Of a stretch of 64,000 nucleotides of DNA, positions 1 to 64,000 are shown piece by piece. Positions within the stretch are counted from its first letter, which is position 1, and every line of letters starts with the position of its first letter. The position numbers were made by a program, and so were the translations under genes. Below the pieces are notes generated by a model. That model was not told the DNA's origin. It did not search any database and was given only the letters and a program-made list of their open reading frames with translations. This stretch comes from Clostridia bacterium (GTDB lineage: Bacteria > Bacillota > Clostridia > Christensenellales > UBA1242), in NCBI GenBank assembly GCA_017453125.1, contig JAFTKS010000019.1:1-64000 (forward strand), in the 5' to 3' direction.

Positions 1-144
1 GAACAATATATGAACAAAGAAGCAATTATTGAATATCACAAAATAATGAATACTTTTGAAATCATAATTGATGCAATGAAATGTGTACAATATAAACACG
101 ACAATTATGATTTTGATACAATAATAAAAAAGGAGGATATTTTT

Positions 145-810
145 ATGGAAAAAACTAAAAAGATTTTGACTATTTCAACTATTGTTGCTACTTGTTTGAC
201 TTCTCTTCTTTTGATACTTGCTTTGTTTAAAGTTAATGTTTTAGGTGAAAAGAATTGGAGTATGATTATTACTCTTGCTTGCCTTGCAGTAGGTGGTTTC
301 TTTGTGATTAATAGTTTAAATATGGTTGATAGGAATGCGATGCTTGGCTGGGTGTCTCTTGGAATGATTGCTGTCTCTGTATTTTTAATTATTTTATCTA
401 CTTGGGTGTCAATTCAAGGAAACTTATTTATTCGAATCACTTCTTCATTAGGATTGTTGTCGGTTTTGTTTAATATCATAGTTTCTGCAGGACTTGATTT
501 GGGTAGGTCAAATTTGGTAATACAAATTATTGTGTTTTTAATCGTTGGGGTTACAGATATAATTGCAACACTTGGAATTTTTGGTGCGATTAACCTTGCT
601 AAAATTATACTTGTATTTATTACTTTGATAATTTTGAGTATTGTTGGTGTTATTGTTTTAAAAGTCTTGGCGAAGAAAAGAATGGGTGATTTGCTAAAAC
701 AAGAAAAAGATATGGTTAAAATATCTAAACAAGAATATGAAGTTTTGATAGATAAGGCAAAAAAGTATGATGAAATGATTTCAAAAATTCAAGCAAGCAA
801 GTCTGAATAG
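145..810 (+). CDS. Multi-pass membrane protein with C-terminal charged tail, unknown function
   Basis: The protein has 221 residues. About six hydrophobic segments fill residues 5-180, the first being the stretch containing TIVATCLTSLLLILALF. The last 40 residues are Lys/Glu rich and probably form a short cytoplasmic coiled coil. I start it at the ATG at 145 because an exact AGGAGG lies at 131-136. The frame stays open upstream to about position 10, but that part lacks a ribosome site and reads like chance sequence. A bidirectional terminator follows. I do not recognise the family; the topology suggests an integral membrane protein of about 24 kDa. Confidence 0.7.
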   Translation: MEKTKKILTISTIVATCLTSLLLILALFKVNVLGEKNWSMIITLACLAVGGFFVINSLNMVDRNAMLGWVSLGMIAVSVFLIILSTWVSIQGNLFIRITSSLGLLSVLFNIIVSAGLDLGRSNLVIQIIVFLIVGVTDIIATLGIFGAINLAKIILVFITLIILSIVGVIVLKVLAKKRMGDLLKQEKDMVKISKQEYEVLIDKAKKYDEMISKIQASKSE

Positions 811-824
811 TTTGGTATGTAAGA

Positions 825-862
825 AAAAAGGAATGCAAATTGATAATTGCATTCCTTTTTGT
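825..862. terminator. Bidirectional intrinsic terminator
   Basis: Perfect 12-bp inverted repeat (AAAGGAATGCAA at 827-838 and its complement at 847-858) with an A run on one side and a T run on the other. It separates the convergent membrane-protein gene and the gmk-like gene. Confidence 0.85.
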
Positions 863-1429
863 TTAAGCCGTATATTTGTTGATAAGTGACATAATTTGAT
901 TTACTGTGTTATCGATTTCTATGTTTTCTATAACATAATCAAAAAACATTGCATCTTTGATATAATTGTCATAGTCTTTGAGTCTAGCGTTCATACTTGA
1001 AAGGGGCTCGTTTCGATTGATAAGTCTTTCTCTTATGACTTCTTTTTCGCAAGTTAAGAAAATACCCAAGACTTGATCTCCATAAATCTCTTTTAATGCT
1101 TTGAGTCCATATTTATCGCAGTCCCTAAGTGCAATTTTTCCAGAATTTATAATTTCATCAAAGCTTGCTTTTCGCATTCCTCTATAAGTTCCGTGTCTAA
1201 TTGTGTGTTCGAATATTTCGCCAGATTGACGCATTTTTAGAAATTCTTCTTCAGATATGAACAAATAAGGATTTCCTTGTGATTCGTTTTCTCTCATTGG
1301 TCTAGTTGTTGCATTGATAGGGTGTGCAAATTTGTCTGGATATAATTCGATCAATCTATTAATTATAGTGTCTTTTCCAACTCCGCTAGGGCCTTCAATA
1401 ATTACAATGTTTTTTTTTGTTGTTGACAT
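863..1429 (-). CDS. gmk: Guanylate kinase family protein
   Basis: This 188-residue protein has the guanylate kinase fold signatures: P-loop GPSGVGKDT near residue 13, the TTRPMRENE GMP-binding segment near 41-49, and a lid with RLINRNE near 136. Gmk phosphorylates GMP to GDP. The usual P-loop is GPSGVGKGT and the usual GMP loop is TTR-x-PRxGE-x-x-G-x-x-Y. The family call is firm, but the Asp in the P-loop and the divergent GMP loop leave room for a second, specialised paralogue. The housekeeping gmk normally sits beside rpoZ, and rpoZ is elsewhere in this window without a gmk neighbour. It is cotranscribed 15 bp downstream of the GDPD-like gene. An AAGG ribosome site precedes the ATG. Confidence 0.75.
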   Translation of the reverse strand: MSTTKKNIVIIEGPSGVGKDTIINRLIELYPDKFAHPINATTRPMRENESQGNPYLFISEEEFLKMRQSGEIFEHTIRHGTYRGMRKASFDEIINSGKIALRDCDKYGLKALKEIYGDQVLGIFLTCEKEVIRERLINRNEPLSSMNARLKDYDNYIKDAMFFDYVIENIEIDNTVNQIMSLINKYTA

Positions 1430-1444
1430 AGTGTACCTTCATTT

Positions 1445-2305
1445 TTAAATAGTTGGTGTAAAGTTTTTGAATATAATGTTGTCGCAATGTCCTGCAAGTT
1501 TGATATATTGATTTTGATTGTTTAAAGTATAAGCAATAATTCCCACAGGCTTATATTTTTCAACGATAGAATTAGGTAGGAGTTCGTGAGAATATGCAAT
1601 AAAGTCTGCTTGGGTGATTTTGTAGTACTTTAGTTTCTTCAATTTTCTTGTTTTTATAGAACCATAAAGTTTTTCTTTGAAGTTCCCGCTTTTAAGAATT
1701 CTAGTTATGTATGGGTAGTTTTTGTAAAAATACTCTAGTGTAAACGGATTGATACTCATAATTGCAATATTATTATAGCAGTCATATTTGGCGATATAAT
1801 TTTGAATTATTGCAAGGACTTTGCTTTCAAATTTTTCAATCATTCCATCATTTAGTATTTCTATGATTACTTGAGTGCGGTTTGCTATAAATTCTAGGGA
1901 TTCTTCAAGTGTAGGTATTTTCTCTTCTTTTTCGTTAAGATTAAGTTGTTTGAGATCGCTTAATTGTAGGGTTTTGATGTATCCGCTTGTATTTGGAATT
2001 ATTTTTGAAAGATTTTGATGTGCAAAGCAAACAATACTTTCGTCGTCTAGCATTTGAACAGGAATTGTGATAACATAGTTGTTGTCGATTGCTTTTTGAT
2101 ACGCTGATAGTGTATTGGGTGTGGCATTTTCATCAATTTGTCCGCAACAAGAAATGTATTTGTCGACAATCCAATAATTACCACAAGTATCAAAATAGTT
2201 TTCATCAAGTCTTAATTTATGTAGACTTTTTGTTTCAATTGCATTATCTATTATTTTTTTATATTCGTCGAAGCTAAGTGCTCGATTGTTATCGATTTTT
2301 TTCAT
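1445..2305 (-). CDS. Degenerate glycerophosphodiester phosphodiesterase-like protein
   Basis: The 286-residue protein follows the GDPD TIM-barrel layout. ENATPNTLSAYQKAI (about 58-72) matches the family block ENT-x-x-AF-x-x-A, MLDDESIVCFAHQ (about 84-96) matches the block TkDgxxVvxHD, and TLEESLEFI matches the P-T-L-E-E-x-L block. The catalytic positions are altered: the leading HRG is CGQ, the paired acidic residues that bind metal read TIPVQ, and the HD of the third block is HQ. It is probably not an active phosphodiesterase. It may be a pseudoenzyme or a binding protein. It is the first gene of a two-gene unit with the gmk-like gene. Confidence 0.55.
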   Translation of the reverse strand: MKKIDNNRALSFDEYKKIIDNAIETKSLHKLRLDENYFDTCGNYWIVDKYISCCGQIDENATPNTLSAYQKAIDNNYVITIPVQMLDDESIVCFAHQNLSKIIPNTSGYIKTLQLSDLKQLNLNEKEEKIPTLEESLEFIANRTQVIIEILNDGMIEKFESKVLAIIQNYIAKYDCYNNIAIMSINPFTLEYFYKNYPYITRILKSGNFKEKLYGSIKTRKLKKLKYYKITQADFIAYSHELLPNSIVEKYKPVGIIAYTLNNQNQYIKLAGHCDNIIFKNFTPTI

Positions 2306-2481
2306 ATATTAACCTTTGTTGATTTTGCATAACTGCAAAGGGATTTTTTATAATTTTATGTGTTATTAGTAAATAATTTTATATATTTTATCAAAAAAAC
2401 TTTTTTTTAAAAAGTGTTTTAGTTATATTTCTACAATTTTTTTAAATTTTAAGTTAATAAAAGCAAAGTTTTTAAAATTTA

Positions 2482-2510
2482 TTGATTAAAATTAATTAAT
2501 CTTATATACT
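2482..2510 (+). promoter_or_regulatory. Sigma-A-type promoter for lepA-hemW
   Basis: TTGATT at 2482-2487 and TATACT at 2505-2510 are separated by 17 bp, 31 bp before the lepA start. The rest of the intergenic stretch 2306-2540 is very AT-rich and shows nothing else I can support. Confidence 0.65.
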
Positions 2511-2540
2511 TATATGTAATTATAAATTGGAGATAAATCT

Positions 2541-4337
2541 ATGTCGAGACAAAAAAATATTAGAAATTTCTGTATTGTTGCTCATATTGATCACGGAAAA
2601 AGCACTCTTGCAGATAGACTTCTAGAAGAAACAGGAACTGTTGCAAAACGTGATTTGACAGAACAATTGTTGGATAGTATGGATATTGAAAAAGAAAGAG
2701 GTATTACAATTAAACTTACACCAACTACTATGAAATATTCTGAAGATGGTGTTGATTATGAATTGAATCTTATCGATACTCCTGGGCACGTTGACTTTAC
2801 TTATGAGGTGTCAAGGTCTCTTACTGCGTGCGAGGGTGCTATTCTTATTGTTGATGCTACTCAAGGGGTTGAGGCTCAGACTCTTGCAAATGTATATCTT
2901 GCAATTGAGAATGATTTGGAAATTTTGCCTGTTATCAATAAGATTGATTTGCCTAGTGCGGATATTGAAAAAACAAAACGAGAAATTGAAGATGTAATAG
3001 GTATTCCTTGTGATAACGTGCCTTGTGTTAGTGCAAAATGCGGAACAAATATTGCCGATGTTTTGAAAGAAGTGGTAAAGTCGTTTCCTTGTCCAAAAGG
3101 AGATGAAGATAAGCCATTAAAAGCCCTTATTTTTGATAGTTATTATGATAACTTTAAGGGTGCGGTATGTCTTGTTAGAATTGTTGATGGGAGTGTGAAA
3201 AAAGGCTCAAAAATCAAGTTTTGGACAACTGGTAATACTTATGATGTTACTGAAGTGGGAGTGTTTACACCAAGACTAACAGAAAAAAATGAATTACTTG
3301 CAGGTAACGTTGGATATATTTGTGCTAGCATTAAAAATGTTAGTGAAACAAAAGTGGGTGATACAATAACATCTGCAGAGACTCCTTGTAATGAACCTCT
3401 TGCTGGTTATAAAGAAGTCAAGCCAGTTGTATTTAGTGGGGTATTTTGTGTTGAGGGAGATAAGTACAACGATTTGAAAGATGCTCTTGAAAAACTTAAG
3501 TTGAATGACGCCTCTCTCGAGTACGTGCCAGAAGTGTCTCAGGCTTTGGGTTTTGGTTTTAGATGTGGCTTTTTAGGTCTTCTTCATATGGAAATTATTC
3601 AAGAAAGATTGGAGAGAGAATTTGATTTAGACTTGATTACAACTGCGCCAACTGTAAATTATAGAATTACCAAAACCAATGGTGAGGTATTAGATATCAG
3701 TAATCCTGCAGATATGCCTGAAACTCAAGCAATTGCTCGAATGGAAGAACCAATGGTAAAGGTTAATATCTTTACTCCTCCTGATTATGTTGGGGAACTT
3801 ATGAAACTTTGCCAAGAAAAGAGAGGAATTCATCTTGACCTTCAATATATAGATACAAGTAGATGTCAGTTGATTTATAAGATGCCATTGAACGAAATTG
3901 TCTTTGATTTCTTTGATCAATTAAAATCAAGGTCTAGGGGATATGCAAGTCTTGATTATGACTTGATTGGATATGAGGATAGTGATCTTGTTAAACTTGA
4001 TATCCTTCTTAATGGTGAAGTCTGTGATGCGTTGAGCCTTATTGTTCATAAAGAAAAGGCTTATCAAAGAGGTAGGGCAATTGCGGAAAAGTTGAAAGAT
4101 GTTATCCCAAGACAACTTTTTGAAATTCCAATTCAAGCTGCTGTTGGAAATAAAGTTATAGCAAGAGAAACTATAAAAGCGCTAAGAAAAGACGTTTTAG
4201 CTAAATGTTATGGCGGAGACATTACAAGAAAAAGAAAACTTCTTGAGAAACAAAAAAGAGGTAAAAAGAGAATGAGAAGAATTGGTTCGGTTGAAATTCC
4301 GAGCGAGGCGTTTATCTCAATTCTAAAAATTGATTAA
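2541..4337 (+). CDS. lepA: Elongation factor 4 (LepA), ribosome back-translocase GTPase
   Basis: The 598-residue length is normal for LepA. The translational GTPase motifs are clear: G1 HIDHGKST at about 16-23, G3 DTPGHVDF at about 79-86, and G4 NKID at about 133-136. EF-G-like domains II, III and V and the LepA-specific C-terminal domain (FISILKID end) follow. EF4 binds stalled or mis-translocated ribosomes and promotes back-translocation. The ribosome site GGAGAT precedes the ATG. hemW follows almost directly, a common Bacillota arrangement (lepA-hemW-hrcA-grpE-dnaK-dnaJ). Confidence 0.97.
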
Positions 4338-4338
4338 T

Positions 4339-5469
4339 ATGGATAAAATAGGAATTTATGTTCATTTTCCATTCTGTGTTAAAAAATGCAATTATTGTAA
4401 TTTTAATTCTTATGCCAATAAAAATGATATGCAACTCAAATATTTTCAAGCATTACTTAGTGAAATTGCTATGTATAAGAATGAAAAAGTAGAAGTTGAT
4501 ACAATTTTTATTGGTGGTGGAACACCTAGTGTAATGTTTGATGGGGCTGTATCTACGGTAATTTCTGAGATAAGAAAAAACTTTAAAGTTTTGGAAAGTG
4601 CTGAGATTACTATTGAGGCAAATCCTAATTCGATTACAAAAACCAAAATTCAAGAATGGAAAGAATGCGGTGTTAATAGAGTAAGTATTGGATTGCAGTC
4701 TGCAAATGCAAATACCCTAAAACTTTTGGGAAGGACACATACAAGACAAGATTATATTCAAGCAATCAAAGATGTGCAATCGGCGGGTATACATAATGTA
4801 AATACCGATTGTCTGATAGGATTGCCAAGGCAAAAATTATCAGATGTTCGAAGAATGCTTGGGCTGGTGACCAAGTTGGATTGTTCTCATATTAGTGTTT
4901 ATTCTTTGATTCTTGAAGAAGATACTCCATTGTTTCATATGGTTAATTCTAGACAAGTCAAACTACCAAAGGAAGAAAAAGTACTTGGTATGTACAATTT
5001 TGCTAATAAGTTTTTGAATGAAAAGGGTTTTGTTAGATACGAGGTAAGTAACTTTTCAAAAGATGGTTTTGAGTGTAAGCACAACCTAAATACGTGGAAA
5101 ATGCATAGTTATTTGGGGTTTGGTGCAGGTGCACACGGATTCTTTAATAACAAACGATATTCCAATGTTGAAACTATTGAAGATTATATTAGGATTATTA
5201 ATATATCCCAAAAGCCTATAAAAGAAACCGAAAAATTAACAAAAACGCAGATGTATGAAGAATTTGTAATGCTAGGACTAAGAACAAAATTTGGAATTAA
5301 TATTAAACATATTCAAGAAATATTTGGAATAGATATCTTGAAAAAATATGCTGAAAAAATTACTTATTTTAAAAAATTAGGATTTGTTGATATTGAGAAT
5401 GGTAATTTGTTTGTAACAGATGAGGGAATGCCTGTTTTAAATAAAATTATTCTTGAATTAGTGACTTAA
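4339..5469 (+). CDS. hemW: Radical SAM heme chaperone HemW
   Basis: The protein has 376 residues. The radical SAM cluster motif CVKKCNYC (CxxxCxxC) lies at about residues 13-20, GGGTP near 56, and the HemN-type C-terminal domain follows. HemW proteins bind heme and deliver it to target enzymes; they were formerly annotated as oxygen-independent coproporphyrinogen III oxidase. I use the ATG at 4339, one base after the lepA stop, rather than the in-frame TTG at 4330 inside lepA, because MDKIGIYVHFPFC is the usual family start. A terminator follows. Confidence 0.92.
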   Translation: MDKIGIYVHFPFCVKKCNYCNFNSYANKNDMQLKYFQALLSEIAMYKNEKVEVDTIFIGGGTPSVMFDGAVSTVISEIRKNFKVLESAEITIEANPNSITKTKIQEWKECGVNRVSIGLQSANANTLKLLGRTHTRQDYIQAIKDVQSAGIHNVNTDCLIGLPRQKLSDVRRMLGLVTKLDCSHISVYSLILEEDTPLFHMVNSRQVKLPKEEKVLGMYNFANKFLNEKGFVRYEVSNFSKDGFECKHNLNTWKMHSYLGFGAGAHGFFNNKRYSNVETIEDYIRIINISQKPIKETEKLTKTQMYEEFVMLGLRTKFGINIKHIQEIFGIDILKKYAEKITYFKKLGFVDIENGNLFVTDEGMPVLNKIILELVT

Positions 5470-5515
5470 TGCAATAATATATTCATACTACAATATTTTT
5501 AATTGAACAGATTAC

Positions 5516-5546
5516 AAAAAAAATGACTCAAATCGAGTCATTTTTT
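5516..5546. terminator. Bidirectional terminator after hemW
   Basis: AAATGACTC at 5521-5529 pairs with GAGTCATTT at 5535-5543, flanked by A and T runs. It lies between convergent hemW and the xre gene. Confidence 0.85.
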
Positions 5547-5571
5547 ACATTTAAAATAAAATTATAAATAG

Positions 5572-5772
5572 TTAGAATAATATATCATCAATAGATTCGT
5601 TAAAAATTTCTGAAATTTTTACTAACATTTCAATACTAGGTTCGCAAATGGATTTTTCCCAAGCGCTGATTGTTCGAAAATTAACATTCAATTTTTCTGC
5701 TAGGGCTTTTTGAGATAGGTTATTTTCTATGCGTAATCTTTTTAAGTTGTCTGCTAATATTATTTTTTTCAT
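5572..5772 (-). CDS. XRE-family helix-turn-helix regulator
   Basis: The 66-residue protein is a single Cro/C1-type HTH domain. Residues 5-62 hold LRIENNLSQKALAEKLNV followed by RTISAWEKSICEPSIEMLVKI, the standard five-helix pattern. It has no effector domain. It is divergent from a second small HTH-like gene at 5869, with a perfect palindrome between them, which suggests autoregulation. Confidence 0.85.
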   Translation of the reverse strand: MKKIILADNLKRLRIENNLSQKALAEKLNVNFRTISAWEKSICEPSIEMLVKISEIFNESIDDILF

Positions 5773-5811
5773 ATTTTTATTTTACCAAGTTTATTGGAAA
5801 TATTCTTAACG

Positions 5812-5828
5812 TTCCAAATTTTTTGGAA
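5812..5828. promoter_or_regulatory. Candidate operator palindrome for the divergent HTH pair
   Basis: TTCCAAA-TTT-TTTGGAA is a perfect 17-bp palindrome in the 96-bp gap between the divergent HTH genes. Two direct copies of AATAAGGAATAT follow at 5838-5849 and 5856-5867, the second overlapping the ribosome site of the right-hand gene. These are natural candidate binding sites for the XRE protein; binding is inferred. Confidence 0.5.
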
Positions 5829-5868
5829 TATAATTTAAATAAGGAATATGGTTTGAATAAGGAATATT

Positions 5869-6057
5869 ATGAATTCACTAAAAATTATAGAATATATGAG
5901 GGAGCATAAATTAAGTAAATGTGATTTTTGCAAATTATGCGAAATAGATATACAAACATTAGATGAAATTGTGTATTTTGGCAAGTATGATAATCAAACA
6001 TTAGAAAAGATTGCCACAAAATTAAATATTAATTATTATCAATTTTTTATATATTAA
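5869..6057 (+). CDS. Small HTH-like protein, partner of the divergent XRE regulator
   Basis: The 62-residue protein reads as a degenerate XRE-type HTH: LSKCDFCKLCEIDIQTLDEIV is the helix-turn-helix part and TLEKIATKLNINYYQFFIY the closing helices. Cysteines at about 18, 21 and 24 are unusual for this fold. AAGG lies 6 bp before the ATG. The function is unknown; a DNA-binding antagonist or co-regulator of the divergent gene is possible. Confidence 0.6.
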   Translation: MNSLKIIEYMREHKLSKCDFCKLCEIDIQTLDEIVYFGKYDNQTLEKIATKLNINYYQFFIY

Positions 6058-6231
6058 TATTTATGAAATTTGATTCACTGGTATGGTTAGGCTAGTGAAT
6101 ATTTATTTTGTTATTTATATTATATAATAATACCTTATATATATAATTTTGTCGAATTTTGAGTATTCAAAAAATATTTTTTAAAAAAATTTTAAAATTT
6201 TGACATAAAACAATTGACTTTGGAATATAAC

Positions 6232-6273
6232 TATAATAGAATATGGTTAGCAGTCGATAGGTGAGAGTGCTAA
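6232..6273 (+). promoter_or_regulatory. CIRCE operator with -10 box for the hrcA operon
   Basis: TTAGCAGTC (6247-6255), nine bases, then GAGTGCTAA (6265-6273) is the CIRCE inverted repeat bound by HrcA, with one departure from the consensus TTAGCACTC arm. A TATAAT at 6232-6237 places CIRCE at the transcription start. No -35 box stands out at the normal distance: TTGACT at 6214 is too close and TTGACA at 6200 too far. This implies heat-inducible HrcA repression of the downstream operon. Confidence 0.92.
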
Positions 6274-6308
6274 CAATATAAAAAATTCATTGCTAACAAG
6301 GAGTGAAT

Positions 6309-7364
6309 GTGTCTGATAATTTTGTTATAAGTGATAGGAAAAAAGAAATTCTTATTAATGCTGTTGGAAATTACATAGACAATGCATTACCAATTACTAG
6401 CGGAAATGTTCAAAGTAGTGTGTTTACAACCTTGAGTTCTGCAACACTAAGAAATGAACTCAATGCACTAGAGGAAATGGGGTTTTTGAAACAATTACAT
6501 ACCTCGGGTGGTAGAATTCCTACTAGCAAAGGTTATAGGTTTTATGTCGAAACATTGTTAAAGTCAAGTAATTTTGATTCGGAAGTGGTAGACCTTATAA
6601 AGAATAAGTTCGTTGGAAGAAGTAATTTTATTCTAGATGTTGTTGATACGTTGGCAAAAAATGTGTGTGAAGTTCTCAAACTTCCTACGTTTATAGAAAT
6701 GCACAATTATGAGAATCTTACTCTAAAGAATATAAATATTATTCCGTTAATTACTGGGCAGGCTTTGGTTTTGGTTCAAACTGATGCTGGTATTATAAAT
6801 AATACGATTAATCTTTCGGGGCAAATTTCTGAGGATAATTGCAAAGATGCGAGTAAATTTCTGTCTTTGAATCTATGTAATAAAAAGATTAGTGATATTT
6901 TATCTAATATAGATTATTATAATGATTTATTTAAAAATCAAATTAAGTATTTTCAGGAGTTCTTCTCATTTATAGCAGATACTCTCAAGAATTATTCCTC
7001 AGGAAATTCTTTCAAAACACATTCGAATGTTACGGACTTATTGGAGAATACTGAATACAAAGATTTGGATTCGGCGAAAAAGTTCTTATCTCTTGTAGAG
7101 AATGAGAAAGAAATAACCAAAATTATCAAAAAGATTGATAATACAAGCAATAATGATATTGTTTATAGTATTGGCGAAGAAGGGTCAGATGATTATGATG
7201 ATTATAGTATAATCAAAGCTAATTATAGTCTGAAAAATGGTGTAGTTGCATCGATTGGTGTTGTTGGACCAAAAAGACTTGATTATTGCAGAATAGCATC
7301 TGCACTGAAATTTATAACTGAAGAAATTGCAGAGATTGATAAGCAAATGAATAAGGAGGAATAA
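6309..7364 (+). CDS. hrcA: Heat-inducible transcription repressor HrcA
   Basis: The 351-residue length is normal. The N-terminal winged helix holds SSATLRNELNALEEMGFLKQLHTSGGRIPTSKGYR-type sequence at about residues 37-75, the diagnostic HrcA block; the GAF-like dimerisation region follows. HrcA binds CIRCE and is kept active by GroE. I choose the GTG at 6309 because AAGGAG at 6298-6303 sits 5 bp before it; an in-frame GTG at 6303 overlaps that ribosome site. It is first in the hrcA-grpE-dnaK-dnaJ operon and so represses itself. Confidence 0.95.
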   Translation: MSDNFVISDRKKEILINAVGNYIDNALPITSGNVQSSVFTTLSSATLRNELNALEEMGFLKQLHTSGGRIPTSKGYRFYVETLLKSSNFDSEVVDLIKNKFVGRSNFILDVVDTLAKNVCEVLKLPTFIEMHNYENLTLKNINIIPLITGQALVLVQTDAGIINNTINLSGQISEDNCKDASKFLSLNLCNKKISDILSNIDYYNDLFKNQIKYFQEFFSFIADTLKNYSSGNSFKTHSNVTDLLENTEYKDLDSAKKFLSLVENEKEITKIIKKIDNTSNNDIVYSIGEEGSDDYDDYSIIKANYSLKNGVVASIGVVGPKRLDYCRIASALKFITEEIAEIDKQMNKEE

Positions 7365-7844
7365 ATGGCTGACAAGAAAGAAAAGAAAAAAGATATAGAA
7401 CCTCAAGTTGAGCAAGTCATAAGCAAAGAGGCGGAATATCTTGAACTTGCTCAAAGAATAAAGGCTGAATTTGAGAACTACAAAAAGAGAAATGCAGAAC
7501 TTTCTATTCAAAGTTTTGATAATGGTGTTGTTCATACAGTTGAGAAATTACTTCCTGCAATGGATAGTTTCAAGCAAGCAAAAGCAAGTATTACTGATGA
7601 GAATGTTATAAAAGGACTTGATTTGGTTTTGAATCAAATTCTTACAGCGTTTGAACAAATGGGTGTTACAAAAATTGAATGTGAAGGAAAGCTGTTTGAT
7701 CCTAATTATCATAACGCAGTACTCACAGGACAAGATGAATCAAAAGAAGATAATGCAATTTTGAATGAATTCCAAGAAGGATTCATATTCAAAAATGAAC
7801 GAGTAATAAGACATAGCGTCGTACAAATAAATAAAATTAATTAA
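7365..7844 (+). CDS. grpE: GrpE nucleotide exchange factor
   Basis: The 159-residue protein starts directly after the hrcA stop, with AGGAGG inside the end of hrcA. A charged N-terminus and helix (about 1-35) lead to the family block RIKAEFENYKKRN (about 32-44). The C-terminal beta domain includes GKLFDPNYHNAV. GrpE drives ADP release from DnaK. At 159 residues it is on the short side, with a reduced N-terminal tail. Confidence 0.95.
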   Translation: MADKKEKKKDIEPQVEQVISKEAEYLELAQRIKAEFENYKKRNAELSIQSFDNGVVHTVEKLLPAMDSFKQAKASITDENVIKGLDLVLNQILTAFEQMGVTKIECEGKLFDPNYHNAVLTGQDESKEDNAILNEFQEGFIFKNERVIRHSVVQINKIN

Positions 7845-9689
<1,845 letters not shown>

Positions 9690-9700
9690 GGACTGTTATA

Positions 9701-10834
9701 ATGGCAGATAAAAATTATTATGATATTCTCGGGGTTGGCAAAGATGCCAGCCCTGATGATATAAAATCGGCATATAGAAAATTAGCAAAAAAATATCACC
9801 CAGACATCAACAAAGAGGCTGGGGCAACTGAGAAATTCAAAGAAATTAATGAGGCATACGAGTGTCTATCTGATCCTCAGAAAAAGTCAAATTATGACCA
9901 ATTTGGATCGGCGTCTGGTCCTCAAGGCTTTGGTGGTTTCGGTGGTGGAGATTTCGGAGGCTTTGGTGGCTTTGGAGATTTTGGTGACCTAGGTGATATA
10001 TTTGGAAATATATTTGGAGGCTTTGGTGGTGGCTCTAGAGCATCACAGGCTCAAAGAGGAGAAGATTTGCAAGTGCAAATTACTCTTTCTTTTGAAGAGG
10101 CTGTGTTTGGTGTGACAAAAGAGATTCAAGTCCCTAGATATGAAAGTTGTTCTTCTTGTAGCGGAACTGGTGCAAAAAATGGCACAGAATATACAAAATG
10201 TACAGAATGTAATGGTACAGGTCAAGTAAGATATACAACCAATTCTATGTTCGGAAGGGTTGTCAAACAAGGTCCTTGCAAAACTTGTAATGGTACTGGA
10301 AAAGTCATTAGAGAAAAGTGTACAGATTGTAGTGGAAACGGCTATAAAAAGGTTAATTCTACAATCTCTGTTAAAGTTCCTGCAGGAATTGATGATGGTC
10401 AAGTTCTTACTATGAGAGGTAAGGGTAATTGTGGAAAACGAGGTGGAGAAGATGGAGACCTACATATCATTGTAAAGGTTAAAGAACACAATCTTCTTGT
10501 TAGAGATGGGTACGATCTTAGCCTTAAACTTTATGTTCCTTTCTATACTTTGCTTCTAGGAGGCGAAGTTGAGATTCCTCTTGCAAAGGGCACGACAACT
10601 CTCAAAATTCCAGAACTTACTCAATCAAATACTGTATTCAAACTTAGAGGCAAGGGTATCAAATATCTCAATAGAGAAACTTATGGAAATCTTGAGGTTA
10701 CAGTTATTGCAGAAACACCAAAGACGCTCTCAAAAGCAGATAAGAAAGTTTTATCATCGTTGAAGGATTCAATCAAAGTTGATAGCTTTGGTAGATACAA
10801 AGATTATCTTAAAGATTTGAAAAATATAGATTAA
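9701..10834 (+). CDS. dnaJ: Chaperone DnaJ (Hsp40)
   Basis: The 377-residue protein is a complete class I DnaJ. The J domain has HPD at about 33-35, a Gly/Phe-rich linker spans about 66-112, and four zinc motifs CSSCSGTG, CTECNGTG, CKTCNGTG and CTDCSGNG lie at about 147-220, followed by the C-terminal peptide-binding domains. It stimulates DnaK ATPase and delivers clients. It ends the hrcA operon and is followed by a terminator. Confidence 0.98.
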   Translation: MADKNYYDILGVGKDASPDDIKSAYRKLAKKYHPDINKEAGATEKFKEINEAYECLSDPQKKSNYDQFGSASGPQGFGGFGGGDFGGFGGFGDFGDLGDIFGNIFGGFGGGSRASQAQRGEDLQVQITLSFEEAVFGVTKEIQVPRYESCSSCSGTGAKNGTEYTKCTECNGTGQVRYTTNSMFGRVVKQGPCKTCNGTGKVIREKCTDCSGNGYKKVNSTISVKVPAGIDDGQVLTMRGKGNCGKRGGEDGDLHIIVKVKEHNLLVRDGYDLSLKLYVPFYTLLLGGEVEIPLAKGTTTLKIPELTQSNTVFKLRGKGIKYLNRETYGNLEVTVIAETPKTLSKADKKVLSSLKDSIKVDSFGRYKDYLKDLKNID

Positions 10835-10840
10835 AACATG

Positions 10841-10873
10841 AAAAGAATTAGGCAATGTTTCTAATTCTTTTTT
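10841..10873 (+). terminator. Terminator of the hrcA-dnaJ operon
   Basis: AAAAGAATTAG at 10841-10851 and its perfect complement at 10861-10871, followed by Ts. Confidence 0.85.
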
Positions 10874-10964
10874 ATGTGTTATTTCATTATATAGGTATTG
10901 AAATTATTCTTTTTATATGATAAAATATCATCGATAATATAAATTGGGGATGGGATTAATAATT

Positions 10965-11240
10965 ATGACTGAAAAAGTTTTTGAAAAATTAAATGAAATT
11001 GAGGAAGGAAAACAGCAAGTAGTAGAATATAAAAAACCTAATTATAAAATAACAATTGACGATTTTTTTGATGATTCAAAACAAAACTTTAGAGCTATTG
11101 AGTGTACAGCACCTTGGCAGGCAGCTATTCTTTGTCATTGCTTGAGCAGAATGGGCAAGCAGTGGAAAGATGGTCAAGATGGAAAATTATATAGTACAAA
11201 TGTTGAGGGTGGTTATACTTCAGGTTCTAGATGGGGTTAG
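10965..11240 (+). pseudogene. 5' part of a frameshifted repeat-domain protein, unknown function
   Basis: This open frame encodes about 92 residues from the ATG at 10965 (upstream GGGATGGGA as ribosome site) and stops in TGGGGTTAG. It contains IECTAPWQAAILCHCLSRMGK, which recurs in the next frame as IECDKPWKSKFLAEVFRRMGQ. A one-base slip back at the GGGG run (11233-11236) would join it smoothly to the 11231 frame (…SRW-GLGSVYQTV…). It is therefore probably the first domain of a single protein whose reading frame is broken by an indel, a programmed -1 shift or an assembly error. The family is not recognised. Confidence 0.6.
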
Positions 11241-12412
11241 GTAGTGTGTATCAAACCGTTAAATCTTGGTGTTATGATAATTGTGGTGGATGTGGCTCTC
11301 GTGATTGGTATATGAAACCTAGATTTGATTATTATGTGGAAAGAACTAAGATGAGACCTAGTTATCAAGCTAAATTTCCAGCATATCCTGGTTATGTTGA
11401 AAAATTTGATGGTGGATATTATGAAACCGAAAGAAAATGTTTAGCAGAAGATTATAGAAAATGTACTTTGTATGATTTTAATGAGGTTGACATATCAAAC
11501 TATTTAATGCCTACTGAGGTAGAAGAATACAAGCAAAAATGTGAGATTGACCCAATGATTGGTGCTGAACCTTTGAAAAAACCGCACCCTTGGAATTTCA
11601 ATAGAGTAAAGCCTTCAGAATTTAAAGGTACAGAAGAAGAGCAATATAAAAAGGAAAGATTGCGTTGGCAAATTCATCCTCGTAATAATAGTACTTCTGT
11701 ATATGATTTTTGGCGTAATGGATTTTATGGTTTAATAGGGATTGAGTGTGATAAGCCTTGGAAGTCAAAGTTTCTTGCAGAAGTATTTAGAAGAATGGGA
11801 CAACATACGGGGCAATTTGAATTTGATCACTCTGAATCTAAAATTTATACTCCTAGTGAATATATTGGAGGTAAGCCTGAAAAAATAGTTCCGTTTAATG
11901 AATTGAATATGACTGACTATTTGACAGTTGAAGAAATGGAGAAGTTGGTAGATAAGTTAGTAACTAAACCAAAAGAAAGACTATCGTCTAGAAGAACTAG
12001 AGAATGTGGATTTGATTTTGTAGATTTTATATGTACGAGAAGTCCACGTTATGCAATAAAGTGTGGCAACTGGCTAAGTAGAAAAATTATGGGTGAAATT
12101 TTAGAGGATAGAGGGGATCATCTTGATAAAGAAGATATTCGCAAGGGTTATTGTAGATATGATTCTGATTTGTGTGTATGTTCAGATAAAAGATGTAGAA
12201 GTGAGAAAATGTGTAAGGAAGATGGTTTTAAAATAGCAAATTTCTATGATCTTGATTTTGGTAAAGCTTTAACATCTGCACAAAGAGAAGAGATTGTTGA
12301 ATTATTTTATGGACGAGAATTCTTGAAACAAGAAGATAGTGAATGTCCAATTGAATGTGAAGTAGAAAAAGAAAGAGAAAGACGTAATAATCCTTACTAT
12401 GAAAGGGATTAG
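11231..12412 (+). CDS. Cysteine- and tyrosine-rich repeat-domain protein, unknown function (3' part of split gene)
   Basis: The frame holds 393 codons and overlaps the previous frame by 10 bp; no ribosome site supports an independent start at 11231. It is rich in Cys, Trp, Tyr and charged residues, with no signal peptide or membrane segment, so it is probably cytoplasmic. The block I-E-C-x-x-P-W followed by a basic helix ending in R-R-M-G recurs from the preceding frame, and a weaker third version (CTRSPRYAIKCGNWLSRKIMG) lies near residue 265. Each block is followed by a DYL or NYL-type acidic segment, which suggests three tandem copies of a domain of roughly 130-150 residues. I do not recognise the family. 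Confidence 0.65.
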   Translation: MGLGSVYQTVKSWCYDNCGGCGSRDWYMKPRFDYYVERTKMRPSYQAKFPAYPGYVEKFDGGYYETERKCLAEDYRKCTLYDFNEVDISNYLMPTEVEEYKQKCEIDPMIGAEPLKKPHPWNFNRVKPSEFKGTEEEQYKKERLRWQIHPRNNSTSVYDFWRNGFYGLIGIECDKPWKSKFLAEVFRRMGQHTGQFEFDHSESKIYTPSEYIGGKPEKIVPFNELNMTDYLTVEEMEKLVDKLVTKPKERLSSRRTRECGFDFVDFICTRSPRYAIKCGNWLSRKIMGEILEDRGDHLDKEDIRKGYCRYDSDLCVCSDKRCRSEKMCKEDGFKIANFYDLDFGKALTSAQREEIVELFYGREFLKQEDSECPIECEVEKERERRNNPYYERD

Positions 12413-12428
12413 AGGTGTTAAAATGAAA

Positions 12429-12461
12429 AAATATGCAATGATGGTTTGTTGCATATTTTTT
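12429..12461 (+). terminator. Terminator after the repeat-domain gene
   Basis: AAATATGCAA at 12429-12438 pairs perfectly with TTGCATATTT at 12449-12458, followed by Ts. The remainder of the 240-bp gap to rsmE is AT-rich and shows nothing further. Confidence 0.8.
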
Positions 12462-12651
12462 ATTATATTATTGTTATAATTAAATCTTTAATTTACCCAA
12501 TTATATTTTTGTTACTACTGTTGTTACAATTGGATAAATATATTAAAATATAAATAAATATACACAAATGCAAATAAATATGCAATTTTGTAAAAATGAT
12601 TATTTTGTTAAATAAATTGAAATTTGAGAGGGATTGTGATATTATTGAAAT

Positions 12652-13380
12652 ATGAAAAGATTTTTTGTAGATGAAAAACTTGAAGTTAATGAGAAAATAA
12701 AAATTGAGGGAATAGAGCATAACCATATCAAGAATGTAATGCGAATGAAAGTTGGTGACGAAATCATTCTTGTATGTGGTGATGAATTTGATTATTATGC
12801 TACAATTGTGTCGATATCAAAAGGTGATACCGAGGTTTTTGTACATTCAAAGTTAGACAATGAGAACAATCCAAAAGCTAATTTAACTGTTTTTCAAGCT
12901 CTTGTAAAGTCCGATAATATGTCTTTGATTGTTCAGAAATTGACAGAATTAGGCGTCAAAACTTTTGTTCCGTTTGAGAGTGAATTTATAACTAGCAAGG
13001 ATAAATTGGGCAAGGTTCACAAATTACAAGAAATCTCAAATCAATCTATCAAACAATGCAAGAGAAGTATTCCAATGAAAGTAGAGGATATCATTTCTTT
13101 TTCTAAATTGGTTGAAAAGGTATCGGAATATGATATTGTTCTTTTTGCAAATGAAACAGAAAAGAGTCTAGATTTATCAAGTTTGGATATTCAGAAAGAT
13201 TCTAATACTGCCATAATAATTGGTAGTGAGGGTGGGTTTAGCTGTTCTGAAGTAGAAAAACTGATTTCTGCTGGAGCAAAGTCTATTTCTTTAGGTAAAA
13301 GAATTCTTAGAGCAGAGACGGCTAGTATTGCTCTATCTTCAGTAATAATTTGTAAACTAGGAGAGTGGGATTGTGAGTAA
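12652..13380 (+). CDS. rsmE: 16S rRNA m3U1498 methyltransferase RsmE
   Basis: The 242-residue protein is a SPOUT-class methyltransferase. The N-terminal PUA-like part holds HNHIKNVMRMKVGDEI. The C-terminal knot holds IGSEGGFS near 188-195 and LGKRILRAETAS near 215-226, the signature of RsmE. It methylates U1498 of 16S rRNA at N3. The 3' end overlaps the GTG start of mtaB by 8 bp. The usual neighbour prmA is absent. Confidence 0.93.
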   Translation: MKRFFVDEKLEVNEKIKIEGIEHNHIKNVMRMKVGDEIILVCGDEFDYYATIVSISKGDTEVFVHSKLDNENNPKANLTVFQALVKSDNMSLIVQKLTELGVKTFVPFESEFITSKDKLGKVHKLQEISNQSIKQCKRSIPMKVEDIISFSKLVEKVSEYDIVLFANETEKSLDLSSLDIQKDSNTAIIIGSEGGFSCSEVEKLISAGAKSISLGKRILRAETASIALSSVIICKLGEWDCE

Positions 13381-14623
13381 GGTATCGATTTTGACTCTTG
13401 GTTGTAAACAAAATAAATATGAAAGTGATTGTATGGCTAATATTCTTATTTCTGCTGGGTTTGAAGTGGTAGAGAATTTGGAATTTGCTGATATATACAT
13501 TATTAATACTTGTGCCGTAACCTCAGAGGCAGAGAAAAAAAGTAGACAATATATAAAAAAGTGCACTAAATTAAATCCTAATTGCAAAATTATTGTTTGC
13601 GGGTGTGCTAGCGAAAATAATATTGAGCAATTCAAGGAAAAAGATAATGTATTCTCGGTGTTTGGGACGGAAGGGAAAGAAAAAATTTTGGAGTTTATTG
13701 AAAATCCAAGTTTTGAACATATTCCTCAAAGTAAGCAGTATTGTAGTCCTTGTAATCCAATGAAGACAACTACTAGAGAGTATCTAAAGATTCAAGATGG
13801 CTGTAATAACTTTTGTTCATATTGTTTGATTCCTTATCTAAGAGGTCGTTCTAGAAGTCGTGATATTGAAAGTATTGTGAAAGAGGCTTATGTTTTGGCA
13901 AGTAGAACAAAAGAAATTGTTCTTACAGGAATTGATATAAGTAGTTTTAAAGTAGATGGAGAACTTGCTTTGCCGGCTTTGATGAAGAGGTTGTCTCAAG
14001 TTCCTGCACGAATTGGTCTTGGTTCTTTGGAAGTGGGTGTAATTACTGAAGAATTACTTCAGACCCTAAAAGATATGCCAAATTTTATTCCTCATTTTCA
14101 TTTGTCTTTGCAAAGTGGAGATGATGAAATTTTGAAGAAAATGAATAGGCATTATTCTTCTGAAGAGTTTTTGGCTAAAGTTTTGCTTATAAAAGAGTAT
14201 TTTCCTCTTTGTAATCTAACAACTGACGTAATAGTTGGTTTTGGTGCTGAAACGCAAGAACAATTTGAAAATACCAAAAAATTCATAGAACAATGCGGAT
14301 TTTCTTATGTACATATTTTCCCTTATTCAAAACGATCCGGTACTAGAGCTTATACTTTTGATGACCTTGATATGTCTATCAAAAAAGCAAGAGTTGACGA
14401 ATTAGAAATGGTTAATCAAAGGTTAAAAGAGAAGTTTCTTTCTCAATTTTTAGGCAAAGAAAGTATAATGCTTGCCGAAGAGAAAAAAGATTTTTTTGAA
14501 GGTTTTAGCAAAGAGTATATTAGATGTTATGCCGATGATGAATTGATTTCGGGAGAAGAATATAAAATATATTTTGATAGTATTTATCAAGATGGTATGA
14601 AGGTAAAAATAATTAAGGAGTAG
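13373..14623 (+). CDS. mtaB: tRNA t6A37 methylthiotransferase MtaB
   Basis: The 416-residue protein has an N-terminal UPF0004 cluster domain with cysteines in LGCKQNKYESD, NTCAVT and VCGCAS. The radical SAM motif CNNFCSYCLIP lies at about 143-153, and a C-terminal TRAM-like region follows. MtaB makes ms2t6A at position 37 of tRNAs reading ANN codons. It starts with GTG inside rsmE, so the two are translationally coupled. Confidence 0.93.
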   Translation: MSKVSILTLGCKQNKYESDCMANILISAGFEVVENLEFADIYIINTCAVTSEAEKKSRQYIKKCTKLNPNCKIIVCGCASENNIEQFKEKDNVFSVFGTEGKEKILEFIENPSFEHIPQSKQYCSPCNPMKTTTREYLKIQDGCNNFCSYCLIPYLRGRSRSRDIESIVKEAYVLASRTKEIVLTGIDISSFKVDGELALPALMKRLSQVPARIGLGSLEVGVITEELLQTLKDMPNFIPHFHLSLQSGDDEILKKMNRHYSSEEFLAKVLLIKEYFPLCNLTTDVIVGFGAETQEQFENTKKFIEQCGFSYVHIFPYSKRSGTRAYTFDDLDMSIKKARVDELEMVNQRLKEKFLSQFLGKESIMLAEEKKDFFEGFSKEYIRCYADDELISGEEYKIYFDSIYQDGMKVKIIKE

Positions 14624-14626
14624 AAT

Positions 14627-15025
14627 ATGTGTATTTTTTGTAAAATTATAAGTGGAGAAATTCCTAGTTATAAAATATATGAAGATGAGAATGTATATGC
14701 ATTTTTAGATATTGCAGACGATATTGAGGGGCATACCGTTGTTGTTCCGAAAGAGCACTGTGAGAATTTGCTAGATGTTTCTGAAGAAACTTTGTCTAAA
14801 GTTATGCTTGCCGTTAGAAAAATAAGCAAGCATTATGTTGATAATTGTGGCTATGATGGTGTTAATTTGCTTAATAATAGCGGAAAATGTGCTGAACAAA
14901 GTGTTTTTCATCTGCATATACACATTTTACCTAGAAAAGATAATGATGGAAAGCGGGTTTATCCAGAACTTGTTAAGTTAAATTCAGATATGGCACATTT
15001 GTGCGATAAGTTGAAGTTGAACTAA
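14627..15025 (+). CDS. HIT-family nucleotide hydrolase
   Basis: The 132-residue histidine-triad protein starts CIFCKIISGEIPSYKIYED and carries the catalytic HLHIHILPR motif near 98-106. HIT proteins hydrolyse nucleoside phosphoramidates and dinucleotides. An AAGGAG ribosome site overlaps the end of mtaB, 3 bp upstream. The rsmE-mtaB-HIT-rpsU order is frequent in Clostridia. Confidence 0.92.
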   Translation: MCIFCKIISGEIPSYKIYEDENVYAFLDIADDIEGHTVVVPKEHCENLLDVSEETLSKVMLAVRKISKHYVDNCGYDGVNLLNNSGKCAEQSVFHLHIHILPRKDNDGKRVYPELVKLNSDMAHLCDKLKLN

Positions 15026-15112
15026 GTTATATTGTTGAATTTGTAAGCATATATCTGTAATATTGAGAAATGTATTAATTCGAGTTTATTATAATCATTT
15101 GTCATAAAATGC

Positions 15113-15140
15113 TTGACAAAAGGATTTTTTTCGATATAAT
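15113..15140 (+). promoter_or_regulatory. Consensus promoter for rpsU
   Basis: TTGACA at 15113-15118 and TATAAT at 15135-15140 with a 16-bp spacer, a near-perfect housekeeping promoter. Confidence 0.8.
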
Positions 15141-15174
15141 TATATAGAATTTAAAACAAAAGTGGGTGAAAAAA

Positions 15175-15357
15175 TTGTCTACAGTTAGAGTTGGCGAAAC
15201 TGAAAGCGTAGAAAACGCTATCAAGAGATTCAAGAGAAAATGCCAAAAAGATGGTGTTATTGGAGATCTTAGAAAACACGAACAATACGAAAAACCAAGT
15301 GTTAAAAAGAAGAAAAAGCAAAAAGCTGCTATCAAGAGAAGCAAGAAAAGAGCTTAA
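15175..15357 (+). CDS. rpsU: Ribosomal protein bS21
   Basis: The 60-residue basic protein matches bS21: STVRVGETESVENAIKRFKRK, then YEKPSVKKKKKQ and a Lys/Arg-rich tail. I choose the TTG at 15175 because family members start M-S-x-V and GGGTG lies 6 bp upstream; the in-frame GTG at 15166 overlaps that site. It is transcribed from its own promoter and followed by a terminator. Confidence 0.93.
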   Translation: MSTVRVGETESVENAIKRFKRKCQKDGVIGDLRKHEQYEKPSVKKKKKQKAAIKRSKKRA

Positions 15358-15373
15358 TTCTATAAAGTTTTTA

Positions 15374-15397
15374 GGGGCTATACAAGCTCCTTTTTTT
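15374..15397 (+). terminator. rpsU terminator
   Basis: GGGGCT (15374-15379) pairs with AGCTCC (15385-15390), allowing one G-U pair, followed by seven Ts. Confidence 0.75.
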
Positions 15398-15469
15398 GTT
15401 AACTAAATAAAATATGTTATAGATTTTATAAGTTGAGTCGTTTTTGTTTGCGTACATTTTTGTATAAAA

Positions 15470-15497
15470 TTGAAATTTTTTATTAACTTTATATAAT
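15470..15497 (+). promoter_or_regulatory. Promoter for the CalY/TasA-like gene
   Basis: TTGAAA at 15470-15475 and TATAAT at 15492-15497 with a 16-bp spacer, about 85 bp before the start codon. Confidence 0.6.
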
Positions 15498-15583
15498 ATC
15501 ATTAATTTATTTGTAAAATTATTAAATTTTAGTTAAACTAAATATGTAAACTCTTAGGAGTGTGTATTAAGATAGGAGAGATT

Positions 15584-16342
15584 ATGAACAAATTCAGATC
15601 ATATAAAACAACTGCATATGGTTCGTTATCGTTAATAGCGTGTATATTAGTTGTTTTTTGCTTTGTATCTTTAACAATGGCGTTCTTTTTTGATACTGAT
15701 TTTGCATCCAGTAATGTCTCTATGTCTGGTAAGGTAGTGATTGAGGCTGTTGGTGAAGGCGATACATACAATTCTATTGAGGATACCACAACTAGCAATT
15801 TAGTTATAACTCTACAAGATAATCATAATGTTTTGATACCTAATATGGAAATATATGCTTATGCTAATTGTAAGATTTATAGGTCTTTAACAATGCCCTT
15901 ATTACGTGCAAAACTTCAAATGAATTTTATTGATATGTCTGATGGGACTATTGATGAGCAGGCAACAGCAGTTATTAATGATATGAAAACTCAATTTAAT
16001 GATGTTATTGTCAAAGACAAGGATTGGTATCTTCATACAGATGGATATTATTATTATATTGGGGATATTGTACAAACTGCAACAGAAGGAAATGAAGGCG
16101 ATTATAAATTGAAAGAAATTGACGTTACGTCTGTTGATGAATATGTTGTTCATTTCATTGATGAGCCAATTTTGTTCCCTTATTATGTAACTTCCGATTA
16201 TTCAGGGCTTGGTTTTCAAATGGTTATTACATTCCAAGCAATTCAGAATTATATTCCAGATGCTTCAGGAATAAGGCTTGAAAATACTATTAATAATGCT
16301 CAGTTAATTTTTAATAATCAAGCACCAGATGCCACAGTTTAA
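15584..16342 (+). CDS. Secreted protein resembling CalY/TasA (SipW-dependent type)
   Basis: The 252-residue protein has a basic start (NKFRSYKTTAYG) and a hydrophobic segment at about 12-34 ending SLTMAFFFDTDFASSN. This resembles the signal-peptide end and mature start of camelysin/TasA-type proteins, where Y/F-F-x-D follows the SipW cleavage site. The remainder is predicted beta-rich with no further membrane segment. The start at 15584 follows AGGAG at 15574-15578. The call rests on the N-terminal pattern only, so biofilm fibre or envelope function is inference. No sipW gene is in view. Confidence 0.5.
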   Translation: MNKFRSYKTTAYGSLSLIACILVVFCFVSLTMAFFFDTDFASSNVSMSGKVVIEAVGEGDTYNSIEDTTTSNLVITLQDNHNVLIPNMEIYAYANCKIYRSLTMPLLRAKLQMNFIDMSDGTIDEQATAVINDMKTQFNDVIVKDKDWYLHTDGYYYYIGDIVQTATEGNEGDYKLKEIDVTSVDEYVVHFIDEPILFPYYVTSDYSGLGFQMVITFQAIQNYIPDASGIRLENTINNAQLIFNNQAPDATV

Positions 16343-16356
16343 AATAATATTGTATT

Positions 16357-16397
16357 AGAAAATAAGTAATAATTTTATTTATTTTCTATTTTTTTTG
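16357..16397 (+). terminator. Terminator after the CalY/TasA-like gene
   Basis: AGAAAATAA (16357-16365) pairs with TTATTTTCT (16379-16387) and is followed by a T-rich tail. Confidence 0.7.
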
Positions 16398-16451
16398 TTT
16401 TTTTATATCTAAAATTCGACATTTGTTTTTATTTTTCACTACTAATAAAAA

Positions 16452-16480
16452 TGGATAGTTAACATTATATTTGATATACT
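16452..16480 (+). promoter_or_regulatory. Promoter of the tRNA-like leader and small gene
   Basis: TGGATA at 16452-16457 and TATACT at 16475-16480 with a 17-bp spacer. Transcription would start within a few bases of 16490, where the tRNA-Leu-like fragment begins. Confidence 0.5.
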
Positions 16481-16489
16481 TTCTATGTT

Positions 16490-16511
16490 GCCTAATTTGG
16501 TGGAATTGGTA
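16490..16511 (+). other. tRNA-Leu 5'-end-like fragment in the leader of a small gene
   Basis: GCCTAATTTGGTGGAATTGGTA matches the start of a class II tRNA-Leu: acceptor 5' strand followed by the D arm with the invariant GGTGGAATTGG core. It breaks off after the D arm, and no anticodon arm, variable arm or T arm follows before the ribosome site AAAGGAA at about 16520. It is probably a remnant of a tRNA-Leu gene, or a tRNA-mimicking leader. Confidence 0.45.
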
Positions 16512-16535
16512 AGTCTTTTAGAAAGGAAATGAAAA

Positions 16536-16892
16536 ATGAAAAATAATCAATTAAAATTTCTTGCAAATCTTGCAAAACAGAGATTAAAAAATCAAAATTA
16601 TAATGAGACACCAGTTGTCACAAGAAATAGAGTGAGTAATTATTTTATTCAAAATGCTCTTGCTTTAAAGAAGATAAAGGCTGAAACTAGTTTCGTAACA
16701 ATTAAGGATAAAGAAGACATAGAGTTTATTGAGAAAGTACGATATTTGATAGAGTCTGATTGTTATAATCCTTTGGGAGTGCTTTGTGACAAAGATTATT
16801 TTGATACACTTGATTCTCATCAAAAGCAATTTTATATTTTGCAACTCAGTGAAAAGTATAACAAAGTCAAGAATCAATTATTGTGTGGATAA
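16536..16892 (+). CDS. Hypothetical 118-residue protein
   Basis: This is a basic N-terminus (QLKFLANLAKQRLKNQNY) followed by a mostly helical acidic/basic body, with no signal peptide or membrane segment. AAAGGAAATG precedes the ATG. The gene has its own promoter, the tRNA-like leader fragment and a terminator that overlaps its stop. I do not recognise the family. Confidence 0.65.
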   Translation: MKNNQLKFLANLAKQRLKNQNYNETPVVTRNRVSNYFIQNALALKKIKAETSFVTIKDKEDIEFIEKVRYLIESDCYNPLGVLCDKDYFDTLDSHQKQFYILQLSEKYNKVKNQLLCG

Positions 16893-16918
16893 GTTAATTT
16901 ATTTAACTTATCTTTTTT
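16888..16918 (+). terminator. Terminator overlapping the stop of the small gene
   Basis: GATAAGTTAA at 16888-16897 and its complement TTAACTTATC, followed by six Ts. Confidence 0.8.
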
Positions 16919-16987
16919 ATTGTTTTGATTAATTTGAAAGATATGTTAAAATTATTTAGATATACTAATCAATTATGAGAGGAAGAT

Positions 16988-21297
<4,310 letters not shown>

Positions 21298-21388
21298 ACG
21301 TTGAAATTCAATAAAATCGTTAAAAAGTCTTGAAAAAAATTCATTAATATATTAAAATAAATAAGTAGATTAAAATTAGGAGTGTGTT

Positions 21389-21589
21389 ATGTTACTAGAA
21401 CCACCAATTGATGAACTTGTAAATAAAATCGGTAATCCGTATAAATTGGCTGTAGTTGTTGGAAAAAGAGCCAAGTTTTTGAATGAAACACTTACTGAGG
21501 AAGAAAAGGAAGCAATTCCAGAAGTTACTCGTGCTGTTGATGAAGTTGATGACGGAACAATAGTTTCAAGCGAAACAAACGTTGATTAA
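21389..21589 (+). CDS. rpoZ: RNA polymerase omega subunit
   Basis: The 66-residue protein matches omega: LEPPIDELVNKIGNPYKLAVVVGKRAKFL corresponds to the conserved P-x-I-x-x-L and Y-x-L-V-x-x-x-x-KRAR-x-L core. The acidic tail is family-typical. Omega stabilises beta-prime in RNA polymerase. It is upstream of priA, a typical Bacillota context, but gmk and coaBC are missing from between or beside them. A terminator separates it from priA. Confidence 0.85.
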   Translation: MLLEPPIDELVNKIGNPYKLAVVVGKRAKFLNETLTEEEKEAIPEVTRAVDEVDDGTIVSSETNVD

Positions 21590-21633
21590 TAGATTTTTAC
21601 GAAAGAGTTTTCTTTTTTAGATTGATGTTCATT

Positions 21634-21673
21634 GATTCTATTGCTAATTTACCTTGCAATAGAATCTTTTTTA
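21634..21673 (+). terminator. rpoZ terminator
   Basis: GATTCTATTGC (21634-21644) pairs perfectly with GCAATAGAATC (21656-21666), followed by six Ts. Confidence 0.88.
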
Positions 21674-21689
21674 AATAAGTGAGGTCTTT

Positions 21690-23885
21690 GTGATTGCAGA
21701 AGTCATAGTTGATGTTATGTCAAGTGAGGTGGATAGGGTATTTGATTATGATATACCTTCTTCTTTGTGTGACTTAAAAGTTGGCTATAGAGTTCTTGTA
21801 CCATTTGGAAACAGAAAAATTGAAGGCTATGTTGTTGGGATAAAAGATTCTACCGATTGTCCAAAAGATAAATTGAAGAGTGTGATTTCAACACTTGATG
21901 ACTTTCCTGTTATTCTAGAAGAACTAATTTCGTTAATGCACTATATGAAGAGTTCGTTGTATTTAAGGTTGATTGATGGAATTAGACTTGCTGTTCCAAA
22001 TCAAATTCGCTCTAACGTAAAAGACAAAATTGAAAGAATTATTACACTTGATGAGACAAAAGCAGAAGATTTTTTGAAAACTGTTTCAAAACGTCAAAAG
22101 AATGCTCCACTTGCTATTAGGTATTTGAACGATTTTCCAGAGGTTAACTATACAAAGCTTGCATCATTGTTTGGAAATCAAACTATCAACAAATTAATAG
22201 ATGTTGGTGTTTTGGTTGAGAAAAAGAGAAAAATTAATCGCTTGAAATTAGGAGAGAAGTCTAATACAAGAAAAGAGCTTACCAGTCTGCAGTTGAATGC
22301 TGTTGATAAAATTTTGCAGTCCAAAGAGCGTCCTATTGTTTTGTTTGGAGTTACAGGAAGTGGAAAAACCGAAGTTTATATGAATGTTATTGAGAAATGT
22401 CTACTTGATGGCAAAACTGCGCTTATGCTAGTTCCTGAAATCTCGTTGACGCCACAAATGGTAAAGGTTTTTTCTTCTAGGTTTGGTGCAGATGTTGCTG
22501 TACTTCATAGTGCTTTAAGTGCGGGAGAAAAACACGATGAATGGTTGAGGATATATAATGGAGAGGCAAAAATTGTTGTAGGTGCTAGATCTGCAATCTT
22601 TGCTCCTATAAACAATTTAGGTGTTATTATTATTGATGAAGAGCACGATGGGTCTTATATAAGTGATAGTAATCCTAGGTATTTTACTCACGAAATTGCT
22701 GAGTTCAGAGCCAGATACCATAATTGTCCATTAGTTTTGGGAAGTGCAACACCTTCTATTGAAACTTTTTACAAAGCAAAAACAGGTGTATATAATTTAG
22801 TGGAAATGCCTGTTCGTGTTAATAAACAACCAATGCCTAATATTGAAATTATTGATATGTGTAGAGAGTTTAAACTTGGCAATACCAGTATGTTATCTGC
22901 TACTATGCTAGAGAAATTACAAGAGGTTGTTGATAACAAAAAACAAGCAATTCTCTTTATCAATAGGCGTGGTTTTAGTTCGTATTTAATGTGTAGGGAG
23001 TGTTCATATATTCCTAAATGTACCGAATGTGATGCTAATCTTGTTTTTCACAAAACAGATAATGTGCTCAAATGTCATTATTGTGGCAAAAAGTTTAAAC
23101 CACTTACAAAATGTCCAGAGTGTGGAAGTGATAGTATTAAACTTGGCGCAATTGGAACACAACAGATAGTAGAACAATTGGAAAATAGGTTTCCCGATGT
23201 AGACATTTTTAGATTAGATAATGATAGTGTGACTAGCAAAGATGCATATTCTAGAATACTTGGTCAGTTTGCTGAGTCAAAACCATCAATCTTGGTTGGA
23301 ACTCAAATGGTTACAAAGGGTCACGATTTTCCTAGTGTTACTTTTGTAGGTGTAGTAGATGCGGATATTTCTTTGTTTAATTATAGTTACAAAGCATCAG
23401 AAACTACTTTTCAATTAATGACTCAGGTTTCTGGAAGAGCTGGTAGAAGTGAAGACACTGGTTATGTTGTTCTTCAAACCTATGTTCCAAAGAATCCTGT
23501 GTATTTAACGTGTGCCAATTATGATTATTTGAAATTTTACGATAAAGAAATAAATCTAAGGGAAACAACAAAGTTTCCGCCATTTGCAAGAATTGTAAGG
23601 GTGCTTTTGACTTCGGAAGATGATAATTTAGCAAAGGATAGCACACACAAATTAATTGTTAAATTGAAAGAATTTAGGATTAAATATGGCAAAGACTTCT
23701 TCTTTTTGGAGGCAATGAAGTCGCCCGTTTCGAAAATAAAGAATAAACATAGATATCAAATTATTCTTAGATTTTCTAATGAAATAGTTGATTCTGTGTT
23801 AAAAGAAATTTATGATATATTAGATGAAATAAAGAATAATAAACTCAGTGTATTTGTTGAGAATAATCCAACATCACTTAGTTAA
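21690..23885 (+). CDS. priA: Primosomal replication restart helicase PriA
   Basis: The 731-residue protein has the N-terminal 3'-end-binding domain (MIAEVIVDVMSSEVDRVFDYDIP), then helicase motifs VTGSGKTEVY (about 223-232) and DEEHDGSY. Eight zinc-binding cysteines lie between CRECSYIPKCTEC and CPECGSD (about 434-480), and GTQMVTKGHDF follows. PriA reloads the replisome at stalled forks. It starts at GTG with GAGGT just upstream. The def-fmt-rsmB-rlmN-rsgA-rpe run downstream is a standard Firmicute operon. Confidence 0.97.
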   Translation: MIAEVIVDVMSSEVDRVFDYDIPSSLCDLKVGYRVLVPFGNRKIEGYVVGIKDSTDCPKDKLKSVISTLDDFPVILEELISLMHYMKSSLYLRLIDGIRLAVPNQIRSNVKDKIERIITLDETKAEDFLKTVSKRQKNAPLAIRYLNDFPEVNYTKLASLFGNQTINKLIDVGVLVEKKRKINRLKLGEKSNTRKELTSLQLNAVDKILQSKERPIVLFGVTGSGKTEVYMNVIEKCLLDGKTALMLVPEISLTPQMVKVFSSRFGADVAVLHSALSAGEKHDEWLRIYNGEAKIVVGARSAIFAPINNLGVIIIDEEHDGSYISDSNPRYFTHEIAEFRARYHNCPLVLGSATPSIETFYKAKTGVYNLVEMPVRVNKQPMPNIEIIDMCREFKLGNTSMLSATMLEKLQEVVDNKKQAILFINRRGFSSYLMCRECSYIPKCTECDANLVFHKTDNVLKCHYCGKKFKPLTKCPECGSDSIKLGAIGTQQIVEQLENRFPDVDIFRLDNDSVTSKDAYSRILGQFAESKPSILVGTQMVTKGHDFPSVTFVGVVDADISLFNYSYKASETTFQLMTQVSGRAGRSEDTGYVVLQTYVPKNPVYLTCANYDYLKFYDKEINLRETTKFPPFARIVRVLLTSEDDNLAKDSTHKLIVKLKEFRIKYGKDFFFLEAMKSPVSKIKNKHRYQIILRFSNEIVDSVLKEIYDILDEIKNNKLSVFVENNPTSLS

Positions 23886-23894
23886 GGAGAAATT

Positions 23895-24359
23895 ATGGCA
23901 ATTAGAAATGTTGTACAAATAGGTGATGAAGTTCTTAGAAAAAAGAGCAAACCTGTCAAAGAGTTTGATGAAAAACTTTGGGAACTTCTTGATGATATGA
24001 GAGAAACTATGATAAAAAATGATGGTTGTGGGCTTGCTGCAGTACAAGTTGGTGTGCTTAGACAGGCAATAGTTCTTGATGTTAATCATATGAAACTTGA
24101 AATTATCAATCCCCAAATAATCGATTCATTTGGTGAGCAAATTGAGAAAGAAGGTTGCCTTAGCCTAAAGGGGCAATGGGGTTGGGTCAAAAGACCTCAA
24201 GAAGTAACGGTTAAAGCTCAAGATAGATATGGTAATGAGTTTGTAATCACAGGTGTTGATTTGCTTGCTAGAGCACTATGTCACGAAATTGACCATTTAT
24301 CGGGTATATTGTATTCTGATATAGAAATCAAAGACTACAAAGAAAAAAAGAAAAAATAA
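23895..24359 (+). CDS. def: Peptide deformylase
   Basis: The 154-residue protein has the three deformylase motifs: GCGLAAVQVG (usually GxGLAAPQxG, with Val in place of Pro), EGCLSLKG with the metal-binding Cys, and CHEIDHLSG with the HExxH metal site. It removes the N-formyl group from new proteins. Its neighbour fmt adds that group to initiator Met-tRNA. AAGGAG lies 6 bp before the ATG. Confidence 0.96.
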   Translation: MAIRNVVQIGDEVLRKKSKPVKEFDEKLWELLDDMRETMIKNDGCGLAAVQVGVLRQAIVLDVNHMKLEIINPQIIDSFGEQIEKEGCLSLKGQWGWVKRPQEVTVKAQDRYGNEFVITGVDLLARALCHEIDHLSGILYSDIEIKDYKEKKKK

Positions 24360-24368
24360 GGTGTTGAT

Positions 24369-25298
24369 ATGAAGGTTGTGTTTTTTGGAACACCTGAATA
24401 TGCTGTTCCTGTTCTTGAATCTATAGTAAATAGCAGACACGAAGTGGTGGCTGTTGTTTCTCAACCAGACAAGCCAAAGGGTAGGAGTAATAAAGTTGTG
24501 CCAACGCCAGTCAAAGAACTTGCATTGAAACATAATATTCAGGTTTTCCAATACGAGAAGATTCGTAAAGAGGATATTTCTGAGTTGCTCGCTATTCCAG
24601 CAGATATTTATGTAACCTGTGCATATGGTCAAATCTTGGGTGAAAATATTATAAATGCTACAAAATATGGTGTTATAAATTTACACGGAAGTATTTTGCC
24701 TAAATATAGAGGCGCTAGTCCTATTCAGTGTGCTCTTATTAATTGCGAAAAGGAAACTGGTGTTACTATTCTCAAGTCTGGATTGGGTCTTGACGATGGT
24801 CCTATTATGATGATAGAGAAAATTCAAATTTCGCAAGAAGATAACGCAATAACTTTATTTGATAAATTATCTGTATTAAGTTCACAAATGATAGTACCTA
24901 TGCTTGATAAGATTGAAAGAGGAGACTTTGAATTGTTGTCACAAGAAGAGAACATTGCAACAAAATGTACGATGCTTACACCTGAGATGGGCATTATTGA
25001 TTTTTCAAAATCTGCAGAAGAGGTTGTAGGGCTTATAAAGGGTCTTGCAAGTTGGCCCAATGCAAGGATTACTATTGATGATGTGTATTTCAAGTTATTC
25101 AATGCAAAAGTATCTCAAGTTGGTATTCAAGGCGAGGCTGGTGAAGTTATTGTTGCAAGTAGCAAGCAAGGATTACATATTGCTTGTGGAGAAGGTGCTA
25201 TTGAAATTACCGAATTTTTACCTATTAATTCGAAGAAAATGACTGCAAAAAGTTATTTAAATGGAAAATCTATAAATATTGGAAGTATTGCAAAGTGA
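24369..25298 (+). CDS. fmt: Methionyl-tRNA formyltransferase
   Basis: The 309-residue protein has the N10-formyl-THF transferase core: FFGTPEYAVPVLE, then LHGSILPKYRGASPIQ (about 107-122) with catalytic Asn/His/Asp positions of the family, and a C-terminal tRNA-binding domain. Its stop overlaps the GTG start of rsmB (GTGA), so the two are coupled. Confidence 0.96.
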   Translation: MKVVFFGTPEYAVPVLESIVNSRHEVVAVVSQPDKPKGRSNKVVPTPVKELALKHNIQVFQYEKIRKEDISELLAIPADIYVTCAYGQILGENIINATKYGVINLHGSILPKYRGASPIQCALINCEKETGVTILKSGLGLDDGPIMMIEKIQISQEDNAITLFDKLSVLSSQMIVPMLDKIERGDFELLSQEENIATKCTMLTPEMGIIDFSKSAEEVVGLIKGLASWPNARITIDDVYFKLFNAKVSQVGIQGEAGEVIVASSKQGLHIACGEGAIEITEFLPINSKKMTAKSYLNGKSINIGSIAK

Positions 25299-26575
25299 AT
25301 CAAGAATTAAAAATTTCTTACGAAATTCTTACAAAGGTCATAATTGATAAGTCTTATGTAAGTATAGAACTCAATAAATATCTTAACGAGAACCAAGGAA
25401 CGTTTAATTCTTCTCTCGTAACAAAAATTGTATATGGTGTGCTTGAGAAAGATATTATGCTCGAACATTTTATTTTGCAATATATGAAAAAGTTACCAAA
25501 GCCTAATATTTTAATACTTCTCAAAATTGTGGCGTATGTTGCCAAGGCTGTTAATTCAATACCGCATTATGCGTTGGTAAATGAGGTTGTAACAATATCA
25601 AAAACAATTGATTATCATCAATCGGGATTTGTAAATGCAGTCTCTAAAAAACTTATTTCAGGAGATGTTATACTTCCAGATAAGAAAAATATTACCAAAT
25701 ATTTGAGCGTTAGATATAATTATCCTGAATGGGTAATTGTTGAACTTTTAAAAAAGCACGACGTTCAATTTGTGAAAGATTTGATCTCTTGCGAACTTAC
25801 AAGTATGACTCATATAAGGGTTAATTTAGACAAAATATCTGCGCAAGAGTTCAAAGAATTACTAACCCAGAAATCAATTAAGTTTGAAAATAGTTTATAT
25901 GACTATACGATGTATGTGGATTACTCAAAGTTGCTAGAAGAGACAGATTTGAAAGGTTATTATATAGTTCAAGGTCTTCCAAGCATAATTACTTGTAACG
26001 TATTAGGTGTTGTTGGTAGTATTTTAGATGTTTGTAGTGCTCCGGGTGGAAAAAGTGTTTATCTGGCTCAAAATAGCAAAAATAGCGTTACTTCTGCTGA
26101 TATACATAAACACAGAGTTGAGCTTGTGAAAAAATATGCAAATACTTATGGTGTAAAATTAAATGCTTGTGTTCAAGATGCAACCAAATTAAAAGAGGAA
26201 TGGATTCAAAAATTTGACTGTGTTATGTGTGATGTGCCTTGTAGCAATCTTGGCGTATCGAGAAAGAAACCAGATGTATTTCTCAATAAAACATTGGCAG
26301 ATGCGAAAACCTTGTCTTCAATTCAGTACAAAATTTTGGACAATTCTTCCAAATATGTGAAATCTGGTGGCGTATTACAATACTCTACGTGTACAATTCT
26401 TGATTTGGAAAATAAGTCAGTTGTAGAACATTTTCTCAAAGAACATTCTGATTTTGAGTTGACAACAATCGATTGTCAAGGGTTAAATATAAGCCAAGAG
26501 AACAAAATGTATACTTTCTATTCCCATTTAACTGGTACAGAAGGATTTTTTATAGCGAGGTTAAAAAGAAAATGA
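25295..26575 (+). CDS. rsmB: 16S rRNA m5C967 methyltransferase RsmB
   Basis: The 426-residue protein has an N-terminal NusB-like domain (about 1-130), then a Rossmann methyltransferase. SAM binding is CSAPGGKSVYLA near 249, and the two cysteines of m5C chemistry lie in CDVPCSNLG (about 311-319) and YSTCTI (about 366). It starts at GTG overlapping fmt and ends ATGA over the rlmN start. Confidence 0.95.
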   Translation: MNQELKISYEILTKVIIDKSYVSIELNKYLNENQGTFNSSLVTKIVYGVLEKDIMLEHFILQYMKKLPKPNILILLKIVAYVAKAVNSIPHYALVNEVVTISKTIDYHQSGFVNAVSKKLISGDVILPDKKNITKYLSVRYNYPEWVIVELLKKHDVQFVKDLISCELTSMTHIRVNLDKISAQEFKELLTQKSIKFENSLYDYTMYVDYSKLLEETDLKGYYIVQGLPSIITCNVLGVVGSILDVCSAPGGKSVYLAQNSKNSVTSADIHKHRVELVKKYANTYGVKLNACVQDATKLKEEWIQKFDCVMCDVPCSNLGVSRKKPDVFLNKTLADAKTLSSIQYKILDNSSKYVKSGGVLQYSTCTILDLENKSVVEHFLKEHSDFELTTIDCQGLNISQENKMYTFYSHLTGTEGFFIARLKRK

Positions 26576-27798
26576 ATATATTATTAGATTATGAAAAGAA
26601 TGAATTGTATTCAATGCTAGAGTCTTTGGGCGAACCTAAATATAGGGTTGATCAATTGGTTGATGCTATGTATGGTGGCAAAGATTTTGATGACAAATTA
26701 AATTTGCCTTCTTCTTTCCTTGAAAAATTATCTGAGTTTAATTATATTATGCAACCAATTAAAATTAGAAAAGCTATTGAAAGCAAGGGAAAAGACAAGA
26801 CAATCAAGTTTCTATACGATTTGCCAGATGGAAACATTATTGAAGGTGTTCTTATGCGCTATGCTTTTGGTAATACTTTGTGTGTTAGTACACAGGTTGG
26901 TTGCAAAATGAATTGTGCTTTCTGTGCAAGTGGGTTAAATGGTTTTGTAAGAAATCTTTCCGTTGGGGAAATTTTGGGTCAGATTGTCGCTGTGAATAGA
27001 CATTTGGGTGGAACAAAAAAAGATAGACAAATTACAAATATCGTTCTTATGGGTAGCGGTGAGCCTCTTGATAATTTTGATAATGTTAAGAAATTTTTGA
27101 AAATTCTTACTAGTGACGAATGTTTCAATATGAGTGTTAGAAATATTTCCGTGTCAACTTGTGGTATCCCTAGTAAAATTGAAGAATTGGCAGATCTTGG
27201 CTATGCTGTAACTTTATGTTTATCTCTTCACGCTCCAAATGATATTATTCGTCAAGAGATAATGCCAATTGCTCGAAGATATTCCATAAGAGAGGTTATT
27301 GATGCTCTCAAATATTACTATACTATGACAAATAGAAGAATTATTATTGAATATACTTTGATTGAGGGTAAGAACAATTCTTTCAAATGTGCAAAGGAAT
27401 TGTCGGAGGTTTTGAGAGACTTGCCTTGTCATGTGAATCTTATTAAACTTAATGAGGTTGATGGAAGAGACTTGAAGGCTCCAACTGTTGATAATTGCAA
27501 AAAATTCCTTGATACTTTAAATAGGTTTGGAGTTTCTGCTACAATGCGAAGAACGTTAGGTGATGATATTGAGGGTGCTTGTGGACAATTAAGAAACAAA
27601 GAATTGCAAGGCGAAAAAGTGATTAACAAGGTTAATCCGAATATTAAGCCAAAGCCTAATAAAAATACCCAAAGAAAGGTAAAAGATGCTTCTCAATTAT
27701 TAAAAACAAAACAAAATTTACAAAAAAACGAAAAGAAAATTAATAAAAATAACACTAGAAAAAGTAGTCCAAAAACAAAAAACAACAGAGGTAGATAA
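26572..27798 (+). CDS. rlmN: 23S rRNA/tRNA A2503/A37 C2-methyltransferase RlmN, with basic tail
   Basis: The 408-residue protein is a radical SAM enzyme with CKMNCAFC (CxxxCxxC, about 112-119), GSGEPLDN, and the C-terminal catalytic Cys in GACGQL near 340. RlmN methylates C2 of A2503 in 23S rRNA. Start ATG 26572 overlaps the rsmB stop (ATGA). After the normal end of the family, about 55-60 residues of Lys/Asn/Gln-rich low complexity (KPKPNKNTQRK through KTKNNRGR) are added. This tail is odd; it may be an RNA-binding extension or drift. Confidence 0.95.
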   Translation: MNILLDYEKNELYSMLESLGEPKYRVDQLVDAMYGGKDFDDKLNLPSSFLEKLSEFNYIMQPIKIRKAIESKGKDKTIKFLYDLPDGNIIEGVLMRYAFGNTLCVSTQVGCKMNCAFCASGLNGFVRNLSVGEILGQIVAVNRHLGGTKKDRQITNIVLMGSGEPLDNFDNVKKFLKILTSDECFNMSVRNISVSTCGIPSKIEELADLGYAVTLCLSLHAPNDIIRQEIMPIARRYSIREVIDALKYYYTMTNRRIIIEYTLIEGKNNSFKCAKELSEVLRDLPCHVNLIKLNEVDGRDLKAPTVDNCKKFLDTLNRFGVSATMRRTLGDDIEGACGQLRNKELQGEKVINKVNPNIKPKPNKNTQRKVKDASQLLKTKQNLQKNEKKINKNNTRKSSPKTKNNRGR

Positions 27799-28664
27799 TT
27801 ATAGGAACGGTTGTAAAAGTAATAGGCGGAATATATTCTGTATTACACAAAGGTCAGATTCTAACTTGTAGTATAAGAACTACTATCAAAAAGAATAGGA
27901 TAGTGGTTGGAGATTATGTTGATATTGAGCCAAATGAATACGATAGTGGGAAATATATAATAAATAAGGTTCTTCCTAGAAAGAATTCTATTCCGCGTCC
28001 GCCTTTGGCTAATATTGATAAGTTGATTATTGTAATTGCTCCAAAGCCAGAACCTGATTTGCTTTTGGTAGATAAATTAATTATTTATTGTATGATTAAT
28101 AATATTGAGCCAATTATAGTTATTAATAAATCTGATTTGGCAGATGAAAAATTTTTGGAATCAATAAAGAACCAATATTATTTTGAAAAAATTTGTGTTG
28201 TTTGTGCAAAAAATGGTAGTGGTTTTGATGAATTAAAGTCACTTATTTCATCTAGTTTTTGTGCAGTGTGTGGTCAATCTGCTGTTGGAAAGAGTAGCAT
28301 TTTGAACACATTGATTCCTAATATTGAACTTCAAACTCAAGGTTTAAGTCGAAAAATTGATAGAGGGAAACATACAACAAGAGTTAATGAGTTGTATTTG
28401 TATGAGGACTTGATGATAGCAGATACCCCTGGATTTAGTTCGCTTGAACTTGATATAGATTTCAAAGAACTAGCATCGTTTTATCCTGAATTTGATGAAT
28501 TTTTGGGAGATTGTAAGTATTTGAATTGCTCTCACGTCAAGGAAGGTAAAGATTGTGCTGTAGTAAGCGAGGTTGAGTCTGGCAAAATAAATAAAGACAG
28601 ATATCAAAGGTATTGTGATTTATATAAAAATTTAAAAGAAAAGTGGGATAAAAAGTATGATTAA
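27798..28664 (+). CDS. rsgA: Ribosome small-subunit GTPase RsgA, apparent ATT start
   Basis: The 288-residue protein is a circularly permuted GTPase. An N-terminal OB fold (GTVVKVIGGIYSVL, then VVGDYVDIEP) comes first, then G4 NKSD, G1 GQSAVGKSS and G3 DTPGF, and a C-terminal zinc motif (CKYLNCSHVKEGKDC). It acts in late 30S maturation. The first standard start is the GTG at 27903, which would delete most of the OB fold. The conserved reading begins at 27804, and upstream in frame there are only ATT (27798) and ATA (27801) before a TAG. GAGGT at 27788-27792 is ideally placed for ATT 27798, which overlaps the rlmN TAA. The gene is certain; the start is inferred. Confidence 0.9.
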   Translation: MIGTVVKVIGGIYSVLHKGQILTCSIRTTIKKNRIVVGDYVDIEPNEYDSGKYIINKVLPRKNSIPRPPLANIDKLIIVIAPKPEPDLLLVDKLIIYCMINNIEPIIVINKSDLADEKFLESIKNQYYFEKICVVCAKNGSGFDELKSLISSSFCAVCGQSAVGKSSILNTLIPNIELQTQGLSRKIDRGKHTTRVNELYLYEDLMIADTPGFSSLELDIDFKELASFYPEFDEFLGDCKYLNCSHVKEGKDCAVVSEVESGKINKDRYQRYCDLYKNLKEKWDKKYD

Positions 28665-29316
28665 AGTTCTTCCTAGTTCCAATCCAGAGAAAGAAGATAA
28701 TCTTTTGCAATATGCAAAGTCTTTGGAAGATTTGGGTGTAGAGTATCTTCATTGCGATGTGATGGATGGAAAATTCGTTGAGGCGAAATGTCTTTCATAT
28801 GAAACACTAAAATTGGTTCGTGATAATTGTAATATTCTTCTTGATATTCATCTAATGGTTGAAGATGTTTTTGAAAATGTGAAGAAATTTGCATCTTTAA
28901 AGCCAAGTATTATAACTATTCATCTTGAGGCTCTAAAAAGTTTCGGACAGTTCAAAAAAATAGCTAAGTTTTTAAAGGAAAGGGATATTTTAGTTGGTTT
29001 ATCAATTAAGCCCAATACAAATGTTCATAATGTATTTAAGTATTTAAATTATATTGATTTAATACTTATTATGTCTGTTGAGCCAGGAAAAAGTGGACAA
29101 AAGTTTATTGATGGGTCGTTGGAAAGAATAAAAGATATTGCTACTTTGTGTGCTGGTAAAGACATATTAATTGAAGTTGATGGTGGTGTAAATCTTGAGA
29201 ATGCACATTCAATAATTGATTCCGGAGCAAAATTTTTGGTTATGGGCAGTGCCTTTTACAATGAAAAAAATAAAAAGAAATTATTAAATTCTATCGATAA
29301 ACATTATAAGATTTAA
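28657..29316 (+). CDS. rpe: Ribulose-phosphate 3-epimerase
   Basis: The 219-residue TIM barrel has HCDVMDGKFV (about 31-40, usual HxDVMDGxFVPN), LDIHLMVED, and the phosphate-binding EVDGGVN near 175 and GSAFY near 201. It interconverts ribulose-5-P and xylulose-5-P. The N-terminus LPSSNPEK departs from the usual APSIL and the active site is otherwise conserved. It overlaps rsgA by 8 bp; rsgA-rpe adjacency is widespread in Firmicutes. Confidence 0.88.
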   Translation: MIKVLPSSNPEKEDNLLQYAKSLEDLGVEYLHCDVMDGKFVEAKCLSYETLKLVRDNCNILLDIHLMVEDVFENVKKFASLKPSIITIHLEALKSFGQFKKIAKFLKERDILVGLSIKPNTNVHNVFKYLNYIDLILIMSVEPGKSGQKFIDGSLERIKDIATLCAGKDILIEVDGGVNLENAHSIIDSGAKFLVMGSAFYNEKNKKKLLNSIDKHYKI

Positions 29317-29377
29317 GATATATTAGAACTAAAAAGCACTTGTTTTGCATATATACTAACATCAAGCGAGGTAAGTA

Positions 29378-29458
29378 ATGCGAATTTTTTGCTTTAAAGT
29401 TCCTTTGTTTTTAAGGCCGATATTAAAATTAATATTCAGAAGAGAGTTAAATAAGTAA
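29378..29458 (+). CDS. spoVM: Stage V sporulation peptide SpoVM
   Basis: This is a 26-codon gene starting ATG with GAGGT 6 bp upstream. The peptide begins MRIFCFKVPLFLRPILK and has the length of B. subtilis SpoVM (26 residues). The family pattern is M-basic-aromatic-K-x-P-x-F-L, including Pro9, which positions the amphipathic helix on the curved forespore membrane. Synteny is decisive: B. subtilis has rsgA-rpe-thiN-spoVM-rpmB-yloU-yloV, and here it is rsgA-rpe-spoVM-(unknown)-rpmB-yloU-fakA. In the family it recruits the spore coat ATPase SpoIVA. Confidence 0.8.
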   Translation: MRIFCFKVPLFLRPILKLIFRRELNK

Positions 29459-29473
29459 ATAAAAGTTGTACCA

Positions 29474-29719
29474 ATGAAAATTGTAATTGACGTAAATTAT
29501 TCAAGTTCAAAGTTTAATATGGATTTTAAGCTTTCTAATATGCTCATTGAGAGAGGGCATAATGTTTTTCTTGCGATTAGTCAAGAGCAGTTTTTGCAAC
29601 TAAAAAAGAACTGCGATAAAGCAGTTCTTGGTTTCTCTTCAGATGGAATTATTGAAAATTCTTTTTCTCTGAGTATGTTTCAAACAATAGACAGTGCTAT
29701 TGAATTTATAGAAAAATAA
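29474..29719 (+). CDS. Hypothetical 81-residue protein
   Basis: A small protein beginning MKIVIDVNYSSSKFNMD, with an alternating beta/alpha pattern and a final acidic helix (SAIEFIEK). It has no signal peptide or membrane segment. It lies 15 bp after spoVM, at the place where other Firmicutes vary, and ends at a bidirectional terminator. The family is not recognised. Ribosome site is weak. Confidence 0.6.
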   Translation: MKIVIDVNYSSSKFNMDFKLSNMLIERGHNVFLAISQEQFLQLKKNCDKAVLGFSSDGIIENSFSLSMFQTIDSAIEFIEK

Positions 29720-29752
29720 AAAATAACGAGTATTACTTCTCGTTATTTTTTA
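29719..29752. terminator. Bidirectional terminator between the 81-residue gene and rpmB
   Basis: AAATAACGAG (29721-29730) pairs perfectly with CTCGTTATTT (29739-29748), with A and T runs on the two sides. It serves the convergent genes. Confidence 0.85.
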
Positions 29753-29921
29753 ATGTCTTAAGACATTTTGTGCAAATATATTCATTTTGAATTTTTCCAT
29801 CAACTTCGATAGATTTCTTCTGAAGGTTTGCACCCCAAGTTCTTCTAGTAGCGATATGAGAGTGACTTACTTGGTTTCCAGCCACTTTTTTCTTACTACA
29901 TATAAAACATTCCTTTGCCAT
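29733..29921 (-). CDS. rpmB: Ribosomal protein bL28
   Basis: The 62-residue protein has the zinc-type L28 cysteine pairs CFICSKK and CTKCLK and the conserved SHIATRRTWGANLQ block. The ATG at 29921 (MAKEC) is preceded by GGGGGTG, so the further in-frame start at 29939 is not used. It is divergent from yloU, as in Bacillus. Confidence 0.95.
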   Translation of the reverse strand: MAKECFICSKKKVAGNQVSHSHIATRRTWGANLQKKSIEVDGKIQNEYICTKCLKTLKNNEK

Positions 29922-30192
29922 TGTAAAATTCACCCCCATAGTAATTTTGGTTTAGTTTGCATACAAATTTTTGTATGGGCATAGTTATATATTTTAACAA
30001 TGAGATTATAGCAAATTATTTTCTTGTTGGCAAGACTTTTTTTCAACTTTTTAAATATATTATATGAATTTTGGGAAAATCTCTTGCCAAAAGGTACAAG
30101 TTATTGTAAAATACAATATGTAATGTAATTGGTAGAGTTGTGTCTACTTATTATATTTTCAACAATCAAATAACGATTGAAAGGGGAGTTTT

Positions 30193-30525
30193 ATGGCTGT
30201 AAAGACTAGTAATGCTTATGGTAATATAACCATTGATGATGAAGCCATAGTGTGTGCTACTGGGCATATCGCTAGGGAATGTTATGGCGTTATTGACCTT
30301 GTTGGTCAAAGTTCTGTCAAGTCAAAAAATGCTCTTACTAAAGGTATTAAGATTATAACCGTTGGTAATAGAATTTATATTGATTTATTTGTTATTCTTA
30401 AATACGGCGTTTCTATTGGAACTGTTACTGATAATCTTAAGAGCACTGTGAAATATGGTGTTGAACAATTTACTGGTATGATTGTTGATAGTGTTAATAT
30501 AAATGTTGTAGGAGTTAGAGTTTAA
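30193..30525 (+). CDS. yloU: Asp23/Gls24-family envelope stress protein (YloU type)
   Basis: The 110-residue protein starts with SNAYGNITIDDEAIVCATGHIARECYGVIDLVGQ, the Asp23/YloU pattern, and continues with IYIDLFVILKYGVSI and VNINVVGVRV. In Bacillus and Clostridium yloU stands between rpmB and yloV, as here. AAGGGGAG precedes the ATG. It probably works with the fatty acid kinase-like gene downstream. Confidence 0.9.
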   Translation: MAVKTSNAYGNITIDDEAIVCATGHIARECYGVIDLVGQSSVKSKNALTKGIKIITVGNRIYIDLFVILKYGVSIGTVTDNLKSTVKYGVEQFTGMIVDSVNINVVGVRV

Positions 30526-30548
30526 CTCTTTGAAAAGGATATATAATT

Positions 30549-32195
30549 ATGCAGAAAACAATTAATAGTGCTTGTTTCAGAAAGATGATTATTGCAAGTG
30601 CTAAGATTTTAGATGATAATAAAAGTTTTGTCGATTCATTGAACGTGTTCCCAGTTCCGGACGGTGATACTGGTACAAATATGAGTTTGACATATAATAA
30701 TGTTGTAAAAGAATTAAACTTGTGCTTGGAGAATGATTTTGCAAGTATTACACGTGCAGTTATAACTGGAGCGTTGAGAGGTGCTAGAGGTAATTCTGGT
30801 GTTATTCTTTCTCAAATTTTGAAAGGTATTTGTAATGTAATTGGTACTTGTGAAAAAGAAATTACTACGAAAGTTTTTGCAAAGGCACTAGCAGAAGGAT
30901 CGGCTATTGCATACAAAGCAGTTGCTGCTCCAAAAGAAGGAACAATTCTAACTGTTATTAGAGTAATTGCAGAATCTGCTCAAAGACATTGCAAAAAGCA
31001 TAGTAACTTTGAACCATTCTTTGAGGCTATTCTTAATGATGGTGAGGCTATTTTACAACAAACTCCAGAAATGTTGCCTGTACTTAAGAAAGCAGGTGTT
31101 GTAGACGCTGGTGGTCGTGGTCTTATTATTATCTTCAAGGGTATGGAAAAAGTTATCCTTGGCGAAGAAGATTTGGATCTTAATATCGACCAATTGATTA
31201 GTACTCAAACAATGAATAATAATGACTTCTATGTTAATCTTGACAATCTTGCTGATATTGAATTCGCATATTGTACTGAATTTATGATTACTCATATGAA
31301 GAAGAAAACAACTGAAAGTGATATTGAGAAGTTTAGAGAAGGTCTTTCTCAAATTGGTGATAGTGTTGTTTGTTTTGGAGATTTGGAACTTGTTAAATGC
31401 CACGTTCATACAAATCAACCGAACCTTGCACTTGGTGCAGCACTTGAGCTTGGTGAAATTATTAATATAAAAATTGAAAATATGGTTGAGCAGAATAGAG
31501 AACTTAAGAGGGCTCAAACTGCTAGAGAACAGAATCTAAAAGAAATAGGAATGGTTGCAGTTGCACCTGGTCAAGGTATTGCTAATGTATTTGCAGATCT
31601 ACTTGTAGATGATATGATAGAGGGTGGACAAACTATGAACCCTTCTGCTGAAGATATTGCAAAAGCGGTTGATAGAATTCCTGCAAAGAATGTATTTGTT
31701 ATGCCTAATAATAAAAATATAATTCTTGCTGCAGAACAGGCAAAGACACTTACAAAGAAGATTATTCATGTTATTCCTACTAAATCAATTCCAGAAGGAG
31801 TTGCTTCAGTGCTTGCATTTAATCCAGATGCAACAGTTGAAGAGAATATGGAGAATATGATGAATGCCAAGGATTCGGTTGTTAGCGGATCTGTTACATA
31901 TGCTGTAAGAACTACTCATATCAATGGTTTTGATTTGAAAACTGGTGATATTATGGGACTTGATAGCAAAGGAATTATTGCGAAAGGTTCTCTTGTAAAA
32001 GATACAACTATTCAATTAATTGATAAGTTAATTAAGCCAGATAGTGTTAATATGACATTATTCTATGGAAAAGACGTTGCTGAAGAAGATGCAAATGCTC
32101 TTGCTGAAGAATTGGAACAACGTTATCCAGATTGCGATATTAATATGATAAGCGGAGAACAACCTGTTTATTATTATATTATTTCAATTGAATAA
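30549..32195 (+). CDS. fakA: Fatty acid kinase catalytic subunit FakA (YloV, DhaL/DAK domain)
   Basis: The 548-residue protein has an N-terminal DhaL kinase domain with NVFPVPDGDTGTNMSLT (about 32-48) and ALRGARGNSGVILSQ (about 76-90). A middle domain and a C-terminal domain (GDIMGLDSKGI…) related to the YloV/FakA family follow. FakA phosphorylates fatty acids held by FakB (DegV family) proteins for phospholipid synthesis; no fakB is in this window. It follows yloU by 23 bp in an operon. Confidence 0.9.
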   Translation: MQKTINSACFRKMIIASAKILDDNKSFVDSLNVFPVPDGDTGTNMSLTYNNVVKELNLCLENDFASITRAVITGALRGARGNSGVILSQILKGICNVIGTCEKEITTKVFAKALAEGSAIAYKAVAAPKEGTILTVIRVIAESAQRHCKKHSNFEPFFEAILNDGEAILQQTPEMLPVLKKAGVVDAGGRGLIIIFKGMEKVILGEEDLDLNIDQLISTQTMNNNDFYVNLDNLADIEFAYCTEFMITHMKKKTTESDIEKFREGLSQIGDSVVCFGDLELVKCHVHTNQPNLALGAALELGEIINIKIENMVEQNRELKRAQTAREQNLKEIGMVAVAPGQGIANVFADLLVDDMIEGGQTMNPSAEDIAKAVDRIPAKNVFVMPNNKNIILAAEQAKTLTKKIIHVIPTKSIPEGVASVLAFNPDATVEENMENMMNAKDSVVSGSVTYAVRTTHINGFDLKTGDIMGLDSKGIIAKGSLVKDTTIQLIDKLIKPDSVNMTLFYGKDVAEEDANALAEELEQRYPDCDINMISGEQPVYYYIISIE

Positions 32196-32330
32196 TATTT
32201 TTACTAATATATTTTTAATGAAAATTAATACATATTTTTGATGTAGTTGTGTGTTGTTGGGTTAGGCGTAACCTAAATTTCTATGATATTTTAAGTAATA
32301 TCAAATTTTATTTAATTTAATTTATAATAT

Positions 32331-32360
32331 AAAGTCCCAATTAATTATGGGACTTTTTTA
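32331..32360. terminator. Terminator downstream of fakA
   Basis: AAAGTCCCA (32331-32339) pairs with TGGGACTTT (32348-32356) and is followed by Ts. The stretch 32196-32330 before it is AT-rich with one weak hairpin (GGTTA/TAACC near 32262). Confidence 0.8.
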
Positions 32361-32465
32361 TATATTAACATATTTTTTAAGTTATTTATATAAATATAGG
32401 TATTGACAAATTTTTCTAATTGCTTTAAAATAAAAATAGTCACCTCTAAAAAAGGAGAAAGAAAA

Positions 32466-33125
32466 ATGAAATATTCAAGATCTATATTTATTTTTTCAAT
32501 AATTAATTTAATTTGTACTTTTATTTGTATCAAATATTTGCCTGATAATGTCATATTCGGAATAACTGGTAATTTTTATGCGTCTGAATTTATTAGTAAA
32601 TGGGCAAATTTAATTATACCAATTGCACAGGTTATTTGTATGGGAATAATATATTTTGTTGATGTATTCAATAGAAATGTTCCACACAAATATAGATACC
32701 TTATTTCTTGGGTTGCAATTGCTTTTACTACATATCTTATGTGGGTTCTTATGTTTTTACAACTTGAGAATAATGAAATTGGTGTTCCTCTAAATTGGCC
32801 TTGGACAATTATTATTCTATTTCCTATTGCATTATTCTTGTTTGCTGAAGGATTTGATGAATACAACAAGAATCCAAATGAATTCTCAATCTTTGGTGTA
32901 AAATGGGTAAAAGGTAGTAGCCTTGTTTGGAGTAAAACTCATAAAATGGCAGGTATTATTACCGAAATTGTTGCAATTACATTGATTGTTTTATCGATTG
33001 TTAACGAACTTGTTTGGCATACAAATTGGATTTATTTAGTTGCAGTATTGATTTGGGTATTTGTTTATTATCTGTTTACCTTGCTTTATTCATATGCTTT
33101 GGCAAAAGAATACGGTACTAATTAA
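32466..33125 (+). CDS. SdpI/DUF1648-family membrane protein
   Basis: The 219-residue protein has six likely membrane segments. The first loop contains LPDNVIFGITGNFYASEFISKW, the DUF1648 signature (LPD-x-V-x-x-H-x-x-x-G). The C-terminal part has FGVKWVKGSSLVWSKTHK, the SdpI block (G-x-R/K-x-x-x-x-x-x-x-x-x-x-W-x-x-T-H). SdpI gives immunity to the SdpC toxin and signals to its repressor; no sdpC or sdpR is visible. The ATG at 32466 has AAAGGAG upstream. Confidence 0.7.
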   Translation: MKYSRSIFIFSIINLICTFICIKYLPDNVIFGITGNFYASEFISKWANLIIPIAQVICMGIIYFVDVFNRNVPHKYRYLISWVAIAFTTYLMWVLMFLQLENNEIGVPLNWPWTIIILFPIALFLFAEGFDEYNKNPNEFSIFGVKWVKGSSLVWSKTHKMAGIITEIVAITLIVLSIVNELVWHTNWIYLVAVLIWVFVYYLFTLLYSYALAKEYGTN

Positions 33126-33135
33126 TCAATTTTGG

Positions 33136-33161
33136 CTCCTCGTCATAGAGGAGTTTTTTTA
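33136..33161 (+). terminator. Terminator after the SdpI-like gene
   Basis: CTCCTC (33136-33141) pairs with GAGGAG (33148-33153), followed by seven Ts. Confidence 0.82.
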
Positions 33162-33262
33162 CATAATTTGGATAGGGGATATTGTTATAATTTGACGATA
33201 AAATAACCAAAATATTATTACAAAGTAATTCTTTTACTTTGTGTAATATAGGAGGTGAAAAT

Positions 33263-33418
33263 ATGGCAAGTAGAAAATGTGATTGTACAACCAGAAAGTC
33301 AGCTTCAACTAGTAGAAAGTCTTCTAGTAGAAAAGCTGAGGCTAGTACAGATAATGCAAAAACTTCTAGTAGAACTTCAGCAAAGCAAACTTCTAGTAGA
33401 ACAAGAAATTGTAACTAA
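33263..33418 (+). CDS. Ser/Thr/Arg/Lys-rich protamine-like 51-residue peptide
   Basis: The ATG follows an exact AGGAGGTG, one of the strongest ribosome sites in the window, so I take the gene as real. The peptide contains almost only Ser, Thr, Arg, Lys and Ala, with repeated SSR and TSSR units (TSRKSSSRK, TSSRTSAKQTSSRTR). It has no hydrophobic segment, and has Cys near both ends (RKCDC and RNCN). This composition resembles protamines and spore-coat or spore-core basic proteins. A nucleic-acid-binding or spore role is inference. It lies just upstream of the tRNA-Val/Gly pair. Confidence 0.65.
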   Translation: MASRKCDCTTRKSASTSRKSSSRKAEASTDNAKTSSRTSAKQTSSRTRNCN

Positions 33419-33548
33419 TTAGCCTAGTTTCACATTAAACCTTAAATATTTCATTTGTGCATTTGTAGACTTTATCATTGCAAAATAAAATGTTTAAGGT
33501 TTTTTATTTTTTATTTTAAAAAATTTTTAAAAAAGTTATGAAAAAGGG

Positions 33549-33577
33549 TTGCATCTTTTTGAAAATAGTGGTATATT
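33549..33577 (+). promoter_or_regulatory. Promoter of the tRNA-Val/tRNA-Gly pair
   Basis: TTGCAT at 33549-33554 and TATATT at 33572-33577 with a 17-bp spacer, about 33 bp before the tRNA-Val. Between the preceding gene and this promoter (33436-33512) there is a long-loop hairpin ending AAGGTTTTTT that probably terminates the small basic-protein gene. Confidence 0.65.
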
Positions 33578-33610
33578 AATAGAGTACTTGAAAGGAAGTA
33601 CGTTAAATGT

Positions 33611-33686
33611 GGGGGTTTAGCTCAGCTGGGAGAGCATCTGCCTTACAAGCAGGAGGTCATAGGTTCGAGCCCTATAACCCCCACCA
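33611..33686 (+). tRNA. tRNA-Val (anticodon TAC)
   Basis: The 76-nt gene folds as a full cloverleaf. Acceptor GGGGGTT pairs with AACCCCC, the anticodon loop is CTTACAA, the T arm holds GGTTCGAGCC, and CCA is encoded. It lies 11 bp upstream of tRNA-Gly. Confidence 0.97.
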
Positions 33687-33697
33687 TTTTATTATTT

Positions 33698-33772
33698 GCG
33701 GGAGTGGCTCAGTGGTAGAGCGTCGCCTTGCCAAGGCGAATGTCGCGAGTTCGAATCTCGTCTTCCGCTCCA
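33698..33772 (+). tRNA. tRNA-Gly (anticodon GCC)
   Basis: The 75-nt gene folds as a full cloverleaf. Acceptor GCGGGAG pairs with CTTCCGC (one G-U), the anticodon stem-loop is GCCTTGCCAAGGC, the T arm is GCGAGTTCGAATCTCGT, and CCA is encoded. Its 3' end is the founder of the tandem array that follows directly. Confidence 0.97.
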
Positions 33773-34297
33773 ATCTAAGACCTCGTGTGAGGTCTTTTTT
33801 TTTCGCTTAATGACGAGATTCTATAGACTAACGTCTATATATCTACGATATGAACTCGCTAATTCGCGTGTGCTCGTTTTTACAAAACGAGGGCGATCGC
33901 AAGCTTTTGATAAAATCTTGCTCGGCAACGAACACGTCTTCCGCTCCAATCTAAGACCTCGTGTGAGGTCTTTTTTTTCGCTTAATGACGAGATTCTATA
34001 GACTAACGTCTATATATCTACGATATGAACTCGTTAATTCGCGTGTACTCGTTTTTGCAAAACGAGGGCGTTCGCAAGCTTTTGATAAAATCTTGCTCGG
34101 CAACGAACACGTCTTCCGCTCCAATCTAAGACCTCGAATGAGGTCTTTTTTTTGCTTGATGACGAGATTCTATAGACTAACGTCTATATATCTACGATAT
34201 GAACTCGCTAATTCGCGTGTACTCGTTTTTGCAAAACGAGGGCGTTCGCAAGCTTTTGATAAAATCTCGCTCGGCGACGAACACGTCTTCCGCTCCA
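33773..34297 (+). repeat. Tandem array of three ~175-bp units carrying tRNA-Gly fragments
   Basis: The units span 33773-33948 (176 bp), 33949-34123 (175) and 34124-34297 (174) and are about 95% alike. Each starts with ATCTAAGACCTCG and a terminator hairpin (AGACCTC/GAGGTCT plus Ts). Next come GACGAGATTC, about 30 nt containing the hairpin TATAGAC-TAAC-GTCTATA, and GAACTCGC. A second hairpin CTCGTTTT/AAAACGAG follows, and the unit ends with a copy of the tRNA-Gly 3' end, CGTCTTCCGCTCCA. The two flanking pieces are exactly the two halves of the antisense tRNA-Gly T arm (GACGAGATTCGAACTCGC), split by the hairpin insert. A decayed fourth unit start follows at 34298. Confidence 0.93.
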
Positions 34298-34334
34298 ATC
34301 TAAAACTTTTAATTAGTATTTTATGTAAAGTAAA

Positions 34335-34366
34335 AAAACACCTAGATTTTACACACTAGGTGTTTT
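34335..34366. terminator. Bidirectional terminator at the end of the tRNA-Gly array
   Basis: AAAACACCTAG (34335-34345) pairs perfectly with CTAGGTGTTTT (34356-34366). It lies between the array and the convergent hypothetical gene. Confidence 0.82.
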
Positions 34367-34377
34367 GTGTTTGAAAT

Positions 34378-35031
34378 TCAATTGATTTGACGTTCGGGAT
34401 TGATGATAAAGTGGTTTATATTTAGTTGCAGGTAATCGTGTGGACTTTGTATTAAATTTCCGCATTCATCTAAGTATGTTGGGAGATTTTGCATTGTAGC
34501 AAATATTTTTATGCTTATTGGATTTCTTTCAGATATTAAGTTGTTGATAGCTTGTTGTAAAAATTTATTTTCTGTATTGTCTAGAAAAAAGTTTATCTCA
34601 AATTTTCCATATTTTTTGTAGCATCTAGTAATTTCAAAAGGCATTGGGCAATCTGTATGTAATTCAATTATTTTTTTGAAATTATTTTCATTAAATGCTT
34701 GAATATGTTCTTCTCTTGATTGTATTTGTGTAGGATATAAATTTAATTGTTGGTAAATCTTTAGCATAATAAGAGATGTTATATAGTCTCTAGCTAGGAT
34801 TTTTTTATGGAAATCATCAGAACAATTATCAAGAGTTTTCTCAATTACGATTTCGTTATTTTTATTAATATAAATATTTATAGGTTTTATGTTGTTATCG
34901 GGCGATGACAAGCATTCTTTTGCGGTAATTAAAAAATCTTTTGGGCAACTTGTAGTGATAAAGTTGTCCTTGGTTTTTCCGCAAGTTAGATAGTTTTCTA
35001 TAAAATAATTGTTTATTTCTTCTCTTTTCAT
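34378..35031 (-). CDS. Hypothetical 217-residue protein
   Basis: A soluble protein starting KREEINNYFIENYLTCGKTKDNF, with mixed alpha/beta character and no signal peptide or membrane segment. Cys residues occur near 17, 29, 40, 69, 125 and 133. The ribosome site is poor. It is a lone gene between the two tRNA loci, read toward the tRNA-Gly array. The family is not recognised. Confidence 0.65.
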   Translation of the reverse strand: MKREEINNYFIENYLTCGKTKDNFITTSCPKDFLITAKECLSSPDNNIKPINIYINKNNEIVIEKTLDNCSDDFHKKILARDYITSLIMLKIYQQLNLYPTQIQSREEHIQAFNENNFKKIIELHTDCPMPFEITRCYKKYGKFEINFFLDNTENKFLQQAINNLISERNPISIKIFATMQNLPTYLDECGNLIQSPHDYLQLNINHFIINPERQIN

Positions 35032-35179
35032 ATTTTAATTTTAACATATGTTTAGTTATTTGTGAATACCAATTTTTAATTTTTTTCGTTGTTATAATTT
35101 GTCAATAATTATAATTTTTGGTAATATTAAAGTAAGCAAATATATTCATTTATTTGCTATAAAATTGGGGGAGAAGACT

Positions 35180-35575
35180 ATGAATAAAGAAATACCTACG
35201 CTAATTGAATTAATTGAACAAGCATCTGAGGCGAATAAATTGCTAATCTCTAATGCGATTGCTATGGAGTGTGGGGATTTAGCTAAGGCTCAGAAATATA
35301 TTAAAGAGGCATCGTCTTTAATTGATACAATGATAAAAGATGTATTTATAGAAGTGAAAGAAGTTGTATCTGTTGATATTGATGATCTTGAAGACTATGA
35401 TATGTCTATTTTGGATATATCAAAACTATTAGCAAAAATAACTAGCAATGCATCTAGTTTGATTGAATGTTATATTAATGAATTTTCGGAATCTGTAAGG
35501 GTAAATACTGAAAAGAAATTAGTCAAATGTATTAACGCAACTAAAGAGTTGGCATTGTCTTTGCTGTTAAATTAG
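35180..35575 (+). CDS. Hypothetical helical protein, 131 residues
   Basis: An all-helical, acidic protein (IPTLIELIEQASEANKLL; DLAKAQKYIKEASSLIDTM) with heptad-like leucine and isoleucine spacing and no membrane segment. I start it at the ATG at 35180 because GGGGGAG is just upstream; the frame is open earlier but without support. It lies immediately before the tRNA-Cys/Leu promoter. The family is not recognised. Confidence 0.65.
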   Translation: MNKEIPTLIELIEQASEANKLLISNAIAMECGDLAKAQKYIKEASSLIDTMIKDVFIEVKEVVSVDIDDLEDYDMSILDISKLLAKITSNASSLIECYINEFSESVRVNTEKKLVKCINATKELALSLLLN

Positions 35576-35671
35576 ACGTTATTTTAAATATTTATATTAA
35601 CAAAGTAGGAATATTTTGCATATAAAATTATCATAATATAAAATTCTAAGTAAAATTTTTTTAACAAACAC

Positions 35672-35700
35672 TTTACTTATCTTATTTTATGTGATATACT
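35672..35700 (+). promoter_or_regulatory. Promoter of the tRNA-Cys/tRNA-Leu pair
   Basis: TTTACT at 35672-35677 and TATACT at 35695-35700 with a 17-bp spacer, 16 bp before tRNA-Cys. Confidence 0.7.
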
Positions 35701-35716
35701 TACTTTGTTAATTTAT

Positions 35717-35791
35717 GGCACCATAGCCAAGCGGTAAGGCCCGGGTCTGCAAAACCCTCATGCCTCAGTTCGAATCTGAGTGGTGCCTCCA
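35717..35791 (+). tRNA. tRNA-Cys (anticodon GCA)
   Basis: The 75-nt gene: acceptor GGCACCA pairs with TGGTGCC, anticodon loop TCTGCAA, T arm CAGTTCGAATCTG, CCA encoded. It precedes tRNA-Leu by 47 bp. Confidence 0.97.
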
Positions 35792-35838
35792 TTTGTATGA
35801 GCATATCTTCCAATTTGAAAGTTATGCTCATAAGTTTT

Positions 35839-35925
35839 GCTGGTGTGGCGAAATCGGCAGACGCACAGGACTTAAAATCCTGCGGTGTAACAACCGTACC
35901 AGTTCAAGTCTGGTCACCAGCACCA
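35839..35925 (+). tRNA. tRNA-Leu (anticodon TAA)
   Basis: The 87-nt class II tRNA: acceptor GCTGGTG pairs with CACCAGC, anticodon loop CTTAAAA, a variable arm (CGGTGTAACAACCG), T arm CCAGTTCAAGTCTGG, CCA encoded. Its 3' end is repeated in the array that follows. Confidence 0.97.
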
Positions 35926-36291
35926 AAAATGCGAACGATAAGTTCGCTTTTTTTGTTTCAGTGACCAGTATGTGCAACGCACATTTTTTTCTAACGAAAA
36001 AACTTGAACAGTATTCGTCGCATACCAGTACAAGTACTTATGCTCCGAAATTACTCATTTTATTCGTAAGGCAAGTCGTGGTCACCAGCACCAAAATGCG
36101 AACGATAAGTTCTCTTTTTTTGTTTCAGTGACCAGTATGTGCAACGCACATTTTTTTTAACAAAAAACTTGAACAGTATTCGTCGCATACCAGTACAAGC
36201 ACTTATGCTCCGAAATTACTCATTTTATTCGTAAGGCAAGTCGTGGTCATCAGCACCAAAAATGCGAACGATAAGTTCGCTTTTTTTGTTT
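35926..36291 (+). repeat. Tandem array of two ~167-bp units plus a partial one, carrying tRNA-Leu fragments
   Basis: The units span 35926-36093 (168 bp) and 36094-36258 (165 bp); a third copy of the first 33 bp (terminator) ends near 36291. Each unit starts with the terminator GCGAAC-GATAA-GTTCGC and Ts. GTGACCAG follows, then a 34-nt insert with hairpin ATGTGC-AAC-GCACAT and Ts, then CTTGAAC, a T-arm-like TACCAGTACAAGTAC, and finally a copy of the tRNA-Leu 3' end (TGGTCACCAGCACCA; last unit TGGTCATCAGCACCA). GTGACCAG and CTTGAAC are the two parts of the antisense tRNA-Leu T arm. The layout matches the tRNA-Gly array although the sequences are unrelated. Confidence 0.93.
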
Positions 36292-36420
36292 TTGTTCAGG
36301 AATTTGGATAAGTGTTAATGATTTTTTATAAATTTAATTATTAATGATTGTAATGAATCTATTTTATATGGTAAAGGTAGTATATTCCTTTTTTCATTTT
36401 TAATATGTCTTAATCTTTGT

Positions 36421-36449
36421 TTGACAAAATTTTATTATATATTTATAAT
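36421..36449 (+). promoter_or_regulatory. Consensus promoter of the dCMP deaminase gene
   Basis: TTGACA at 36421-36426 and TATAAT at 36444-36449 with a 17-bp spacer: a perfect housekeeping promoter. The stretch from the array end to here (36292-36420) is AT-rich and empty. Confidence 0.85.
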
Positions 36450-36477
36450 GAAATTAGAATTATATATTAGGTGGTTT

Positions 36478-36975
36478 ATGGATAAAAGAAGTGATTATAT
36501 TAAATGGGACGAATATTTTATGGCAATTGCGAAGTTGTCTGCCGAAAGAAGTAAAGATCCAAATACTCAAGTAGGTGCTTGTATTGTGTCAAATGATAAT
36601 AGGATTCTAGCTTGTGGATATAATGGTGCACCAAATGGATTTGATGATGATGACTTTCCTTGGAAAAGAGAAGGTAACCCTCTGAATACAAAGTATATGT
36701 ATGTTTGTCACGCAGAATTGAATGCTATACTTAATTATAGGGGATTCAGAAAGGATTTTGAAGGTGCAAGAATTTACGTTGAATTATTTCCTTGTAATGA
36801 ATGTGCAAAGGCTATTATTCAGTCGGGAATTAAAAAAGTAATTTACGCATCGGATAAATACAATGGAACAGAATCAAATATGGCATCTAAGAAATTATTT
36901 TCTGAATGCGGAGTTGATTATGTGAAGTTTTCTTCAGATAAGAAGATTGAAATTGATTTGACAGAAAAAGAATAG
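36478..36975 (+). CDS. Deoxycytidylate (dCMP) deaminase
   Basis: The 165-residue protein is of the zinc-dependent cytidine/deoxycytidylate deaminase family: [10 protein letters not shown], the zinc and catalytic HAELNAIL, and the second zinc site PCNECAKAI. It converts dCMP to dUMP for dTMP synthesis (ComEB/Dcd type). I start it at the ATG at 36478 after AGGTGG; the frame is open upstream into the promoter, which rules out the longer version. It is a single-gene unit with its own promoter and terminator. Confidence 0.92.
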
Positions 36976-36980
36976 TTGAA

Positions 36981-37047
36981 AAAACTCCTCGATATATTGT
37001 TTTGAACATTATTGTTTTCAACAAATATATAGGGGAGTTTTTTTATT
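36981..37047 (+). terminator. Terminator after dCMP deaminase
   Basis: AAAACTCC at 36981 pairs with GGAGTTTT near 37034-37041, with a T run; the inner part ATATATTGTTT/AACAAATATAT extends the pairing. Confidence 0.7.
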
Positions 37048-37104
37048 TTATAACTTTTTTTGTCTTTTTAATACAAATTTATAAATATATAAATAAAATT
37101 ATAA

Positions 37105-38022
37105 TTATACAAGTGTCACTGGTACAAATTCTAATCTATCAGTTGTTATGAATCTCGCAATATCTTTATATACTTCTTCATTGTTAATTTCATTAATTAA
37201 TTCGTGTCGTGCATCTTGATAGCATTTTAAAAACACTTTCTTTTTTGCTTGGCCATATGTGAAAAACAATTTAAATAAACCATTTTTACCACTTACTGGG
37301 TCGGCGGTGCCAGAAATTATAAGGATTGGTAGATAAAATGGGATATTTTTTAAGTTTTTATAATTTTTCTTTCCATTTTTGAATAGAGACCAGTAAAAGT
37401 TGTTTGGAAATGTCTTTCCGCATAGTTCGTCTTGTGTATATTTATTCCAAACAGATTCGTTTCTGCTTAGCCAATTACCATCTTTGAAAGTTTTGCCATA
37501 TTTTTTGATGCTCATATTTTCGATTAGTCGTGCAGGTTTCTTTTTTTGTCCAAATAACTTTAAAACTGAGGCAACACCATATCCCATTTTGAATGCCATA
37601 TTATTTGTATATGTTGAACCGCAAAGTACGGCGTTTTGGATTTTGAATCCGTTCTCAATTAAATATCTTTGTGTTATGAATGAGCCGAAAGAATATCCAA
37701 ATATGGAAATTGGGAGTTTGTATTTTTCTTTCAAATAATCTGTAATGATTATCTGGTCTTGAACTATTTCTTGGAAGATATCTCCGTGAGAATAACCCAA
37801 TGGCAAATTATTGTTTAATGCCGTTGCTCCGTGTCCTCTTAGGTCGGAGGCAAAAACTATTAGGCCTTGTGTATTAAGAAATTTTGCAAAGTCATTGTAT
37901 CTTTTTGCGTGTTCTTGCATTCCGTGAATTATTTGAACTACGCCTGTTGGGTTGTCTACATTATCCCAGGCGTAGCAAGTAACTTCAAAGTTTTCGTAGC
38001 ATTTTAATTTTAGCGTTTTCAT
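37105..38022 (-). CDS. Alpha/beta hydrolase, monoacylglycerol lipase/lysophospholipase-like
   Basis: The 305-residue protein has the Ser-hydrolase fold. The nucleophile is Ser111 in GYSFG, the acid is in ISGTADPVS, and the histidine is in DARHELINE; HGMQEH and ASDLRGHG are typical of PldB/monoacylglycerol lipases. It has no signal peptide, so it is cytoplasmic. Its ATG overlaps the glpK stop (TAATG), coupling the two. Releasing glycerol for GlpK would make a coherent pathway; the substrate is inferred. Confidence 0.82.
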   Translation of the reverse strand: MKTLKLKCYENFEVTCYAWDNVDNPTGVVQIIHGMQEHAKRYNDFAKFLNTQGLIVFASDLRGHGATALNNNLPLGYSHGDIFQEIVQDQIIITDYLKEKYKLPISIFGYSFGSFITQRYLIENGFKIQNAVLCGSTYTNNMAFKMGYGVASVLKLFGQKKKPARLIENMSIKKYGKTFKDGNWLSRNESVWNKYTQDELCGKTFPNNFYWSLFKNGKKNYKNLKNIPFYLPILIISGTADPVSGKNGLFKLFFTYGQAKKKVFLKCYQDARHELINEINNEEVYKDIARFITTDRLEFVPVTLV

Positions 38023-39500
38023 TAATTGTCTCCAAGTGTTTTATTAACTGCATTATGCCAATTAGCAATAAGTTGATTTTTCTTTTTTGTTGACATTTTT
38101 GGCGAGTATGTAATTAGTGTTTTTATTTTTGTTTTTATTTCTGATATTGATTTGAAATACTTAAGAGAAAGACCCGTCATATATATAACACCAAGTGCAG
38201 TGCATTCGGTAGATTCTGATTTTATTACTTTCTTTCCTAATATATCTGCTTGGTATTGCATTAGGAATTCGTTTCTGGATACTCCGCCATCTACGTGAAG
38301 TTCTTTGACACTTATGCCTTTATGTTCCATACAGGATACAATATCAAATGTATTGTATGCCATACTTTCAAGTCCTGCTCTTATAATATGGTCTTTAGTT
38401 GTTGCTCTTGTTAGTCCTACTATTGCACCAGTTGCGGTTGAATTCCAATAAGGTGCACCCATACCTGTGAATGCTGGGACAAAATAAACACCTTCTGTTC
38501 CATTTTCAAGTTTTGAACAAATTTCGCTGGATTCTTTGTTGCTGGATAGAACTTTTAGATTATCTATTAGCCAGTTTACAACAGTTCCTGCATTGAAGAT
38601 ACTTCCTTCAAGTGCGTACGATGTTTTGTCGTTAATTGTCCAAGCAACTGTCGAAAGCATTTTATCGTTATGAATAGGGGTATCTCCTGTATTGCTAAGT
38701 ATAAAGCAACCAGTTCCGTATGTTGCCTTTGCTAGTCCCTTTGTTGTGCAACCTTGTCCAAATAATGATGATTGTTGGTCGCCAAGTATTGCTCCAATTT
38801 TTATTTTTCCATACTTTGTATAGGCTGTTCCTAATTGAGTGCCGTTGGATACAACTGTTGGTAGAATGTCTTTTGGTATTCCAAAATATTTAAGTAGTTT
38901 TTCGTCCCAAGTCATTGTTTTTATATTGAACAACATAGTTCGGCTTGCATTGCTTGTATCGGTAATAAAGTGTTCACCTTTGGTTAGTCTATAGGTAAGA
39001 TAGGAATCAATTGTTCCAATACATAGTTTATTTTCTTTTAAAAGTTTCTGTACAGGCTTTGAATTCTCTAATAGCCATTTGATTTTTGTGGCAGAAAAAT
39101 AAGGGTCTACAATTAGTCCTGTGCTACTTTTAATATACTTTTTCATTCTTTTAGGAATTTTTTCGCAATAATCTTTCGTTCTTCTACATTGCCACACAAT
39201 AGATGGACAAACACTTTTTCCAGTGTCTTTGTTCCAAGCTACTATGCTTTCTCTTTGGTTTGTAATTCCAAGTCCAATGATTTCATCGGTTTTGATTTGA
39301 GAATCCTTTATTGCTTTGTTTAATGTTCGTTGCATAACTTCCCAAATTTCGTTTGCGTCGTGTTCAACCCAGCCTGATTTAGGGAAGTATTGTTTGAATT
39401 TTTCGTTTGTGATATTTATAATTTTGTTTTCTTTGGCATCATAAACAAGTGTTCTTGCAGAGGTGGTTCCTTCATCTAATCCTAAAATATATCTTTCCAT
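38022..39500 (-). CDS. glpK: Glycerol kinase
   Basis: The 492-residue FGGY kinase has GLDEGTTSARTLVYD at the start (usual DQGTTSSR), GDQQSSLFGQ (about 242-251), and PAFTGMGAPYWN (about 338-349). It makes glycerol-3-phosphate from glycerol. It is divergent from the glycerol-3-phosphate oxidation genes at 39670-42628 and upstream of the lipase-like gene, forming a glycerol-use cluster. No glpF permease is in view. Confidence 0.95.
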   Translation of the reverse strand: MERYILGLDEGTTSARTLVYDAKENKIINITNEKFKQYFPKSGWVEHDANEIWEVMQRTLNKAIKDSQIKTDEIIGLGITNQRESIVAWNKDTGKSVCPSIVWQCRRTKDYCEKIPKRMKKYIKSSTGLIVDPYFSATKIKWLLENSKPVQKLLKENKLCIGTIDSYLTYRLTKGEHFITDTSNASRTMLFNIKTMTWDEKLLKYFGIPKDILPTVVSNGTQLGTAYTKYGKIKIGAILGDQQSSLFGQGCTTKGLAKATYGTGCFILSNTGDTPIHNDKMLSTVAWTINDKTSYALEGSIFNAGTVVNWLIDNLKVLSSNKESSEICSKLENGTEGVYFVPAFTGMGAPYWNSTATGAIVGLTRATTKDHIIRAGLESMAYNTFDIVSCMEHKGISVKELHVDGGVSRNEFLMQYQADILGKKVIKSESTECTALGVIYMTGLSLKYFKSISEIKTKIKTLITYSPKMSTKKKNQLIANWHNAVNKTLGDN

Positions 39501-39669
39501 TTTTTTCTCCTAGGTGAATTGGCTATTTTTTTAAGTATAACATTTAAATTTATTTTAAGCAATTACATTAAATAAATTGATTGCAGTAGTTTGTTTGACA
39601 TATTTTTCAAATTAAAGTAGCATAATTTAAAGAATTAATTTTTATTCATTTGTTTTGATTGAGGTGCGT

Positions 39670-41073
39670 ATGATATATGATGTTGCAATAATTGGTGGTG
39701 GTGTAATCGGTTGTGCGATTCTCAATAAATTAACAAGAATTGGAAAAAAATGTGTTTTGCTTGAAAAGGGAAGCGATGTGTCTGTTGGAACAACTAAAGC
39801 AAATAGTGGTATTGTTCACGCAGGCTTTGATGCTAAACCAAATACATTGAAAGCTATTTTAAATGTCAAAGGTGCAAAATTATTTCCTGGGCTTTGTAAA
39901 GAATTAGATGTGCCGTTTAAGCAAAATGGTGCGTTGGTTATAGGCAATGATATGTCTGTTGTAAATTCTTTGTACGAAAGAGGTCTTCAAAATGGTGTTC
40001 AGGGACTAAAAGTTTTGGATAGACAGGCAGTACTTGAGAAAGTTCCTAGTATTACCGATAATATAACTTGTGGATTGTATGCAGAAACTTCTGCAATTGT
40101 TTCACCTTATGAATTTGCTATAGCATTGGCAGAAGAATCGGTTATAAATGGAGCACAAGTAGTTCTTAATTTTACTTTGTCAGATTTCAAAAAAGCATCT
40201 GAAGGATATAGTCTTTCAGATGGTACAAATCAGATTATTGCAAAGAAAATTGTAGTTGCTGTAGGTGGTGCGCATAATGAAGTGGCGGAAATTTTGAATG
40301 CTACAAAATATGACTTGAAATACAGACGTGGTGAGTATTATTTGCTTGATAAGGGCGCTATGGATATAGGTGGGTATACAATATTTCCATTACCAACCAA
40401 AGATAGTAAAGGTGTATTGATTTCTGCTACAACTAGTGGAAATATAATTGTTGGACCTACGTCTATTCCTTCTGAAACGGATAGCACAATTACCACTAAA
40501 TATGGTCTTGATGATATTGCTAGTAAAGCAAATTCAATGTTAAGTAATGTAAATCTACGTAAGAATATAAGAGTGTTTTCTGGTGTAAGAACTCTTGTAG
40601 GTGATGATTTTGTAATTGAAAAAGACTCAAAAAATTCTGACATAATTAATGTTACAGGTATTTGTTCTCCTGGATTATCTGCGAGTCCTGCGATTGCAGA
40701 ATATGTATTGGATTTGCTAGGTTTTGAAAATAAAGAAGTTGTTATCAAAAAATTAGAGCCTAAAATTAGAACACAGTATTTAAGTTCGAATGAGATTAAT
40801 AAATTAATTGCCAAAGAACCTAGGTATGGCAAAATCGTTTGTAGGTGTGAAGGTATTACTGAAATGGAGATTATAAATGCTATCAATTCTCCATTGAAAC
40901 CCACATCTGTTGATGCAATCAAAAGAAGAACAAGGGCAGGAATGGGAAGATGTCAGGGTGGTTTTTGTTTCTTGAAAGTAATGGAGTTACTTGCTAAAGA
41001 ACATAATATAAAAATTGATGATATAACAAAAGAAAATCAGAATAGTCGAATAATTGTTGGAGATATTAGATGA
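39670..41073 (+). CDS. glpA: FAD-dependent glycerol-3-phosphate dehydrogenase-like oxidoreductase with [2Fe-2S] tail
   Basis: The 467-residue protein has an N-terminal FAD motif (AIIGGGVIGCAI), a DAO-family body (TTKANSGIVHAGFD), and a C-terminal BFD-like [2Fe-2S] domain (CRCEGITEMEI and GRCQGGFC). This is the architecture of the Clostridial GlpA-type enzyme that oxidises glycerol-3-P to DHAP. The ATG at 39670 follows GAGGTG. The next two genes overlap it and complete the set. Confidence 0.85.
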   Translation: MIYDVAIIGGGVIGCAILNKLTRIGKKCVLLEKGSDVSVGTTKANSGIVHAGFDAKPNTLKAILNVKGAKLFPGLCKELDVPFKQNGALVIGNDMSVVNSLYERGLQNGVQGLKVLDRQAVLEKVPSITDNITCGLYAETSAIVSPYEFAIALAEESVINGAQVVLNFTLSDFKKASEGYSLSDGTNQIIAKKIVVAVGGAHNEVAEILNATKYDLKYRRGEYYLLDKGAMDIGGYTIFPLPTKDSKGVLISATTSGNIIVGPTSIPSETDSTITTKYGLDDIASKANSMLSNVNLRKNIRVFSGVRTLVGDDFVIEKDSKNSDIINVTGICSPGLSASPAIAEYVLDLLGFENKEVVIKKLEPKIRTQYLSSNEINKLIAKEPRYGKIVCRCEGITEMEIINAINSPLKPTSVDAIKRRTRAGMGRCQGGFCFLKVMELLAKEHNIKIDDITKENQNSRIIVGDIR

Positions 41074-42296
41074 TGAAAGATTATGATGTTGTAGTAATTG
41101 GTGGCGGACCTGCTGGAATGGGCGCTTGCCTAGAGTCAGCCAAAACGGGCGCAAAAACATTACTAATTGAAAGAGATAGTAGGTTGGGTGGAATTTTGAA
41201 TCAGTGTATTCATAATGGTTTTGGATTACACTATTTCAAAGAGGAACTTACAGGACCTGAATATGCATATAGATTCAAAAAACTTGTTGAAGAGTCTAAT
41301 GTTGATGTTTTATTAAATACGTTTGTTACCAAGGTTGAAGGCAAGAAATTAACTATTATGAATAGTGATGGCATTCAAGTTATTGAGCCAAAATCTATTG
41401 TTTTCTCTATGGGGTGTAGGGAAAAAACTGCTGGTAATATTAGACTTAATGGTACAAGACCTGTTGGTGTTATGACGGCTGGTCAAGCACAAAAACTTGT
41501 TAATTATTGCGGAAAACTTCCTGGAAAAAAGGTTGTAATTCTAGGTAGTGGCGACATTGGATTGATAATGGCTAGAAGGCTAACTTTTGCGGGAGCGGAA
41601 GTATTAAAGGTATTGGAACTTATGAATACATCAAGTGGACTTCCTAGAAATATAAGACAATGCCTTGATGATTTCAATATTCCAATTTATTATAATACAA
41701 CAATTACAGAAGTATTAGGAAAAGATAGAGTTGAAGGAATTAAGTTTGCAAAGGTTGATAAGAATTTGAATCCAATAATGGAATCGGAAGAATTCTTTGA
41801 ATGTGACTTGGTTATTCTATCAGTAGGGCTCGCTCCTGAATACGATATTGTCAATAATCCTGTGATAGATAGTAGAACTGGTGGACTTGTTGTCAATGAG
41901 TTTAGAGAATGTTCGGAAGGTGTTTTTGCTTGTGGAAACGTATTGCACGTTCACGATTTAGTAGATAATGTGACCGCTGAGAGTATGACTGCTGGTAGAA
42001 ATGCAGGGCTCTATGCTCAAGGTAAATTAAAAAGAGGTATAGAGCATAAGATTTCAAATGGTGAAGGGGTGAGATATACTGTTCCTAGCACTTATTTTGA
42101 ATCTGATGGCGAATTGGAAATTTATTTTAGAATTATGAAAAAGTATCTATCTCCATCAATTGTTGTGATGCAAGGGGACGAAGTTGTTTTTTCAAAGTCA
42201 TACATTGCACTTAATCCTGGAGAAATGGAAAGTATAAAAATTGATAAATCCAAACTGAAAGGAGATATTTCTGTCTTGGTAAAGGAGAGAGTATGA
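41070..42296 (+). CDS. NAD(P)/FAD-dependent pyridine nucleotide oxidoreductase (GlpB-like partner)
   Basis: The 408-residue protein has two dinucleotide folds: VVIGGGPAGMGACLES at the N-terminus and VVILGSGDIGLIMARR at about 153-168. ACGNVLHVHDLVDNV places the FAD C-terminal motif near 290. It overlaps the previous gene (ATGA). It presumably passes electrons from the GlpA-like subunit. Confidence 0.85.
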   Translation: MMKDYDVVVIGGGPAGMGACLESAKTGAKTLLIERDSRLGGILNQCIHNGFGLHYFKEELTGPEYAYRFKKLVEESNVDVLLNTFVTKVEGKKLTIMNSDGIQVIEPKSIVFSMGCREKTAGNIRLNGTRPVGVMTAGQAQKLVNYCGKLPGKKVVILGSGDIGLIMARRLTFAGAEVLKVLELMNTSSGLPRNIRQCLDDFNIPIYYNTTITEVLGKDRVEGIKFAKVDKNLNPIMESEEFFECDLVILSVGLAPEYDIVNNPVIDSRTGGLVVNEFRECSEGVFACGNVLHVHDLVDNVTAESMTAGRNAGLYAQGKLKRGIEHKISNGEGVRYTVPSTYFESDGELEIYFRIMKKYLSPSIVVMQGDEVVFSKSYIALNPGEMESIKIDKSKLKGDISVLVKERV

Positions 42297-42628
42297 ATTT
42301 AGTTTGTATAAAGTGCCCAAGAGGCTGTTTGCTAAATATTGACAAAGATGGAACTATTTCGGGAAATTTGTGTCCAAGAGGGCTTGATTATGCAAAAGAA
42401 GAACAGACTTGTCCGATGAGAATTGTTACTTCTCTTGTAAGATCTGGTAATCTAATTGTTCCTGTAAAAACGACAGTAGAAGTTCCAAAGATTAAAATTG
42501 ATCAAGTGTTAGAAGAAATATCTTGTTTGAATATTGAAAATCCAGCAATTGGCAAGATTATTAAGAAAAATGTTTGTGGAACTAGTGCAGATATTATTAT
42601 TACTGGAGAGCCATATATTCCGAATTGA
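42293..42628 (+). CDS. DUF1667 cysteine-rich protein
   Basis: The 111-residue protein has cysteines in CIKCPRGC, NLCPRG and TCPMR, which probably bind a metal or cluster, followed by SLVRSGNLIVPVKTTVEVPK. DUF1667 genes regularly follow the two oxidoreductases of Clostridial glp clusters, as here. It overlaps the previous gene by 4 bp (ATGA). Its exact role is unknown. Confidence 0.85.
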   Translation: MNLVCIKCPRGCLLNIDKDGTISGNLCPRGLDYAKEEQTCPMRIVTSLVRSGNLIVPVKTTVEVPKIKIDQVLEEISCLNIENPAIGKIIKKNVCGTSADIIITGEPYIPN

Positions 42629-42743
42629 TTTAAAAAATTTGATAATATTGAATGATTAGATTGTTTTTAATATTATCAATTTTTTTTGTTTATAATAAAT
42701 TTATTTTTGTTTCATCGCATATAATAAACCTAAAGGGGTTAAT

Positions 42744-43472
42744 ATGTGGGAAGTTACTCTAATTGGATATAAAAAAGATCTGATGTATTTGGCAATTTTA
42801 GAAGAACAACTTATGCAAAATTTGGTTGAAGTGCCTATTATTGCTATGGTAATACGTGGAGAAGAAGTGTATTGTAGTATTGCAACCGATAGTAAAAAAT
42901 CTATTAAATATATAAAAAGTTGTATACTTGAGACAATAATTAAGATTTGTAAAGAAGAGTATTTTCGAGAAAATATAAAAATACTAGGATCTGATAAATA
43001 TCTAAATGACTTTATTTTGACCTCTTTAACATATGTTGATATTCAAGATGAGGTTGAATTTGCTACTATAAGATTCAAGTTTACACCTCGGATACATATA
43101 CGTTCTCTTGTAAGATTCAAATTAAGCAAGTTATATAATGTCTGGAAAAAATTTGCTATATATTTTAATTCTTCATTAAATGGGATAATAAAAGACCAAA
43201 TTTATCTGGAATTTTTAAAATTTCTGGCAAGTAATATGGTAGAACAGAATGATATTATTTATGTTGAAGAGAATAATAATAGTTTGGCTATTCTTGACAA
43301 AGACAGAAATGTAGTTAAAAAAACACATAAAAGTGATGAAATAGATTTAATAGTAAGTCTGATTATGTTTTCGCCAAAGAAACTAGTCATAAATTGTCTT
43401 GATAATTTTTCAAATAATGTTTCTGCTATTTTAAAGTATATTTTTGAAGATAAAATTTGCTTAATTTTGTGA
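42744..43472 (+). CDS. ytxC: YtxC-like sporulation-associated protein
   Basis: The 242-residue protein has no signal peptide or membrane segment. The middle block RFKLSKLYNVWKKFAIYFN … DQIYLEFLKFLASNMV fits the YtxC pattern (FRLK-x-Y … EY-x-EFI-x-L-L-x-x-FV). B. subtilis ytxC is directly upstream of thrS, and here it directly precedes T-box-thrS. The call rests on this block and on synteny; overall similarity looks low. Confidence 0.6.
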   Translation: MWEVTLIGYKKDLMYLAILEEQLMQNLVEVPIIAMVIRGEEVYCSIATDSKKSIKYIKSCILETIIKICKEEYFRENIKILGSDKYLNDFILTSLTYVDIQDEVEFATIRFKFTPRIHIRSLVRFKLSKLYNVWKKFAIYFNSSLNGIIKDQIYLEFLKFLASNMVEQNDIIYVEENNNSLAILDKDRNVVKKTHKSDEIDLIVSLIMFSPKKLVINCLDNFSNNVSAILKYIFEDKICLIL

Positions 43473-43488
43473 ATTTTTAAAAAAATAC

Positions 43489-43518
43489 TTGACAATAATA
43501 TTTTTATGGGGTTAAAAT
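43489..43518 (+). promoter_or_regulatory. Promoter of the thrS leader
   Basis: TTGACA at 43489-43494 and TAAAAT at 43513-43518 with an 18-bp spacer. Confidence 0.75.
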
Positions 43519-43524
43519 AAACTC

Positions 43525-43752
43525 ATACAATTAAATATGTATAAAGAGGAAAGACAAGTAGTTATTTGTAGATTCAAATACAGAGAGTAAGGGGTGCTGA
43601 GAACCTTGCAAAGAAACAAATATATGAAACCACTTTCTGAGTACAGGAAGGAAACCGTAAACCATAAAGAGTGGATTGTGTAAACAATCAAATAAGGTGG
43701 AACCGCGATTATATATCGTCCTTATGTTTTTAAAAGCATAAGGATTTTTTTA
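43525..43752 (+). promoter_or_regulatory. Threonine T-box riboswitch
   Basis: The T-box sequence AAGGTGGAACCGCG lies at 43694-43707, preceded by a stem I region with GAGAGTAAGGGGTGCTGAGAA-type elements. GAAACCA at 43626-43632 offers ACC (43629-43631) as a threonine specifier. The terminator TCCTTATG/CATAAGGA (43719-43744) plus seven Ts follows, overlapped by the T-box antiterminator. Uncharged tRNA-Thr should stop termination and switch on thrS. Specifier and downstream gene agree. Confidence 0.93.
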
Positions 43753-43787
43753 TTCCTTATGACTAACATTACAAGGAGAGTAAAATA

Positions 43788-45554
43788 ATGAGTGAAGTTA
43801 ATGAAAAGCAAATGATGTATAGACATAGTATGAGTCACGTTCTTGCAAAGGCTGTAAAGGAGTTGTTTGGTAATAGTACAAAATTAGCAATCGGTCCTGC
43901 GATTGATAATGGTTTCTATTATGATTTTGATACAGAAAAGTCAATTACAAATGACGATTTTTCTGCTATTGAGAGCAAAATGAAAGAGATTATTGAGAGA
44001 AATGAGGATTTTGTGCGAAAAGAAATTTCAAGAAAAGATGCTCTTGAAATGTTCAAAGATGAACCTTACAAGGTAGAACTTATTTCCGAACTTCCTGAAA
44101 ATGAAACTATTTCTATTTATTATTTAGGAGAGGATTTTGTTGATCTTTGTAGAGGTCCTCACGTTGAAAATACCAAGTATTTGAGAGGATTTGCTTATAA
44201 AATTAATAGAGTAAGTGGTGCTTATTGGAAAGGTAGTGAGAAAAACAAAATGCTCCAAAGAGTCTATGTATATGGATTCCTAGACAAGTCAGATTTGAAA
44301 AAATACATCAATATGATTGAAGAGGCAATTAAAAGAGATCATAATAAACTTGGACGTGAGTTGGGTATATTTACAACTGTAGATACTATTGGTCAAGGAC
44401 TTCCAATTCTTCTTCCGAAGGGTGCTAGAATTATTCAATTGCTACAGAGATTTGTTGAAGATGAAGAGCAAAGAAGGGGTTGGTTGCTTACAAAAACTCC
44501 GTTTATGGCAAAAAGCGATTTGTATAAAATTTCTGGTCACTGGGATCACTATAAAGATGGAATGTTTGTTCTTGGTGATGAAGAGAAAGACAAAGAAGTG
44601 TTCGCTCTTCGCCCTATGACTTGTCCGTTCCAATATCAAGCATACTTGAATGAATCTAGGTCATATAAAGATTTGCCACTAAGATATAATGAAACGTCAA
44701 CTTTGTTTAGAAATGAATCTAGCGGAGAAATGCACGGACTTATAAGAGTAAGACAATTTACTATATCCGAAGGGCATTTGATGTGTACTCCTGATCAACT
44801 TGAAGAAGAATTTAAAGGTTGTCTTGAACTTGCTATTTATATGTTAAAAACTCTTGGTTTGTATGAAGATGCATCGTATAGATTCTCGCAATGGGATCCA
44901 AACAATAGAGAGAAATATATTGGAACTGAGGAACAGTGGAATGAGGCTCAAGGAATTATGGGAAGAATTCTTGATAACCTTGAAATCCCATATAATATTG
45001 GTATTGGAGAGGCTGCGTTCTATGGTCCAAAACTTGATATTCAGATAAAGAATGTTTGGGGAAAAGAAGATACACTTATTACTATTCAGATTGACCAATT
45101 ACTTGCAGAGCAATTTGGAATGGAATATACAGACAAAGATGGTTCTAAGAAAAGACCATATATTATTCATAGAACGAGTATCGGCTGTTATGAAAGAACT
45201 CTTGCATACCTTATTGAGAAGTTTGCTGGTGCGTTCCCAACTTGGTTAGCACCAACTCAAGTTAAAATATTGAATATTGCAGATGCACATTTAGACTATG
45301 CTATTGAATTAAAGAAAAAATTGGAAAGTAGTGGTATTCGCGTTGAACTAGATGATAGAAATGAAAAAATCGGTAAGAAAATCAGAGATGCACAACTTGA
45401 AAAAGTTCCATATTCTTTGATAGTTGGAGATAATGAAGTTTCTAGCAATTCTGTTGCTGTTAGAAAGAGATTTGTTGGAGATCAAGGAGTCAAGAGTGTT
45501 GATGATTTCTTGAGAGATATCTTGGTTGAAATTAATTCAAAAGCACTTAATTAA
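43788..45554 (+). CDS. thrS: Threonyl-tRNA synthetase lacking the TGS domain
   Basis: The 588-residue protein is a class II synthetase. It begins directly with the editing domain (HSMSHVLAKAV, then CRGPH for the second metal pair), so the N-terminal TGS domain of about 60 residues found in most bacterial ThrS is missing. The catalytic core has zinc ligands in RPMTCPFQ (usual MNCPGH), EGHLMCT and IIHRTSIGCYER, and a C-terminal anticodon domain follows. AAGGAGAG precedes the ATG, and no upstream frame encodes a TGS domain, so the truncation is real. It is controlled by the T-box. Confidence 0.95.
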   Translation: MSEVNEKQMMYRHSMSHVLAKAVKELFGNSTKLAIGPAIDNGFYYDFDTEKSITNDDFSAIESKMKEIIERNEDFVRKEISRKDALEMFKDEPYKVELISELPENETISIYYLGEDFVDLCRGPHVENTKYLRGFAYKINRVSGAYWKGSEKNKMLQRVYVYGFLDKSDLKKYINMIEEAIKRDHNKLGRELGIFTTVDTIGQGLPILLPKGARIIQLLQRFVEDEEQRRGWLLTKTPFMAKSDLYKISGHWDHYKDGMFVLGDEEKDKEVFALRPMTCPFQYQAYLNESRSYKDLPLRYNETSTLFRNESSGEMHGLIRVRQFTISEGHLMCTPDQLEEEFKGCLELAIYMLKTLGLYEDASYRFSQWDPNNREKYIGTEEQWNEAQGIMGRILDNLEIPYNIGIGEAAFYGPKLDIQIKNVWGKEDTLITIQIDQLLAEQFGMEYTDKDGSKKRPYIIHRTSIGCYERTLAYLIEKFAGAFPTWLAPTQVKILNIADAHLDYAIELKKKLESSGIRVELDDRNEKIGKKIRDAQLEKVPYSLIVGDNEVSSNSVAVRKRFVGDQGVKSVDDFLRDILVEINSKALN

Positions 45555-45560
45555 ATGTAA

Positions 45561-45592
45561 AAAAGAACCCTAAAAATAGGGTTCTTTTTCTA
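45561..45592 (+). terminator. thrS terminator
   Basis: AAGAACCCTA (45563-45572) pairs perfectly with TAGGGTTCTT (45577-45586), followed by Ts. Confidence 0.9.
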
Positions 45593-45613
45593 TTATAGAT
45601 TAAATATATAAAA

Positions 45614-46402
45614 TTATAATGTGTTTTCAAGTTCTACTGAAGAATTGATTGTTGAGGCATAATCTGCAATGCTTCTATATAAGTATTGGTTGCCAATTTC
45701 ATTAGTCCACGATTCTGTTAATGGTTTTTTGTTTTCGATAATTGTCGAAGATGTGTCTGTTCTTTTGAATATTATACCTGTAGGACCACTTAATTGTACT
45801 AGACTATCTTCATAAACAGCATAAGCTTCGTCTGACATATCATTCTTATGACCAAAAACTGTACCATCTTCGAAATATAGTGTTTTTGATTTTTGATCAA
45901 GAATTTGATAATTATTTCCTTTATATTCTACATCAATTGTCTCTTCGGTAGTGTATTTTTCTTGTAGCGTATTTCTATAAGTTTCATTAGTCAAATTATT
46001 ATATTGTGTTTCTAACAAAATTTCTTTTTTTGAAACTTTCTGACCTAATTTTGTTCTTTCTGTTTTTATAAATTCTTTAGCAAATGGATTGTCTAACATT
46101 AAATCATTGAAGTTTCTATAACGTAAAAATCTTTTATTGCCAAAGGTGTTTTCAAAATCTCTATCAACTGTCTTGATTTCTTGAATGTCGGAACCTGCAT
46201 AAATTACTTCAAAATAATATGGTGAAGTAATGTCTTTATTAATTTTGAATACGTATGTTAGTCCATCGAATTCATATGTAATTCTTTCAGGTTTTTGTTG
46301 TGCGTTTGATGATTGACTTGTTGTAGTATTTTGATTTCCGTTTCTATTTTTATTATTAAAAAATTTATTTTTTATATTGTTTTTAATTTCTTTAAATCCC
46401 AT
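45614..46402 (-). CDS. Hypothetical 262-residue protein with disordered N-terminus
   Basis: A basic, Asn/Gln/Ser-rich, probably disordered segment at about 8-38 precedes a beta-rich soluble body. Two similar strands recur: ITYEFDGLTYVFKI and IDVEYKGNNYQIL. It has no signal peptide or membrane segment. GGGGG precedes the ATG. It is a lone gene between convergent thrS and divergent comM. The family is not recognised. Confidence 0.65.
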   Translation of the reverse strand: MGFKEIKNNIKNKFFNNKNRNGNQNTTTSQSSNAQQKPERITYEFDGLTYVFKINKDITSPYYFEVIYAGSDIQEIKTVDRDFENTFGNKRFLRYRNFNDLMLDNPFAKEFIKTERTKLGQKVSKKEILLETQYNNLTNETYRNTLQEKYTTEETIDVEYKGNNYQILDQKSKTLYFEDGTVFGHKNDMSDEAYAVYEDSLVQLSGPTGIIFKRTDTSSTIIENKKPLTESWTNEIGNQYLYRSIADYASTINSSVELENTL

Positions 46403-46626
46403 ATTGTACCCCCAATATATATTAAGTATACCACATTTCTATCTCAATTTCAATACCTGTTTTATTTATTTTGATTTATCAAAATGTTATATCTATATTA
46501 TTAATTATATTATTATATATATTATAATAGGGAATTTTAAAAAAATTTTTGGATTTATTCAAAATACTTGTTTTTAATTTTTTTTGTGGTTATAATGAAA
46601 ACAATATGTGGATTTTGTGAGGCGTG

Positions 46627-48159
46627 ATGTTATCTATTGTAAATAGTTATGGATTAAATGGAATTGATGGTTATATTATTAAGTGTGAAGTTGATATAAC
46701 TAATGGATTGCCTGGTTATGATATTGTTGGTCTTGTAGGGGCGTCTATGAAAGAGAGTAAAGAAAGGGTTAAATCTGCTATAAAAAATAGTGGATTAAAA
46801 TATCCTATTGTTAAGGTTACTGTTAATCTAGCTCCTGCTGATACAAAAAAAGAAGGTCCAGTGTATGATCTTCCTGTAGCTTTAGGTATTCTTTCCGCCA
46901 CCGAACAAATTCCTGAGAGTACTCTTGATGAATATATCGTACTTGGGGAACTTGGGCTTGATGGAAGTGTTAGGAAAATTAATGGAGTTTTGCCAATCCT
47001 GATTGCGGCACGCTTAGATGGGCACAAAAAGATTATAGTTCCAAAGGAGAATTGTGCAGAGGCAAGCTTTATTGATGGAATGGAAATTTATGGAGTTTCA
47101 TCTCTTAAAGAAGCGGTTAATTTTTTGAAAGGAGAAATGTCACTTAATCCTATCTCTCATTCTGATTATGATGATGTAAAGTCAAAGAAACGAAAAGCTC
47201 TTGATTTTAAATATGTGAAAGGTCAAGCACACGCAAAAAGGGCTCTTGAAATTGCTGCGGCCGGTGGACATAATGTACTTATGATAGGACCTCCTGGAAG
47301 TGGAAAAACAATGCTAGCCAAATGCTTTCCAAGTATTTTGCCAGAACTTACTTTTGAAGAGGCTTTGGAGGTAACAAAGATTCATAGCATTGCAGGTGTT
47401 TTAGATAGCAAAGAAGGTATTGTATATTCAAGACCTATTCGTTCTCCACATCATACAACCACTACAATTGCTCTGACTGGTGGTGGTAGACACGCAAAAC
47501 CTGGAGAAATTAGCCTTGCTCATACTGGAGTTTTGTTTCTTGATGAAATGCCTGAATATAATAGGTCTACTCTTGAAACTCTTCGTCAGCCACTTGAAGA
47601 TGGTGTTATAACTGTCGCTAGAGCAGAAAGTACTGTTGAATATCCTGCAAACTTTACATTAATTGCTAGTATGAATCCTTGTCCTTGCGGTAATTATGGT
47701 TCTAGAGATAAAGAATGTAAATGTACTCCACAAGCGATACATAAATATTTAAGCAAGTTATCTGGACCTCTTATGGATAGAATTGATATGCATATTGAGG
47801 TTGATAGCGTTACATATGATGAGCTTAATAGCGAGGTTCTAGAAGAGCCAAGTGAAGAAATTAAGAAAAGAGTTGACAAAGCAAGGGAAATACAACTCAA
47901 TCGATACAAAGATACTGGAATATTTTCAAATGCAAAAATGAATGATAAGCATCTCAAAGCTCATTGTAAGATATCTATTGAAAGTGATAAGATGCTTAGA
48001 TTCGCATTTGAAAAAATGAATCTTAGTGCTAGAGGATACAATAGGATTTTGAAGGTTGCAAGAACTATAGCCGATCTTGATGGTTCTGAAAATATCCAAG
48101 ATGAACATATTATGGAAGCGATTTCGTATAGATCTCTTGATGGGAAATATTGGGGTTAA
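46627..48159 (+). CDS. comM: YifB/ComM-family Mg-chelatase-like AAA+ ATPase
   Basis: The 510-residue protein has an N-terminal Lon-protease-like S5 fold (LPGYDIVGL … KESKERVKSAIKNSG). The AAA+ core has Walker A GPPGSGKTMLAK (about 221-232) and Walker B LFLDEMPEY, with CPCGNYGS nearby and a C-terminal helical domain (LSARGYNRILKVARTIADL). ComM is a branch-migration helicase that helps integrate DNA during transformation. It is followed 1 bp later by dprA, another transformation gene. The ATG at 46627 is chosen over the GTG at 46624 for ribosome-site spacing. Confidence 0.94.
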   Translation: MLSIVNSYGLNGIDGYIIKCEVDITNGLPGYDIVGLVGASMKESKERVKSAIKNSGLKYPIVKVTVNLAPADTKKEGPVYDLPVALGILSATEQIPESTLDEYIVLGELGLDGSVRKINGVLPILIAARLDGHKKIIVPKENCAEASFIDGMEIYGVSSLKEAVNFLKGEMSLNPISHSDYDDVKSKKRKALDFKYVKGQAHAKRALEIAAAGGHNVLMIGPPGSGKTMLAKCFPSILPELTFEEALEVTKIHSIAGVLDSKEGIVYSRPIRSPHHTTTTIALTGGGRHAKPGEISLAHTGVLFLDEMPEYNRSTLETLRQPLEDGVITVARAESTVEYPANFTLIASMNPCPCGNYGSRDKECKCTPQAIHKYLSKLSGPLMDRIDMHIEVDSVTYDELNSEVLEEPSEEIKKRVDKAREIQLNRYKDTGIFSNAKMNDKHLKAHCKISIESDKMLRFAFEKMNLSARGYNRILKVARTIADLDGSENIQDEHIMEAISYRSLDGKYWG

Positions 48160-48160
48160 T

Positions 48161-49264
48161 ATGTATAGTAAAACAGAAAAAGTAATAATGTGGTTATCAA
48201 CATTTGAATTTATGAGTTATAAGAAAGCTATGTTTGTTATAAATGCTTTTGAAGACTTAGAAGAGTTTTTTGATAATATGGATACATATAAACCTGTTCT
48301 AAAAACTTGTTTTGAGCCTGATGAAGTTAATGCACTTCTTTCTGAGAGAAACTTTTCTTATATTGATAATGTTATTAAAAATTATGATAAATTAAACATA
48401 GTTGTTGTAACAATTAGAAGTAAGGCGTATCCGGAACTTCTCAAAGAAATAGATTCATCTCCAATTATGCTATATTGCAGAGGAGACATATCTCTTCTTC
48501 AAAAAGATGCTTTGGGTGTAGTTGGAACAAGGCGTGCTACAAAATATGGTAAAGATTGTTGTGCTAAATTTGTACAAGATATTGCTAGTGAAGATATAGT
48601 GATTGTCAGTGGTTTAGCTGATGGTATTGATACTGTAGCACATAAAAGTTGTCTTGGTGTTAATGGAAAAACCATTGCTGTATTGGGTGGCGGACTTTTG
48701 AATATATATCCGTCTTCTAATATAAGATTGGCAGAAGAAATTGTAGAAAAGGGTGGTTTACTTATTTCTGAATATAAGCCAAATGAACAATCTTTGACAT
48801 ATCACTTTCCAATTAGAAACCGAATTATAGCAGGACTATCAAAGGCTGTGTTTATTGTTGAGGCTACAGAGAAAAGTGGCAGTATGCATACAAAGAACTA
48901 TGCTATTGAATATAATCGAGAAGTTTTTGCTTTGCCTGGAAGAATTTCTGATATATATAGCGTTGGGTGTAACAAGTGTATTCAGAATGGACAAGCACGT
49001 ATGGTACTTGGATCTTTGGAGATAATAGATTTTTTTGGCAAAAATTCAAAAGAACAAGCTTCAAAGCATATTGTTCAGTTGACTTGTGAAGAGCAATTGA
49101 TATATGATGCATTATTAGGATACGAGAAGAACTTTGATGAATTATTAAGAGAAACAGGTCTTGAAGCAAAGGTTCTTCAAACACTGCTTATGAGGATGTC
49201 TTTGCAAGGTGTAGTTGATAGGCTTCCAAATAATTATTATTCACTTATACAAGGAGATTTATGA
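48161..49264 (+). CDS. dprA: DNA processing protein DprA
   Basis: The 367-residue protein has the Rossmann-type DprA core: VGTRRATKYGK (about 137-147), VSGLADGIDTVAHKSCL, AVLGGGLLNIYPSSN and RNRIIAGLS. A C-terminal winged-helix-like region (FDELLRETGLEAKVLQTLLMRM) follows. DprA loads RecA on incoming single-stranded DNA. comM-dprA-topA is a standard Firmicute order. Confidence 0.94.
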   Translation: MYSKTEKVIMWLSTFEFMSYKKAMFVINAFEDLEEFFDNMDTYKPVLKTCFEPDEVNALLSERNFSYIDNVIKNYDKLNIVVVTIRSKAYPELLKEIDSSPIMLYCRGDISLLQKDALGVVGTRRATKYGKDCCAKFVQDIASEDIVIVSGLADGIDTVAHKSCLGVNGKTIAVLGGGLLNIYPSSNIRLAEEIVEKGGLLISEYKPNEQSLTYHFPIRNRIIAGLSKAVFIVEATEKSGSMHTKNYAIEYNREVFALPGRISDIYSVGCNKCIQNGQARMVLGSLEIIDFFGKNSKEQASKHIVQLTCEEQLIYDALLGYEKNFDELLRETGLEAKVLQTLLMRMSLQGVVDRLPNNYYSLIQGDL

Positions 49265-51342
49265 AATTAGTTATTATAGAAGGTGTCGGAAAAAAGGATA
49301 CTATAAAAAAATATTTAGGAAGTGACTTTGAAGTTGTTGCAACAAAAGGTCACGTTAGAGACTTACCTCAAAAGACTATTGGGGTTAATGTAAGAAATAA
49401 CTTTGAGATGAATTATACAATTATGCCTGATAAGCACGACATTGTAAAAATGCTAAAGGAAAAAAGTGCTAAGGCAGATAAAATATATCTTGCAACCGAC
49501 CCTGATAGAGAGGGAGAGGCAATAAGTTGGCATTTGTGTAATATATTAGGGCTAAATCCAGAAGACCCAATAAGGATTGAGTTTAATGAAATAACAAAGA
49601 ATGCTATTAACAAAGGGTTGGAAAACCCTAGAGGAATCAATCTAAATCTTGTGAATGCACAGCAAACAAGAAGAGTTATTGATAGACTTGTGGGTTATAG
49701 AGTTTCTCCAAAAGCGTGTAAGGCTATAAGCCCCAATATGAGTGCAGGGCGTGTTCAAAGTGTTGCTCTTAGATTGGTAGTTGATAGAGAAAATGAAATT
49801 CGTAACTTCGTACCTCAAGAGTATTGGACAATGGTTGCTAGTTTGTACAAAGGACAAAGTGATGTATTTAAAGCAAGTCTTACGAAATATAAGAATAAAA
49901 AATGCGTACCTTCTTGTAAAGATGACGTTGATACTATTCTTAGTGCTTTGAGCTCTGGTAAATATATTGTTAAAAGTATTAAGAAATCTCTTTCAAAAGT
50001 TCACCCATCAGCACCTTTTACAACTAGTACAATGCAACAAGACGCACTCAATAAATTAGGTTTATCACTAAAGAAGGTTACATCTTGTGCTCAAGAATTG
50101 TATGAGGGTGTTACGATTGGTGATGAAGGAAAAGTCGCACTTATTACTTATATAAGAACAGATAGTGTCAGAGTTGCTCCAGATGCTCAAAAGATGGCAA
50201 AGGATTACATTCAAAGTAACTTTGGAGATAAGTATGTACCAAAGACACCTAATGTATACAAAGTGAAAGGTTCTGCACAAGACGCCCACGAAGCAATCAG
50301 ACCAATATCTTTAGATAGAACTCCTGAAATGGTTAAACCATATCTTAGCAGTGAGAATTATAAATTGTACAAACTTATATACAATAAGTTTTTGGCTAGT
50401 CAGATGGCGGAGGCTACTTTTGATTCAGTTGTAGTTGAGATTGATAATAATGATTATACATTCAAATGCTCCGGAAAAACTCCAGTGTTCGATGGATTTA
50501 TGAAGTTATATAACTCTGCTAAAAAAGAGAAAGTCAAAGAAGACGAAGAAGATGAGTCTGAAAATAACAAACTACCTGAGCTTAATGAAGGTGACGAACT
50601 ATCATTCAAGGAGATGAAAACTACACAAAAATTTACAAAACCAAACCCAAGATATACTGAGGCGTCCCTCGTTAAAGAAATGGAAGAAAAGGGTATCGGT
50701 AGACCAGCTACATATACTCCAACCATTACACTTCTTACTAGTAGAAAATATGTTGAGAAAGATGGCAAGTATCTCAAGCCTACCGAAATTGGAGAAAAGT
50801 TGATTACTTTCTTGCTTAAGGGATATGAAGGTTTGTTCAATGTACATTTTACTGCAGATATGGAAAGCAAGCTTGACTTGATTGCAAATGAGGGATTTGA
50901 TTATTTGGCTGTTATGAAAAAGTTTAATGATTATTTGGAAAAACTTGTCGGACAGCCAACTGAGCCAGAGCCAACAGGAATAAAGTGTGAAAAATGTGGA
51001 CACGAGATGGTAAAAAGGGTAAGTAAGTATGGCGAATTCCTTGCTTGTAGTAATTATCCTAAATGTAAAAATATACAAAATATTGTTAAAGTAGTTGCTA
51101 AATGTCCAAAATGTGGTGGCGATGTTATAGAAAGAAAATCTAAGAACGGAAAGGTTTTCTTTGGGTGTAATAGTTATCCTAACTGCGATTTTATTTCTTG
51201 GGAAATTCCTGTTGAGGATAAGTGCCCTAAGTGCGGAAGTTATATGACACAAAAAGAAGTATATGGAAAGCTTAGGAAAAAATGTAGTGACGAAAAGTGT
51301 GGATATTCAGAAACTAATAAGAAAAATAAAACGGAAGAATAA
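49261..51342 (+). CDS. topA: DNA topoisomerase I
   Basis: The 693-residue type IA enzyme has a TOPRIM domain (VIIEGVGKKDTIKKYLG; ATDPDREGEAISWHL at about 79-93; the usual first motif has E-S-P where this has E-G-V). Catalytic Tyr lies in ITYIRTDSVR (about 296-305). Three four-Cys zinc fingers lie at the C-terminus: CEKCGHEM…CSNYPKC, CPKCGGDV…CNSYPNC and CPKCGSYM…CSDEKC. It relaxes negative supercoils and overlaps dprA by 4 bp. Confidence 0.97.
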   Translation: MKLVIIEGVGKKDTIKKYLGSDFEVVATKGHVRDLPQKTIGVNVRNNFEMNYTIMPDKHDIVKMLKEKSAKADKIYLATDPDREGEAISWHLCNILGLNPEDPIRIEFNEITKNAINKGLENPRGINLNLVNAQQTRRVIDRLVGYRVSPKACKAISPNMSAGRVQSVALRLVVDRENEIRNFVPQEYWTMVASLYKGQSDVFKASLTKYKNKKCVPSCKDDVDTILSALSSGKYIVKSIKKSLSKVHPSAPFTTSTMQQDALNKLGLSLKKVTSCAQELYEGVTIGDEGKVALITYIRTDSVRVAPDAQKMAKDYIQSNFGDKYVPKTPNVYKVKGSAQDAHEAIRPISLDRTPEMVKPYLSSENYKLYKLIYNKFLASQMAEATFDSVVVEIDNNDYTFKCSGKTPVFDGFMKLYNSAKKEKVKEDEEDESENNKLPELNEGDELSFKEMKTTQKFTKPNPRYTEASLVKEMEEKGIGRPATYTPTITLLTSRKYVEKDGKYLKPTEIGEKLITFLLKGYEGLFNVHFTADMESKLDLIANEGFDYLAVMKKFNDYLEKLVGQPTEPEPTGIKCEKCGHEMVKRVSKYGEFLACSNYPKCKNIQNIVKVVAKCPKCGGDVIERKSKNGKVFFGCNSYPNCDFISWEIPVEDKCPKCGSYMTQKEVYGKLRKKCSDEKCGYSETNKKNKTEE

Positions 51343-52652
51343 TGAATAAGATTGTAAATATTATTGGCGGAGGACTGGCTGGTTGCGAAAGTGCTTATCA
51401 GCTTGCAAAACGTGGCGTTGAAGTTAATCTTTTTGATATGAAACCACACAAAATGTCTCCTGCTCATAAAAATGAAAATTTAGCAGAATTAGTGTGTTCT
51501 AATTCTTTGAAAAGTAACGAACTTTCAACTGCTGGTGGTCTTCTAAAAGAAGAACTCAGGCAGTTGGATAGTTTGCTTATAAAAGTTGCTGACAAGCATA
51601 GAGTACCTGCGGGCTCTAGCCTTTCGGTTGATAGAGAGAAATTTAGTCAGGAAATTACAGATATCCTTGAAAAAATGGATAATGTTCATATTATTCGGGA
51701 AGAAGTAACTGAAATTGATACGTCTGTGCCTACAATTATTGCATCAGGACCACTTACTTCAGATGCACTTGCCAAGAATATTATTAGTCTTGTAGGAGAA
51801 GAAGAGTTGTACTTCTTTGATGCAATTGCTCCTATTGTTTCTTTTGATAGTATTAATTTTGATATTGCTTATATCAAGGATAGATATGACAAAGGTGAGG
51901 GGGATTATATTAATTGTCCATTTGACAAAGAGCAATATTTAAGATTTTATAATGAACTTATAAATGGTGAAATTGTTAAATTAAAAGATTTTGAAAAAAA
52001 CAAAGTTTATGAAGGCTGTATGCCAATAGAGGTTCTTGCAAGTAGGGGCGAAGATGCTATTAGATTCGGTCCACTCAAGCCAGTTGGATTGAGAGATCCT
52101 AAAACAGGAAAGACTCCGTATGCTGTGGTTCAACTGAGAAAAGAAACGTTTGGAAATGAGTATTATAACATTGTTGGATTTCAGACAAATCTAACATATC
52201 CTGAACAAAAAAGAATTTTTTCTATGATTCCAGGTCTTGAAAATGCCGAATTTTTAAGATTAGGCACAATGCACAAGAATACTTATATTCAATCTCCAAA
52301 AGTTTTGAAGGAAACTTTTCAGATGAAAAACTATCCGAATGTATTTTTTGCTGGACAAATTACTGGAGTTGAGGGGTATATAGAAAGCATATCTAGTGGA
52401 CTTGTTGCAGGACTTAATATGTATAACTACTTACATTCAAAAAATGATATTTTGTTTGACAAGCAGACTATTATTGGTGCATTATGTAAATATATTGCAT
52501 ACAAAACTGGCGATTTTCAGCCTATGAGTGCTAATATGGGACTTATAAACTATGGCGAATTGAAAATTCGTGATAAAAAAGAAAAGAATCTTGCGCTTGC
52601 AAAGATTTCTTTAGAAAAAATTAACGACTTAAAAATAAAGGAGAACATTTGA
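51342..52652 (+). CDS. trmFO: tRNA m5U54 methyltransferase TrmFO
   Basis: The 436-residue FAD protein has IIGGGLAGCESAYQLAKRG at the N-terminus and MKPHKMSPAHKNENLAELVCSNSL, the TrmFO signature, and ends in GINYGEL-like sequence. It uses methylenetetrahydrofolate to methylate U54 in the T loop of tRNAs. Start overlaps the topA stop (TAATG). topA-trmFO-(xerC)-hslV-hslU-codY is the Bacillus order; xerC is missing here. Confidence 0.96.
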   Translation: MNKIVNIIGGGLAGCESAYQLAKRGVEVNLFDMKPHKMSPAHKNENLAELVCSNSLKSNELSTAGGLLKEELRQLDSLLIKVADKHRVPAGSSLSVDREKFSQEITDILEKMDNVHIIREEVTEIDTSVPTIIASGPLTSDALAKNIISLVGEEELYFFDAIAPIVSFDSINFDIAYIKDRYDKGEGDYINCPFDKEQYLRFYNELINGEIVKLKDFEKNKVYEGCMPIEVLASRGEDAIRFGPLKPVGLRDPKTGKTPYAVVQLRKETFGNEYYNIVGFQTNLTYPEQKRIFSMIPGLENAEFLRLGTMHKNTYIQSPKVLKETFQMKNYPNVFFAGQITGVEGYIESISSGLVAGLNMYNYLHSKNDILFDKQTIIGALCKYIAYKTGDFQPMSANMGLINYGELKIRDKKEKNLALAKISLEKINDLKIKENI

Positions 52653-53182
52653 TGGAACTTAGAGGTACGACAATAATTGGCGTTAAGAGAAATGGAAAAA
52701 CGGTAATTGCTGGAGATGGACAAGCAACCCTTGGAGAACACGTTATAATGAAAAACAATTCTAAGAAAGTTAGACGTCTTTATGGAGACAAGGTTGTTAT
52801 TGGATTTGCCGGTTCCGTTGCTGATGCTTTTGCTCTTGAGGCTAGATTTGAAGAACTTCTTCAGAAGTTTAGTGGAAATTTGCTTAGAAGTGCAGTTGAA
52901 GTGGCTTTGGGATTTAGAGACGATAAATATAGAAAACTTGATGCTCAAATGATTGTTGCTGACAAAGACCAGATGTTTATTATTTCTGGTGGTGGTGAGG
53001 TTATTGAACCTGAGAGTGATGTTTGCTCTATTGGTAGTGGTAGTCTTTATGCAATGGCAAGTGCTAGAGCATTAATGGAAAATACAGAGCTAGATGCATT
53101 AGAAATTGCGAAGAAAAGTATGAAAATAGCAAGTGATATGTGTGTTTATACAAATAATAACTTGACTATTGAGGAGTTGTAA
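52652..53182 (+). CDS. hslV: HslV (ClpQ) proteasome-like peptidase subunit
   Basis: The 176-residue protein has GTTIIGVKRNGKTVIAGDGQATLG near the start. The mature enzyme should begin at one of the two threonines (TT), as in the family. FAGSVADAF and CVYTNNNLTIEEL are conserved blocks. It forms the proteolytic core with HslU. The ATG at 52652 overlaps the trmFO TGA and has AAGGAG 8 bp upstream. Confidence 0.95.
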   Translation: MELRGTTIIGVKRNGKTVIAGDGQATLGEHVIMKNNSKKVRRLYGDKVVIGFAGSVADAFALEARFEELLQKFSGNLLRSAVEVALGFRDDKYRKLDAQMIVADKDQMFIISGGGEVIEPESDVCSIGSGSLYAMASARALMENTELDALEIAKKSMKIASDMCVYTNNNLTIEEL

Positions 53183-53183
53183 T

Positions 53184-54503
53184 ATGAATTTGTCACCAAA
53201 GGAAATTGTAAAAGAATTAGATAAGTATATAATCGGACAATCTGATGCTAAGAAAGCAGTGGCAATTGCTCTTAGAAATAGATATAGAAGAAGTATGTTG
53301 TCCAAGGAATTAAGAGATGAAATCACTCCAAAAAACATTATAATGAAAGGTCCTACTGGTGTTGGTAAGACAGAAATTGCTAGACGTCTTGCAAAACTAG
53401 TAAAAGCACCTTTTATTAAAGTTGAAGCAACCAAATTTACTGAAGTTGGTTATGTTGGTAGAGATTGTGAGAGTATGATTCGTGATCTTGTTGAGCATTC
53501 TGTTAGGCTTGTAAAAGATGAACATTTGGCTGAAGTAAAGAATAAGGCTAAAGTTGTTGTTGAAAGTAGACTTACTGATATGTTGCTTGCTACCAAAAAA
53601 GATTTGCCAGAGAACAAAGAGTTGGATATTGCTACACTTAGAAGTCAAATTTCTGAAGATTTGAAATGTGGCAAACTTGATAATGATATTGTTGAGATTC
53701 TTGTTCAAGATGCACCAAAGCCAATTGGAATAATGCCTGGATTGGGTGCGGATATGGATTTGGGAAATGTTATTGGAAGTATTTTCCCGGGTGCAAAAAA
53801 GAAAAAGAAAATGACTGTAGCAAAAGCTTTTGAAGTAATGATTGCTGAGGAAAGCGACAAACTTATTGATAATGAGAGTGTCAATGCGGAAGCTATTAGA
53901 AGAGCAGAGCAAGATGGCATTATTTTCATTGATGAGATCGATAAAATTGCTGGTAGATCATCATCGCACAAAGGTCCAGATGTAAGTAGAGAAGGTGTTC
54001 AAAGAGATATTCTTCCTCTTGTGGAAGGTTCGACTATTACTACTAAATATGGTACAATCAAAACTGATTATATACTATTTATAGCCGCAGGCGCATTTCA
54101 TATTAGTAGAGTTGAAGATCTTATTCCTGAGTTTCAAGGAAGATTCCCAATTCGTGTTGAACTTGATAATCTTAATGCTGATGATTTTTATAATATCCTT
54201 ACTCAGCCAAAAAATGCACTTACTCTTCAATATTCTGAACTTCTAAAAGTAGATAATATAAACCTAATATTCAAGGAAGATGCTTTGAAACAACTTGCTT
54301 ATCTTGCTGAGAAAGAAAACGAAACTAGTGAGAATTTGGGTGCGAGAAGACTTCATAATTTGATGGAAAAATTATTAGAAGATGTGTCTTTCAATGCTAA
54401 TGGAGAGCATCAATTGATTGATGTTAATATTGATAAGGCATATGTTGATAATGTATTTGCAGATACAACCAAAAAATTTGATTTGAAGAAATATATAATT
54501 TAA
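53184..54503 (+). CDS. hslU: HslU (ClpY) AAA+ unfoldase
   Basis: The 439-residue protein has Walker A GPTGVGKTEIARRLAK (about 57-72), an inserted I domain (about 100-230), Walker B IIFIDEIDKIA and the C-terminal sensor region ENLGARRLHNLMEKLLEDVSF. It feeds unfolded proteins to HslV. The ATG at 53184 is used; GAGGAG is at 53171-53176. It is the last host gene before the prophage; codY, its normal downstream neighbour, is not seen. Confidence 0.96.
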   Translation: MNLSPKEIVKELDKYIIGQSDAKKAVAIALRNRYRRSMLSKELRDEITPKNIIMKGPTGVGKTEIARRLAKLVKAPFIKVEATKFTEVGYVGRDCESMIRDLVEHSVRLVKDEHLAEVKNKAKVVVESRLTDMLLATKKDLPENKELDIATLRSQISEDLKCGKLDNDIVEILVQDAPKPIGIMPGLGADMDLGNVIGSIFPGAKKKKKMTVAKAFEVMIAEESDKLIDNESVNAEAIRRAEQDGIIFIDEIDKIAGRSSSHKGPDVSREGVQRDILPLVEGSTITTKYGTIKTDYILFIAAGAFHISRVEDLIPEFQGRFPIRVELDNLNADDFYNILTQPKNALTLQYSELLKVDNINLIFKEDALKQLAYLAEKENETSENLGARRLHNLMEKLLEDVSFNANGEHQLIDVNIDKAYVDNVFADTTKKFDLKKYII

Positions 54504-54508
54504 CTATA

Positions 54509-54560
54509 ATATTTGAATATTGTGCAAAGTTTTTGCTATATATTCAAATATCTTTTTTTG
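54509..54560 (+). terminator. hslU terminator
   Basis: ATATTTGAATAT (54509-54520) pairs perfectly with ATATTCAAATAT (54540-54551), followed by CTTTTTTT. Confidence 0.82.
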
Positions 54561-54637
54561 TTTATTGCAAATATGTCAACTGTTTGAGAGTAAAAATTTA
54601 AAAAAATATTAAATAATATTAAAATATGTAAGTTAGA

Positions 54638-54669
54638 AGTAGTAAAGTAAGTATTTTACTACTTTTTTA
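54638..54669. terminator. Second hairpin terminator in the host-phage junction
   Basis: AAGTAGTAAA (54638-54647) pairs with TTTACTACTT (54655-54664), followed by Ts. Confidence 0.75.
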
Positions 54670-54681
54670 TATCTCTCTAAT

Positions 54682-54716
54682 ACTTCCCCTAGGGGAAGTT
54701 GCGAAATTTTAACAAC
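54682..54716. other. Candidate left end of the integrated phage: GC-rich palindrome and end-like sequence
   Basis: ACTTCCCCTAGGGGAAGT (54682-54699) is a perfect 18-bp palindrome, the only GC-rich spot in an otherwise very AT-rich junction. It is followed by TGCGAAATTTTAACAACA, which on the minus strand starts TGTTGTTAAA, like an IS481-type end. It lies beyond the 3' end of the transposase. The matching right end would be outside the window. The boundary call is inferred. Confidence 0.4.
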
Positions 54717-54718
54717 AA

Positions 54719-54755
54719 AAAAGGCTATGGCAGTATTTTGTCATAGTTCTGGAAC
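54719..54755 (-). terminator. Terminator of the transposase gene
   Basis: Read on the minus strand, CTATGACA and TGCCATAG form a stem with loop AAATAC, then CC and six Ts, about 30 bp after the transposase stop. Confidence 0.7.
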
Positions 54756-54779
54756 GTAAATATTAAATTGTATTTTAAA

Positions 54780-55772
54780 TTATTCTACAACTCCCCAATC
54801 AAGTAATAATAATTCTTTTCGTTTCTGCATAGGAGTTAACCAGTCATTCGTACCGTCACGTGTTTTTAATACTGACATTGGTATATTATTAGACCGTTTT
54901 AAATATGCTTTCATTTGCAACAATAAATCATCATAAGAATAAAACTTTAACCACCTATAAAAACGTTCATTATCAGAACGGTGTGAACGTTCTACTTTAC
55001 CATTATGACGTGGAGTTCTAGGCTTAATTAATTTATGTTCTATGTTCTTTATGCGACAGAACTTATCTAATAAATGCTCTTGATCGTGCTTTGTTTGTCT
55101 AGTATATGTAAATTCACTTCCGTTATCAGTTTGGATTATATCTGGTTGATAACCAAAATAAATAATCGCACGTTTTAAGAAGTCTATTGTATTTGTTGCT
55201 ATCTGTTCTTCATAAGGGTATATATAACGTTCTCTTGTTGCTTCGTCTATTACGGTATATTGATAAAAACGTCTTTCATTCTTATACTCTCCGACATAAC
55301 ATTCTCTTGGTACACATTTTACGTCAAGTTGCCATTTTTGACCTATATGAATAGGTGTATCATAAGGTTGTGGCTTATATGGATTACGTTTTTTAACTTC
55401 TCCGTACCAACCACGTTTACGTAAAAAATTATATAAAGACATTGGGTGTCTAGTATATGAATAATTTAAACGTAATTTTCCATATAATTCATTCAGACCA
55501 ATATTAGGATTTCTACGTATTAAATCTTGAATATGTTTTACTTCTTCGTCAGTATGTCTATTAGGGTGTAGCATATCTTTTCTTGAAAACTTATTTTCTA
55601 AACTTTCAATAGTTCCATCATATTGACGTTTCCAACGAAAAAGACTACTAAACGAACAATGATAACGTTTAGCAACAAATTGTATTGTACTATGTTTCCA
55701 TAGATTTAAGGCTTTTAATTTTTCTTCTGGTGTGTATGCAGACTTATACACTTTTTTAATTTTTCTTCTCAT
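54780..55772 (-). CDS. IS481-like DDE transposase / rve-core integrase
   Basis: The 330-residue protein has a basic N-terminus and an HTH (YTPEEKLKALNLWKHSTIQFVAKRYHCSFSSLFRWKRQY, about 13-50). A second HTH (about 75-120) follows, then the catalytic core: first Asp in WQLDVKC (about 148-154), second Asp in IQTDNGSEF (about 213-221), and Glu in HNGKVERSHRSDNERFY (about 255-271). The core with HNGxVERSHxxDxExFY is typical of IS481-type enzymes. AAAGGAG precedes the ATG. No inverted repeats bracket the gene alone, which suggests it serves the whole prophage. Its cleavage-site partners are unseen. Confidence 0.88.
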   Translation of the reverse strand: MRRKIKKVYKSAYTPEEKLKALNLWKHSTIQFVAKRYHCSFSSLFRWKRQYDGTIESLENKFSRKDMLHPNRHTDEEVKHIQDLIRRNPNIGLNELYGKLRLNYSYTRHPMSLYNFLRKRGWYGEVKKRNPYKPQPYDTPIHIGQKWQLDVKCVPRECYVGEYKNERRFYQYTVIDEATRERYIYPYEEQIATNTIDFLKRAIIYFGYQPDIIQTDNGSEFTYTRQTKHDQEHLLDKFCRIKNIEHKLIKPRTPRHNGKVERSHRSDNERFYRWLKFYSYDDLLLQMKAYLKRSNNIPMSVLKTRDGTNDWLTPMQKRKELLLLDWGVVE

Positions 55773-55836
55773 AATCTGCTCCTTTATTTGACTTTTGTAT
55801 TATTTAATTGTAATATAATTTAAATTTAAGTGGTAG

Positions 55837-56391
55837 GTGTATATGAAAAAGTTAGTAAATATCACTTGTATATGTTTCATACTTATTTTTAGTAGTTTAA
55901 TTTATACTGGTTGCAATGAAGAAAAAAATAATACAACAAATATAAATATAAAAGGCATTTACTTATCTTCATCTAATGCAAATAATAACAACGTTTATGA
56001 TATAAATTTTTTAATGATAGAAATACTTGATTTTGAAAATAATAATAGTTATGTAATTTACAATGGAAACAATTTATCTTATCAAATAAAAAAACCAACT
56101 GCATTTACTATTGAAGATAGATATTTATTACCAAATGAAAAATCTGTTATTTCAATAAACGGAAATCAATTTAAACTAATAGTTTCATTAAACATTGATT
56201 ATAATGGAGAAGAAATACAATTTTCACAAAATGCAACAATTAATATTAATTATTCGAATGAACAACTAAATTTAAAAAATGCAGATTATAATAAATTTAT
56301 TGCTTCTTTATTAGATTTTGCTTTTGATTTAGATAACGGAGAAAAAGAAAGTATTTCTCTTATTTTAAATGCAGAACAAATAAAAAACTAG
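55837..56391 (+). CDS. Phage-borne lipoprotein, probable cargo (moron) gene
   Basis: The 184-residue protein has a lysine-containing start, a hydrophobic signal (about 6-23) and a lipobox ending LIYTGC at about residue 26, so it should be a membrane-anchored lipoprotein. The mature part is Asn/Ile/Ser-rich and beta-type. It is the only gene of the prophage on the plus strand and ends at its own terminator. Position and orientation suggest expression from the integrated state, for instance for surface change or superinfection exclusion; function is unknown. An in-frame start two codons later (MKKLVN) is equally likely. Confidence 0.7.
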   Translation: MYMKKLVNITCICFILIFSSLIYTGCNEEKNNTTNINIKGIYLSSSNANNNNVYDINFLMIEILDFENNNSYVIYNGNNLSYQIKKPTAFTIEDRYLLPNEKSVISINGNQFKLIVSLNIDYNGEEIQFSQNATININYSNEQLNLKNADYNKFIASLLDFAFDLDNGEKESISLILNAEQIKN

Positions 56392-56420
56392 GTCATAAAC
56401 AACCTAGTTATTTTTTTTAT
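56386..56420 (+). terminator. Terminator of the lipoprotein gene
   Basis: AACTAGGT (56386-56393) pairs with ACCTAGTT (56402-56409), then Ts; the stop codon lies within the stem. It separates the lipoprotein gene from the convergent phage operon. Confidence 0.83.
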
Positions 56421-56427
56421 TATTGAA

Positions 56428-56646
56428 TTAAGACATTAAAACTAACATAGCATTATGTTGTTTAGATAATTGCAACTCACGTTCCAGACGTTCAATTATC
56501 TTGTCTTTTTGAAGTAAAGAAACATTGTATTTATCACAAGCAGACAAAAAAACTTGTTTTAATCTTTTATTTTCTTCTTTCAATAACATATTTTCTTTTT
56601 CCAGACTGTTCATATATTCAAATTTATTTGTTAGATTGTTTGACAT
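56428..56646 (-). CDS. Small leucine-zipper-like coiled-coil protein
   Basis: The 72-residue protein is one long amphipathic helix (EKENMLLKEENKRLKQVFL, then KDKIIERLERELQLSK) with heptad-spaced leucines. It has no membrane segment. It overlaps the upstream gene by 23 bp and is the last gene of the replication operon. It may dimerise or partner the 228-residue protein. Function unknown. Confidence 0.65.
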   Translation of the reverse strand: MSNNLTNKFEYMNSLEKENMLLKEENKRLKQVFLSACDKYNVSLLQKDKIIERLERELQLSKQHNAMLVLMS

Positions 56647-57310
56647 TTTTCTTTTCTCCTTTTAATTTCTGGTATGCTTTTTGCAACTCCCAGACAATAT
56701 TCAATAATTGATTTTTTGTTTTACTTTCGAAATATGAATATTCATATTCTTGTTTAGGATCATACACTAATGGTATATCATCTTCATTAATTTCAGTAGT
56801 ATCTTCAATAACTTTTTCTGCCTTATCAGTACCGTCTTTTAATGACTTTATATATTCACGAATTTGTTTAACGGTCATTGTTGGTTTAAGTAATTGTTTT
56901 TCTACTAATTCCAATGCAGTATCTAGTGATAAAGATAACATTTCAAATAACTTACTAGGTGAAAAATCTGCAAATTCAAGTTTAACACAAACCTTACATA
57001 AAATTTCTTTACCAGATAAAATTAATTTATCTGTTTCGTAGTCATAGATAAATTTTTCATAACAATTCTTATACCTATTAACTGCTTTTTTATCTAAACC
57101 AAATTTTTCAAGTAACCTATAAGAATTATAATATTCATTATCTTTTGCTTTAAAATAATTACCTTTACAATATTTCCATATCTTATAAACCATTTTACAG
57201 GTATGAGCGAAAGTGTTTTGATTATCAACAAAACAATCCCTTAAATCTACCAATAAATTATTTAAAAAATGGTCTTCAAATTCAATATAACATTTATTAA
57301 AATTTTCCAT
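56624..57310 (-). CDS. Phage protein of the replication operon, helical, possible DNA-binding regulator
   Basis: The 228-residue protein is mostly helical. The section SPSKLFEMLSLSLDTALELVEKQ followed by PTMTVKQIREYIKSLK (about 117-157) resembles the helical segment found in many phage and plasmid replication or partition-type proteins (…D-M-S-V-R-E-L-R-E-x-I). The tail is acidic then basic. Its ATG overlaps the stop of the replication gene (TAATG). It has no membrane segment. A role in replication control or DNA binding is inferred. Confidence 0.6.
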   Translation of the reverse strand: MENFNKCYIEFEDHFLNNLLVDLRDCFVDNQNTFAHTCKMVYKIWKYCKGNYFKAKDNEYYNSYRLLEKFGLDKKAVNRYKNCYEKFIYDYETDKLILSGKEILCKVCVKLEFADFSPSKLFEMLSLSLDTALELVEKQLLKPTMTVKQIREYIKSLKDGTDKAEKVIEDTTEINEDDIPLVYDPKQEYEYSYFESKTKNQLLNIVWELQKAYQKLKGEKKNVKQSNK

Positions 57311-58302
57311 TAAAATATATCTCCTAAAATATTTTCTATATCTTTTTCAGATAACGGAACAAGTCCGTCATTTATCATATCTTTTGTAAAATTACTCTCC
57401 CAGAACTGCAATACATTATGGTCTTTATTGTAATTGACATATTCTGCATTTTGGAAGTGTAAATTGTCTTTTATAGATTGCATATCTATAATATTTTTTG
57501 GTGTTTCAAAATCTGCACCGACTAATCGTTCAACGACACTAGGCACGTTTAAATTAGACGAATAATAAAATCTCTTTTTAAAGATTTCTGTTGAGCCTAA
57601 TGCTTTTTCGACATACTTTTTAACATAACTATTACAACGTTCACGACTTGCAATTCTAGTAACTGTTGTGTAGCCGTATGGAAAAGTAGTTATGTTATAT
57701 ACTGGTAGTCCATCAGTTTCGGTTAATTCGTGTTCGTGTTTTGTTTTTTCAAAGAACTCTTTACTTGCTATCTTATTTTTAAGTGTAGCCCACGAACAAC
57801 ATACTTTACCAGAATTGACCAGTCCTAATTGTTTAGGTGTCATACCATTTATAAGTAAATGAAAATGTATGCAATTATCTTCGTGTCGTTCTGGAAAGCA
57901 CATATAACCTAAACTAGGGAATTGCTTTTTAGTATTGTCTATGTATTTTTTATAAGCATTAAAAACTTCTGCGTCATTCGTTCTATCTATTTTTTCTTTA
58001 TCAAAAGTTAGAGTAGCAAACCAATCAAAGTCGTTCATTTCTAGTAGCATATTCATAGCGATTTTTGTTCTACGAAGTGAAGCACCCATAGAATTTAATA
58101 CTTCACGTTTAGTGTATGTATCTATTTCACCAGTTTCTAAATCTAACTTATATCTTATGCCGTCAATATCTATCGGACGACTTTTTTTGTCTACTTGTTC
58201 TTTATTCGATTTAAAGTATAGCGAAGTAAGTGTCTTATCTCTATAAATTCTATCTTTCTGGAACAAGTTATAGGCAGTTTTTTGTTGTAATACGTCTATC
58301 AT
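57310..58302 (-). CDS. Rolling-circle replication initiation protein (HUH endonuclease, gene II-like)
   Basis: The 330-residue protein has the three HUH motifs. Motif I is WFATLTFD (about 94-101). Motif II is CIHFHLLING (about 143-152), whose HFH binds the metal. Motif III is CNSYVKKYVEKAL (about 222-234) with tyrosines in the nicking position, two of them four residues apart. Such proteins nick the plus strand at the double-strand origin and rejoin it after rolling-circle synthesis. A strong AGGAG precedes the ATG. It lies next to the hairpin-rich intergenic region, like gene II in Ff. Confidence 0.9.
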   Translation of the reverse strand: MIDVLQQKTAYNLFQKDRIYRDKTLTSLYFKSNKEQVDKKSRPIDIDGIRYKLDLETGEIDTYTKREVLNSMGASLRRTKIAMNMLLEMNDFDWFATLTFDKEKIDRTNDAEVFNAYKKYIDNTKKQFPSLGYMCFPERHEDNCIHFHLLINGMTPKQLGLVNSGKVCCSWATLKNKIASKEFFEKTKHEHELTETDGLPVYNITTFPYGYTTVTRIASRERCNSYVKKYVEKALGSTEIFKKRFYYSSNLNVPSVVERLVGADFETPKNIIDMQSIKDNLHFQNAEYVNYNKDHNVLQFWESNFTKDMINDGLVPLSEKDIENILGDIF

Positions 58303-58330
58303 AAAAAAAACTCCTATTTAATTTAAAATT

Positions 58331-58549
58331 TTATTTTATTTTACGAATAATAACTTTCCAACCTTTTTTTCCAGATAAAAAATTTTTTCTTTCATTTGCT
58401 AAATCTTTTTGAAAAGAACGTAATTCTTTATCAGACATAGAACTAATTTTAACTAATTTACCTTGACGGTTATATACTCCATAACCCCTATAATATTTTC
58501 GTAAATCATTGTAATTAGGTTGAAAATTTGTATAATCAATTACTCCCAT
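58331..58549 (-). CDS. Small basic Tyr-rich phage protein, candidate single-stranded DNA-binding protein
   Basis: The 72-residue protein is rich in Lys, Arg and Tyr (NDLRKYYRGYGVYNRQGKLV, then GWKVIIRKIK), with no membrane segment. TTGGAG lies 5-6 bp before the ATG. It stands between the intergenic region and the replication gene. In filamentous phages a small single-stranded DNA-binding protein (pV, about 80-90 residues) coats the new plus strands, and this is the best-placed candidate. Sequence homology to pV is not visible to me. Confidence 0.55.
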   Translation of the reverse strand: MGVIDYTNFQPNYNDLRKYYRGYGVYNRQGKLVKISSMSDKELRSFQKDLANERKNFLSGKKGWKVIIRKIK

Positions 58550-58562
58550 AAATACTCCAAAT

Positions 58563-58787
58563 TATTTTTTTATTCGGTTAAGTGTTACTATTGTCAAGTA
58601 GAGTAACACTCTCGCACACGGCAAGGACAAGCCTATTGCCGTTGTGCGAAAATGCTATCGTTGGTGTACTTGCTTTTCTTTTCTGGACGTCGTCCAGACC
58701 TACAAGGAACACGTCCCTTGACCCAAACTAACACTCGCCGTTAGGCAACCAAACCCAGAACAATGTTTGGGTTTGTGTTAGAATAGT
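58563..58787. other. Phage intergenic region: putative replication origin and packaging signal
   Basis: This noncoding stretch is much richer in GC than the phage genes and folds into at least five hairpins. A: AGTGTTAC 58581-58588 with GTAACACT 58603-58610. B: 58613-58624 (CGCACACGGCAA) with 58636-58648 (one bulge). C: CTGGAC-GTC-GTCCAG 58683-58697. D: CAAGG/CCTTG 58703-58720. E: a three-way junction, CTAACAC 58728-58734 with GTGTTAG 58775-58781, enclosing GCC-GTTA-GGC and AAACCCA/TGGGTTT. Ff phages have the same design between genes IV and II. Confidence 0.75.
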
Positions 58788-59180
58788 TTATTTGCCACTA
58801 AATTCGTCAAGGGCAGAAGTGCTATCGCACTCGTCGATTTTTGTATCACAAAAATAGTCTGCTGTTTCCTTGACAAATTTATTAGGCTTTTTGAAATTGA
58901 ATAAACGTTTGAAGATAAAGCCAAGTTTTGGTTTGGTTTTAACTTCGATTTCTTGTTCTTTAAGTTTCAACTTTTGTTTCTTCTTTAATTCTTGTTGATA
59001 CTTCTTATCTTCTTTATCTATCTGTTTAAATGACTTCTTCATATTCTTGTATATGTATTTAGCAATTTTGTCATTAAACTTATCTGGTACATAATCTGCC
59101 GTGTCTAGTGTATGACTAAACGTTTCATAGTACTTGTCTAGTGTTTTATTAATAAGTTTGTTCTTATTAAAATTAATCAA
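58788..59180 (-). CDS. Phage protein downstream of the Zot ATPase, charged, unknown
   Basis: The 130-residue, very Lys-rich protein (KNMKKSFKQIDKEDKKYQQELKKKQKLKLKEQEIEVKTKPK) has a helical, probably coiled-coil centre and an acidic end. It has no membrane segment. It overlaps the Zot gene by 4 bp (ATGA), so it is made together with it. It may be an assembly partner, but the family is not recognised. Confidence 0.6.
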   Translation of the reverse strand: MINFNKNKLINKTLDKYYETFSHTLDTADYVPDKFNDKIAKYIYKNMKKSFKQIDKEDKKYQQELKKKQKLKLKEQEIEVKTKPKLGFIFKRLFNFKKPNKFVKETADYFCDTKIDECDSTSALDEFSGK

Positions 59181-59992
59181 TTTGCTTTTCTCCTTTGATA
59201 ATAGTTATCGGGTAATTCGTCGTCGTTTTCTTCCAGATATTTAATATAGCCGTCTAAACTATCTTCTGTTGGTGTACTTTCTTGATAGTCAAAGTCTTCG
59301 TCTAAATGACTAGCATAGAACTTCGGTTTACAACTTTGACTGTCATAACACTCAAATACATTATATTCTGCCGTTACTTCTTCTTCGGTGTAGCACTCTT
59401 TGTCTTTCTTGCCACTTGCCATATATCTGTCAAATAGGCTACTGTTCTCAATTTTTCGTATAAGCCACTTTAATTTTTTAACTTTGCCGTATTCGTCATG
59501 ATATACTTGCAATTTGACAATCTCTATAAATTGTGCTAGTTCTCGTATATTAACGTCAATTAACATAGGTCTTTGTGTGTCTAAATATACGTCCAAGTTG
59601 TTATGACCGTGTTGTTCATACCAACGACTTTGCCATTCCGGAAAGTACATTGACATTCGGCTATTCAAATACTTTTGTGCTTCTGTAATACCAATAACTT
59701 CATAAGGTAGATTGAAATGTATTTTAACGAACTTATTTTCAAAACCAAGTCTATATGGATTTATTCTTCGGCTATAACGTGGACTATACCTAAACTTTTT
59801 TAAAGTAATATCATAGTTAGCACTCACACAATGAATAGGTATAGTCAGTTTATTAAAGCCATTATTTTTTTTATGTTTAATCTCATTAGACATAGCACGA
59901 TTACGTTGTCTATTAAATGCTTGTTGATTTAATAGGTGTGTCATAAAACACGTTTTACCAGTTCGTGGTGGTGCAAAGATTATTGTTATCAT
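59177..59992 (-). CDS. Zot/pI-like filamentous phage assembly ATPase
   Basis: The 271-residue protein starts with Walker A APPRTGKT (about residues 7-14). VIGITEAQKYLNSR (about 107-120) is the Walker B region (usual D-E-A-x…R), and WYEQHGHNNLDVYLDTQRP then IDVNIRELAQF are the Zot-domain sensor region (usual R-H-x-x-x-D-I-I-L-x-T-Q … I-D-x-x-I-R). pI/Zot proteins drive extrusion and assembly of filamentous virions at the inner membrane. The usual C-terminal membrane span of pI is absent. The gene lies directly after the adhesin gene (ATGA overlap), as gene I follows the tip genes in Ff. Confidence 0.88.
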   Translation of the reverse strand: MITIIFAPPRTGKTCFMTHLLNQQAFNRQRNRAMSNEIKHKKNNGFNKLTIPIHCVSANYDITLKKFRYSPRYSRRINPYRLGFENKFVKIHFNLPYEVIGITEAQKYLNSRMSMYFPEWQSRWYEQHGHNNLDVYLDTQRPMLIDVNIRELAQFIEIVKLQVYHDEYGKVKKLKWLIRKIENSSLFDRYMASGKKDKECYTEEEVTAEYNVFECYDSQSCKPKFYASHLDEDFDYQESTPTEDSLDGYIKYLEENDDELPDNYYQRRKAN

Positions 59993-61932
59993 TTAGTACC
60001 ATCAACAAAAACATAACAATCTTGAGAAGTTGAATTACCATACAAGTAATAAACTTTATTATTTATGGTACAAATAGAGCCATAAAAAATAGAACTAGCG
60101 TTATTTAAATTAACTTTAACCCAAGTTTCAGTTTCTTTATCTAACATATAATTTAAATCTTTTTTATTAGAAGAAAGATAGATATTATCACCGTCTGACC
60201 ATAATACAGTACCCATAGAAGAATTAACACCATTCCAAACTTTGGTATACCAAGTAAGTGTATTTTTATCTAATATATAATGGGTTTGTCCATTTGAATA
60301 ATAAGTATTTTCTCCATCTGACCAAATATGCGCAGCATTAATTGGAGTAAAACCATTAAACGTAACAACATTCCAAGTTCTAGTAGATTTATCTAAAATA
60401 TATTGATTAGAATTTAGAGATAAATAATAATTTTCCCCATCTGACCATACATAACCAGCCCTAAAAGAACTTACGCCATAAAAAGTAACTTCGTTCCAAG
60501 TATCAGTAGATTTATCTAAAATATATTGTTTTGAGTTATTAGAATAAAAAACATTATCTCCGTCAGACCATATATACAAACCAATTATATAAGAATACCC
60601 ATACCATTGTTTTTGTTTCCAAGTATTAGTTTCTTTATCTAAATAATAATTTACTTCTCCATTAGAAAAATAATCAATTCCGTCATAATTCCAAAAAGAA
60701 TTATAACTAATACCATTTTCAAACTTTGGTAAACCAACAAATTCGGTTGCTATATCAACTTGATAAAAACCATATTGTAACTCAAATATAGCATAAAAAT
60801 TTGTATTATTATTTATAGAATAAGAAGATAAATCAATAACATTTACACCGTCAACAGACCAACCAATAAAATCATAACCCGATTTAGTTGGAATAGTTGG
60901 AACAACTACATAATTATCATTAACAACAAATTGAGAATTATAAATTTCATTATCTACAACAAAATTAACTAAATATTTATTCGTTACATCTGCAACAATT
61001 TTAACATTTGAAGTAATTTGATATGTATTTAAATCAATTTGTTCACCGTTTACAGTCCAGTAGTTAAAGATTACATAATCAGTAGAAGTTGGATTTACAA
61101 CAGATACTGTATCATTTTTATTTACAATTTGAATATTGTAAACACTACCGTCAAATTCAAAAGTTACAACAACTTGATTATCGTTTTCAAAATTAGCAAT
61201 AAATTCTTCATAATAAGAAATAGAAGATTGAAGTTCTGCAATTTTATTGTTTAAAATAGAAACATTTGAAGAATTAGCAGATACTTGTGTAGTTAAAATA
61301 GAAATTTGATAATTTAAACTATCAATTTGAATATTTAAATCTTCTATAATGCTATTATATAAATTATTTGTATTATTCAGTTGAGTAATAGTACTCTGTA
61401 AATCAGTAATTTGATAAGAATAATTTTCAATAAGTTTATCTTTATATTCAATCACTAAACCACTATTTGTAACAGTATTTTCCAAATTAACAATCTGTGT
61501 ATTTAAATTAGAAATTTGTTTATTTAAATTAGATATTGTATTTTCATTATTTGTTTTAATAGTAGATAAATTATCTACTTGTTCTTCTAAACTAACTTTT
61601 TGATTTTCTAAATTAGTAATTTGTTGTGTATAATCTTTATTACTATTAGTTAATAATGTAACTTGACTATTAAGTTGACTAATTTGATCAGTTTGAGCAG
61701 TTATAGTATCTCTATAACTATCAATTAATTCAGTATAAGATTTTTCATTATCTAGTGCAGTAGAATAGCCGTCTTTATAAGCATTATCAACGTCATCTTT
61801 AGTATATACACCAGTTCCAGATAATCCGTCTTGTACTTTGTTAAAGTTAATAATACCCCAAGACAAAACGAAAGCAAAAGCACCAATAAATAAAATACTA
61901 AATATTATACTTAATACTTTTTTTGTTTCCAT
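59989..61932 (-). CDS. Virion tip/adhesin-like protein: coiled-coil stalk, two InlB-type repeats, six-blade propeller-like domain
   Basis: The 647-residue protein has an N-terminal membrane span (about 7-28). A coiled coil (about 60-250) consists almost entirely of repeated Ile/Leu/Asn/Gln heptads with SQLNSQV and NKQISNLNTQI. Two Listeria-Bacteroides repeats follow (about 254-316 and 321-383; each ends with a WTVNG or WSVDG then ANV/YAIF-type strand). Six repeats of about 42 residues (about 410-647) then have the core WSDG(E/D)NxYxS…YxLDKxTxTW, resembling Kelch-type blades. This fits an attachment protein in the place of pIII. AAGGAGAAATT precedes the ATG. Binding to a host surface target is inferred. 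Confidence 0.72.
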   Translation of the reverse strand: METKKVLSIIFSILFIGAFAFVLSWGIINFNKVQDGLSGTGVYTKDDVDNAYKDGYSTALDNEKSYTELIDSYRDTITAQTDQISQLNSQVTLLTNSNKDYTQQITNLENQKVSLEEQVDNLSTIKTNNENTISNLNKQISNLNTQIVNLENTVTNSGLVIEYKDKLIENYSYQITDLQSTITQLNNTNNLYNSIIEDLNIQIDSLNYQISILTTQVSANSSNVSILNNKIAELQSSISYYEEFIANFENDNQVVVTFEFDGSVYNIQIVNKNDTVSVVNPTSTDYVIFNYWTVNGEQIDLNTYQITSNVKIVADVTNKYLVNFVVDNEIYNSQFVVNDNYVVVPTIPTKSGYDFIGWSVDGVNVIDLSSYSINNNTNFYAIFELQYGFYQVDIATEFVGLPKFENGISYNSFWNYDGIDYFSNGEVNYYLDKETNTWKQKQWYGYSYIIGLYIWSDGDNVFYSNNSKQYILDKSTDTWNEVTFYGVSSFRAGYVWSDGENYYLSLNSNQYILDKSTRTWNVVTFNGFTPINAAHIWSDGENTYYSNGQTHYILDKNTLTWYTKVWNGVNSSMGTVLWSDGDNIYLSSNKKDLNYMLDKETETWVKVNLNNASSIFYGSICTINNKVYYLYGNSTSQDCYVFVDGTK

Positions 61933-61941
61933 AATTTCTCC

Positions 61942-62448
61942 TTATAAAATTTCAATTACTTGTAATCTAATACCATTATCAGAAAAATATTGTTCTAAAT
62001 AACTAGCATTTTTATTTCCAACAGTAGTAATAGTAAGTTGTGTTTTATTACTTAAAAACTTAATAGATATATTCATTGAAGAAGTACAGACAATTTCTCC
62101 GTTTGTGTCGTAAAAGTCAATATTTACAACAGAGAAAACAAAGCCAGAATTTATATCACTATCAATAAGTATATAATCATTTAAAAGTACTTGATATTCT
62201 TTATCTTTTCCGTTAAAATTATCTACTTTTAATAGTTCTTTATCAAAAATAAAATCATCAGAATAACCGTCGTTATAAAAAACTAAACTTGTACTTGAAT
62301 AATTAAAACTTTCTTGACTAAATTGATTGCTTATATCTATTGAGCCATTTATATAACTTTCTGCCTTAACTTCTTTATAAAGTTGAATACCACAAAAAGT
62401 ACCAACTACAATAAGAATAAAGCATATTAAATATGTGTACCATTTCAT
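61942..62448 (-). CDS. Phage membrane-anchored protein, 168 residues
   Basis: A hydrophobic segment at about residues 4-21 (LICFILIVVGTFCGIQL) is followed by a beta-rich outside domain with Tyr, Asp and Asn. It is most likely a minor coat or assembly protein. It begins where the preceding 433-residue protein ends (TAATG) and precedes the adhesin gene by 9 bp. The family is not recognised. Confidence 0.6.
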   Translation of the reverse strand: MKWYTYLICFILIVVGTFCGIQLYKEVKAESYINGSIDISNQFSQESFNYSSTSLVFYNDGYSDDFIFDKELLKVDNFNGKDKEYQVLLNDYILIDSDINSGFVFSVVNIDFYDTNGEIVCTSSMNISIKFLSNKTQLTITTVGNKNASYLEQYFSDNGIRLQVIEIL

Positions 62449-63749
62449 TATAAAACCACCTCCACATATTCATTATTTATTGAGTTTTCTGCAAAATCAA
62501 AAGTAATACCGTTTGAATATTTTAATGTTTGCAGTTGGGTATTGTATAATGCTTTATCTAGCATATAGAATGTTTGTATATTTCCAGTAATTTTAAGAGT
62601 ATCAATCTCAAAATTTTCAAAGCCATTATAATCAATACCAACAATATTGATTTCATTGTCTAGTAAGTATTGTGATTTCAAATCAATATTAATATTTACT
62701 TTTGCACGTGGCATATCTGTAAATAATTTTTTAGTTGCCATATTTAAAGATACAAAATAACCGTCATATATTTCACTATATCTATAAGTAAAATCATCTT
62801 CATTTAATGTATAAACCATTCTTTCTTGCCAATAAATAGTGTCAGTATTATCATCAGTTATTCCATAATTTGGATTACACATAACACTACCAAATATTGA
62901 TTGATTACTATTTACTAAACCATTTTCATTATAATGGATTTTAACTACGGCATAATTTTTTATAATATCAGATACATCATCTGCTTTAAATTTTTGACTT
63001 TCAATGTCATACTCTCTAATTGTAAAATATTGTGATAAATCAATCACTAAATAATAATCTCCAAATCCTTTATCACAACTTTCAACAGAACTAAAAACAC
63101 AATCAAAAACGTCACCATAATCAAAATATGTTCTAGTAGTGATTTTTTTAGTAGATTTAAAAATCCACCAACCAGAAGTTTCATAAGAAATTGTATCGTA
63201 TTGACCAGTTAATTGGATAGAATAAGGCTTATCGTCAATTTTTATAATAAATTGTTGGTCACGATTTAATGTAGTTGACACACTACCATATTGACCCTTA
63301 TAACCACTATAATTAGCACCAAGTGTAGTATCGTAATAATAAAATTCATCTAATACTTTTCTGTTTGCTTCATCTTCACTATTAACATAAGTTGTATATG
63401 TTGTAAAATCTCCCATAAACTGCATACCAGTAGAACGATATTGATTTTCTGTTAAATCATAACCAGTAAAATAGTTATATTTTAACTCTTGTATTTGAAC
63501 ACCATTATTTTTTGAATTAGAAAAATAATTAACTTCCATAAACCAACGTTGTTCAAATTCGTCAATTTCTTCTTCTGTCATTTCATCTTTCTTTTTAATA
63601 TCAACAGCCAACTGATCATTAACATTATTTACACCAATAGTTGTATCTTTATTAAAAAAGTGATAATAACCAAATGCAAGAGAAACACAAACACTTATTA
63701 CTGCAAGAAACACTAAACAACAATTACCAATAACTTTTAATGTTTTCAT
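62448..63749 (-). CDS. Large phage membrane-anchored protein, 433 residues, probable minor coat
   Basis: A single membrane segment at about 6-29 (GNCCLVFLAVISVCVSLAFGYY) precedes a long extracytoplasmic beta-type domain rich in Tyr, Asp and Asn. EEEIDEFEQRW near 58-68 is an acidic helix. AAGGAGAAATT before the ATG duplicates the ribosome site of the adhesin gene. It lies between the coat-terminator and the 168-residue gene. It could be a pIII or pVI counterpart; no homology is visible to me. Confidence 0.62.
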   Translation of the reverse strand: MKTLKVIGNCCLVFLAVISVCVSLAFGYYHFFNKDTTIGVNNVNDQLAVDIKKKDEMTEEEIDEFEQRWFMEVNYFSNSKNNGVQIQELKYNYFTGYDLTENQYRSTGMQFMGDFTTYTTYVNSEDEANRKVLDEFYYYDTTLGANYSGYKGQYGSVSTTLNRDQQFIIKIDDKPYSIQLTGQYDTISYETSGWWIFKSTKKITTRTYFDYGDVFDCVFSSVESCDKGFGDYYLVIDLSQYFTIREYDIESQKFKADDVSDIIKNYAVVKIHYNENGLVNSNQSIFGSVMCNPNYGITDDNTDTIYWQERMVYTLNEDDFTYRYSEIYDGYFVSLNMATKKLFTDMPRAKVNINIDLKSQYLLDNEINIVGIDYNGFENFEIDTLKITGNIQTFYMLDKALYNTQLQTLKYSNGITFDFAENSINNEYVEVVL

Positions 63750-63775
63750 AATTTCTCCTTATTTTATTTTTTAAA

Positions 63776-63822
63776 AAGAAAAGCACTAAATAAGATAATT
63801 ATTCTTAAATAGTGCTTTTTGT
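63776..63822 (-). terminator. Strong terminator after the small coat-like gene
   Basis: On the minus strand AAAAGCACTA and TAGTGCTTTT form a 10-bp stem around an AT-rich loop, followed by a T-rich tail. In Ff a terminator follows the major coat gene and sets its high expression relative to downstream genes. Confidence 0.8.
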
Positions 63823-63980
63823 TATATTATTCCATTCCAACCAAAGAAATTTAAAGTTTTAGCAAACCAATTAAGTCCAATACCAATATACTCAAATACT
63901 TTGCCAAGAATAGAAAGTGGCACAGTTCCAAAAAGTACTACCAAAACAATTATTAAAATTGTAAGTAATATATTCTTCAT
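63822..63980 (-). CDS. 52-residue hydrophobic peptide, candidate coat protein
   Basis: The peptide starts MKNILLTILIIVLVVLFG, a strong membrane span or signal, then SILGKVFEYIGIGLNWFAKTL, an amphipathic helix, and ends in aromatic and Gly residues. It has no acidic N-terminal head like Ff pVIII, but size, hydrophobicity and position directly before a strong terminator fit a major or minor coat subunit. AAAAGG lies 8 bp before the ATG. Any further coat genes would be beyond the window edge. Confidence 0.6.
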   Translation of the reverse strand: MKNILLTILIIVLVVLFGTVPLSILGKVFEYIGIGLNWFAKTLNFFGWNGII

Positions 63981-64000
63981 AGACCAAGCCTTTTATTATG

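Follow-up and report, generated by a model that had tools for sequence, protein, structure and literature searches.

What are the tandem units that trail a tRNA-Gly gene in this clostridial DNA, each of them closing with the 3' end of that very gene, and how did they come to be there? The stretch analysed (64,000 nucleotides; hereafter, the window) is contig 16 of G000, a genome of 1.35 Mb that comprises 22 contigs and is 99.7% complete. The named close relatives of this genome are uncultured Clostridia from metagenomes of rumen and gut. The original prediction described three tandem units of ~175 bp behind tRNA-Gly, each ending in the last 14 bases of the tRNA and each carrying its own terminator, and this description was confirmed. 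A second array, absent from that prediction, was found behind tRNA-Leu(taa), ~1.5 kb beyond the Gly array (35905–36291, period 165). The features of both arrays are as follows.

33611–33686: tRNA-Val, upstream of tRNA-Gly
33698–33772, + strand: tRNA-Gly(gcc), the functional gene (ARAGORN; Rfam RF00005, 70.8 bits)
33773–33948, + strand: Gly array unit 1, 176 nt (repeat search, BLAST)
33777–33804, + strand: intrinsic terminator after tRNA-Gly, an 8-pair stem followed by a T-run; again at 33953 and 34128
33812–33821, + strand: first antisense arm of Gly unit 1, GACGAGATTC, the reverse complement of tRNA-Gly GAATCTCGTC, exact over 10 nt
33822–33851, + strand: hairpin(s) of Gly unit 1 between the antisense arms, at the T-loop position (sequence, fold)
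33852–33859, + strand: second antisense arm of Gly unit 1, GAACTCGC, the reverse complement of tRNA-Gly GCGAGTTC (sequence)
33866–33932, + strand: class B hairpin core of Gly unit 1 (covariance model R1); also 34041–34107 and 34215–34281
33935–33948, + strand: copy of the last 14 nt of tRNA-Gly (sequence); also 34110–34123 and 34284–34297
33949–34123, + strand: Gly array unit 2, 175 nt, 97% identity with unit 1
34124–34297, + strand: Gly array unit 3, 174 nt, 94% identity with unit 1
35839–35925, + strand: tRNA-Leu(taa), the functional gene of the Leu array
35926–36093, + strand: Leu array unit 1, 168 nt, with a terminator at 35931
35961–35968, + strand: antisense arm GTGACCAG of tRNA-Leu, 8 nt exact, at the expected place
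36094–36258, + strand: Leu array unit 2, 165 nt
36259–36291, + strand: right flank of the Leu array, with a terminator in common with the units

Anatomy of the units

The three Gly units were 90–97% identical to one another (TRF score 1011), and the terminal CGTCTTCCGCTCCA of tRNA-Gly was copied at the end of each with zero mismatches; by our own estimate, the probability of a chance 14-mer match within 0.5 kb is about 1e-6 or less. An intrinsic terminator opens each Gly unit, none follows the last copy of the tRNA-Gly end, and the region 33500–36400 contained 12 terminator-like sites compared with 1.4 expected. The antisense arm GACGAGATTC is fully complementary to the functional tRNA (GAATCTCGTC) and not to the array's copy of it (GAACACGTC). 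The Gly units folded more stably than their shuffled counterparts on both the sense and antisense strands (z of -3.1 and -4.0, respectively), and their cores matched covariance model R1, which was trained partly on these same cores, with E of 5e-16 to 6e-17.

Most of the units found behind tRNA genes share a common order. From the CCA onward, a typical unit consists of a terminator, often CGCTTAAT, an antisense T-arm, a sense T-arm with the core, and the tRNA 3' end; the antisense T-arm is usually interrupted near the T-loop by two hairpins, and the hairpin core sits in the loop of the sense T-arm. Across 57 distinct first units, exact copying of the tRNA end most commonly started at position 61 (18 units) or 56 (13 units), and the longest antisense match averaged 9.5 nt to the unit's own tRNA versus 6.2 nt to other tRNAs, with the own-tRNA match exceeding all controls in 33 of the 57. 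For Ile and for one Ser, the antisense part fits the anticodon arm, not the T-arm. Units were also found on the 5' side of tRNA genes, where they carry the tRNA 5' end as far as the D-loop together with an inverted piece of the D-arm. The CCA-like ends of the units are simply encoded tRNA 3' ends.

Two other features of the window were recorded: a reading frame of 51 aa (MASRKCDCTTRKSAS...), rich in Ser, Arg, and Lys and with a ribosome-binding-like site, directly upstream of tRNA-Val (33264–33418), and a diverged ~123-bp tandem repeat, apparently within a coding region (60300–60583).

Recurrence among tRNA genes, genomes and core classes

Copies of a tRNA gene's own end were counted in G000 and three relatives of the same genus, at a criterion of at least 12 of 14 bases and a distance of at most 800 nt from the gene. 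The tRNA genes trailed by their own 3' end numbered 10 of 36 in G000 and 4 of 35, 9 of 34, and 10 of 30 in the relatives, and those preceded by their own 5' end numbered 3, 1, 5, and 2 in the same four genomes. The corresponding 3' and 5' counts in a complete genome from another genus of the family were 1 and 2 of 32, respectively. Arrays thus follow other tRNAs in the window (Leu) and across the genus, where the original prediction had proposed to look for them, so the lack of conservation under which it would have seen only an inert duplication is not what we found. The presence of an array at a given tRNA varies by species, the Gly array occurring in G000, G006, and G012 and not in G005. 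At one locus of G006 (L025, 4883–5026), two units of 66 nt lie before tRNA-Gly and repeat its 5' end as far as the D-arm.

The cores sort into a few classes, to which we gave letters of our own (B and C). One class can occur at different tRNAs within one genome, the same tRNA carries different classes in different species, and where a core recurs at different tRNAs, the arms fit the local tRNA. In G000, class B was found in the Gly array and behind tRNA-Ser(cga), while the Gly and Leu arrays of G006 have one core in common that is distinct from class B. A class B covariance model trained on the G000 and G012 copies retrieved additional copies in G003, G007, and G009. Four new copies lay behind tRNA-Ser(cga), tRNA-Thr(cgt) (in two genomes), and tRNA-Gln(ctg), every one closing with the 3' end of the tRNA that it follows, and the four weakest matches (E above 1e-4) had no adjoining tRNA; given this distribution of matches, class B is largely restricted to the genus.

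Class C, first encountered behind tRNA-Asn, was detected within the family in 113 of 309 genomes and 25 of 42 genera, and elsewhere in the order in 52 sampled genomes from other families. Inside the family, it mostly adjoins a tRNA gene (Asn, Leu, Arg, Ile, Met, Trp, Ser, and others), whereas several copies in other families had no tRNA gene within a 1.3-kb stretch. Such copies include loci L267–L270 and L274, that at L268 being embedded in a GTCATTGCGAGCG-type palindromic repeat. In stem P3 of class C, changes on both sides were observed in 8 of 9 pairs (84 such cells, compared with 20 in shuffles), and pairing reached 94%, compared with 38–49% when the alignment was slid; the linkers GCTTTGGCT and TTAACGCGTCGC were nearly invariant. 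No Rfam family fitted the units in the window and 8 related loci, and class C is a real structured motif outside Rfam.

The arrays also bear marks of turnover. The tRNA-end copy at the far end of an array often has a terminator other than that of the functional gene. At tRNA-Asn, the terminators have exchanged positions between species. G012 has at its far end a terminator like the first one of G000, and as its first terminator one like that at the far end in G005. The Asn array of G012 contains two unrelated units of different classes. This exchange, together with the mixed array, is the pattern expected if units had entered one after another at the end next to the tRNA; it supports such entries without proving them, because recombination across repeats can shuffle terminators too.

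Possible origins of the arrays

The data show the anatomy, boundaries, sharing of classes between tRNAs, presence and absence between relatives, terminator exchange, and covariation; that the units move by insertion we infer. The reading that we prefer, to which we assign an even chance of being right, is that the arrays consist of small, non-coding, structured cassettes, which insert into the loops of tRNAs and restore the end of the gene. Cassettes of ~100–260 bp would be lodged in tRNA-gene loops, in most cases the T-loop, and an array would represent successive copies. Each cassette would bring a tRNA 3' end, from the loop to the CCA, and a terminator, so that the gene would be restored on the left and the old 3' end displaced to the right, much as in the far larger islands that integrate into tRNA genes. 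Its interior would be the antisense T-arm and the sense T-arm opened by the conserved hairpin core, and the cores would move among tRNA genes with their arms rebuilt to fit each new tRNA. Tandem copy number could then shift through recombination between direct repeats. The fold is presumably what a putative mobilising enzyme recognises. We raise more tentatively the wider proposal that these are mobile non-coding cassettes that recognise tRNA loops through structure or through base pairing of the arms, can be retargeted, are moved by a host enzyme or some other one, and have had rtT of Escherichia coli as their only described example.

Searches across unit-bearing genomes for a mobilising enzyme gave no universal candidate. 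The PF01548 transposase of IS110 bridge-RNA elements was absent from G000; reverse transcriptases, including those of retrons, were absent from the unit-bearing G012, G032, and G020; and Y1 transposases (REP/IS200-type) were absent from the unit-bearing G006, G032, G020, and G096. A tyrosine recombinase was rejected as an obligatory mover, as G032 has a two-unit array and no intact one, although one may have acted in the past. G000 itself has two PF00589 genes only, neither of them in the window, and one integrase is located near tRNA-Arg(cct). In the same genome (L026; contig 8, 64658–65197), a Xer-like tyrosine recombinase gene beside miaA and lexA contains one in-frame TAA where the genes of relatives read through, reflecting either a sequencing error or a recent loss. 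Class C had no match in plasmid or phage records; five matches in viral contigs included no unit and resembled unrelated hairpins rich in G+C, distant from tRNAs.

An alternative is that each unit encodes a small structured RNA with a tRNA-like CCA end, which would be processed by tRNA enzymes and act as a regulator or decoy, with selection on the fold. In E. coli, the annotation of RttR ends precisely at the CCA of a unit, and in the clostridia hairpins keep their places while their sequences shift through compensatory substitutions and stable folds occur on the sense and antisense strands, all as such genes would lead one to expect. However, the units of the window lie beyond an intrinsic terminator and each has another, and a terminator before every unit speaks against co-transcription in the manner of tyrT. 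A promoter search yielded only weak consensus matches in an A+T-rich region, and close relatives gain or lack arrays. The evidence on the folding strand is itself in conflict: mismatches in the array hairpins (6 A–C versus 0 G–T) hint at the antisense strand, on which the hairpin loops are also richer in purines, whereas the G–U pairs of class C point to the sense strand. An excess of triloops (56 of 121, compared with 9 of 41 in terminators) was too weak to use as a sign of DNA folding. We therefore regard RNA genes as unlikely, and the 170-nt RNA of the original prediction found no support here, with a strong terminator before the units and one in each unit, no dedicated promoter, and no match to the Rfam RtT model.

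Neutral local duplication, in which slippage or template switching at hairpins copied a 3' end, a terminator, and filler that later expanded in tandem with nothing mobile or functional involved, would fit the 90–97% identity within an array. It would also fit the ~60-bp direct repeats at E. coli lysV, which change copy number without any special enzyme. E. coli chromosomes differ in the lysV unit, having 0, 1, or 2 copies of it between otherwise nearly identical flanks, and ordinary recombination across the direct repeat of 49 to 60 bp that borders the unit is enough to explain this; the polymorphism thus does not demonstrate insertion as such. Yet filler would not be expected to give core classes common to unrelated tRNAs and families, preferred boundaries at positions 56 and 61, or covarying stems. 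Neutral duplication is accordingly improbable, and for class C it is already disfavoured.

Alternatively, the arrays could be scars of integrase-borne islands, left as displaced tRNA fragments after repeated integration and loss. A restored gene with a displaced fragment is a known mark of tRNA-integrating elements (PMC9897764, PMC4383910), which the units share, and G000 has the one integrase near tRNA-Arg(cct) mentioned above. Against this, the interior of the units is a conserved, geneless, structured core of ~100 nt that many tRNAs have in common, the arrays of the window have no integrase within or beside them, and D-loop units on the 5' side occur as well. This explanation is already disfavoured, and we consider it very improbable. 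An assembly artefact of this metagenome-assembled genome, as might be suspected from the split of G000 into 22 contigs with one tRNA at a contig end, is scarcely credible, as the same anatomy in independent assemblies of relatives and in complete E. coli chromosomes refutes it as the source, and only the exact copy number in the window arrays is uncertain on this account.

Comparison with known elements

The cassettes that we propose resemble several known systems in part. Like IS110 bridge-RNA and REP/Y1 elements, the units have target-matching arms or palindromic units near hairpins, but they occur without an IS110 transposase in G000 and without Y1 in several unit-bearing genomes. Like the attC cassettes of integrons, they form arrays of short units whose recognition could, by analogy only, lie in a folded single strand; unlike them, they are geneless and target tRNA loops. 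The likeness to tRNA-integrating islands extends to regeneration of the gene end with displacement of the old end and to positions in the anticodon, T-, and D-loops. The units differ from islands in being two orders of magnitude shorter (100–260 bp), in containing no gene and hence no integrase, in their antisense copy of the target arm and their hairpin core, and in persisting in genomes without an intact tyrosine recombinase.

The closest likeness is to E. coli rtT, which to our knowledge had been a lone oddity of one operon. The original prediction cited it as a precedent, and the architecture bears this out, as tyrT/tyrV, lysV, and the lysT operon follow the same plan, whereas the Rfam RtT model (RF00391) gave no match in the window or at 8 related loci, not even with E relaxed to 5. 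In the positive control, this model recovered 10 matches, covering the tyrosine and lysine units of E. coli; units of the arginine tRNA operon had no match at the gathering score. In strain MG1655, the tyrT–tyrV spacer and the rtT repeats behind tyrV contain an antisense GGGGAAGGAT, a sense AAGGTTCGA, hairpins, and a 19-nt tRNA end, and lysV and lysQ are followed by an antisense GATTCGAACCTGC, a sense GCAGGTT, hairpins, an 18-nt tRNA end, and a terminator. The lysT operon has simpler versions behind its lysine tRNA genes, and others stand in the operon for arginine tRNAs; in both the arginine and the lysine operons, spacers (loci L276 and L278) contain rtT-like pseudo T-arms. This antisense/sense T-arm anatomy was derived here from the E. 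coli units; a search of the literature on rtT found little, and nothing on such an anatomy.

The E. coli repeats are tandem units of 156–178 bp that end in 18–19 nt of their own tRNA 3' end and contain an antisense and then a sense T-arm, the latter with hairpins in its T-loop. The clostridial tandem units likewise each end in their own tRNA 3' end, preceded by the T-arm first in antisense and then in sense orientation, with hairpins at the T-loop. They differ in that their cores belong to other classes, most of their antisense arms are opened by two hairpins, approximately a quarter of tRNA genes are affected, and 5' units with D-arm pieces exist. A terminator precedes every unit in the window, a further difference from rtT that lysV and lysQ of E. 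coli nevertheless share with the window. The clostridial units are rtT-like in architecture and outside Rfam RtT as defined by its model. The plan that they share with E. coli rtT suggests a widespread kind of tRNA-tied repeat; found at many tRNAs of an uncultured clostridial genus, with a core that extends across an order, and at the lysine and arginine tRNAs of E. coli, it turns rtT into a general phenomenon. The origin of rtT-like repeats is now open to comparative testing, for which a defined fold and preferred boundaries are available, and annotators should be aware that repeats of a tRNA end are not necessarily the scars of islands.

What the first reader, a model, noticed from the sequence alone, without database searches (positions are those of the whole stretch)
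33812..33859. Antisense T arm split by a hairpin inside every unit
In the Gly units GACGAGATTC, then 30 nt, then GAACTCGC are precisely the two halves of the reverse complement of the T arm GCGAGTTCGAATCTCGTC. In the Leu units GTGACCAG and CTTGAAC flank a 34-nt hairpin insert and are the reverse complement of GTTCAAGTCTGGTCAC apart from the break. A trailer RNA could pair with the T arm of the precursor or mature tRNA, or close on the sense copy at the unit's end (GTGACCA with TGGTCAC).
Basis: partly seen in the sequence, partly recalled or inferred. Interest (0 to 1): 0.75.

Follow-up and report, generated by a model that had tools for sequence, protein, structure and literature searches.

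The report
Inverted tRNA-arm repeat arrays beside tRNAs
Many tRNA genes in this gut bacterium and its relatives carry short, often repeated gene-less DNA units that contain an inverted copy of an arm of that very tRNA; this looks like an undescribed kind of palindromic DNA element that nests at tRNA genes rather than an RNA that binds the tRNA.

Summary
Each of three Gly units has GACGAGATTC, 30 nt, then GAACTCG(C/T). Each of two Leu units has GTGACCAG and ACTTGAAC around an insert. The insert is two hairpins, not one. It is not local. In four genomes of the genus, 42 of 140 tRNAs have antisense of their own arms downstream, against 1 of 140 in a reversed control. Among 40 downstream units, 28 match their own tRNA best (about 2 expected). 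Some units carry antisense of the anticodon arm instead. Mirror-image units lie upstream of some tRNAs, but there the antisense match is weak (2 of 12 rank first). The conserved core occurs in both strand orientations, behind terminators, and the stems show no G.U bias. I therefore favour DNA-level palindromic units that insert, or accrete, at tRNA hairpins and duplicate the outer part of the tRNA so that it stays intact. The antisense arm can pair with the intact arm, giving a multi-way junction (z -7.4 and -6.7). The RNA-trailer function is not supported. The mobilising enzyme is unknown: IS110 is absent, and Y1 transposase is missing from some carriers. I found no description in the papers searched.

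The parts
33698..33772 (+). tRNA-Gly(GCC), intact; T arm at 33745-33762
33777..33796 (+). terminator after the tRNA, copied in units (33953-33972, 34128-34147)
33812..33821 (+). antisense of T-arm 3' half, Gly unit 1 (also 33987-33996, 34161-34170)
33823..33851 (+). two inserted hairpins (33823-33838, 33839-33851) between the antisense halves
33852..33859 (+). antisense of T-arm 5' half, Gly unit 1 (also 34027-34034 with one change, 34201-34208)
33868..33934 (+). class A core: GTGTGCTCG-hairpin-CGAGGGCGATCGC-hairpin-GCTCGGC
33935..33948 (+). copy of the tRNA-Gly 3' end (further copies start at 34110 and 34284)
35839..35925 (+). tRNA-Leu(TAA), intact; T-arm part GTTCAAGTCTGGTCAC at 35902-35917
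35931..35947 (+). terminator after tRNA-Leu (copy at 36264-36280)
35961..35968 (+). antisense of T-arm 3' half, Leu unit 1 (also 36128-36135)
35969..36001 (+). insert with two hairpins between the antisense halves
36002..36009 (+). antisense ACTTGAAC of T-arm 5' half, Leu unit 1 (also 36167-36174)
36010..36073 (+). core of Leu unit 1
36079..36093 (+). copy of the tRNA-Leu 3' end (second copy 36244-36258, one change)

Best explanation
These are gene-less palindromic DNA units, mostly 110-230 bp, that nest at the outer side of tRNA genes. Anatomy: intact arm X of the tRNA, then outer flank F (tRNA end plus terminator; upstream, the leader plus 5' end), then an inverted copy of X (often opened at its loop by two hairpins), then a hairpin core of one of several sequence classes, then a second partial copy of X and F. 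Shown: the anatomy, its recurrence at many tRNAs, the match of the inverted copy to its own tRNA, both orientations of the core, and tandem repetition. Inferred: the active form is DNA; the inverted arm pairs with the intact arm and exposes a multi-way junction opposite the loop where the duplicated part begins; breakage and joining there inserts or removes units without harming the tRNA; tandem copies follow by unequal exchange. The enzyme is not identified.
For: Exact units. Own-tRNA antisense: 28 of 40 downstream units rank first in the genus (about 2.1 expected) and 19 of 31 class-D units in other taxa (about 1.2 expected); 42 of 140 tRNAs versus 1 of 140 reversed control. When the duplicated part starts at the anticodon arm, the antisense is of that arm. 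Core in both orientations. Stems: 94 in 40 unit bodies versus about 20 per mononucleotide shuffle, with no G.U excess. Arm:antisense fold z -7.4 and -6.7. Different core classes at the same tRNA in sister species. Class-D core in 67 stretches of Clostridia genomes; 29 of 77 core matches (68 loci, one viral) have no tRNA within 450 bp, several of these being in dispersed palindromic repeats.
Against: No excision, circle or empty/filled pair was seen. No enzyme is linked: Y1 transposase occurs in 5 of 13 genomes and is absent from G003, G004 and G006, which carry arrays. Upstream units show weaker antisense (2 of 12 rank first). 12 of 40 and 12 of 31 downstream units do not rank first. The position of the break in the antisense varies, which a strict splint model would not predict. 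The good match of the inverted arm could mean selection for a function rather than a scar.
Confidence: 0.5

Rival explanations
1. Trailer RNA: read-through of the terminator makes an RNA whose split antisense binds the T arm of precursor or mature tRNA and controls folding, processing or modification.
For: Antisense matches its own tRNA; the same fold forms as RNA.
Against: Core is reversed in upstream units and in some downstream ones; units lie behind terminators; no G.U bias; anticodon-arm versions exist.
Confidence: 0.1
2. Attachment-site relics: integrases of phages or islands targeting tRNA arms left tandem copies of the tRNA end; the inverted arm is part of an attachment site.
For: Copies of tRNA ends are the usual mark of such integration (recalled); tyrosine recombinases are in 11 of 13 genomes.
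Against: Units have no room for an integrase; upstream units copy 5' ends; a tRNA-matched inverted arm is not a known part of such sites (recalled).
Confidence: 0.15
3. Replication accident (tandem-inversion-duplication type): template switching at tRNA hairpins made direct-inverted-direct copies that then decayed, with no mobility or function.
For: The order direct arm, inverted arm, direct partial arm is what such events give (recalled); tandem units are 95-97% alike.
Against: Conserved cores shared between different tRNAs and taxa and the exact inverted arm are not expected from accident alone.
Confidence: 0.15
4. Host-beneficial DNA structure: the cruciforms guard the outer edges of tRNA operons, e.g. 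as decoys for integrases or as fork or transcription barriers.
For: Units lie at tRNA flanks and leave the tRNA intact; inverted arm tracks the intact tRNA.
Against: Patchy: absent beside many tRNAs and in several sister species at Gly and Leu.
Confidence: 0.1

Closest known systems
REP/MITE-type palindromic repeats (GTAG and CGTC REPs; RAYT transposases)
   Same: Short, gene-less, palindromic, DNA-level, dispersed; some cores here lie in dispersed palindromic repeats.
   Different: Units are several times longer, nest at tRNA arms, and carry an inverted copy of the target arm; no constant partner transposase. REP features from passages of PMC3733652.
IS110 elements with bridge RNA
   Same: Split guide-like segments matching the target; similar size of the non-coding part (recalled).
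   Different: No IS110 transposase in 13 of 13 genomes; no coding sequence; both halves complement one strand in one order.
tRNA-targeted genomic islands and tycheposons
   Same: Copies of part of the tRNA that keep the gene whole (recalled).
   Different: No cargo or integrase in the unit; 5' ends are copied too; inverted tRNA arm present.
Integron cassette arrays (attC)
   Same: Tandem units with imperfect hairpins (recalled).
   Different: Units of an array are near-identical and gene-less; each array is matched to one tRNA.

Membership tests
tRNA-binding antisense sRNA | complementarity to the tRNA that follows the tRNA sequence | tested here: met
tRNA-binding antisense sRNA | same RNA strand conserved at all loci | tested here: not met
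   core in both orientations
tRNA-binding antisense sRNA | transcript exists | not testable with these tools
   no expression data; no Rfam match reaching a gathering score apart from tRNA
GTAG/CGTC REP | short stem-loop of 20-40 bp | tested here: not met
   unit lengths (listed units 98 to 323 nt); size of REPs from the start of the abstract of PMC3733652
GTAG/CGTC REP | association with Y1/RAYT transposase (GTAG type) | tested here: inconclusive
   Y1_Tnp in 5 of 13 genomes, not in G003, G004, G006
IS110 / bridge RNA | DEDD IS110 transposase in the genome | tested here: not met
   0 of 13 genomes; control rings in 4 of 14
tRNA-targeted integrative element | integrase within the element | tested here: not met
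   the listed units are at most 323 nt
tRNA-targeted integrative element | direct copy of the tRNA end at the far side | tested here: met
Integron cassette array | integron integrase and attC core sites | not tested
   only the general tyrosine-recombinase family was searched

The most novel reading that the evidence does not exclude
A class of self-guided DNA elements: each carries an inverted copy of its target tRNA arm as a DNA guide. The guide pairs with the intact arm and, with two hairpins at the crossover point, builds a Holliday-like junction that a host recombinase resolves to insert, remove or multiply units, so that target choice is programmed by base pairing without any RNA or gene in the element.
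Probability: 0.25. Interest if true: 0.92.

Novelty: categorically new. Interest (0 to 1): 0.75.

Why it matters
If right, the tRNA genes of a clade of uncultured gut Clostridia are hosts to a gene-less element type that carries a sequence copied from, and complementary to, its target. That would make target choice by DNA self-complementarity testable, and would explain why assemblies of these genomes sometimes break at tRNA genes. If the inverted arm is instead only a scar, the arrays record how tRNA hairpins reshape replication.

Tried and rejected
Rfam: nothing but tRNA at gathering score, and only weak sub-threshold matches otherwise. IS110/bridge RNA: no transposase in 13 genomes. Y1 transposase: not in all carriers. 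Viral collections: class-A core 0 stretches, class-D core 1 stretch. Phage and plasmid records with a dispersed class-D stretch: no phage; one plasmid record, matching only 20% of the query. G.U test for RNA: 4 GT/TG, 8 AC/CA beside 637 pairs in stems; 5 and 4 beside 442 in arm:antisense. A strict splint model with a fixed break point: rejected, since the break varies. A single core class: rejected; the class-B pattern rang in two same-genus genomes, plus one other genome whose match has no tRNA beside it. Class A had apparent chance hits in G080 and G088, and its backwards control rang in several larger genomes.

Papers: nine answered searches gave no description of such arrays. I saw listings and starts of abstracts, and passages of PMC3733652. 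Subscription papers are not held.

Full report
What is in the window. Two tandem arrays lie directly behind tRNA-Gly(GCC) (33698-33772) and tRNA-Leu(TAA) (35839-35925). Each unit ends with a copy of the tRNA's 3' end and, as a rule, its terminator. Then come the two antisense halves of the T arm, split by an insert, and then a hairpin-rich core. The insert is two hairpins. Folded as one DNA strand, the intact T arm pairs with the antisense halves (over all 18 bp for Gly), with the terminator in the loop and the two hairpins at the point opposite the T loop: z -7.37 for Gly and -6.68 for Leu, no shuffle of 200 as good.

It is genome-wide. The window's genome (1.35 Mb) has 37 tRNA matches. I read 35 tRNAs; ten have a downstream copy of their own 3' end with a unit between: Arg-ACG, Asn, Gly, Ile, Leu-TAA, Lys-CTT, Met, Ser-CGA, Ser-TGA and Tyr. 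Ser-GGA and Ser-TGA have head copies upstream. Three further species of the genus were read at most of their tRNAs, and others at Gly and Leu only or at a few tRNAs.

The antisense follows the tRNA. I scored the best one- or two-piece antisense of the tRNA in each unit against all tRNAs of other amino acids in the same genome. Of 40 downstream units, 28 rank first; about 2.1 are expected. The twelve that do not are Tyr, Asn and Lys of G000, Leu-TAA, Thr-CGT, Ser-TGA and Ser-CGA of G012, Leu-CAA of G006, Ser-CGA, Thr-CGT and Leu-CAG of G003, and Thr-CGT of G007. Without choosing units first, 42 of 140 tRNAs of four genomes score 15 or more downstream; the same stretches reversed give 1.

It is wider than the T arm. 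In 31 class-D units behind tRNAs of other Clostridia (two of them, L223 and L231, from genomes already seen as G006 and G024), 19 rank first, about 1.2 expected. Several Leu units there have no T-arm antisense but a long antisense of the anticodon arm, and in them the copied part of the tRNA starts further 5'. Units upstream of tRNAs are mirror images built on the D or anticodon arm, though their antisense is statistically weak (2 of 12 rank first).

The core is DNA-like. Several core classes share the same place. Class D is well conserved: 67 stretches in genome records, mostly titled Clostridia, Christensenella or Oscillospiraceae. Of 77 core matches in 68 loci (one of them viral), 34 have a tRNA on the same strand just 5' of the core, 5 a tRNA on the other strand just 5', 7 and 2 a tRNA on the 3' side, and 29 none within 450 bp. 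Some of the last look like arrays cut by contig ends or degraded; several sit inside dispersed palindromic repeats. Five loci (L184, L197, L210, L236, L242) have the usual plan behind a tRNA but with the core inverted. A core that occurs in either orientation, upstream of the tRNA or behind its terminator, argues for DNA. Unit bodies hold 94 stems against about 20 per shuffle. Mismatches in them are 4 GT/TG and 8 AC/CA beside 637 pairs, and in arm:antisense pairs 5 and 4 beside 442, so there is no trace of wobble pairing.

Which sense copy is the partner? Over 225 antisense positions in 27 units, 7 mismatch the intact tRNA and 45 the unit's own copy. Segments were chosen by their match to the tRNA, so this leans one way; but where the copy has drifted, as in the Gly units of three species, the antisense equals the tRNA.

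How it may work. The duplicated part starts at or near the loop of the arm, at about C56 in T-arm units, and runs outward past the terminator; the inverted arm comes next. I read this as insertion or accretion of a hairpin core at a tRNA hairpin in a way that duplicates the outer part of the gene and leaves the tRNA whole, followed by tandem multiplication (units in the window 95-97% alike). The inverted arm may be the guide or the scar of that event. The break in the antisense varies between positions 54|55, 56|57 and 60|61 (my reading), so the simplest splint model is too strict.

Enzymes. Tyrosine recombinases are in 11 of 13 genus genomes, Y1 transposase in 5 of 13 and not in G003, G004 or G006, which carry arrays, IS110 in 0 of 13. 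None is tied to the units.

Known or new. No Rfam family and no paper in nine answered searches. REP elements are the nearest kind, but they are shorter and do not carry the target's arm. I rate the kind as new, with the mechanism open.

Noticed in passing
window 33263-33418 (+): Small Ser/Lys/Arg-rich protein gene beside the Gly array (translation); a similar gene lies near the Gly array of G004 on the other strand.
   Followed up: no
L009 / G006 C8, upstream of tRNA-Gly: 66-bp units, 2.2 copies, holding a degenerate 5' half of tRNA-Gly including the anticodon loop.
   Followed up: partly
L183, L185, L226, L244: Class-D core inside dispersed palindromic repeats (CAATCCCTCAGTCAC...CACAAGGGAGCC) of Oscillospiraceae-type genomes, once in a viral contig.
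   Followed up: partly
class C' cores: An A-C mismatch is kept at one place of the last hairpin (8 AC, 0 CA over all stems); on the other strand it reads G-T. Unexplained.
   Followed up: no
L077, upstream of tRNA-Met(CAT): Remnant of an array whose tail copy (CCCCGCTACCA) belongs to a tRNA that is no longer next to it.
   Followed up: no
window 60300-60583: 123-bp tandem repeat in an ORF region.
   Followed up: no
G000 C8:64658-65197: The best tyrosine recombinase match of this genome, Xer-like by its length, is read with one in-frame TAA.
   Followed up: no
L135 / G009 C32: Contig with an unusually dense set of tRNA genes, perhaps a mobile element.
   Followed up: no

What the first reader, a model, noticed from the sequence alone, without database searches (positions are those of the whole stretch)
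35926..36291. A second array, unrelated in sequence but of identical design, follows tRNA-Leu
Order in both arrays: terminator, antisense T-arm half, hairpin insert, other antisense half, spacer with stems, sense 3' end of the tRNA. Only the last tRNA of each transcription unit has it, and the repeat periods are similar (about 175 and 167). Convergent architecture at two loci argues for a mechanism rather than chance, such as a mini-element that uses tRNA 3' ends or a functional trailer RNA.
Basis: seen in the sequence. Interest (0 to 1): 0.85.

Follow-up and report, generated by a model that had tools for sequence, protein, structure and literature searches.

The report
Folded repeat units behind tRNA genes
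In a group of uncultured gut bacteria about half of the tRNA genes that end a transcription unit are followed by one to five copies of a small folding DNA unit built from backward and forward copies of that same tRNA's 3' end, apparently a spreading element with the same layout as a decades-old oddity behind an E. coli tRNA gene.

Summary
In five genomes of the genus, 43 of 95 terminator-proximal tRNAs but 0 of 60 internal ones are followed by a copy of their own 3' end and/or an antisense copy of their 3' half (1-2% for decoy tRNAs). tmRNA 3' ends carry units too. The unit folds into one shape: an outer stem (antisense copy: sense copy of the tRNA 3' end) around a ring of hairpins (h1, h2, an antisense:sense T-stem hairpin, h3, h4), with strong covariation. 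Core sequences are shared between loci: the closest relative of a core usually sits behind a different tRNA, while the stems match the local tRNA. In this genus the bottom strand folds better (50-52 of 59 units) and its loops are GNA/GNNA. Some tandem units are separated by genes. The E. coli tyrT 178-bp repeat (RtT) has the same outer-stem and tandem layout, but the Rfam RtT model does not match these units. My best reading is a small tRNA-anchored mobile DNA element with an attC-like folded site. No recombinase was found and mobility is inferred. A functional trailer RNA remains the main rival.

The parts
35839..35925 (+). tRNA-Leu(TAA), last tRNA of its transcription unit (tRNA-Cys 35717-35791 precedes it)
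   Evidence: ARAGORN; Rfam
35926..35955 (+). terminator behind the tRNA CCA end (GCGAAC-GATA-AGTTCGC-TTTTTTT); repeated at 36093-36122 and 36259-36289
   Evidence: sequence
35961..35968 (+). Leu unit 1, outer-stem arm a1 (GTGACCAG), antisense of the tRNA 3' T-stem/acceptor; pairs with 36079-36093
   Evidence: folds
35969..36001 (.). Leu unit 1, insert in the antisense T-arm: hairpins h1 (ATGTGC-AAC-GCACAT) and h2 (TTTTTTC-TAAC-GAAAAAA)
36002..36009 (+). Leu unit 1, arm a2 (ACTTGAAC), antisense of the T-loop/5' T-stem
36023..36035 (+). Leu unit 1, sense copy s2 of the 5' T-arm (TACCAGTACAAGT)
   Evidence: sequence
36036..36078 (.). Leu unit 1, insert in the sense T-loop (h3/h4 region)
   Evidence: sequence
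36079..36093 (+). Leu unit 1, sense copy s1 of the tRNA 3' end (TGGTCACCAGCACCA)
   Evidence: family D4
36122..36258 (.). Leu unit 2 (second copy, ends in s1 36244-36258, one C>T change)
33698..33772 (+). tRNA-Gly(GCC), last tRNA of its unit, host of the sister array
33804..33948 (.). Gly unit 1: a1 33812-33821, h1 33822-33839, h2 about 33839-33851, a2 33852-33858, h3/h4, s1 33935-33948
33979..34123 (.). Gly unit 2
34153..34297 (.). Gly unit 3 (last; not followed by a copy of the terminator)

Best explanation
The array is two tandem copies of a small, probably mobile DNA element anchored at the 3' end of the last tRNA of a transcription unit. SHOWN: each unit holds an antisense copy (a1..a2) and a sense copy (s2..s1) of the host tRNA's T-arm/acceptor half, both split at the T-loop by pairs of short hairpins, so that one strand folds (by prediction) into an outer stem a1:s1 around a ring h1-h2-(a2:s2)-h3-h4. 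The fold is kept by covariation, recurs behind many tRNAs and tmRNAs, and its cores are shared between different tRNAs. In this genus the fold and its loops favour the bottom strand. INFERRED: the folded bottom strand, as single-stranded DNA, is a recombination site laid out like an integron attC (R''-L''-loop-L'-R') whose boxes are the tRNA T-arm; units spread between tRNA genes and multiply in tandem by recombination over the repeated 3' end; each unit restores a 3' end and terminator, so only the last tRNA of a unit tolerates it; genes between units are cargo. The recombinase is unknown, possibly the housekeeping Xer or visiting phage integrases. How the stems come to match each host tRNA is not explained.
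For: 43/95 last tRNAs vs 0/60 internal, decoys 1.4-2.3%. Uniform predicted fold, mean z -3.3 over 57 units. Covariation in the h3/h4 core: 10 of 13 pairs change on both sides, score 0.470 vs 0.145 shuffled. Genus-wide CM hits; every hit in the genus whose context was read lies behind a tRNA or tmRNA, or ends in a recognisable tRNA 3' end. Closest core at a different tRNA in 53 of 62 cases, e.g. G000 Arg vs G012 Trp 95%. Bottom strand more stable in 52/59 (RNA) and 50/59 (DNA parameters), terminators unbiased; bottom-strand GNA/GNNA loops 51 vs 3, terminators 2 vs 7. Units missing at the same tRNAs in relatives G005 and G009. Genes between units at G000 Ser, G003 Arg, G005 Ser and Leu, G006 Asn. 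A GNAT gene 88% identical in protein sits behind tRNA-Arg in G003 and tRNA-Asn in G006, although their Xer is 68% identical.
Against: No recombinase, transposase or reverse transcriptase family tracks the units: Y1, IS110, RT; the Xer-like enzyme is order-wide. The shared GNAT similarity covers the gene only, not the unit, and the G005 relative of that gene lies in a tRNA-Asn region without further units, so genes between units may be ordinary tRNA-hotspot insertions. Strand bias is absent in the E. coli and two other-genus units examined. Simple cassette exchange would replace the tRNA's own 3' half, so it does not explain movement between different tRNAs. No excision product or movement was observed.
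Confidence: 0.5

Rival explanations
1. Functional trailer RNA: read-through past the tRNA terminator makes a structured RNA (as E. coli RtT), each unit ending in a tRNA-like 3' end and a terminator; it regulates or buffers tRNA maturation.
For: Conserved covarying structure; a terminator follows many unit copies; E. coli RtT is annotated as processed from the tyrT transcript; only terminator-proximal tRNAs carry it.
Against: In this genus the loops and stability favour the strand opposite to the transcript; presence and copy number vary widely between close relatives; a terminator stands before the unit; the unit is combined with whichever tRNA it sits behind.
Confidence: 0.25
2. Scars or decoys of tRNA-targeting integrases: the units are remnants of attR sites left by phages and islands at the T-loop, or decoys that occupy such integrases.
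For: The T-loop and anticodon loop are classical integrase targets (established knowledge, Williams 2002, not tested here); a filamentous-phage prophage is integrated at the tRNA-Glu T-loop beside a unit; an island with a serine recombinase lies between tRNA-Gln and its unit.
Against: Ordinary attR sites do not contain an antisense copy and four conserved hairpins; the prophage's own attR is a plain 3'-end repeat, and the unit lies beyond it.
Confidence: 0.12
3. Neutral tandem and inverted duplication of tRNA ends by replication slippage and unequal crossing-over.
For: Nearly identical tandem copies; copy number in E. coli varies from 1 to 9 places.
Against: Covariation with compensatory changes; a fixed five-hairpin plan at many unrelated tRNAs; cores shared between different tRNAs.
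Confidence: 0.08

Closest known systems
E. coli tyrT/tyrV 178-bp repeats and RtT RNA (Rfam RF00391)
   Same: Tandem repeats of similar period (178 vs 165-175 bp) directly behind the last tRNA; each ends in a copy of the tRNA 3' end; an antisense segment (GGGGAAGGAT) pairs with that copy and encloses hairpins; copy number varies between strains.
   Different: One tRNA locus in E. coli; no exact antisense of the 5' T-stem seen there; GNA loops on the top strand and no strand bias; the RtT covariance model does not match our units; no terminator directly behind the CCA.
Integron attC sites and gene cassettes
   Same: Topology R''-spacer-L''-loop-L'-spacer-R', tandem arrays, bottom strand favoured, occasional small genes such as GNAT between sites.
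   Different: No RYYYAAC/GTTRRRY boxes (0 of 47); no integron integrase found; boxes are made of the host tRNA; spacers are hairpins; most intervals carry no gene.
REP/BIME palindromes with RAYT (Y1) transposases
   Same: Small extragenic hairpin elements, non-autonomous, at 3' ends of transcription units.
   Different: The only Y1 protein in the window's genome is a single IS200-type gene, and Y1 does not track the units; arms match tRNAs.
Folded single-stranded attP of Xer-exploiting phages (CTXphi type, from memory)
   Same: A single strand folds to imitate the bacterial target duplex.
   Different: Target here is the tRNA T-arm, not dif; no phage genome is attached; involvement of Xer untested.

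Membership tests
RtT / tyrT repeat (RF00391) | match to the RtT covariance model at gathering score | tested here: not met
   no RtT hit in the window or in nine loci at E<=5; E. coli control hits with 134-138 bits
RtT / tyrT repeat (RF00391) | tandem repeat of about 175 bp behind a tRNA, each carrying the tRNA 3' end | tested here: met
RtT / tyrT repeat (RF00391) | stable processed RNA from the tRNA transcript | not testable with these tools
   no transcript data for these uncultured hosts
integron attC | paired inverse core boxes RYYYAAC ... GTTRRRY | tested here: not met
   0 of 47 units, shuffled expectation 0.2
integron attC | folded strand of topology R''-L''-loop-L'-R' | tested here: met
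   predicted folds, (topology only)
integron attC | cognate integron integrase in the genome | tested here: not met
   the one conserved tyrosine recombinase is XerS-like and far below the integron-integrase cut-offs and order-wide; the remaining phage-type integrases were not each scanned
integron gene cassette | genes mobilised together with the site | tested here: inconclusive
   genes lie between units at several tRNAs; shared GNAT at two tRNAs in two species, but similarity stops at the gene
REP/RAYT | Y1 (RAYT) transposase in the host | tested here: not met
   absent from G003-G006 that carry many units
IS110 bridge-RNA elements | DEDD transposase in the host | tested here: not met
   no IS110 in the genus

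The most novel reading that the evidence does not exclude
A tRNA-anchored cassette system: single-stranded DNA folds into an attC-like site whose recognition boxes are antisense/sense copies of the host tRNA's T-arm, allowing small elements and genes to accumulate and move behind nearly any tRNA or tmRNA, with the E. coli tyrT repeats as a one-locus relative.
Probability: 0.3. Interest if true: 0.93.

Novelty: new variant of a known kind. Interest (0 to 1): 0.78.

Why it matters
The 178-bp repeats behind E. coli tyrT have been known for decades (own knowledge), and I found no open-access paper that explains their shape. Here the same layout occurs behind about half of the eligible tRNA genes of four genomes, with sequence variety and covariation that make its structure, strand and spread testable. 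If the units are mobile they would be a new way of using tRNA ends as insertion platforms; if they are RNAs they would be a large unrecognised class of tRNA trailers.

Tried and rejected
Rfam at gathering and at E<=5: no family covers the units. Y1 transposase/RAYT as the motor: no correlation. IS110 bridge RNA: no transposase in the genus. Reverse transcriptase: present in G000, G005, G006, absent from unit-rich G003, G004, G012. Xer-like recombinase as a dedicated enzyme: it is order-wide. Hits of the core pattern in Saprospiraceae, Caballeronia and Laterigemmans: no tRNA beside them, chance. Viral contigs: no hit of the core pattern. The 13.8 kb tRNA-Gln island and the tRNA-Glu prophage were first taken for giant cassettes; the prophage proved to be an ordinary insertion beside a pre-existing unit. 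Literature searches for RtT structure and for tRNA-linked cassettes gave nothing relevant.

Full report
WHAT IS THERE. The array behind tRNA-Leu is real: 2.3 copies of a 165-167 bp period, 95% alike. In order it has the tRNA 3' end, an intrinsic terminator, an antisense stretch of the T-arm (GTGACCAG ... ACTTGAAC) interrupted by two small hairpins, a sense stretch of the T-arm (TACCAGTACAAGT) interrupted by two more, the rest of the tRNA 3' end with CCA, and the terminator again. The tRNA-Gly array has the same plan.

NOT JUST TWO. I scanned the flanks of 155 tRNAs of five genomes of the genus (35-36 from the window's own genome). A copy of the tRNA's own 3' end (15 of 20 bases or better) or an antisense match of 9 bases or more occurs behind 43 of 95 last tRNAs and behind none of 60 internal ones. 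Decoys, meaning 3' ends of other tRNAs of the same genome tested at the same places, give 1.4% and 2.3%. In four genomes (G000, G004, G006, G012) 42 of 78 last tRNAs carry it; G009 has one. In the window's genome the hosts include Gly, Leu, Tyr, Lys, Ile, Met, Ser(TGA), Ser(CGA), Asn, Arg(ACG) and a decayed Trp. A covariance model of the commonest core (R1) finds 9 hits in the window's genome, 8 to 14 in G003, G004, G006 and G012, and almost none outside the genus. All in-genus hits whose context I read lie behind a tRNA or a tmRNA or end in a recognisable tRNA 3' end. Elsewhere in the family, a looser screen of 40 sampled last tRNAs found about six with the same layout and unrelated hairpins. 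Named hosts of the core pattern are uncultured Clostridia metagenome-assembled genomes, several labelled Lapin (apparently rabbit).

STRUCTURE. RNAfold gives nearly the same shape for unit after unit: an outer stem between the antisense copy a1 and the sense copy s1 of the tRNA 3' end, closing a ring of hairpins h1, h2, a2:s2 (antisense:sense 5' T-stem), h3 and h4. Mean z against dinucleotide shuffles is -3.3 over 57 units. In an alignment of 18 cores, 10 of 13 pairs of h3/h4 show changes on both sides and the covariation score is 0.470 against 0.145 shuffled and at most 0.087 when slid. The tRNA-Ile unit uses the anticodon arm instead: its antisense copy of the anticodon arm is split at the anticodon. 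Both loops are 7-nt loops flanked by inverted repeats and are known crossover places of tRNA-targeting tyrosine recombinases (established knowledge, Williams 2002; not tested here).

WHICH STRAND. The bottom strand is the more stable one in 52 of 59 units with RNA parameters and 50 of 59 with DNA parameters, while the terminators of the same loci show no preference. The short loops of the unit hairpins read TNC or TNNC on the top strand, that is GNA or GNNA on the bottom strand, 51 times against 3 the other way; terminator loops go 2 against 7 (nominal Fisher p 7e-6, units are not fully independent). GNA and GNNA loops are known as unusually stable in DNA hairpins (own knowledge). This argues that in this genus the folded bottom strand matters. 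It is not general: E. coli and two units of other genera show no clear bias.

MOVEMENT. For 53 of 62 labelled cores the closest other core sits behind a different tRNA, and for only 9 behind the same tRNA of another genome; examples are 95% between G000 Arg and G012 Trp and 92% between G012 Lys and G004 tmRNA. Yet the stems fit the local tRNA. Units are absent at tRNA-Leu and tRNA-Gly of G005 and at most tRNAs of G009. Some tandem units are separated by genes: GNAT acetyltransferase (G000 Ser, G003 Arg), CBS-domain protein and DUF4097 protein (G005 Ser, Leu), and GNAT, peptidase S51 and methyltransferase (G006 Asn). The G003 and G006 GNATs are 88% identical although the species' Xer proteins are 68% identical, and the gene occurs in only three of 60 relatives, the third at 61%. 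But their DNA similarity ends with the gene, so the gene was transferred without its unit, and in G005 the relative lies in a gene-rich stretch behind tRNA-Asn with no unit near it. The cassette idea is therefore plausible, not shown.

MOTOR. I found none. Y1 transposase, IS110 transposase and reverse transcriptase do not track the units. One XerS-like recombinase is present throughout the order. Phage-type integrases are scattered, and a filamentous-phage prophage sits at a tRNA-Glu T-loop directly upstream of a pre-existing unit.

COMPARISON. The closest known thing is the E. coli tyrT/tyrV 178-bp repeat with RtT RNA. Its units contain GGGGAAGGAT, which pairs with the repeated 3' end ATCCTTCCCC around several hairpins; 4680 of 5426 E. 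coli genomes have it in 1 to 9 places, six in tandem in one strain. The Rfam RtT model does not match our units, so I do not file them as RtT; they share layout, not detectable sequence homology. The topology is that of an integron attC site, but the attC boxes are absent and no integron integrase was found.

VERDICT. A real, widespread and structured element class, a strong extension of a known oddity. Mobility with a folded DNA site is my preferred reading (0.5), trailer RNA the main rival (0.25). What remains unexplained is how a unit's stems come to match each new tRNA.

Noticed in passing
G000:C8:64601-65653 (L206): The single XerS-like recombinase gene of the window's genome carries an in-frame TAA inside its conserved part; intact copies exist in relatives. 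Could be an assembly error or a real defect.
   Followed up: no
L244 (G003:C3:20000-29000): A filamentous-phage-like prophage (integrase, Zot-like ATPase, Rep-like protein) is integrated in the T-loop of tRNA-Glu with a plain attR repeat directly upstream of an older unit.
   Followed up: partly
L240 (G000:C12:2000-18000): A stretch of about 13.8 kb between tRNA-Gln(CTG) and its folded unit contains a CcrB-like large serine recombinase, an AAA/nuclease-like protein, a NUDIX protein and GNAT genes: a genomic island.
   Followed up: partly
L297 (G005:C3:90500-101500): A run of small accessory genes (phosphatase-like, nucleoside phosphorylase, three GNATs, peptidase S51, cation efflux) lies behind tRNA-Asn, with homologues near tRNAs in G000 and G006: a tRNA-Asn hotspot.
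   Followed up: partly
L122 (G009:C32): A 17.7 kb contig with many closely packed tRNA genes and what looks like a tmRNA, possibly a phage tRNA cluster.
   Followed up: no
L045 and L251 (tRNA-Ile): The tRNA-Ile unit is composite: an anticodon-arm site whose sense copy also has the T-loop insert h3/h4; one of its hairpin loops in G004, G006 and L251 is GAA on the top strand, opposite to the T-arm units.
   Followed up: partly
L036 upstream of tRNA-Gly in G006: Two extra tandem fragments of the 5' half of tRNA-Gly (GCGGGAGTGGCGGCAGTAAGCGTGGTTGAGCGAGACTTGCCAAGGCGAACGC), with an altered D-arm, precede the real tRNA-Gly.
   Followed up: no
window 60300-60583: A 123-bp tandem repeat of about two copies, 77% alike, found by TRF.
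   Followed up: no
E. coli RtT search: 18 RtT-like places lie on plasmids.
   Followed up: no
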